Shown here piece after piece: positions 1-22,468 of a stretch of 22,468 nucleotides of DNA. Position numbers and translations under genes: made by a program. The DNA comes from a virus. Where the stretch lies: positions 1 to 22,468 of the IMG/VR virus record IMGVR_UViG_3300025070_000256. The stretch is one strand, 5' to 3'. Each line of letters starts with the position of its first letter. The stretch's first letter is position 1. Below the pieces are notes generated by a model. The model was given only the letters and a program-made list of their open reading frames with translations. It made no database searches and was not told the origin of the DNA.

Positions 1-4
1 TCAT
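1..4 (-). CDS. Start codon of next late gene (probable major capsid protein), cut by window edge
   Basis: An ATG on the minus strand (positions 4 to 2) follows 43 nt after the stop of the protease/scaffold gene, behind an A/T-only stretch typical of Bacteroidota start regions. Only one codon is inside the window, so the product cannot be read. In HK97-type phages the gene after the protease/scaffold is normally the major capsid protein; that is the only basis for the name. Confidence 0.35.
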
Positions 5-47
5 TTTATTTTAATTTAAGAGGATTCGTTTAATTAATTTACAATAA

Positions 48-1100
48 TTACTTGCGGTTAAAGAAGTTGTTAATCATATCTACCTTTTCAGAAGTGATAC
101 CATTAAAAACTACTGTCTTGTCTTCTACCGTTTCAGCAACTTCTTCAGCCTTTTGTTCAGCAGCAAATTGCTCCTCAACTTCAGCTTCGTTAGCTTCTTC
201 TTCAGCAGTAAATTCTTCAGAGACTTCCTCGGCAACTTCTTCAGTAGCTTCGTACTTGTCATCCTTCATTTCTTCTTTCTCTTCCTCCTCTTTGTGTTCG
301 GGAGTATGAGCCATTTCTTCTTCATCTTCTTCTACAGCAGCGTTCTCTTCTTGAGACTCACCCATAGACGAGATGTGCTTTTGAATCATTTCAATGGCTT
401 CCTTCAAATCAGAAACACCAGCAAACTTATCTTCAAAAGATGTCACAGCTTCAAGGAGCGAGTTATTCTCGTTCTCCAAAGCTTCAATTCTTGCTTCGTA
501 CTTGTTAGTCATCGTCTCAAATTGAGCCTCCAACTTACCAAGTTCTTTGCCAAAACTAAATTCGTTCATTTGTTCTTCGTTATTAATTGTTGGTTTAATA
601 TCTGCCTTAATCTCAATAGAGAAACCATTTATCTCTCCATTTTCAATTGCAGTAAATAATTCGTCAGACTCAATCTTTGCCTTCACGAATACGGTTCCGT
701 TTGGTAGCTTGTAACCATAGTCTACAGACTTATCGTTATCACTCTCTTTAGTCCAAACTTCAAGCATCACTACATCGTCAGTATCGTTCTGATGGTTAAT
801 GCCAAATGCGTTAAATAACCCTTCCTTAGAATACTTGTACATAATCTCTTGGATTGTCTCCGCAGTGAAGCGTACATAGTAATATCCCATCTCGGTGGAG
901 AAGCGTAGGATTTCCTTGTTAGGAATCATAATCGGGCCTACAACCTCTTTCTTCTTTTCATCAGCAAACATCTGTACCTTCTCTACTTCATTGAAGTGGA
1001 TGAAGTCCTCCTCAATAGCGGGCTTGTCTACAAGAGAAATCTTATACATCCCTTGAGCGATGTCATCTAATGTTATATCAAATAATGGTAAGTTATCCAT
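48..1100 (-). CDS. XkdF/S78-like prohead protease fused to scaffold-like coiled coil
   Basis: This 350-residue protein probably cleaves head proteins during capsid maturation and also acts as scaffold. Residues 54-166 match the XkdF-like phage serine protease pattern: VVGPIMIPNKEILR, then YYVRFTAETI, a histidine at 103 (GINHQND), EVW at 114-116, and INGFSIE with serine 161. His103 and Ser161 are the likely catalytic residues. A coiled coil follows (about 183-265), then a long Glu-rich tail (about 268-335), as in capsid scaffolds. The ATG at 1100 is preferred because it overlaps the upstream stop (ATGGATAA) and starts the family-like sequence MDNLPLFDI; an in-frame ATG lies 17 codons upstream. 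The family call is by eye from remembered conserved motifs. Confidence 0.75.
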   Translation of the reverse strand: MDNLPLFDITLDDIAQGMYKISLVDKPAIEEDFIHFNEVEKVQMFADEKKKEVVGPIMIPNKEILRFSTEMGYYYVRFTAETIQEIMYKYSKEGLFNAFGINHQNDTDDVVMLEVWTKESDNDKSVDYGYKLPNGTVFVKAKIESDELFTAIENGEINGFSIEIKADIKPTINNEEQMNEFSFGKELGKLEAQFETMTNKYEARIEALENENNSLLEAVTSFEDKFAGVSDLKEAIEMIQKHISSMGESQEENAAVEEDEEEMAHTPEHKEEEEKEEMKDDKYEATEEVAEEVSEEFTAEEEANEAEVEEQFAAEQKAEEVAETVEDKTVVFNGITSEKVDMINNFFNRK

Positions 1101-1869
1101 TCTTCTTTGCTTTTTTATGCCACTTTGGTAGCAGGTCATTATCTTGTACATACTTTGGGTTAGACGGTCTTCCGTTCTTAACCAAGTACATAAATGCGTT
1201 TAGTCGGGCAAGTCCCCATTGTGTAGCACTTGTAACCTTTGGTGAGTGTCCTGTATTGAAGGCACCCATACCACGAAGCACAACACGCTTTGCGGCTCCC
1301 ATACCTACCTTCTTATCGGGGTACTTCTCGTTATAAGCGTCTACCTTAGTCTTTATAGACTTAAGAACTTTTGCAGATAGCTTTCCACCTTTTCCAACAC
1401 CTTTAGGATTCTTGTTAGGAGTATCGCTCTTAGGTGCTTTGGGAGATTTCTTAATGCTTCCATCCTTGCCTTGTGTAGCGTAATCATCCTTTTTCTTACG
1501 ATTACCATACGGGAGGTCAGCCACATCAGCACTTGCCTTAACTGTTCCGTTTCGTATGCTTTCAGCTTTTCTAATTGCCCAGTTAACACCGCTCGTTCCT
1601 CCCCAACCAAGCCAAGCAACATAGCCTCTATCTTTCCAAGGCGTGTCCTTATACTTAGGGTCAATCGCAGCATTCTTTCTATGGCGATTAAAAGCAGCCA
1701 TTCTCGCAATAGTTTCATACGATAGTTTTCTTTTTGATGCTAATTGGTTTGCACGGGTCCAGCCCACAGAGGTCATTCCCTTAACTTCTTTTCCGTACTT
1801 CTTCTTCCACTCAAGAACTTTCTTGGCGTTGTTAGTAGCAGATTGTGGGTAGTCGTTGTATGTAGCCAT
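1093..1869 (-). CDS. Conserved two-domain phage protein of unknown function
   Basis: A 258-residue basic protein. The N-terminal part (about 1-105) has a pattern I remember from many phage proteins: YPQSATNNAKKVLEWK, VGWTRANQLA, ETIARMAAFNRHRKN and then Trp/Gly-rich YVAWLGWGGTSGVNWAI. A Lys-rich linker (about 115-160) leads to a C-terminal part (about 165-250) with RVVLRGMGAFNTGHSP, QWGLARLNAFMYLVKNG and DNDLLP, which resembles another phage domain of unknown function (possibly DUF5824). Neither domain has an activity I can name. The gene lies between a tail gene and the head protease. The ATG at 1869 is chosen over a TTG one codon earlier. Its stop overlaps the protease start. Confidence 0.75.
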   Translation of the reverse strand: MATYNDYPQSATNNAKKVLEWKKKYGKEVKGMTSVGWTRANQLASKRKLSYETIARMAAFNRHRKNAAIDPKYKDTPWKDRGYVAWLGWGGTSGVNWAIRKAESIRNGTVKASADVADLPYGNRKKKDDYATQGKDGSIKKSPKAPKSDTPNKNPKGVGKGGKLSAKVLKSIKTKVDAYNEKYPDKKVGMGAAKRVVLRGMGAFNTGHSPKVTSATQWGLARLNAFMYLVKNGRPSNPKYVQDNDLLPKWHKKAKKNG

Positions 1870-1884
1870 CAAATTAATTTACAA

Positions 1885-4626
1885 TTATTGTAGTATCCCT
1901 TCTATAGTGAGGTATGCGTAGTCATCAAAGACTTGGCCCTTCGCACTCTTAACAAGTATATTGTTTTGAGTAAATCTTGTAGCCTCAAGTGTTTGTAAGA
2001 AGAAGTCTAATGAAGCTAATTGAACTGTGGGGACAACCATATCAAACTCTATTCGGGGATTTTGGCTTTGTAATATTTTCTCTGATGTTTGGAATAGACG
2101 AGTATAACTCTGTGTCGTATTACCATCTAAATCCTCAAACATAAGGTTCCATCCAGCCGTGTTGAAGTGAAATAATCTTCCGTTAAATATATGCTGACCA
2201 CCTATATTTGTGCTTAAAGGAGACAAGTCTATATTTGAGAATATAATTTGGCTTTCTGTTTTCATATCACTGTCTTGATAAAAACCTTCAAGCGTAGAGT
2301 AAGGAACGAGCATATTCGTTTTGTACAAAGGCTTGTCAAGATAAGCGAACCTTAATCCAACATCCTTGTTTGGAGTGAAAATATTCTCAGTAAAACCTAA
2401 TTGAGCTGCGCTAAATGTTTCATAGTTTGTCAGCTCGTTGTATTCTCCCGATTCCTCACCACATACAGACTTGTAGTATATAGAAGAGTTTAAATTTATT
2501 TTTAACTCAGCGATACCTTCTGTATTAACATTTTGAGTAGTTGAGCCAATTGTTATATCATCATTATCTAAGTCATCAAAATACAGGTTGTAATTCTTGT
2601 TGTTTATGTTAAGCGTCTTAGCCTTGTCTCCACCATTGGTTATCTTAACTGATTTCAAATCATCAACAAGAGAATTAATATCTTGATTACCATCTCTAAC
2701 TATAGATAATGGGTCTACTCTTAAAATATTGACACCATTAGAAAACTCGTAAAACAATCCACAGTCAAACCTTTTGAGTACAGCGGGTAAGATATCAGAT
2801 ACGGTTAGCGGAGACGTTTGATTAACTGAATCCTCTATAGAAAACTCGTCATCAGTCTTATATATAAATGTATCTGCGTTAGAGCGGAAATTTACATTTA
2901 GTAATGCATAATCACCAATTCCATCTGGAGTACCTATTCTTGTGATGGCTTTCTTGATGTCTCCTACACCAAATACTTCGGGAGGAGTTATCCCAAACTC
3001 TCTCCACCAAACTCCTGTAAAAAAATAAGCACCAACATATTCTATTTTAAGATTGCCATCTAAGGGTTCAAGAAAGTAATTGATACTGTACTCACTACCA
3101 CTGTCAACAAATATTTCTTGACCCGAAGGGAAGTTCACATCAATATCTGGGAAATCTATTTTATCAGCCCAAGTTGCACCATTATCTATAATCGCAACGT
3201 CTACGGGATTACTTGCTCCAGTATTACATTTTCTGTATTGTGGTTCTGATTGCTGATAATTACCTTTTTCAGAATATCCTTGGCTAACCGTGGCACCTGT
3301 TGTATCAAGTACAATGTCATCCCCATTTGAATCCTGTAATGGTATCTTTTTTTTCATCGTTCCATCAGCATAGATACCAACATACAACTTGAAAGTCATA
3401 GTTGTGTCGGGGTCCGAAAGTATTATATCTTTAACCATCTTATCTCGCTGGATAACAGGTATCTCGTACTGCAAGTCTCTTATGGTAACGCTTGATGATG
3501 GAAGGGTAATGTCTGCATTGAAAGAAACTTTAGGACAAAAGAATCCTCTTATCCCATCTTCGTCTATTCCGTTAGTAAAATCGTAAGGATAAAAACCCAT
3601 TTGTTTTTCAGCACCCCACTGCTGAACAGTGTATATAGGGTCGGCATCATTTATGGTACCGTAGTTACCAGCGGTTTCCATACTGCCCCACCAATCAGTG
3701 TGTATCTCCATTGCTGTTCCATCTATCTCAATACAGCTATCTAAGTTGGTGTTAGTCCCTGCCCAAGCGGGTGACTGGCGTAAAGAAAATCTTCTTACGT
3801 TCACGTCCTGCTTTGCAAGTAATTGTGATGGAACAACCATATGTAGTTTCTCTGCTTGAAAATCGGGGAATGCAGGATTGGTTGCATACTGACCTAATCC
3901 AAACAGCTTTGATTCTACACTAACAGGAAACGATGCCGTGTTAAGGTAGAGGCCTATATATTCTAAAAACTTTGAAACAGAGAACACAGGCATAATACCT
4001 GTTCTCTTTAATCCAGGACCATACTCTAAAAACTGCCTTGCTGCGTATCCAAACTTCCCATCCACATCATTACAAAAATCAACATAAGGAAAGGATATTG
4101 GCCTTGTGTAGTCTGGATTTTGTCCTATTACCCCTGCCTCACCACCGTTAGATGTGGTTTGTAAGAACTGAGCAAAGGTGTGTCTGTTTCTGTAGTAGGA
4201 GTTTGTCTCACCGTATAGTGTGCCTAACTTAATATCTTTCATACCCGAAAGGTACTTTGATAAAAAGTCTTTTAGGTCAACCTCTACATAGGACTCAGAG
4301 GAGTTGTATTCAAAAGAAACTACGTTTAATATTCCCGATATCTCTGTATTTGAAGAAGACCCGTAAACAGTAATCTTAAAGTAGAAATCATCTTTTGGAA
4401 AATCAGTGCTTAAAGAAGTAAAAGGGTCAAAATCAAATACATCAGAACCTTTGTTTCTATTCGTTAAGGGTATTCTAATCTTTGTAAAGAATGGAAGTCT
4501 TACCTTGTCAATTTCTAAACTATCATAGAAATCTAAATCATAGTCAAGCTGTTGCTCGGGAAACAGGTCTACATTGTAATAACTATTGGCTGTATTATCA
4601 CGGCTAAGCTGTAAAGTAAAATCCAT
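1885..4626 (-). CDS. Large tail structural protein (possible tail hub / tip protein)
   Basis: A 913-residue protein rich in Asn, Ser, Thr, Asp and aromatic residues, with no membrane segment, as expected for a beta-rich virion protein. The N-terminus (YYNVDLFPEQQLDYDLDF, then LPFFTKIRIPLTNRN) recalls Bacteroidota phage tail proteins that begin with a short beta domain followed by an 'F.K...IP.T.N' segment. It lies downstream of the tape measure and one small gene, where siphoviruses keep distal tail and hub/receptor-binding genes, so a tail-tip role fits. It starts one base after the stop of the 185-residue gene (TAG T ATG). No enzymatic motif was recognised. The structural role is well supported by context, the exact role is not. 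Confidence 0.6.
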   Translation of the reverse strand: MDFTLQLSRDNTANSYYNVDLFPEQQLDYDLDFYDSLEIDKVRLPFFTKIRIPLTNRNKGSDVFDFDPFTSLSTDFPKDDFYFKITVYGSSSNTEISGILNVVSFEYNSSESYVEVDLKDFLSKYLSGMKDIKLGTLYGETNSYYRNRHTFAQFLQTTSNGGEAGVIGQNPDYTRPISFPYVDFCNDVDGKFGYAARQFLEYGPGLKRTGIMPVFSVSKFLEYIGLYLNTASFPVSVESKLFGLGQYATNPAFPDFQAEKLHMVVPSQLLAKQDVNVRRFSLRQSPAWAGTNTNLDSCIEIDGTAMEIHTDWWGSMETAGNYGTINDADPIYTVQQWGAEKQMGFYPYDFTNGIDEDGIRGFFCPKVSFNADITLPSSSVTIRDLQYEIPVIQRDKMVKDIILSDPDTTMTFKLYVGIYADGTMKKKIPLQDSNGDDIVLDTTGATVSQGYSEKGNYQQSEPQYRKCNTGASNPVDVAIIDNGATWADKIDFPDIDVNFPSGQEIFVDSGSEYSINYFLEPLDGNLKIEYVGAYFFTGVWWREFGITPPEVFGVGDIKKAITRIGTPDGIGDYALLNVNFRSNADTFIYKTDDEFSIEDSVNQTSPLTVSDILPAVLKRFDCGLFYEFSNGVNILRVDPLSIVRDGNQDINSLVDDLKSVKITNGGDKAKTLNINNKNYNLYFDDLDNDDITIGSTTQNVNTEGIAELKINLNSSIYYKSVCGEESGEYNELTNYETFSAAQLGFTENIFTPNKDVGLRFAYLDKPLYKTNMLVPYSTLEGFYQDSDMKTESQIIFSNIDLSPLSTNIGGQHIFNGRLFHFNTAGWNLMFEDLDGNTTQSYTRLFQTSEKILQSQNPRIEFDMVVPTVQLASLDFFLQTLEATRFTQNNILVKSAKGQVFDDYAYLTIEGILQ

Positions 4627-4627
4627 A

Positions 4628-5185
4628 CTATCGTGTTGCGATATTAAATTCTAAAGAAGACCTAAACTTGTTGTTCAGTGTGTCTAATGACTTTTCTGAA
4701 AGACCAACTCCATAAGCCAGTGTATCACAGAAGTCAACAAAAACTACATCTTTAGAAGTAATTATCACATCCGAGGCTCCAAAATATCCTATTCTTTTTT
4801 CGGGTATAATTAAAGAGTAAGATATATTTGAATTGTATTGAGTATAGGCTTTGGAGTACATACCGTTCTGAACATCTACAGCTATGCGATAAACGTCAGC
4901 AGTATGCACTGTATTGGTATTATACACTCTTATCTCGCTATTAAAAGTTGATAGGGAGACAGGATATATTTTTTCATCAAACTCAAAAGTAGCACCACCA
5001 ACATTATCTGTGCATATTGCATAAACAGATTTTTCGTATCCATCAGTATACACAATTCTTACAACTTCCTTTAAATTAAAGTTTCCCGAAGAGGTTGCCT
5101 CTCTTAGCGTGTTAGGTGCTATAAGGTTTAAAGAAACATTGCTAAAAATAGTTCCTATGCCTTGTTGAAATATTAAATCAGCCAT
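4628..5185 (-). CDS. Probable tail protein downstream of the tape measure (Dit position)
   Basis: A 185-residue protein of unknown family. It is rich in beta-branched and polar residues (for example IRVYNTNTVHTADVYRIAVDV and YSLIIPEKRIGYFG), suggesting a mostly beta fold, with no signal peptide or membrane helix. Its start overlaps the tape measure stop by one base (TAATG), and the large tail gene begins one base after its own stop, so the three genes are translationally linked. The position immediately after the tape measure is that of the distal tail protein in many siphophages. That is positional inference only, since no sequence signature of Dit was recognised. Confidence 0.55.
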   Translation of the reverse strand: MADLIFQQGIGTIFSNVSLNLIAPNTLREATSSGNFNLKEVVRIVYTDGYEKSVYAICTDNVGGATFEFDEKIYPVSLSTFNSEIRVYNTNTVHTADVYRIAVDVQNGMYSKAYTQYNSNISYSLIIPEKRIGYFGASDVIITSKDVVFVDFCDTLAYGVGLSEKSLDTLNNKFRSSLEFNIATR

Positions 5186-8100
5186 TATATTCTGTCGTTT
5201 CTATCTCTGATTTTACGTTCTGTATTATTACTATTCAAGTCCTTGTCAGCTACATAGGCTCTCACAGGTTTACTGCTGTTATTTGCAGACATAGCTGTGT
5301 TCATAGCTATCTCCTCAAGGTAATCTACACTCGCCAGACCTGTTACTGCTCCGACAACCCCCCCTACAGCAAATTTAGTTTGTCTGTTTCTACTTGCGTT
5401 TAAGCCTGTGTTGTTTATTTTGTCAAGTAAATCCCTGTGCATTGAAGTAGCACGCTTATTAATAATGTACTCCCCACCTTCCATCTCGTATCCACCTCTA
5501 CCTTGTACAGAGAAGGGAACACCGCCTTCAGCGTGCGATGGCCCGTTTACAACACCACCATCAGCAAATTTTTTATCAAAATATTTCCTGCTATTAATCG
5601 CACCTATCTGAGCAGTAGACTGAGCTAATGCAATACCCGCACCAATAGAACCAACTATAGCCGCTGTTACAGGCTCGTAGTTTTGAAACGCCTGTAGATA
5701 AGACTGAGCGGCAGCCTCAACACCATCTAAAGCAGCATCATTTCTGTCTTGTTTCTTCTCAGCATTAAACAACTCTTTTGCTATAGCGTTCTCTTCAGCT
5801 ACTTGAATTTTACGAAGGTCTTTTTGTTTCTTTCTAAACTGAGACTCTGTAATTAACTGATTGTTAAGCTGAGACTTTAATATCTCGTCTTCAATCTCAT
5901 ACCTGTTTTTAACTTCCTCCATATCTTGAGCAAGTCTGTTCTTAGTATTCTCTAAAGCAACATCATTAAAAGCACCCAGAGACTCTCCTAATGCGTTAAC
6001 AGCATCCATAGCTATATCGGCCCAAGCAGTTTCCTTGAACTCCTTTGTAAAGTCCTCCCAATCCTTCTTGCTTTTCTCCGTGGAGTTTGACACGGTAATA
6101 GAAAGAGCATCAAAGTTAATTAACATATCATCAAGAAATTTATTAACTTCTTGAGAAGTACCTGCGAATGTTCTGAAAGTTTCTATCGTTTCTATGAACC
6201 TGTTTCTAAGTTCAGCTACAGCTCGCTCATAACCTTCTTGACTCAGAGTGCCATCTTCTTGAGCTTTTTTCAAATCTCTTAGCTCGGAAGAGTAATTATC
6301 AAATGCCTTGCTTACGTCATTTATTACCTCGCTTCCTAAAACCTCTGATAATTTTTCATTAGCTTTTACTGCGTTCTCAACTAAATCTATGTTTTCTTCG
6401 TAAACAGGAACTAATCCTGCAATTGTTTTAGCATTATCCCTGTAAGCTTCAGACACTGCTGCTGCTCGTTTAGCTTCTATGTCAGCCTCTTGTTGAGCAG
6501 TCTCCGCTACTGCGGTTTGCTGTTTAGCCCTTTCATTTATAGATTTAACTAAGTTAGCAGTGGACTCGTTCTCAATTTTTATTTTTTCTTTTATATTTTC
6601 TTTTTCTTCCCTTATGGCTTTTTTTCTCTCGCTCTCTCTTTTTCTATTAAGGTCGTCTTCACTAAAAGAAATATTGGTTAATTGGTCTAAGTACCCTTGT
6701 AACGCACCTACTAAACCTTTGTACTTTATTATCTCATCTTCAGTTACCTCTACCATTTCAGACCTTATACCAAATGCATCAGTCTGTGTTCTTACACCTG
6801 TGTTAATTATTGCATTGTATTCAGATATCTGAGAATTAATTCTTTCGGCAGTAATGTCTACTTCATCATTAACATTTATTTGGTCCTCAAAAGCCTGTGT
6901 CAACCTTCTTACCGATTCTTCGTATTCATCAGTAGCTATAGTTTGACCTTCTGTTATCAATGTTTGCTTTTTACTTTCTTCTGCTACCTCTTCTAATTTT
7001 AACCTAAATCCATCTACCTTTTGAACTTGCGCTAATGCAGCATCACCTATTTTTGAGAATCCGTCTGGGAGATAGTCTAAAAAAGATGTCTCCGTTCTAT
7101 TTAGTGCCTCTAAAGATTGTTGATATTCTTCTTGAGATACACCTAATAATTCAAGAGATTTATTTAGAGAACCCGCTCCTTTTTCAACTTCTTTTGCACC
7201 AGCATTAAAGGCTTCAAAACCAACTTCATTAATAGCTTGAAAGCCTCTTGCTGTTTTACCCGCTGCTGGGAAAAACGCATCTAACACAGAAAGAAGTATG
7301 TCACTGTTTGCTATTGACTCTCCTATGTTTATTTGAAATTCTATGAATGCTGCGTTAAGAAGTTTCATTTGACCAGCGAAATTATCAATATCCTTCGCAG
7401 CAGATTGCAAAGCTCTTCCTTGTTCATAATACTTTTCATTGCCTTTGTCTATAGCATCAATGTTTTTCAACAATGTGATAAGCTGTGCTGCATTACGCTT
7501 ACCTACTAAATCAACTGCTTCAGATAAAGATATGTTTTGCTTTGCTAACGAGTTTAAAGAAGCCTCTACGTCTGCACTCGTCTTCCCAAGCTCAGTGAAT
7601 ATACCACGAAGACCTGTACCAACACGAGATGCTGTAAATCCATTGTCAGCAAGAACAGCCATAGCACCTGCTGTTTGTTCAATTGTCAATCCTAAGTTTT
7701 TAGCTATTGGACCTACATACTGAATTGCCGTGCCAAAACTATCAAAAGATAAAGCACTGTTGTTTATAGATGTTACAAGTACATCGCCAACAAACCCTGC
7801 TTGTTCAATGAGTAAGTCAAACTGATTTATTACTTTACCTGTTTGTTGTGCTACAGCATCAAGTGGTGCGCCAAGGGCTTGAGCTGTAAACGCAATTGCC
7901 TGTGTAGAAGCAACGACATCTTCTGCGGTAAAACCAAGTTTTGAAAGCTCTGTTTGCAATCCTACAATTTCTATTGCTGTAAACTTTGTTGAACCAGCTA
8001 CGCTTAGTGCATTCTTTCCAAGAACCTCCACTTCCTCTGATGTAGCACCTGCTACTGCACCAAGGCTGGCAAGTGCCTTTTCAAAAGCGATTGATTGTTT

Positions 8101-8445
8101 TACAGAGCCAATGGTTAATTCGGTGAATATTCTTTGAGTTGCATTAAGAGCTTTGTAAGCTAATCCATACCGAGCTAATGTGCCTATGGCTGTTTTCAGT
8201 TTTCCGAAAAAGCCTTTGTTAGTTTTGTCTAATTTAGATGTTATCTTATTAGCATTTTCTAACTCTTTGTTAATTTCCTCGTGCTTTTTTCTGTACTGAG
8301 GCATTAACTTATTTACCTTTTCGTACTGCTCTTTAAGCTTTTTTAATTCTTTAGCCTGTTGTTTAGTAGCTTCACCATTCTTGTTTATTTCTTTACTAAG
8401 AGATAAAATCGCTTCTTGAAGCAGTGTTACTTTATTTACACCCAT
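5185..8445 (-). CDS. Phage tail tape measure protein (TP901-like)
   Basis: This 1086-residue protein sets tail length and fills the tail tube. Residues about 5-75 form a Lys/Glu-rich coiled coil. Residues about 110-330 carry the TP901-type core: FEKALASLGAVAGATSEEVE, KFTAIEIVGLQTELSKLGF, ATQAIAFTAQALGAPLDAVA and ADNGFTASRVGTGLRGIFTELG. More coiled coil follows, then a hydrophobic segment (about 923-950), and the Gly-rich C-terminal motif common in tape measures (ADGGVVNGPSHAEGGVPF, about 958-975) followed by GGEYIINKRAT. By the known rule of roughly 1.5 angstrom per residue, it predicts a tail near 160 nm. The gene begins one base after the upstream stop. Confidence 0.93.
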   Translation of the reverse strand: MGVNKVTLLQEAILSLSKEINKNGEATKQQAKELKKLKEQYEKVNKLMPQYRKKHEEINKELENANKITSKLDKTNKGFFGKLKTAIGTLARYGLAYKALNATQRIFTELTIGSVKQSIAFEKALASLGAVAGATSEEVEVLGKNALSVAGSTKFTAIEIVGLQTELSKLGFTAEDVVASTQAIAFTAQALGAPLDAVAQQTGKVINQFDLLIEQAGFVGDVLVTSINNSALSFDSFGTAIQYVGPIAKNLGLTIEQTAGAMAVLADNGFTASRVGTGLRGIFTELGKTSADVEASLNSLAKQNISLSEAVDLVGKRNAAQLITLLKNIDAIDKGNEKYYEQGRALQSAAKDIDNFAGQMKLLNAAFIEFQINIGESIANSDILLSVLDAFFPAAGKTARGFQAINEVGFEAFNAGAKEVEKGAGSLNKSLELLGVSQEEYQQSLEALNRTETSFLDYLPDGFSKIGDAALAQVQKVDGFRLKLEEVAEESKKQTLITEGQTIATDEYEESVRRLTQAFEDQINVNDEVDITAERINSQISEYNAIINTGVRTQTDAFGIRSEMVEVTEDEIIKYKGLVGALQGYLDQLTNISFSEDDLNRKRESERKKAIREEKENIKEKIKIENESTANLVKSINERAKQQTAVAETAQQEADIEAKRAAAVSEAYRDNAKTIAGLVPVYEENIDLVENAVKANEKLSEVLGSEVINDVSKAFDNYSSELRDLKKAQEDGTLSQEGYERAVAELRNRFIETIETFRTFAGTSQEVNKFLDDMLINFDALSITVSNSTEKSKKDWEDFTKEFKETAWADIAMDAVNALGESLGAFNDVALENTKNRLAQDMEEVKNRYEIEDEILKSQLNNQLITESQFRKKQKDLRKIQVAEENAIAKELFNAEKKQDRNDAALDGVEAAAQSYLQAFQNYEPVTAAIVGSIGAGIALAQSTAQIGAINSRKYFDKKFADGGVVNGPSHAEGGVPFSVQGRGGYEMEGGEYIINKRATSMHRDLLDKINNTGLNASRNRQTKFAVGGVVGAVTGLASVDYLEEIAMNTAMSANNSSKPVRAYVADKDLNSNNTERKIRDRNDRI

Positions 8446-8446
8446 T

Positions 8447-9109
8447 TTATAATATATTTCCTATTACATCATTTTGTATGTCCACAAAAGTAGTTCCATA
8501 CAAATCAATCAATCTGTTTGTTATCTTTATTTGCGCTCTTGATAAAGAAGCGTCTACACCTGTACTCTTATCTTCAAAAGGACTTAGGAAATCTTTTTTA
8601 AGAATACCATTCCTACTTATCCCCCTTGCTATGATATAAGCTACGGACTTTCTTTCCCAATCTCTTTTAGCTTCTTTTTCTATGCCGTTCCTTGTTATTG
8701 TGAAACTCTTCCCTCTTGATTGCTTTACCTTAATCCACTCTGCAATCCTATCTATATTAGGGAACCACTTTTTATCTGGGCTGTTCTTTGTTAAGTAAAC
8801 ATACTTTTCTTCAGCCAACCCGTATCTCAATCTTACAGCTATCTCTGTTGCCACAGGTGTTCCATTAGGTCCAATCTTAGCGGTCCTTACAACTACGCCT
8901 CCCCTTTCAACAAGAAACTTATCATCCCTTGATGGAAGTATACTACCTGTTAACTGAGGATTTGAAAGCTCTCCTGTTGCGACAAGACCTTGTGACTTTA
9001 TCTTTTGCACTACCTTCTTGATAATAGCAGACTTACGGAACTCCTTTGCTACGGCAGCAACAACGATTACCTTAATAAAATTCTTATATTGCCCCTCGCT
9101 AAAAGCCAT
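8447..9109 (-). CDS. Putative tail-completion / head-tail joining protein
   Basis: A 220-residue basic protein. It opens with a helical Lys-rich N-terminus, has a beta-rich middle (ERGGVVVRTAKIG, TEIAVRLRYGLAEEKYVYLTKN), a conserved-looking WFPNIDRIAEWIKVKQSRG, and ends with a helical tail. The RYG..E..Y pattern and the following Pro/Trp segment recall HK97 gp10-like tail-completion proteins, which are normally encoded just before the tail terminator or tube genes. The gene abuts the upstream stop (TAG then ATG) and is followed one base after its stop by the tape measure. The structural role is supported by context; the precise family is not secure. Confidence 0.5.
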   Translation of the reverse strand: MAFSEGQYKNFIKVIVVAAVAKEFRKSAIIKKVVQKIKSQGLVATGELSNPQLTGSILPSRDDKFLVERGGVVVRTAKIGPNGTPVATEIAVRLRYGLAEEKYVYLTKNSPDKKWFPNIDRIAEWIKVKQSRGKSFTITRNGIEKEAKRDWERKSVAYIIARGISRNGILKKDFLSPFEDKSTGVDASLSRAQIKITNRLIDLYGTTFVDIQNDVIGNIL

Positions 9110-9550
9110 CTATGCTTCGTCTATGCCCCTTGTGTACGGCTTGCGTGAAAGAACAATATCAAAGTCAGAGAACGCTGTGGTTACATTGTAATCTTCAAGC
9201 GGTGTGTTTAAAAGTTCAACCTCGTCAAAGTTTACATCTCTACCCAACTGCATAAGCTTATCCTGCAATTGACCTATGATAAATATATTTTCCTCTATGG
9301 ATTGTATTGATGCAAGGCTATCGTCCTTTATTGTTTTATCTAAAACTAAAACCGAAAAAGAAAGCGTGTACACTGGTGAATTTAAATCTCTTGATAGATT
9401 AGAAGAACTCGGTATCAATACGAGTGTCCTATAATCAAAATCGTATTGCTGTAGGTCATCCTCCGATGCCGCAAATATAAACTCGTTGACCATAAGATGC
9501 CCATTAGCAAAGGACTTAATCTCATTATAAAGGTCTGTTAGGTTGTTCAT
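9110..9550 (-). CDS. Putative tail terminator / minor connector protein
   Basis: A 146-residue acidic protein. It has the outline of small phage joining proteins: an N-terminal helix (NNLTDLYNEIKSFAN), a strand with VNEFIFA, a loop, then YTLSFSVLVLDKTIKDD followed by a helix ending in LQDKLMQLGRD. Tail terminator-like proteins of Bacteroidota phages often show this '...SFDILV.D....' strand. The ATG at 9550 is preferred over one 21 codons upstream, because the longer form would run back into the previous gene and because AAAGAAAG lies 6 nt before this ATG. A 16-nt gap separates it from the previous stop and holds a copy of the TTAATTTACAAT element. The function is inferred. Confidence 0.5.
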   Translation of the reverse strand: MNNLTDLYNEIKSFANGHLMVNEFIFAASEDDLQQYDFDYRTLVLIPSSSNLSRDLNSPVYTLSFSVLVLDKTIKDDSLASIQSIEENIFIIGQLQDKLMQLGRDVNFDEVELLNTPLEDYNVTTAFSDFDIVLSRKPYTRGIDEA

Positions 9551-9566
9551 ATTGTCTTTCTTTAAT

Positions 9567-10277
9567 TTACAATTTACGCATTGCCGCTTGTTGGCGTTGG
9601 TTCGCGGACTCAATCTTGTTTTTTTGAGCGAGGTAGCTCATCTCGGGCATTACGGTGGACATCTTTAGCATATAGATATCTGAGTACCTTCTTATATCTT
9701 CTTGCGCTAACATACGGACCATAGAGTACCAATACCATTGTTGGCTAAACAACTGTTCAGATGTAACATCGCCTTCCTCTTCCTCTGTTTCTTCCTCATC
9801 GGGTATTTCATAAAACACTCCAGAGAATTGCTTGAATAAAACAAATTCTCTATTATCAAGAAATTTGGTAACAGCTCTGTAAATATCTTCAACGGGAGAA
9901 TCTAAGATGGCTTGTTTATTAACCTCCTCATCCTCAGTGTTTTCATTGTCAAATTTAGTATGATGCTTGGGTCTTATAATTAATTCTGCTATAGCAAGGT
10001 CGTTCTCTGCTTCGGAATCATACTTCGTTTTACCCGTAATAATTTGCTCAAGCATAATAAATTGCCCAAGAACGAGTTCCATAATATCTGTATATATATT
10101 GAACCTGCTATTAGTTTCATCGCTTATACTACCCTTCATTTCAATGGGGTATGTACTCACGACATTTCTTGTAGTGCTTACTTTGTCTTCTGGAGCAAGG
10201 GTTGATATGTAGTCAAGTATTCCATTCTCTTCTTTTGAATACTTTGATATCTCAAGGTGCTGTCTGAATGTAATCAT
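9567..10277 (-). CDS. Unknown late protein, possible tail assembly chaperone
   Basis: A 236-residue protein with a very acidic middle (residues about 157-167, mostly Glu). The C-terminal part reads QQWYWYSMVRMLAQEDIRRYSDIYMLKMSTVMPEMSYLAQKNK. The 'WYWYS...LA.EDI..Y..I......L.YLA' layout resembles chaperone-like phage proteins that sit upstream of tape measure genes, but the match is loose. The ATG at 10277 overlaps the large terminase stop as ATGA; a start 14 codons upstream is less likely. Portal normally follows terminase, but this protein is too short and lacks portal features. No frameshift product was identified. Confidence 0.4.
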   Translation of the reverse strand: MITFRQHLEISKYSKEENGILDYISTLAPEDKVSTTRNVVSTYPIEMKGSISDETNSRFNIYTDIMELVLGQFIMLEQIITGKTKYDSEAENDLAIAELIIRPKHHTKFDNENTEDEEVNKQAILDSPVEDIYRAVTKFLDNREFVLFKQFSGVFYEIPDEEETEEEEGDVTSEQLFSQQWYWYSMVRMLAQEDIRRYSDIYMLKMSTVMPEMSYLAQKNKIESANQRQQAAMRKL

Positions 10278-11524
10278 AAAAACAAAGTTACTCCACCATC
10301 CTGTTCTTCTGCCGCACAATACGCACAGATTGCCAAGCTCATAACCATATCATCGTGCTTGCCATCGGTGTTGGAGAATTGTAGGTTACCTGTAATAGAG
10401 TTACGCTTAGACTTAAAGTCGTAAAGCTCCTTTATCAAGTCCGTGTTCTTGGGTATCTTAATCACCTTGTCCTCAAACAGCTTGATGAGGTTACGGATAA
10501 TCTCGGGCTTACTCTGTGCTGAGGTTGTAAAGGGTATAAGTTTGTAGAGCCTATCGTCATCTGTCAAGTCATCAAACAACAGGTCGTTATTGTTTACCTC
10601 AAAGTATGCGGCAGCTAAGTTCCTGTCGTGTTTTAGGTAGAATGATTTTATTCTTTCCTTAAACTCCTCGTAGTCCATTCCCTCTTCCTTGTAATTGAAT
10701 CGGTCTATGTCAACCACTCTGTAGTCATCAGACATCGCTGTAAGCACTGTATAATCCTGTGCCACACCAATATCCATTCCTATGTAGGTTCTCTCACATC
10801 TTGTATCTAATTTATCTACAACAGCGTCCTCAACATTGCTGAACAAGGCATTAGCACTCACAGGCTTACACAAGAACTCTTGGTCAAACTGTGCCTTAGT
10901 CATACTCTTCTTAATACCGAGTACGGTCTTAGCTACATTGTCATCGTTAAGGTCAAGGTATGTCCTTTTAATGGACTTAATCTGTTCCCAATTCTCTTCT
11001 TGCTGCCCTTCCTTGTACCAGTCGTAGAACCAGTTAGGGCCGTTAAATGTACTTGCCGCAGTAACCTTACCACCCGTCCTTGTAACCATAGGCAACAGCA
11101 CCTCGTTGATAAAGTCAAGCTTCATATATGCCGCCTCATCCAAGTATATATAATCCAATGTGGCACCACGAAGATTATCCCCACTGTCAGCAGAGCGAAA
11201 CTTAATAAATGAACCATTGTAAAAATACATCTCATTCGCCTTGCGGTCATACCTCTTGATTATCTTGGTCCATAAATCTTGGTGGCTACTGAACATCCCC
11301 TCAATGTCCTTCATCACTTTGTTAGCTTGGTCTTGTATTGGGCTGACCCAGAACATTCGGTGTTTAGGGTTGTTCAATGCTCTCATCACAGCATCATTCT
11401 GCATATAGAAAGTCTTACCCGTTTGTCTCCCTGCAACTAAACAACTAATAAAGGGGCTGTCATCGTGAACGAGCCTATGGAAATCAACCTGCGGCTCAGT
11501 AGGTTTGTATAGCTTAATCTGCAT
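10274..11524 (-). CDS. terL: Terminase large subunit (packaging ATPase/nuclease)
   Basis: This is the DNA-packaging motor. The 416-residue protein has an N-terminal ATPase with Walker A GRQTGKT at 32-38, a Walker B strand ending LDYIYLDE with Asp129-Glu130, and the coupling-type segment TAASTFNG at 155-162. The C-terminal RNase H-like nuclease shows YIGMDIGVAQDYT with Asp251, a central acidic Glu309, and a final HDD at 390-392. Length and motif order are complete for the family. Its ATG overlaps the small subunit stop by 11 nt, and its own stop overlaps the next start as ATGA. Confidence 0.95.
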   Translation of the reverse strand: MQIKLYKPTEPQVDFHRLVHDDSPFISCLVAGRQTGKTFYMQNDAVMRALNNPKHRMFWVSPIQDQANKVMKDIEGMFSSHQDLWTKIIKRYDRKANEMYFYNGSFIKFRSADSGDNLRGATLDYIYLDEAAYMKLDFINEVLLPMVTRTGGKVTAASTFNGPNWFYDWYKEGQQEENWEQIKSIKRTYLDLNDDNVAKTVLGIKKSMTKAQFDQEFLCKPVSANALFSNVEDAVVDKLDTRCERTYIGMDIGVAQDYTVLTAMSDDYRVVDIDRFNYKEEGMDYEEFKERIKSFYLKHDRNLAAAYFEVNNNDLLFDDLTDDDRLYKLIPFTTSAQSKPEIIRNLIKLFEDKVIKIPKNTDLIKELYDFKSKRNSITGNLQFSNTDGKHDDMVMSLAICAYCAAEEQDGGVTLFL

Positions 11525-11966
11525 CTACATCCAAATAGTCTTGCTCTTCGTCTGGAGCTGTTAAATCTATCGTAGCGGTAATATCAATCTTGGTCTGCTC
11601 CACCTTAGTGGGAGCCTTGTACCCTTGCATATCATTGATAATCTTTATAGCGTCCATAGCAGCCTTCATATCATCGTTTGCTATCGCCATATCCCTAATA
11701 CGAATTAAGGCCGTTAGGTTCGTTCCCTTGGCCGCCTCAATGCTCTTAAGCTCTGAGTTGGCTATCTCCATTAACGCCTTGTGAAAAGCTGTACCCGTAG
11801 TTCTCCTATCACGATAGTAGTTTGTGTAACCAAGCTCCTTAGCAATCTTACCCGAAGCATCCATACCGTTATCACGAATCCCCTCAAGGAACTTTGACTG
11901 AAGGTCTGTTAGTTCGCTACCGCGACCCGAGACTACTTTCCCGAAACTGTTTCTCTTACTTGGCAT
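11514..11966 (-). CDS. terS: Terminase small subunit
   Basis: A 150-residue protein immediately upstream of the large subunit and overlapping it by 11 nt. The N-terminal region (about 18-50: ELTDLQSKFLEGIRDNG then ASGKIAKELGYTN) reads as a helix-turn-helix, as expected for the DNA-recognition domain of small terminases. A central helical oligomerisation region (about 65-115) and an acidic C-terminus rich in Asp and Glu follow; the tail probably contacts the large subunit. Its start overlaps the stop of the 95-residue gene by 11 nt. The call rests on position, size and domain order. Confidence 0.8.
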   Translation of the reverse strand: MPSKRNSFGKVVSGRGSELTDLQSKFLEGIRDNGMDASGKIAKELGYTNYYRDRRTTGTAFHKALMEIANSELKSIEAAKGTNLTALIRIRDMAIANDDMKAAMDAIKIINDMQGYKAPTKVEQTKIDITATIDLTAPDEEQDYLDVDAD

Positions 11967-12243
11967 CTGTAATCTTGTATAGTGGAATGTTATGTGCGCC
12001 TAACCTACCTGTGAAAGTTAACTCACTAAAGCTTGGTGCTGTCTCATCACTATGATACCATTTCCAAATAGAAGTCTTCACCCTTTGGATACAACTCCCA
12101 CAAGAAGTCTTTGGATTCTCTTGCTTTGGAAAGTATTTACTCTTGCCCACCATAGAGTTGTAAAACTTAAACATCTCTGACTTGGTATCACCTTTAGGCA
12201 TTGTTCCGCTCAATAAGGCTATTAGGAGTTCTTTAGCTGACAT
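11956..12243 (-). CDS. Small CxxC protein, first gene of the late operon
   Basis: A 95-residue protein of unknown function. It has one CxxC pair (Cys48 and Cys51, in SCGSCIQRVKTSIWKWYH) that could bind zinc together with a nearby histidine; I cannot name the fold. It is the promoter-proximal gene of the leftward block and overlaps the small terminase start by 11 nt, so it belongs to the packaging module. Small proteins with a C-x2-C followed by a basic helix are seen next to terminase genes in Bacteroidota phages, but this is remembered, not checked. Confidence 0.65.
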   Translation of the reverse strand: MSAKELLIALLSGTMPKGDTKSEMFKFYNSMVGKSKYFPKQENPKTSCGSCIQRVKTSIWKWYHSDETAPSFSELTFTGRLGAHNIPLYKITDAK

Positions 12244-12354
12244 ATCTTACTGTTTTGGTATGATTGTATAGAAGTGTTTAATTGAGGCTCTTAGAATGCC
12301 TCTAATGGAATATACAATATTGAATGTTCAATGTCTTTCATTATTCTCCCCTTA

Positions 12355-12380
12355 TTATAATAAACTAATTATAATAAACT
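12355..12380 (+). repeat. Tandem TTATAATAAACT repeats, 14-bp period
   Basis: The 12-mer TTATAATAAACT occurs at 12355-12366 and again at 12369-12380. The second copy runs into the left arm of the large hairpin. Repeats with this close spacing often mark protein-binding sites; no protein can be assigned. Confidence 0.6.
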
Positions 12381-12408
12381 TTACTCCCATAGTAAAGTTT
12401 ATTATGAT
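12368..12408. promoter_or_regulatory. Large perfect inverted repeat (hairpin or operator)
   Basis: The left arm (12371-12385, ATAATAAACTTTACT) and right arm (12391-12405, AGTAAAGTTTATTAT) are perfect reverse complements over 15 bp around the loop CCCAT. A T-G pair and two more pairs extend the stem to 12368 and 12408. No T-run follows on either strand, so it does not look like an ordinary terminator. It could be an operator dyad, a leader RNA hairpin in late transcripts, or an origin hairpin. Confidence 0.7.
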
Positions 12409-12450
12409 AATAGTATTAGAGTAAAGTAAGACTATTATAATAATAGTATT
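12391..12450 (+). repeat. Two imperfect repeat units AGTAAAGT...TAATAGTATT
   Basis: Unit one has AGTAAAGT at 12391-12398 and TAATAGTATT at 12408-12417. Unit two has AGTAAAGT at 12420-12427 and TAATAGTATT at 12441-12450. In unit two, ACTATTAT and ATAATAGT (12431-12438 and 12440-12447) form a near-perfect palindrome around one A. The same TAATAGTAT word occurs four times upstream of the sigma-like gene. Confidence 0.6.
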
Positions 12451-12469
12451 TATTATTATACAATATTCC

Positions 12470-12495
12470 CAAAGGTACTTCTGACATTCGTCAAA
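12470..12495 (-). promoter_or_regulatory. Candidate late promoter (leftward)
   Basis: On the minus strand TACCTTTG (12477-12470) matches the Bacteroidota -7 consensus TAnnTTTG exactly. A TTTG lies upstream at 12495-12492, but the gap is 14 nt rather than the usual 19-21, so the -33 element is poor. The transcript would carry a leader of about 215 nt containing the repeats and hairpin. A late promoter read by a phage sigma factor might not need the host -33 element. Confidence 0.35.
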
Positions 12496-12498
12496 TCA

Positions 12499-12523
12499 CC
12501 TTCCCCCCGCCCCTTCCCCCCGC
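12499..12523. repeat. C-rich tandem repeat (G-rich on minus strand)
   Basis: CCTTCCCCCCGC is present at 12499-12510 and 12512-12523 with a 13-bp period. The minus strand therefore has runs of six, four, six and two G. This contrasts sharply with the flanking AT-rich DNA. It sits directly upstream of the candidate late promoter and could form a G-quadruplex or bind a protein. Confidence 0.6.
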
Positions 12524-12656
12524 TCCGTGAGGCCAGCTAATACTCTAATTTTTTTTTACTCGGTCAATCCCTTGCTACCACTACGATACAGCTATTTCAA
12601 TGTTAAGAAACTGTTATTTGATGCAATTTTATTTTTTTATTTAAAAATCTTGAACA

Positions 12657-12664
12657 TATCTTTG
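12657..12664 (+). promoter_or_regulatory. Candidate early promoter -7 box
   Basis: TATCTTTG matches the Bacteroidota -7 consensus TAnnTTTG exactly and lies 60 nt before the first rightward gene. The -33 region (around 12633-12637) is only a T-run without TTTG. Transcription would begin near 12670, giving a leader of about 54 nt that starts with GC-rich AGCGAAGCGCA. Confidence 0.45.
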
Positions 12665-12723
12665 TAGCGAAGCGCACAGGGCGTAACACATTAAAACTAT
12701 TTAATAATTAAAACACCATTAAA

Positions 12724-12981
12724 ATGAAAAATGCAAAAGTAGTATTAACACAAAACGGACAAGCTAAAATACAAGCGGACAACGTGAGCGAATTAGTAAA
12801 GGCTTTATATAAGGGCTTAAAATTACAAAACAAGTTAGGCAAAAGGTTTTTAAAATTAGGTGCCACTACTGAAGTAAGTATACCTACAAAAAATACTAAA
12901 TACCTACAATTGCAAAAACTAAACGCTAAAGGCTTTAATGAGGCGCAAATGTTAGCAGTCATTGAATTTTTAAACGCATAA
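12724..12981 (+). CDS. Small hypothetical protein, first rightward gene
   Basis: An 85-residue basic protein (MKNAKVVLTQNGQAKIQADN...) of unknown family. Two parts can be seen: an N-terminal strand-like segment followed by a helix (SELVKALYKGLKLQNKLGKRF), and a C-terminal helix (GFNEAQMLAVIEFLNA). It has no Cys, signal peptide or membrane helix. It is the first gene after the early promoter, and AT-rich codon use agrees with the rest of the phage. First genes of early operons often encode host-takeover proteins, but nothing in the sequence says so here. The next gene begins 3 nt after its stop. Confidence 0.7.
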   Translation: MKNAKVVLTQNGQAKIQADNVSELVKALYKGLKLQNKLGKRFLKLGATTEVSIPTKNTKYLQLQKLNAKGFNEAQMLAVIEFLNA

Positions 12982-12984
12982 TAT

Positions 12985-13182
12985 ATGAGCGCGGTATTTT
13001 TAGATTTTAGCACTAAGCAAGGGCAAAAGAAACGCCTTGCGACAAAGGTCCGCAACCTTGATGCATCCAATAGGAAGCAACGCGCACAGGCGCAAAAGGA
13101 AGCCATTGAAAACACATACGCACTGCGTATAGATAGAGCGAACGAGCAACGCAACACAAGGAAAGCGAAGCGCAGAAAATAG
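12985..13182 (+). CDS. Small very basic protein
   Basis: A 65-residue protein, about one third Lys plus Arg, ending in RNTRKAKRRK. It looks like one long helix from about residue 10 on, and such composition suggests nucleic acid binding. The DNA is more GC-rich than its neighbours (many GCG, CGC), and the 3' end shares the 11-mer AGCGAAGCGCA with the early leader at 12666. The region downstream is highly structured and non-coding. The reading frame may be real, or part of it may be the 5' half of a structured RNA; the AT-rich first 20 codons and the 3-nt spacing from the previous gene favour a gene. Confidence 0.5.
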   Translation: MSAVFLDFSTKQGQKKRLATKVRNLDASNRKQRAQAQKEAIENTYALRIDRANEQRNTRKAKRRK

Positions 13183-13199
13183 GCGCATAGCTGAACACA

Positions 13200-13312
13200 T
13201 CGCAAGAGCGACAACGCCAAACGGCGGATAGTGGTGACCACACTCAAAACGGACAAACCTTAAGCGGATACGTGCGCCTTGTTGCATCGTGTCGTAAGTC
13301 TTAGGGTTTGTC
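13200..13312 (+). ncRNA. Candidate structured RNA (GC-rich multi-hairpin region)
   Basis: This non-coding gap holds a row of hairpins: TCGC-AAGA-GCGA (13200-13211), CGCC-AAAC-GGCG (13215-13226), the dyad GTGGT-G-ACCAC (13231-13241), and a long stem. The long stem pairs GACAAACCTTAAG (13252-13264) with CTTAGGGTTTGTC (13300-13312) through 13 pairs including one T-G. Inside it GATACG (13267-13272) pairs with CGTGTC (13288-13293), and TGC with GCA (13273-13275 with 13284-13286). High GC in an AT-rich genome plus nested pairing is typical of structured RNA. It is not a tRNA and I recognise no known class. It could also be a leader for the gene at 13336. Confidence 0.45.
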
Positions 13313-13335
13313 GGTGTTGTATAAAATATAGAATT

Positions 13336-13452
13336 ATGAAAGCAAAGATTTACAGAACCCTTGAGCGGTTCAATGATGACAATTCGGGAACCTTTGAGGC
13401 AATTGCATTGATTGGTTTTTTAGCAATAATAGCTTTAGCTATTGTAAAGTAG
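13336..13452 (+). CDS. Single-pass membrane microprotein
   Basis: A 38-residue protein: a basic, polar N-terminal half (MKAKIYRTLERFNDDNSG) and a hydrophobic helix of about 17 residues (AIALIGFLAIIALAIVK) that should cross the inner membrane. It starts 24 nt after the structured RNA and its stop is 5 nt before the next gene. The size resembles small phage membrane proteins, such as host-takeover or holin-like factors. With one helix and no lysis genes nearby, no function can be given. Confidence 0.6.
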   Translation: MKAKIYRTLERFNDDNSGTFEAIALIGFLAIIALAIVK

Positions 13453-13457
13453 AGCGT

Positions 13458-14195
13458 ATGCAAACCTTAGAGAAAATACAGGTAGATTACAAGATACCTA
13501 AGAACCTACTGAGCGTAGGTACGAGTAACGCAAAGACAAAGAAGAACGGCAGAGATACCCGTATACTTTACTTAGCACCTGCAACGCAGAACAGTAAGGG
13601 TGCAGATATGTGTCCCAATCGTAGCGCAGGGTGTACGGCATCGTGTCTCTTTACCGCTGGGCGTGGGCGAATGTCCAATGTAGCGAATGCAAGGATAAAC
13701 CGTACCGAATACTTCTTAGATGAACCGAAGACATTTATAGCACAAATGACCTTAGAGCTTGAGTGGGCTAATCTACAAGCAAAGCGTACAAATAGCAAGA
13801 TAGCTATACGGCTGAATGGCACGAGTGATAGAGACTTTCTATACCTAATCAAGAAGTTTACAGGCAAGGACTTCCGAGATTGGGAGAACCTAAAGTTCTA
13901 TGACTATACAAAGATACCGAGTAAGCTACGCAGATACGGTAAGTCAAATTATGTGCAGACCTTCAGTAGGGCAGAGGATAACCACGATGAGGCTATGAAA
14001 GCCCTTGCCGATGGATATCCTGTAAGTGTGGTATTTCGTAAGGAGTTGCCCGATATGTGGAACGGATACCCCGTAGTGAACGGAGATAGTAGCGATGACC
14101 TTATGCTTGACAGACCGTATAGTGAAGGCTATGTGTTGGGGCTTGTTGCTAAAGGCGATGGTAAGAAAGATACCACAGGGTTTGTAGTTGATTAA
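13458..14195 (+). CDS. Conserved phage protein with CX6CX3C cluster (gp88/DUF7227-like)
   Basis: A 245-residue protein of a family I recognise from many phages but whose function I do not know; names such as gp88-like or DUF7227 are recalled, not checked. Key parts are LYLAPATQNSKGADMCPNRSAGCTASC with Cys52, Cys59 and Cys63, then AGRGRM, ARINRTEYF, IRLNGTSDRDF (118-127), FYDYTK (147-152), FSRAEDN (169-175), VSVVF, PVVNGDSSD and VLGLVAKG. Alternating strands and loops suggest a barrel fold, and the three cysteines could hold a metal or an iron-sulphur cluster. It lies in the early accessory region, 5 nt after the membrane microprotein. Confidence 0.7.
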   Translation: MQTLEKIQVDYKIPKNLLSVGTSNAKTKKNGRDTRILYLAPATQNSKGADMCPNRSAGCTASCLFTAGRGRMSNVANARINRTEYFLDEPKTFIAQMTLELEWANLQAKRTNSKIAIRLNGTSDRDFLYLIKKFTGKDFRDWENLKFYDYTKIPSKLRRYGKSNYVQTFSRAEDNHDEAMKALADGYPVSVVFRKELPDMWNGYPVVNGDSSDDLMLDRPYSEGYVLGLVAKGDGKKDTTGFVVD

Positions 14196-14210
14196 ATAAT
14201 TTATATATTG
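14181..14210 (+). promoter_or_regulatory. Promoter of Bacteroidota type (TTTG-N19-TATATTG)
   Basis: TTTG at 14181-14184 and TATATTG at 14204-14210 are separated by 19 nt, the spacing known for Bacteroidota promoters; the -7 box lacks one T of TAnnTTTG. The next ATG (14228) follows 18 nt later, so the leader would be very short. The sequence after the box, TTGCACAAAAATTA, nearly repeats at the promoter before 15325. Confidence 0.55.
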
Positions 14211-14227
14211 CACAAAAATTAAATGAT

Positions 14228-14413
14228 ATGGAACAGATTGGAAACGTGTGGATAGAAGCCACAGTGAAAGTAAGAGTGAACCGCAGAGTAACTCTTTGGA
14301 ATGAGGATAGTGAGGAGTATTTGTTAGAGGCTATGTACGATGGAGACATAGAGATTATAGAGGTAGCAGATACGCACAGATTTGAAATAACAGAAATAGA
14401 AAACGCAGAATAA
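14228..14413 (+). CDS. Small acidic hypothetical protein
   Basis: A 61-residue acidic protein (MEQIGNVWIEATVKVRVNRRV...). An N-terminal half with alternating hydrophobic residues (VWIEATVKVRVN) looks like beta strands, followed by a Glu/Asp-rich segment ending EITEIENAE. It has no Cys and no membrane segment, and the family is not recognised. It is the first gene after the promoter at 14181-14210 and its stop shares a base with the next start (TAATG). Confidence 0.65.
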   Translation: MEQIGNVWIEATVKVRVNRRVTLWNEDSEEYLLEAMYDGDIEIIEVADTHRFEITEIENAE

Positions 14414-14586
14414 TGAAACAGACATTTTACCCAACAGACAGCGAACAGCAATTCCTAATGGACATCGTTATAAACGAGTTCGCACATAGACATCTACCAA
14501 TGGACAATTACAATGTGCAAGAGGTAGCATACCGCCAAGCTATAAGTGATGGCGCAATGAGAACGGATAACTATTTTAAACTATGA
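14413..14586 (+). CDS. Small hypothetical protein (57 aa)
   Basis: A 57-residue protein (MKQTFYPTDSEQQFLMDIVI...) with two likely helices and a conserved-looking YRQAISDGAM near the end. The family is not recognised. Its start overlaps the previous stop by one base and its stop overlaps the next start as ATGA, which supports it as a translated gene. Confidence 0.6.
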   Translation: MKQTFYPTDSEQQFLMDIVINEFAHRHLPMDNYNVQEVAYRQAISDGAMRTDNYFKL

Positions 14587-14672
14587 AAAAGTATATAACC
14601 TGTGAGCTGTGTTGCTACGATATCGTAGATGACAATGGGGATATTATGGAACACGAATGTATAAATCGTTAG
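14583..14672 (+). CDS. Cys-rich microprotein, possible zinc binder
   Basis: A 29-residue protein with CELCC at residues 7-11 and HEC at 24-26. The CxxC plus HxC arrangement could hold one zinc ion, like half of a zinc ribbon. It is coupled to the previous gene through ATGA. It is very short, so it rests mainly on the overlap and the Cys pattern. Confidence 0.5.
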   Translation: MKKYITCELCCYDIVDDNGDIMEHECINR

Positions 14673-14674
14673 AG

Positions 14675-14848
14675 ATGTGGAGATATAGATTTTACTACCA
14701 AACGAAGGTAGATGATGACGTGAGGATTACATATGCTGTAAAGCATTGTAAAAGACCGAAGGCTACAAACCCTTATAAGAACTTGGAACGTATGTTCAAC
14801 AGGGGGTTGATTGCTGTATACGGATATGATATAGAAAGTAATATATAA
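14675..14848 (+). CDS. Small basic hypothetical protein (57 aa)
   Basis: A 57-residue protein starting MWRYRFYYQTKVDDDVRITY, rich in aromatic and basic residues, with AVKHCKRP in the middle. It probably forms a small beta fold; the family is not recognised. The ATG at 14675 lies 2 nt after the previous stop. An in-frame ATG at 14657 would add six residues and overlap the microprotein by 16 nt, and either is possible. Confidence 0.55.
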   Translation: MWRYRFYYQTKVDDDVRITYAVKHCKRPKATNPYKNLERMFNRGLIAVYGYDIESNI

Positions 14849-14859
14849 AACAAGTGATA

Positions 14860-15054
14860 ATGATTATGGACAAACAAGAAAGACTTGAGGGATTGATGAA
14901 TGAGATTGATTTCGGACACCCAGAGAACTTAGCAGTTGAGGGACTTATTCGCGGAATACACGAAGAGATGGAAAGAATCGGTATAGATAGAGAACACGAA
15001 CTATACCACGATTTGTTTGATGAATTAAATAGTAGTTACACGATTAGAAAATAA
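14860..15054 (+). CDS. Small acidic helical protein (64 aa)
   Basis: A 64-residue protein rich in Glu and His (RLEGLMNEIDFGHPENLAVE, GIHEEMERIGIDREHELYHD), predicted all-helical. Alternative starts are a GTG at 14854 and an ATG at 14866 (MDKQERLEG). The family is not recognised. It lies 11 nt after the previous gene and 4 nt before the next. Confidence 0.6.
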   Translation: MIMDKQERLEGLMNEIDFGHPENLAVEGLIRGIHEEMERIGIDREHELYHDLFDELNSSYTIRK

Positions 15055-15058
15055 AGAT

Positions 15059-15232
15059 ATGAAAGCAAAGTTTGAAGCGTACCTAAACGTACAAGAGATT
15101 GGAGCATACAATATGTTTGACCCGAGAGCAAGAGATTTAGCACAAGAGTTTTGTGAGGAAGAAATCAGCAAGGCAGACTGGGTGCATATGATTAAGAATT
15201 ATTCAGAACTTAAAGAGCAGCACAATTCGTGA
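15059..15232 (+). CDS. Small hypothetical protein (57 aa)
   Basis: A 57-residue protein (MKAKFEAYLNVQEIGAYNMF...) with a short N-terminal strand/helix and a C-terminal helix (DWVHMIKNYSELKEQHNS). The family is not recognised. The ATG is 4 nt after the previous stop, and codon use matches neighbouring genes. The space after it carries a promoter. Confidence 0.55.
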   Translation: MKAKFEAYLNVQEIGAYNMFDPRARDLAQEFCEEEISKADWVHMIKNYSELKEQHNS

Positions 15233-15277
15233 TACGGAAAATTAAAAAGTACATAAACAAAAAGATTTCTATATACC

Positions 15278-15308
15278 TTTGGTGGTTTAGAAATTAAGTA
15301 TTAACTTG
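15278..15308 (+). promoter_or_regulatory. Promoter of Bacteroidota type (TTTG-N20-TAACTTG)
   Basis: TTTG at 15278-15281 and TAACTTG at 15302-15308 are 20 nt apart. The box is followed by TTGCAGAAAAATTA, almost the same as at the 14181-14210 promoter, and by an ATG 17 nt later. Two independent sites with the same layout strengthen both calls. Confidence 0.55.
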
Positions 15309-15324
15309 CAGAAAAATTAGAGCG

Positions 15325-15483
15325 ATGATAAATCAAGTAACAAAGAAGGATTGTATGGAAGCCATAGACTATCTATGGGGTATGGGGATGACACAGGAAA
15401 TGTCCTCAGATAAACAGCACTACACAGAAATCCTGTTGAAGAAAGTAGCTAATATGTATAACATTAAATTATCTGAAGAATGA
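15325..15483 (+). CDS. Small hypothetical protein (52 aa)
   Basis: A 52-residue protein, mostly helical (MEAIDYLWGMGMTQEMSSDK, then HYTEILLKKVANMYNIKLSEE). The family is not recognised. It is the first gene after the promoter at 15278-15308, and its stop overlaps the next start as ATGA. Confidence 0.6.
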   Translation: MINQVTKKDCMEAIDYLWGMGMTQEMSSDKQHYTEILLKKVANMYNIKLSEE

Positions 15484-15764
15484 TAAAGTATTTCAATGAG
15501 GTAGTCGCAGAGCTACAAAGCAAAGGAACAATCTTCGGTGCAGAGTATCGTAAGAAGAACGGAGAGCTGACCAAAATCAATGGTCGGTTCGGAGTATCTA
15601 AGTTCGTAAAAGGAACGGGTGTAAGTAACCCTAATGTGCTTACAGTGTGGGACAATAATCGTAAGCGTTACACTTCGCTTATACCCGATAATATTGTACG
15701 CATAACAACCAACAAGCGTAGATACCTAAAGACAGATGAATTTTTAATTGAGAACTATGAGTAA
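15480..15764 (+). CDS. SH3-like beta-barrel phage protein
   Basis: A 94-residue protein. The pattern GTIFGAEYRKKNGELTKINGR, FGVSKFVKGTG, LTVWDNNRKRYTSLIPDNIVRI resembles small phage proteins annotated as 'SH3 beta-barrel fold' in Bacteroides phages: a turn F.KK.G..R...GR, then a strand with VWD, then Y..I..D.I. Their function is unknown. The length is normal for that group. The first four bases overlap the previous gene (ATGA) and the last eight overlap the next. Confidence 0.65.
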   Translation: MIKYFNEVVAELQSKGTIFGAEYRKKNGELTKINGRFGVSKFVKGTGVSNPNVLTVWDNNRKRYTSLIPDNIVRITTNKRRYLKTDEFLIENYE

Positions 15765-15906
15765 GCTAACATATACAGTAGAATGGGAAGGTGATGTTAC
15801 CAACTACAAGCAAGACTTTGAGAGTCTTGAAGAGGCTCGTATGGCTATGATAATGCACCACAAAAGAAACGCAGTAATAAAAGTAGGAATTTTAAAAGAA
15901 GATTGA
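15757..15906 (+). CDS. Small hypothetical protein (49 aa)
   Basis: A 49-residue protein with strand-helix-strand layout (LTYTVEWEG, SLEEARMAMIMHHKR, NAVIKVGILKED). The family is not recognised. It overlaps the previous gene by 8 nt and its stop is 1 nt before the next ATG, which supports translation. Confidence 0.6.
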   Translation: MSKLTYTVEWEGDVTNYKQDFESLEEARMAMIMHHKRNAVIKVGILKED

Positions 15907-15907
15907 T

Positions 15908-16510
15908 ATGCCTAATTGGTTTTATTTCTCACTAAACGTGAGCGGAGAAAAGAAAGATGTAGAGCAGTTCGTGGAGAACGTAAAAGGCTCTGAGAAATTT
16001 GAAACACAAGGTCGTGAGTTTGACTTCAACCACTTCATACCTCAGCCAGAGAACTTGTATAGAGACAACCTATCTACCGACAAAGAGAAAGAGTTAGATG
16101 AACTTGGCTTACCAAATTGGTACAGATGGAATGTAGATAATTGGGGTACAAAGTGGAACGCTGTGTGTGATGATGAGATGGCTATCAGTGTAGATGGTTT
16201 CCCTTTTGAACACGAGTACAATCTAAGAACGGCTTGGGCAGACCCCCGACCAATCATTATCAAGATGATAGAGAAATATCCTAACCTTGACTTTGATATT
16301 ATTGGTGAGGAAGAATCTAATGAATACGGAATATATATATCTACTCGTGAAGATGTATTCCTTGAGGAAGAACCCGAGTTCGTAGACGATTACAACAACA
16401 GAGAGGTGTATTATGATAGTGATGAACACCGTTGGAAGTATATGGATAACGATGAGGGTGTGGAAGACTCAGATGACTTCTACCCTATAACTAAATACAG
16501 TTGGACTTAA
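15908..16510 (+). CDS. YubB/Api92-like ferredoxin-fold protein
   Basis: A 200-residue acidic protein. It begins MPNWFYFSLNVSG, followed by FDFNHFIPQPENLY (38-51) and WYRWNVDNWGTKWNA (71-85), then FPFEHEYNLRTAWADPRPIIIKMIEKYPNLDFD. This order ('NW....L.V.G', 'DF..I.P.P', 'W....WGTKW.A', 'F.TAW..P..')is that of the YubB/Api92-like ferredoxin-fold family found on plasmids and phages, whose role is unknown. The C-terminus is very acidic (DNDEGVEDSDDFYP). Its stop shares a base with the next start (TAATG). Confidence 0.75.
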   Translation: MPNWFYFSLNVSGEKKDVEQFVENVKGSEKFETQGREFDFNHFIPQPENLYRDNLSTDKEKELDELGLPNWYRWNVDNWGTKWNAVCDDEMAISVDGFPFEHEYNLRTAWADPRPIIIKMIEKYPNLDFDIIGEEESNEYGIYISTREDVFLEEEPEFVDDYNNREVYYDSDEHRWKYMDNDEGVEDSDDFYPITKYSWT

Positions 16511-16827
16511 TGAGTATAAAGGATGATTTACTTATCAGTGCTGACCTAAGCAACCTGTATTGGGTGCTGGGTGAGTTAGCTGAGAAAGCAAAGGAGGACG
16601 ATGATTTAATCAAAGTCCTCCTACAGCTTGAGCAATTTGTGGAAACCCACAAGACACGTACCCGAGATATGGTTACGTACCGAGACACAATAGAGAGAGC
16701 GAGGAATGAGTATCGTAGTCTCAAACTAAAATACGATGGTACAGTAGAAGCTCTCAACCTAAAGACTAAGTTGCTTAGTCAAGTTATGAACGAAAAAATG
16801 GATGAAGATGTTAATAACCAATTCTAA
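16510..16827 (+). CDS. Coiled-coil hypothetical protein (105 aa)
   Basis: A 105-residue protein that is nearly all helix, with heptad-like spacing from about residue 50 (DMVTYRDTIERARNEYRSLK) to the end, suggesting a coiled-coil dimer. The family is not recognised. The ATG at 16510 overlaps the previous stop (TAATG). A TTG three codons earlier lies inside the previous gene and is not chosen. The repeat-rich intergenic region follows. Confidence 0.65.
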   Translation: MSIKDDLLISADLSNLYWVLGELAEKAKEDDDLIKVLLQLEQFVETHKTRTRDMVTYRDTIERARNEYRSLKLKYDGTVEALNLKTKLLSQVMNEKMDEDVNNQF

Positions 16828-16930
16828 TTTAGACCAATTCATAGATGCAGAATACCAATTTATGTTGTATGTTAGTACCCTTTATACTAATAGTATAACT
16901 AATAATAGTATTATAAGTAATAACCTTTAG
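16808..16930 (+). CDS. Possible 40-residue ORF running through the repeat region
   Basis: An ATG at 16808 opens 40 codons ending at TAG 16928-16930 (MLITNSNLDQFIDAEYQFML...). The first half looks protein-like; the second half (Thr/Asn/Ser/Ile-rich) is simply the translation of the TAATAGTAT repeats. It overlaps the previous gene by 20 nt. It could be a small leader peptide or chance. Confidence 0.25.
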   Translation: MLITNSNLDQFIDAEYQFMLYVSTLYTNSITNNSIISNNL

Positions 16931-16974
16931 GGTTATTACTAAGTAATAGTATTAGTAATTATAATAATAGTATA
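16882..16974 (+). repeat. Cluster of four TAATAGTAT repeats upstream of the sigma-like gene
   Basis: TAATAGTAT occurs at 16888, 16903, 16944 and 16965 (start positions), twice followed by TA. TTATACT (16882-16888) and AGTATAA (16892-16898) form a 7-bp dyad. The same word is found twice in the divergent control region at 12408 and 12441, and I saw no copy elsewhere. The layout suggests binding sites for one regulator. Confidence 0.6.
16916..16940 (+). promoter_or_regulatory. Hairpin AGTAATAACC / GGTTATTACT in the sigma-gene leader
   Basis: AGTAATAACC (16916-16925) and GGTTATTACT (16931-16940) are perfect 10-bp complements around the loop TTTAG. No T-run follows, so it is not a standard terminator. 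It lies 40 nt before the sigma-like start and could be an operator dyad or attenuator-like element. Confidence 0.5.
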
Positions 16975-16979
16975 CAGAG

Positions 16980-17708
16980 ATGAAGATAACAGAGAGAGAC
17001 TTACGCAATTGGTTCCCTGCGGACCGAAGGTTCCTGCACTTCTGTGCAAAGTATTACGGATACTCCTTCCACAATGATGAGGTAGTAGAGAGGGCTAACC
17101 ACTTAGCCGTGCTTAATGTGATGAGGTTAGTAAATAGAGATGAAGAGTTTGAGAACGAGGCGCATATGACAGGCATTGTTATGTCTTCATTCCGATACGC
17201 AATACTCAACTCCTATACCAATTCCCTTTCAGCTAACGAGAAGAACTTAGAGGTACGCAATGAGAGTGAGATAACCTATGGTGATGGTGATGATGAGTAC
17301 AGCAAGTACCAAGCCAATGCAATAGCAGATACCAAAGAGATAGACAACCTCATTGATGTAGTAAGAGACTATGCAGAGACTAACCTACCATACCTACAAC
17401 GCAGAGCTTTAATGGAGTGTGTGATTGGTGAGTCCTCTATGAAGGAGCTGGCTACGGATACAGATACAAGTGTACGCAAGGTCCACCTTGCAAAGCAGAA
17501 AGCAATCAGAAGAATTAAGAAATTTATAGGAGTCCTAAATGAGAATGAAGAGAAGTATGGAAAGGAAGAGGTTAATGGAGAGTACGTTAGCCCATCTCGT
17601 AGCAAGTTACAAATCGCAATACAACTTGAACCCGTTAGAAAAGACGAGACGAGAGAGCGTAATTATAGCAAGGCAATGTCTTTTGTCAATACTCCACCAG
17701 AAGTATAA
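16980..17708 (+). CDS. Sigma-70-like RNA polymerase sigma factor
   Basis: A 242-residue protein with the layout of a small sigma factor. Residues about 25-85 read as region 2 (helical, with NVMRLVNRDEEFENEAHMTGIVMSSFRYAILN). A short acidic linker (about 95-125) follows, then a region 4-type helix-turn-helix (about 135-183: LPYLQRRALMECVIGESSMKELATDTDTSVRKVHLAKQKAIRRIKKF). The C-terminal tail (190-242) is extra. It would direct host RNA polymerase to phage promoters, plausibly the late block. The upstream gap contains repeated motifs, suggesting control of this gene. Its 3' end overlaps the next gene in another frame by about 134 nt. The family call is by pattern, without a profile search. Confidence 0.65.
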   Translation: MKITERDLRNWFPADRRFLHFCAKYYGYSFHNDEVVERANHLAVLNVMRLVNRDEEFENEAHMTGIVMSSFRYAILNSYTNSLSANEKNLEVRNESEITYGDGDDEYSKYQANAIADTKEIDNLIDVVRDYAETNLPYLQRRALMECVIGESSMKELATDTDTSVRKVHLAKQKAIRRIKKFIGVLNENEEKYGKEEVNGEYVSPSRSKLQIAIQLEPVRKDETRERNYSKAMSFVNTPPEV

Positions 17709-18000
17709 TCAAAGCCCGAGTCACTTAGGAAGGATGGTTGGTAAGAACCACGCCACCGTGTTGCACTGTAGCAAGGTCGTGAACAACGCTATGTACTATC
17801 GTGATGTTCAGTATGTAGATGAGATAAACAAGTGGGCATTAATCTTTGATGAGGTGATGCCTAATAGCCACGAGACTAAGGATGAGGTAGCTGATACAAT
17901 CAGCGACCTACTACTCAACTCAATGCTTGATAGCAAGAACAAGAAGGATGTACTGAGGATGGTACTGAAAAAAATTAACAATGTTTATGTCAATAATTAA
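17575..18000 (+). CDS. DnaA domain IV-like DNA-binding protein (1)
   Basis: A 141-residue protein. The DNA-binding domain of DnaA is recognisable: RRESVIIARQCLLSILHQKYNQSPSHLGRMVG and the signature GKNHATVLHCSK (56-67), equivalent to the 'DHTTVLHA..K' motif that reads DnaA boxes. The AAA+ ATPase of DnaA is absent, so it is a stand-alone DNA binder, plausibly for replication initiation or transcription control. ATG 17575 is chosen because AGAGG lies just upstream. An earlier in-frame ATG at 17539 is possible; a later one would cut the domain. About 134 nt overlap the sigma-like gene in a different frame. Confidence 0.7.
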   Translation: MESTLAHLVASYKSQYNLNPLEKTRRESVIIARQCLLSILHQKYNQSPSHLGRMVGKNHATVLHCSKVVNNAMYYRDVQYVDEINKWALIFDEVMPNSHETKDEVADTISDLLLNSMLDSKNKKDVLRMVLKKINNVYVNN

Positions 18001-18039
18001 TATATTGGTGTAATTTAGTAGTAATCAATTCAATTTTAT

Positions 18040-18591
18040 ATGAGCAATTTAAACAAATCCCTAATCAAAGTTCAGTCGGAACTCAAAGCTCCGAAGGGAC
18101 AGCGTAACAAGTTCGGTAACTACAACTACCGCAGTGCTGAGGACATCTTGGAAGCAGTAAAGCCTTTACTTGCAACCAATGGTTTGACTATGCAAATCTC
18201 AGATTCAGTAGCTGAGGTAGCTGGTATCCCTTACATTGAGTCTATGGTTGTGGTATCCGATGGAGAAGTAGACAGAGTGGTAACTGCACAAGCGGGTATT
18301 GACCCTAATCGTAAGGGTATGGATATCGCACAGTGCTTTGGAGCAAGTTCATCTTACGCTCGTAAGTATGCACTCAATGGTATGTTCCTTATTGATGATA
18401 CCAAAGACCCCGATGCTACCAATGACCACGGCAGAAACTCTGCTCCTGCACCAGCATCTAAGCCTAAGCTAACCAAAGAGGTTATGACTAAGATGGAAAA
18501 GGCTATCGCAGATGGTAAGCGTGATATGGTAGAGTCTGCATTAGGCAAGTACCAAGTGACGGCTGCACAGCGTAAGCAACTGTTAGGATAA
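18040..18591 (+). CDS. erf: ERF-family single-strand annealing protein
   Basis: A 183-residue recombinase that would anneal complementary single strands during phage recombination. The ERF core is clear: KGQRNKFGNYNYRSAEDILEAVKPLL near the N-terminus, then MDIAQCFGASSSYARKYALNGMFLIDDTKDPD (94-125), the typical 'G...SYA.RYAL...F.I....D.D' block. A linker rich in Ala/Pro (133-144) leads to a small helical C-terminal domain. The upstream gap (18001-18039) is AT-rich. Its stop shares a base with the nuclease start (TAATG), as expected for an annealing protein/exonuclease pair. Confidence 0.85.
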   Translation: MSNLNKSLIKVQSELKAPKGQRNKFGNYNYRSAEDILEAVKPLLATNGLTMQISDSVAEVAGIPYIESMVVVSDGEVDRVVTAQAGIDPNRKGMDIAQCFGASSSYARKYALNGMFLIDDTKDPDATNDHGRNSAPAPASKPKLTKEVMTKMEKAIADGKRDMVESALGKYQVTAAQRKQLLG

Positions 18592-19346
18592 TGGATATAT
18601 TAGAAAGGTTTAACGATGATGAGGTGTACTATGCGGACAGGGAATACCTGTCCAATAGTTCCCTCAAGCTAATGAAAGAATCCCCTACCAAGTTCAACCT
18701 ATGGCACAAAGGTAAATGGTCACAGCCTAATACCTCAGCGTTTGATGTAGGTCGTGCGTTGCACGCAAGGTTCTTGGAGGACAAGGTAAACTACATTGGT
18801 TGGGAAGGTCAGCGCAGAGGTAACGACTACAAGGAGTTCCGTGCCGAGAATCCACAGACCATTGCACTAACCAAGAATGACTTCCACCTTGTTGAAGGTA
18901 TGTATGACAAGCTGATGAAGGTTGATGCTGTCAAGGAGATTATGGGTCTTGAGTTCACTCCCGAAGTACCAGGAGTAATGGACTACCATACTGCTCAAGG
19001 CAATGTCGTGAAGGTCAAGGGTAAGGCTGATGCCTTAGCTTGGAATGGTGTAGACAACTACCTTGTGGATTTGAAAACCACTCGTGACCCAATGCACAAG
19101 TTTAAGCGTAACGCTTTCTTCAACTATGCACAACAAGCATACTTGTACAAGACTATCTTCAATGTAGATAAGTTTTACTTCTTAGTTGTACAGAAAGAGT
19201 TCCCTTACGAGGTGGGTATATACGAAGCAGGTGATGCTTTCCTTGCAAGAGGTGAGCAAGAGTTAGAAGAATCAATTAACCTTTACGAAAGATTATTTAT
19301 CAATGGAGAATTTAAACCATACAGCGCAGACATTGATGTCATATAG
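18591..19346 (+). CDS. RecE-like PD-(D/E)XK exonuclease
   Basis: A 251-residue nuclease that probably resects double-strand ends to feed the annealing protein. RecB-type motifs are present: an N-terminal YLSNSSLKLMKESPTKF, GRALH with His58, an acidic residue in KGKADALAW (Asp147), VDLKTT (Asp160, Lys162), and QAYLY (Q182 to Y186, the QxxxY motif). This layout fits the RecE C-terminal/DUF3799 group. Length is normal for the family. It overlaps the ERF gene by one base, and the second DnaA-like gene begins inside its 3' end. Confidence 0.85.
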   Translation: MDILERFNDDEVYYADREYLSNSSLKLMKESPTKFNLWHKGKWSQPNTSAFDVGRALHARFLEDKVNYIGWEGQRRGNDYKEFRAENPQTIALTKNDFHLVEGMYDKLMKVDAVKEIMGLEFTPEVPGVMDYHTAQGNVVKVKGKADALAWNGVDNYLVDLKTTRDPMHKFKRNAFFNYAQQAYLYKTIFNVDKFYFLVVQKEFPYEVGIYEAGDAFLARGEQELEESINLYERLFINGEFKPYSADIDVI

Positions 19347-19731
19347 TAGCCTTGAGAATGTTATCATCTCGGGTACAAGCACCATAAGTGGTGTAGCTAT
19401 ATCAGACATTATGTCTAACAGTAAGAAGAAAGAAGTAGCATTAGCTAAGGGCATTGCCTGTGCTGTGTTCAATGATTATGGTTATGGTGTTCGTGAGATA
19501 GCGAGGCTATTGAGCATTGACCATAAAGGGGTATCGGTATATATCGGCTCACACGATAACCGAATGGCTGACAAAAAGTACCTAATCAAGTACAAGAAAG
19601 TCAAAGCATTTGTTGAAGGCTATGAGCATTCAAATGAAGTAAACGTAAACAGACTCAATGAGATGGCTGGTAAAGTCATCGCAATGGAGGAAAGGTACGA
19701 GCATTTAAAAGAACTATTAACAAGTAACTAA
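19303..19731 (+). CDS. DnaA domain IV-like DNA-binding protein (2)
   Basis: A 142-residue protein with a second DnaA-type DNA-binding domain (about 38-105): SKKKEVALAKGIACAVFNDYGYGVREIARLLSIDHKGVSVYIGSHDN. The 'DH' plus following helix matches the DnaA signature, but the TVLHA part is replaced by GVSVYI. A helical C-terminus follows. The ATG at 19303 overlaps the nuclease gene by 44 nt; an ATG at 19336 would overlap by 11 nt and leaves the domain intact. It belongs to the recombination cassette by position. Compared with the first copy it is diverged, so the two may recognise different sites. Confidence 0.6.
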   Translation: MENLNHTAQTLMSYSSLENVIISGTSTISGVAISDIMSNSKKKEVALAKGIACAVFNDYGYGVREIARLLSIDHKGVSVYIGSHDNRMADKKYLIKYKKVKAFVEGYEHSNEVNVNRLNEMAGKVIAMEERYEHLKELLTSN

Positions 19732-19743
19732 ACAAAAATCAAG

Positions 19744-19989
19744 ATGGCAAACGACAAAGTATTCGTTGGAAAGACAAGTGTAATCACCACTAAGTTCGGT
19801 GAAATTGTAAAGGTAGCTTTAGGTCCACAGGACTTTGAGGTATTGACTAACAGCAAGAATGAAAAGGGCTGGGTCAACCTTGAGATTAAGGACAAGCGTG
19901 ATGGCGGTAAGTACATCCAACTACAAGGAGAGTACACAGGTAAGCCGAAGGCACAAGCTGTGAATGATGGTGATGATATGCCATTCTAA
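19744..19989 (+). CDS. Small protein with SSB-like acidic C-terminal tip
   Basis: An 81-residue protein. The body is beta-rich (VFVGKTSVITTKFGEIVKVAL, GWVNLEIKDKRDGGKYIQLQG), followed by a flexible Lys/Ala stretch and the ending DGDDMPF. That ending copies the SSB C-terminal tip (DDDIPF type), which recruits replication and repair partners. The body is shorter than a normal OB-fold SSB, and no SSB family signature was recognised. It lies 12 nt after the second DnaA-like gene, is last in the recombination cassette, and is followed by a terminator. It may be a reduced ssDNA-binding protein, or a protein that mimics the SSB tip. Confidence 0.55.
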   Translation: MANDKVFVGKTSVITTKFGEIVKVALGPQDFEVLTNSKNEKGWVNLEIKDKRDGGKYIQLQGEYTGKPKAQAVNDGDDMPF

Positions 19990-19997
19990 ATAGTGAT

Positions 19998-20025
19998 GAG
20001 GGGCTTCGGCCCCTCTATTACTTTT
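19998..20025 (+). terminator. Rho-independent terminator with UUCG loop
   Basis: GAGGGGC (19998-20004) pairs with GCCCCTC (20009-20015) around the stable loop TTCG, followed by TATTACTTTT. It lies 8 nt after the stop of the small SSB-tail gene and would close the recombination operon, so the downstream small genes need their own promoter or readthrough. Confidence 0.85.
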
Positions 20026-20043
20026 GTATCTATAATGATACAA
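20024..20043 (+). promoter_or_regulatory. Short inverted repeat after the terminator
   Basis: TTGTATC (20024-20030) and GATACAA (20037-20043) are perfect complements around TATAAT. It may be an operator or a second weak hairpin after the terminator; no promoter match was found with it. Confidence 0.4.
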
Positions 20044-20075
20044 GTAAGGCTATAACCTGACCTTTAATAATACAT

Positions 20076-20095
20076 TGTCAGGCGATAGCTTGACA
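20076..20095 (+). promoter_or_regulatory. Leader hairpin with GATA loop upstream of the small-gene array
   Basis: TGTCAGGC and GCTTGACA (20076-20083 and 20088-20095) pair over 8 positions with one G-T, around the loop GATA. It ends directly at the first junction repeat and 19 nt before the first ATG, so it could tune translation of the array. The leader (20026-20114) has no clear promoter by eye. Confidence 0.45.
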
Positions 20096-20114
20096 CCTTT
20101 AACACCAAAGAGAG

Positions 20115-20279
20115 ATGAGTAAAGCAGAAATAGTTCAAAGATTGATAGAGAAAAGCCATATCACAGCAGAAGAGGCGGTAATACTTTTATCTGAACAGAT
20201 ACACTACCATACGCCAAATACTACTAAAAACCCATATGACCCTCCTTTTGAAATAACTTGTAACACCAAAGAGAAATGA
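20115..20279 (+). CDS. Small array protein 1 (54 aa, ends NTKEK)
   Basis: A 54-residue protein. An N-terminal helical part (MSKAEIVQRLIEKSHITAEEAVILLSEQ) precedes a Pro/Thr/Asn-rich tail. The ITAEEA helix start and the leucine pattern suggest a small helical bundle. The family is not recognised. It starts in the first junction repeat and ends in the second, with ATGA overlap to the next gene. Confidence 0.65.
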   Translation: MSKAEIVQRLIEKSHITAEEAVILLSEQIHYHTPNTTKNPYDPPFEITCNTKEK

Positions 20280-20488
20280 AAACACTAATGCAGGAAATTT
20301 TGGAATGGGTTAGAAAAACCCTACCAATGGATTTAGAAACGCCAAGATTGATTGAGCGTAAGATTGAATCTCTACTTGAGAAAGAGAAAGAGGTGATGTG
20401 TGAGTTTGCTGATGACTACCAACGCAACTGCTTTCAAAAATCAGCAGATGATTATTTTAAAGAAACCTTTAACACAAAAGAGAAATGA
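20276..20488 (+). CDS. Small array protein 2 (70 aa, ends FNTKEK)
   Basis: A 70-residue protein, mostly helix, with a central Lys/Glu-rich stretch (LIERKIESLLEKEKEVM) and two cysteines near MCEF and RNCF. The family is not recognised. Both ends are formed by junction repeats, and its stop overlaps the next start as ATGA. Confidence 0.65.
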   Translation: MKTLMQEILEWVRKTLPMDLETPRLIERKIESLLEKEKEVMCEFADDYQRNCFQKSADDYFKETFNTKEK

Positions 20489-20697
20489 AGTGGCTAAAAC
20501 GATTCTTCACCAAATCAGAGATTAGAGAGTTATCTTTCCATACTGGAACTGATGGAATGAAGAAGCATAGTGAGTTTATAGATTGGGTAAATGAAAGCGG
20601 TACGGAGATAATTAATTCATACATTACCTATAATAAGTACAGCCATTCGCATAGACCTCAATACATAAATTATGTAATTAAAATCAAACGAAAATGA
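20485..20697 (+). CDS. Small array protein 3 (70 aa)
   Basis: A 70-residue basic protein (MKWLKRFFTKSEIRELSFHT...), helical at the N-terminus with strand-like segments at the C-terminus (QYINYVIKIKRK). It starts in a junction repeat, but its 3' end is unrelated to it; it still couples to the next gene through ATGA. The family is not recognised. Confidence 0.65.
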   Translation: MKWLKRFFTKSEIRELSFHTGTDGMKKHSEFIDWVNESGTEIINSYITYNKYSHSHRPQYINYVIKIKRK

Positions 20698-20837
20698 CAC
20701 TACAAGAAGCAGTAACACTACTTGAGAATCACAACAAGTGGCGCAGAGGTGATGATACTTTAGAGATGGCAGAGCCTAAAGATTTAGGAATGGCGATTGA
20801 GTTGATTGTAGAACATTTTAACACCAAAGAGAGATGA
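20694..20837 (+). CDS. Small array protein 4 (47 aa, ends FNTKER)
   Basis: A 47-residue helical protein (MTLQEAVTLLENHNKWRRGDD..., DLGMAIELIVEHFNTKER). The N-terminal half (LQEAVTLLENHNKWRRG) resembles short phage proteins I remember that begin 'I.EAI..LE.HNKWRRG', of unknown function. It begins with an ATGA overlap lacking the repeat and ends with the fourth repeat. Confidence 0.65.
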   Translation: MTLQEAVTLLENHNKWRRGDDTLEMAEPKDLGMAIELIVEHFNTKER

Positions 20838-21256
20838 CACCGAAAGAAGTAGCACAAAAACACTATCAAGACCATCAGTTTGATGAATGTAAACTGCATT
20901 GTATGCGGTGCGATGATGAGTGGTGTGAATCTCAAGTGATAGCAATTAAAGAACTTGAAGCAGATATAATTCAATGTATTGAAACCCACGAATTAGAACA
21001 CAAGAAGGGGTTTAGGGACTTTGCTGAAGAGATGCAATACATCGTTAAGACAACACCTAAAGAGGTGCTGAAGGAGGAATGGGATAAAGTATTAGAAGAA
21101 TATGGTACTGATACACACGACAAGATTCTATCTATGACTGATGACTTTGTTCAGTCTAATCGTAGTGAAGGGCAAACCTATGCACACTACCATTATGATA
21201 TGATGGCAGACTTTGCTCTGCATATATTAGAAACCTTTAACACCAAAGAGAAATGA
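20834..21256 (+). CDS. Array protein 5 (140 aa, Cys-rich N-terminus, ends FNTKEK)
   Basis: A 140-residue acidic protein, the largest in the array. The N-terminal part has Cys19, His22, Cys23, Cys26 and Cys31 (DECKLHCMRCDDEWC), which could bind zinc. The rest is helical and Glu/Asp-rich (ELEADIIQCIETHELEHKKG). The family is not recognised. It starts in the fourth repeat and ends in the fifth. Confidence 0.7.
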   Translation: MTPKEVAQKHYQDHQFDECKLHCMRCDDEWCESQVIAIKELEADIIQCIETHELEHKKGFRDFAEEMQYIVKTTPKEVLKEEWDKVLEEYGTDTHDKILSMTDDFVQSNRSEGQTYAHYHYDMMADFALHILETFNTKEK

Positions 21257-21369
21257 AAAAGCAAATTGGGGTAGCATTCTGCCCAACGGATGAAAAGAGA
21301 ACTATTGTCACCTTTGATAAACTATCTAAAGTGTGGGCAACAACAACCTTTAACACCAAAGAGAGATGA
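21253..21369 (+). CDS. Array microprotein 6 (38 aa, ends FNTKER)
   Basis: A 38-residue protein (MKKQIGVAFCPTDEKRTIVT...) with strand-like segments and a single Cys. The family is not recognised. It is bounded by the fifth and sixth repeats and overlaps both neighbours as ATGA; that framing is the main evidence for it. Confidence 0.55.
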   Translation: MKKQIGVAFCPTDEKRTIVTFDKLSKVWATTTFNTKER

Positions 21370-21455
21370 TAGAATTTAAGTGGATGGTAGTTATACTAAC
21401 GATTGCCGTTAGCATATTAATGATTTACCTAACAGGAAAAAGAGAAGAGGAATGA
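21366..21455 (+). CDS. Array microprotein 7, single-pass membrane protein (29 aa)
   Basis: A 29-residue protein: MIEFKW, a hydrophobic helix (MVVILTIAVSILMIYL) and a charged tail (TGKREEE). It should sit in the inner membrane with one span. It starts in the sixth repeat, and its stop overlaps the next start as ATGA. The function is unknown; size and topology resemble other phage membrane microproteins. Confidence 0.55.
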   Translation: MIEFKWMVVILTIAVSILMIYLTGKREEE

Positions 21456-21637
21456 TACGCAAAAGAAAACACATAAGAGAGATACAGAAATACTTGGAGA
21501 TGTTAATGATAGACCAAGTAAACATAACACTACACGCCAGTAGATTTGGATGGAGTGAAGACATACAGAAACAACTGACCAACTCAGCACTACTTATCCG
21601 TAAGTATCAGAGAAGGTTACGATTAATAAAAATGTAA
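21452..21637 (+). CDS. Small basic helical protein (61 aa)
   Basis: A 61-residue strongly basic protein (RKRKHIREIQKYLEMLM ... LLIRKYQRRLRLIKM), probably two helices. The charge suggests nucleic acid contact. The family is not recognised. It is coupled to the previous gene by ATGA and lies 1 nt before the next ATG. No junction repeat is present from here on. Confidence 0.65.
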   Translation: MIRKRKHIREIQKYLEMLMIDQVNITLHASRFGWSEDIQKQLTNSALLIRKYQRRLRLIKM

Positions 21638-21638
21638 T

Positions 21639-21944
21639 ATGAGTGACGAAGGACAAATGATTTATGACGTTGGTGTACGCCTTGCTTGGAAGAAGAAGCG
21701 TGGTAACGGATACACCAATATGTATCAAGGTACAAAGGACAGACCCTTTCAGTTTGTTACAAGAGCAAAGTCTCTTGACCACATCAATCGCAATCCCGAG
21801 ATGATAGCAAAGATGATGTCGTTTGTAGGAGCAACAGGTAAAAGCGTTTACGATTTCCATATCATAGAGGAGTTCTATCGTAAGGAAATAAGCAATAGCT
21901 TTTCACATAAAGAGGAAGATTACAGCAAAGAATTTGGAGAATAA
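21639..21944 (+). CDS. Hypothetical protein upstream of helicase (101 aa)
   Basis: A 101-residue protein (MSDEGQMIYDVGVRLAWKKKRGNGYTNMYQ...) with a Lys/Arg-rich start, FQFVTRAKSLDHINRNPEM in the middle and a polar C-terminus (HKEEDYSKEFGE). The family is not recognised. It lies 12 nt before the helicase gene and may be co-expressed with it. Confidence 0.65.
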   Translation: MSDEGQMIYDVGVRLAWKKKRGNGYTNMYQGTKDRPFQFVTRAKSLDHINRNPEMIAKMMSFVGATGKSVYDFHIIEEFYRKEISNSFSHKEEDYSKEFGE

Positions 21945-21956
21945 AAAACAAGAGCA

Positions 21957-22468
21957 ATGAGAAACATTATTTACAAAGCAGAGGACGTAGTAGACTCACT
22001 GTCTACACTACGCAAGGAAGGAGTTAAGAAGGGTGCTTGGACAGGATTTGATTCCTTGTTTGACAAGTATTCAGTTAAGAAAGGTAGCACCACATACATC
22101 TATGCTGGGGCGCATCAAGGTAAATCACAGTTCGGGTTTGAACTAATGATGAACCTATCAGAGTTTAGCGGTTGGAAGTGGGCAGTATATACTCCCGAGA
22201 CAGGCTCACCTACTGAGGTGTTTGCGGAATTGCTATGGGTGTATCTGCGTAAGCCATTCCTAATCAATGACCATCTCACTGCTACAGATGAGGAGACAGA
22301 GAAGGCTATTGAGTTTATCAACTCACACTTCTACTTAATTGATAGCGGTCTACAAGACCTCAGCATTGAGGGATTCTACACAGCAGTAGAGACTATTGAA
22401 GAAGATAACTTCATCACTATTGATGGATGTATGGTTGACCCATTCACTGAGATTAGAACAGATGTTTC
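21957..22468 (+). CDS. DnaB/RecA-like replicative helicase, N-terminal part (cut by window edge)
   Basis: An open frame of 170 codons runs off the right edge. The pattern TGFDSLFDKYSVKKGSTTYIYAGAHQGKSQFGFELMMNLSE has the 'TG...LD......KG....I.G.PG.GKS' layout of DnaB/Twinkle-type helicases, with Walker A GAHQGKSQ at 51-58. VYTPETGSPTEV (77-88) matches the segment that carries the catalytic glutamate (Glu82), and NFITIDG (151-157, Asp156) the Walker B strand. The middle Gly-Pro of the usual Walker A is AHQ here. It would unwind the phage replication fork. The start ATG is 12 nt after the previous stop; no N-terminal primase domain precedes it in this gene. Confidence 0.75.
   Translation, partial: MRNIIYKAEDVVDSLSTLRKEGVKKGAWTGFDSLFDKYSVKKGSTTYIYAGAHQGKSQFGFELMMNLSEFSGWKWAVYTPETGSPTEVFAELLWVYLRKPFLINDHLTATDEETEKAIEFINSHFYLIDSGLQDLSIEGFYTAVETIEEDNFITIDGCMVDPFTEIRTDV

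Follow-up and report, generated by a model that had tools for sequence, protein, structure and literature searches.

The analyzed stretch of viral DNA (all 22,468 nucleotides of IMG/VR record IMGVR_UViG_3300025070_000256, hereafter the window) appears from its gene content to be a tailed-phage fragment; its minus-strand arm carries matches to a terminase large subunit and a tape measure protein, and its plus-strand arm holds genes for an exonuclease and an Erf-like annealing protein, together with a frame that matches a primase/helicase. Two further genes of the plus-strand arm lie in different phases: a sigma-like gene at 16980–17708 (an ORF of 242 amino acids) and a DnaA-domain-IV-like gene with an open frame at 17539–18000 (an ORF of 153 amino acids; candidate starts at 17539, 17545, 17557, and 17575). 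A second small protein, encoded at 19303–19731, weakly matches DnaA domain IV (E 1.3e-4, under the cut-off); its gene begins 44 nt inside the upstream exonuclease gene, another join longer than the 1 to 11 nt that the first-pass annotation gave for most, and the same arrangement, with 62 nt, is found in the related contig L096.

The pair is preceded by a leader (16828–16979, plus strand) that contains a 25-nt hairpin (16916–16940) and has similar counterparts in relatives. Exact matches to the 9-mer TAATAGTAT lie in this leader at 16888, 16903, 16944, and 16965 on the plus strand; altogether the window holds six exact copies, where 0.53 would be expected; every copy is on the plus strand, in either the leader or 12371–12460, and each of these two regions also has a strong hairpin. 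Among 33 loci (window included), 25 have TAATAGTAT within 200 nt upstream of the sigma-like gene, in either orientation, and nine copies were counted elsewhere in these 33 loci; the 9-mers are candidate operator, promoter, or origin repeats.

Predicted folds of the two proteins

The structure model of the sigma-like protein (pLDDT 73) yields fold matches mostly to sigma factors, and over residues 1–197 only. Sigma2-like helices are predicted at residues 1–83 or so, a part of the model that is covered by whole-chain fold matches, but with large rmsd; the sigma4 domain, at residues 118–193 approximately, emerges from Pfam and from fold matches, the best of which is 3mzy (Z 9.5, rmsd 1.6, 73 residues). 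The Pfam match to Sigma70_r4_2 in the window protein (E 0.0017, 18.4 bits) falls under the 25.7-bit cut-off; at E ≤ 0.1 this domain is detected in 24 of 39 family members, and Sigma70_r2 in one of the 39. As modelled, the protein has the sigma4 helix-turn-helix domain of the sigma-70 family and appears ECF-like. In common with ECF-type sigma factors, such as those in the E. coli sigma E and M. tuberculosis sigma H structures, it has a helical domain that matches sigma4 and another that loosely resembles sigma2; it differs from them in being phage-borne, in an identity of about 14%, and in the C-terminal tail that follows sigma4.

This tail (residues 194–242; 17559–17705, plus strand) is modelled mostly at low confidence, with pLDDT values of 44–63 in blocks from residue 191 onward and a weak helix at residues 209–236. 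Close to its end lies the peptide AMSFV (residues 232–236; 17673–17687, plus strand), encoded on codons that read RQCLLS in the DnaA frame. Because a short conserved peptide follows a variable, low-confidence linker, we infer that the tail is a flexible linker ending in a candidate docking peptide.

The DnaA domain-IV-like fold of the second protein (residues 14–86; 17578–17796, plus strand) was found by profile match and in a structure model with pLDDT 87, whose top fold match is the DnaA domain IV structure 3pvp_A (TMt 0.74, E 0.01). Bac_DnaA_C is matched in the window at E 1e-6 and 29.1 bits, under the 31.5-bit cut-off, and at E ≤ 0.1 in all 38 members scanned. Against E. coli DnaA domain IV (1j1v, E 8.9e-7), the profile match begins inside the overlap with the sigma-like gene. 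Sequence profile and predicted fold match bacterial DnaA domain IV (1j1v, 3pvp) across the domain; unlike bacterial DnaA, the protein is 141–153 amino acids long, lacks AAA+ and N-terminal domains, and has extra C-terminal helices. Pfam scans of the window protein and of family members detected no AAA+ domain; since this ATPase domain III is lacking, the protein is called DnaA-domain-IV-like, and not a DnaA.

Extent of the overlap and start of the DnaA-like gene

Counted from the ATG at 17575 to the end of the sigma-like gene at 17708, the two plus-strand frames overlap by a minimum of 134 nt; both open reading frames are present, as the first-pass annotation had described, and the second position of each sigma codon is the first position of a DnaA codon. 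The shared stretch codes for the C-terminal sigma tail and, one base out of phase, for the first half of DnaA domain IV. Where the first-pass annotation had placed the first DnaA-like helix inside the sigma tail, the model goes further: two helices (residues 14–28 and 39–55 in the 153-residue numbering) are encoded within the overlap, and the helix-turn-helix of the DnaA-like fold is encoded after it.

In-frame ATGs at 17539, 17545, and 17557 would give overlaps of 170, 164, and 152 nt, respectively. Residues 1–8 of the DnaA-like model are of low confidence and order starts at residue 14, so that the domain would be intact from any of the four candidate starts. By its substitution pattern among 11 close sequences, the DnaA frame already looks protein-constrained at 17539–17574 (plus strand); pN/pS in this stretch, which has only nine variable sites, is 0.033 in the DnaA frame versus 2.7 in the sigma frame, and DnaA dNN/dNS is 0.034 (CI 0–0.084). 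Of the nine variable sites, six fall on DnaA third positions; at sigma third positions, variation drops to 1 of 12, compared to 113 of 186 upstream. Since the DnaA frame looks coding from about 17539, the overlap is likely to measure 152–170 nt; the DnaA-like gene probably starts at 17539, 17545, or 17557, adding 18–36 nt, and the 134 nt of the first-pass annotation hold when counted from 17575, but probably fall short of the true extent. A start exactly at 17575, with an overlap of 134 nt, would agree with the purine-rich stretch just upstream and with the ordered structure from residue 14, which adjoins that methionine; it is nonetheless rather unlikely, given that the codons before it vary mostly at DnaA-synonymous positions and that in many relatives the first or only nearby ATG falls further upstream.

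The sequence AGGAG lies 6 nt upstream of 17539, and is given little weight; at the 25 other gene starts examined on both strands of the window, no Shine-Dalgarno match exceeds 4 nt, and a AAAGAGAAATG-like context is common to several window gene starts. To judge from these starts, the host seemingly does without reliance on Shine-Dalgarno pairing. A sigma70-like promoter on the minus strand (17689–17662; 12/12 match, extended -10), antisense within the overlap, was judged incidental because its -35 letters differ in the relatives L010, L013, and L014.

Conservation and selection in both reading frames

The sigma/DnaA-like pair belongs to a family of uncultured phages. Viral contigs were scanned six times, which recovered 138 loci (17, 25, 14, 20, 27, and 35), many of them repeats of one contig, and profiles were examined in 140 sources, namely these loci, L018, and the window; loci with both genes, after merging of identical DnaA-like frames, amount to 40 distinct pairs. 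The two genes overlap in the same phase in all 40, by 140–179 nt when counted from the first ATG that keeps the overlap to 182 nt or less, while sigma identity to the window ranges from 97% down to 25% (39-row alignment). No relative in which the sigma-like gene stops before the DnaA-like start occurs among these pairs, and the earlier proposal that a long true overlap is needed is borne out. All 60 loci obtained with sigma-domain patterns (25 and 35) have the overlapping DnaA-like gene, and none is sigma-only; the DnaA-like gene stands alone in three distinct contigs, two of them cut at the contig edge and the third being L096. L012 and L015 (three loci each) begin inside the DnaA-like gene at the contig edge, are for this reason uninformative on the overlap, and were dropped. 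The structure alignments comprised 39 sigma rows and 38 DnaA-like rows, the latter including L096; the selection counts were based on 11 close sequences and left out L007 and L009 (5′ cut) and L011 (whose DnaA-like frame is that of L010). Searches of 50,697 phage records by blastn and tblastn found no relative of the window pair, of the sigma-like and DnaA-like proteins of L037 and L016, or of the L099 DnaA-like protein; a sigma relative was also not found in one scan of genome contigs. The sequences show the overlap arrangement to be old, and both readings have apparently been kept by selection for a very long time.

A comparison of synonymous and non-synonymous change in close relatives, as the first-pass annotation had suggested, indicates purifying selection on both frames. 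Among the 11 close sequences, sigma dNN/dSN is 0.22 (95% CI 0.04–0.57) in the overlap from 17575 to about 17705, and DnaA dNN/dNS is 0.08 (CI 0.01–0.22) for the DnaA codons of the same stretch, the DnaA frame being the more strongly constrained of the two; the DnaA-frame synonymous rate is 0.177 within the overlap versus 0.468 after it. A simple sigma-frame pN/pS in the overlap is 0.87 and would look neutral; the constraint on the sigma tail is visible only when both frames are counted jointly.

Resampling gave a second view of the sigma frame: the DnaA-like protein was held fixed and synonymous codons were redrawn for 23 representatives under 75% identical. The window sigma frame remained open to its stop in 9.8% of these DnaA-preserving draws, and the frames of the representatives in 0.7–19% of draws each, with a product of 10^-31.2 over all 23 that is not a formal P value. 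Mean pairwise identity in the sigma frame of the 23 representatives is 0.290, against 0.156 under the null (sd 0.005, maximum 0.172, 1000 draws). At the place of the C-terminal peptide, the pattern [AT]-x-[SAD]-[FWY]-[LIV], which was written post hoc, occurs in all 23 representatives versus 0.88 expected, and the motif is kept in 0–5% of DnaA-preserving draws per representative; the strict form [AT][ML]S[FWY][LIV] is found in 34 of the 40 pairs. As a caveat, the resampling P values are too small because relatives share synonymous codons by descent; with descent ignored and the motif pattern written after the sequences had been viewed, these nulls are strong, not exact. With this proviso, both frames of this dual-coding pair are conserved and under purifying selection. 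In the DnaA frame, RQC is followed by CTT in 22 of the 23 representatives, by ATT (Ile) in the remaining one, and by TTG in L096. In the divergent group of L016, L017, L043, L138, and L139, the sigma tail extends approximately 15 residues past the conserved Phe (seven in the window) and includes a shared QYEIP-[YF] stretch; upstream leader repeats are absent in these five.

L096 is the single relative without the overlap, and serves as a naturally occurring control in which one gene of the pair is missing. Within L096 1759–5366, the leader, the DnaA-like gene, and the neighboring genes are kept in order (genes of 200 and 102 amino acids upstream, the exonuclease and the second DnaA-like gene downstream), and there is no sigma gene; the DnaA-like gene follows directly behind a leader with hairpin and AT-rich repeats, of the kind that precedes the sigma-like gene in other members. 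The neighbors are 40–60% identical to their window counterparts, and the DnaA-like protein 28%; a sigma relative was not found in the 13.4-kb L096 record, which may be a fragment. The sigma-phase frame of L096 is interrupted by seven stops in 57 codons, and the place of the motif reads TMLVLY. In the DnaA-like tree, L096 falls among sigma-bearing lineages; since its branch is long and the tree is unrooted, loss of the sigma gene in L096 is the parsimonious reading, not a proven one.

Origin and possible function of the sigma tail

Among dsDNA viruses, overlaps exceeding 50 nt are frequent, with 61% of genomes having one (PMC7017920), and stop-codon loss is listed as an origin of terminal gene overlaps (class a) in PMC2268670. 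For the phage pair, the sequence comparisons show that the shared stretch is dual-coded, and we consider it likely that a sigma tail with a selected docking function arose by stop-codon loss over an older DnaA-like gene. The older frame in the overlap is that of DnaA, because the part homologous to bacterial DnaA domain IV starts there, and what was overprinted is consequently the sigma tail, in agreement with the first-pass annotation, which had suggested overprinting of this tail. Codon usage points the same way, as raw values only: in the overlap, the DnaA frame resembles the rest more closely (r 0.735) than the sigma frame does (r 0.606). In this scenario the sigma gene would once have ended shortly after the sigma4 domain; loss of its stop codon, which most simply explains the origin of the tail, would have let translation continue through the start of the DnaA-like gene, adding a tail of some 45–55 new residues. 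The tail would then have gained a function, as a linker with a short hydrophobic docking peptide that may hold sigma on a partner, for example a protein of replication or of transcription. The DnaA-like protein would be made from its own internal start and bind DNA via domain IV; the two genes, read from one leader, would supply factors for phage transcription and for replication control at the same time.

A tail without function, produced by neutral stop loss and held open only by the nucleotides that the DnaA frame dictates, would account for the near-neutral simple pN/pS of the sigma frame and for the stronger constraint on the DnaA frame; yet preserving the DnaA-like protein rarely keeps the sigma frame open and even more rarely retains its motif, sigma-frame identity is far above the resampling null, and the frame is closed in L096, which has no sigma gene, all of which makes this explanation very improbable. 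The depressed rate at DnaA synonymous sites across the overlap could also come from constraint at the nucleotide level (an RNA structure, start-site context, or a DNA-binding site) and not from a conserved sigma tail. Such an element is improbable as the cause, given that the sigma frame is open in every one of the 40 pairs, that conservation tracks sigma-frame residues across wide divergence, and that this conservation is lost in L096 together with the sigma gene.

That both frames are jointly open for about 160 nt in every pair would also suit a programmed frameshift within the overlap, yielding a sigma–DnaA fusion protein. A shift of +1 would be required, which is the rarer kind of programmed frameshift; moreover, every pair has a separate ATG for the DnaA-like frame, L096 carries this frame by itself, and conservation extends to the sigma C-terminal peptide close to the regular stop, which a fusion protein would not require. 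A fusion is accordingly the remotest of these prospects, and the preferred reading remains that of a selected sigma tail overprinted on an older DnaA-like gene.

The sigma protein gp55 of phage T4 lacks a sigma4 domain; identity as a gp55-type late sigma was rejected for the sigma-like protein, in which sigma4 is present. According to PMC2988020, gp55 binds the sliding clamp through a short conserved hydrophobic C-terminal segment behind a divergent linker, and gp33 occupies the sigma domain 4 site. The resemblance to the gp55 described there is one of analogous layout only, a phage sigma-like protein with a linker and a short conserved hydrophobic C-terminus; in contrast to gp55, the peptide itself differs, and its DNA also codes for another protein. 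The bacterial clamp-binding consensus (QL[SD]LF or Q-phi-x-[LM]-[FL]; PMC12309361, PMC13254535) was considered for the sigma tail and rejected, as position 1 has no Gln and mostly E or K precedes the motif; the window record, possibly only a fragment, yielded no member of the beta-clamp family. By analogy, the sigma tail might dock to the replication machinery as gp55 does to the clamp, while the DnaA-like protein as an initiator might bind the TAATAGTAT repeats of the leader as origin or operator; this combined reading, in which one set of nucleotides serves both the initiator's DNA-binding domain and the sigma tether, is unlikely, and if true would tie phage transcription to replication.

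The arrangement resembles stop-loss overlaps and overprinted viral proteins, as outlined in PMC2268670 and PMC8227390, in that the extended 3′ end of a neighboring gene invades an older frame and that the new tail lies outside the known fold; it differs from the overlaps outlined there by a sigma tail with a conserved C-terminal peptide, kept at about 25–30% sigma identity, and by an older frame that represents half of a DNA-binding domain. Overlapping genes are thus a known kind; unusual here are how deeply the arrangement is conserved, the presence of a conserved peptide, and the DNA-binding domain as the older frame. The pair is undescribed in the literature searched on phage overlaps, DnaA-like proteins, and sigma tails, mostly at the level of titles and abstract starts. 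A long overlap on one strand is readily taken for an annotation error; 40 diverged pairs and the L096 control allow testing, and make this a tractable case for studying codon sharing between two proteins over long periods. On the preferred reading, a regulator can acquire, through loss of a stop codon, a C-terminal peptide that is new, under selection, and encoded across the DNA-binding domain of its neighbor; should a replication protein be the docking partner of the tail, this would represent a route to replication–transcription coupling that is independent of that of T4.
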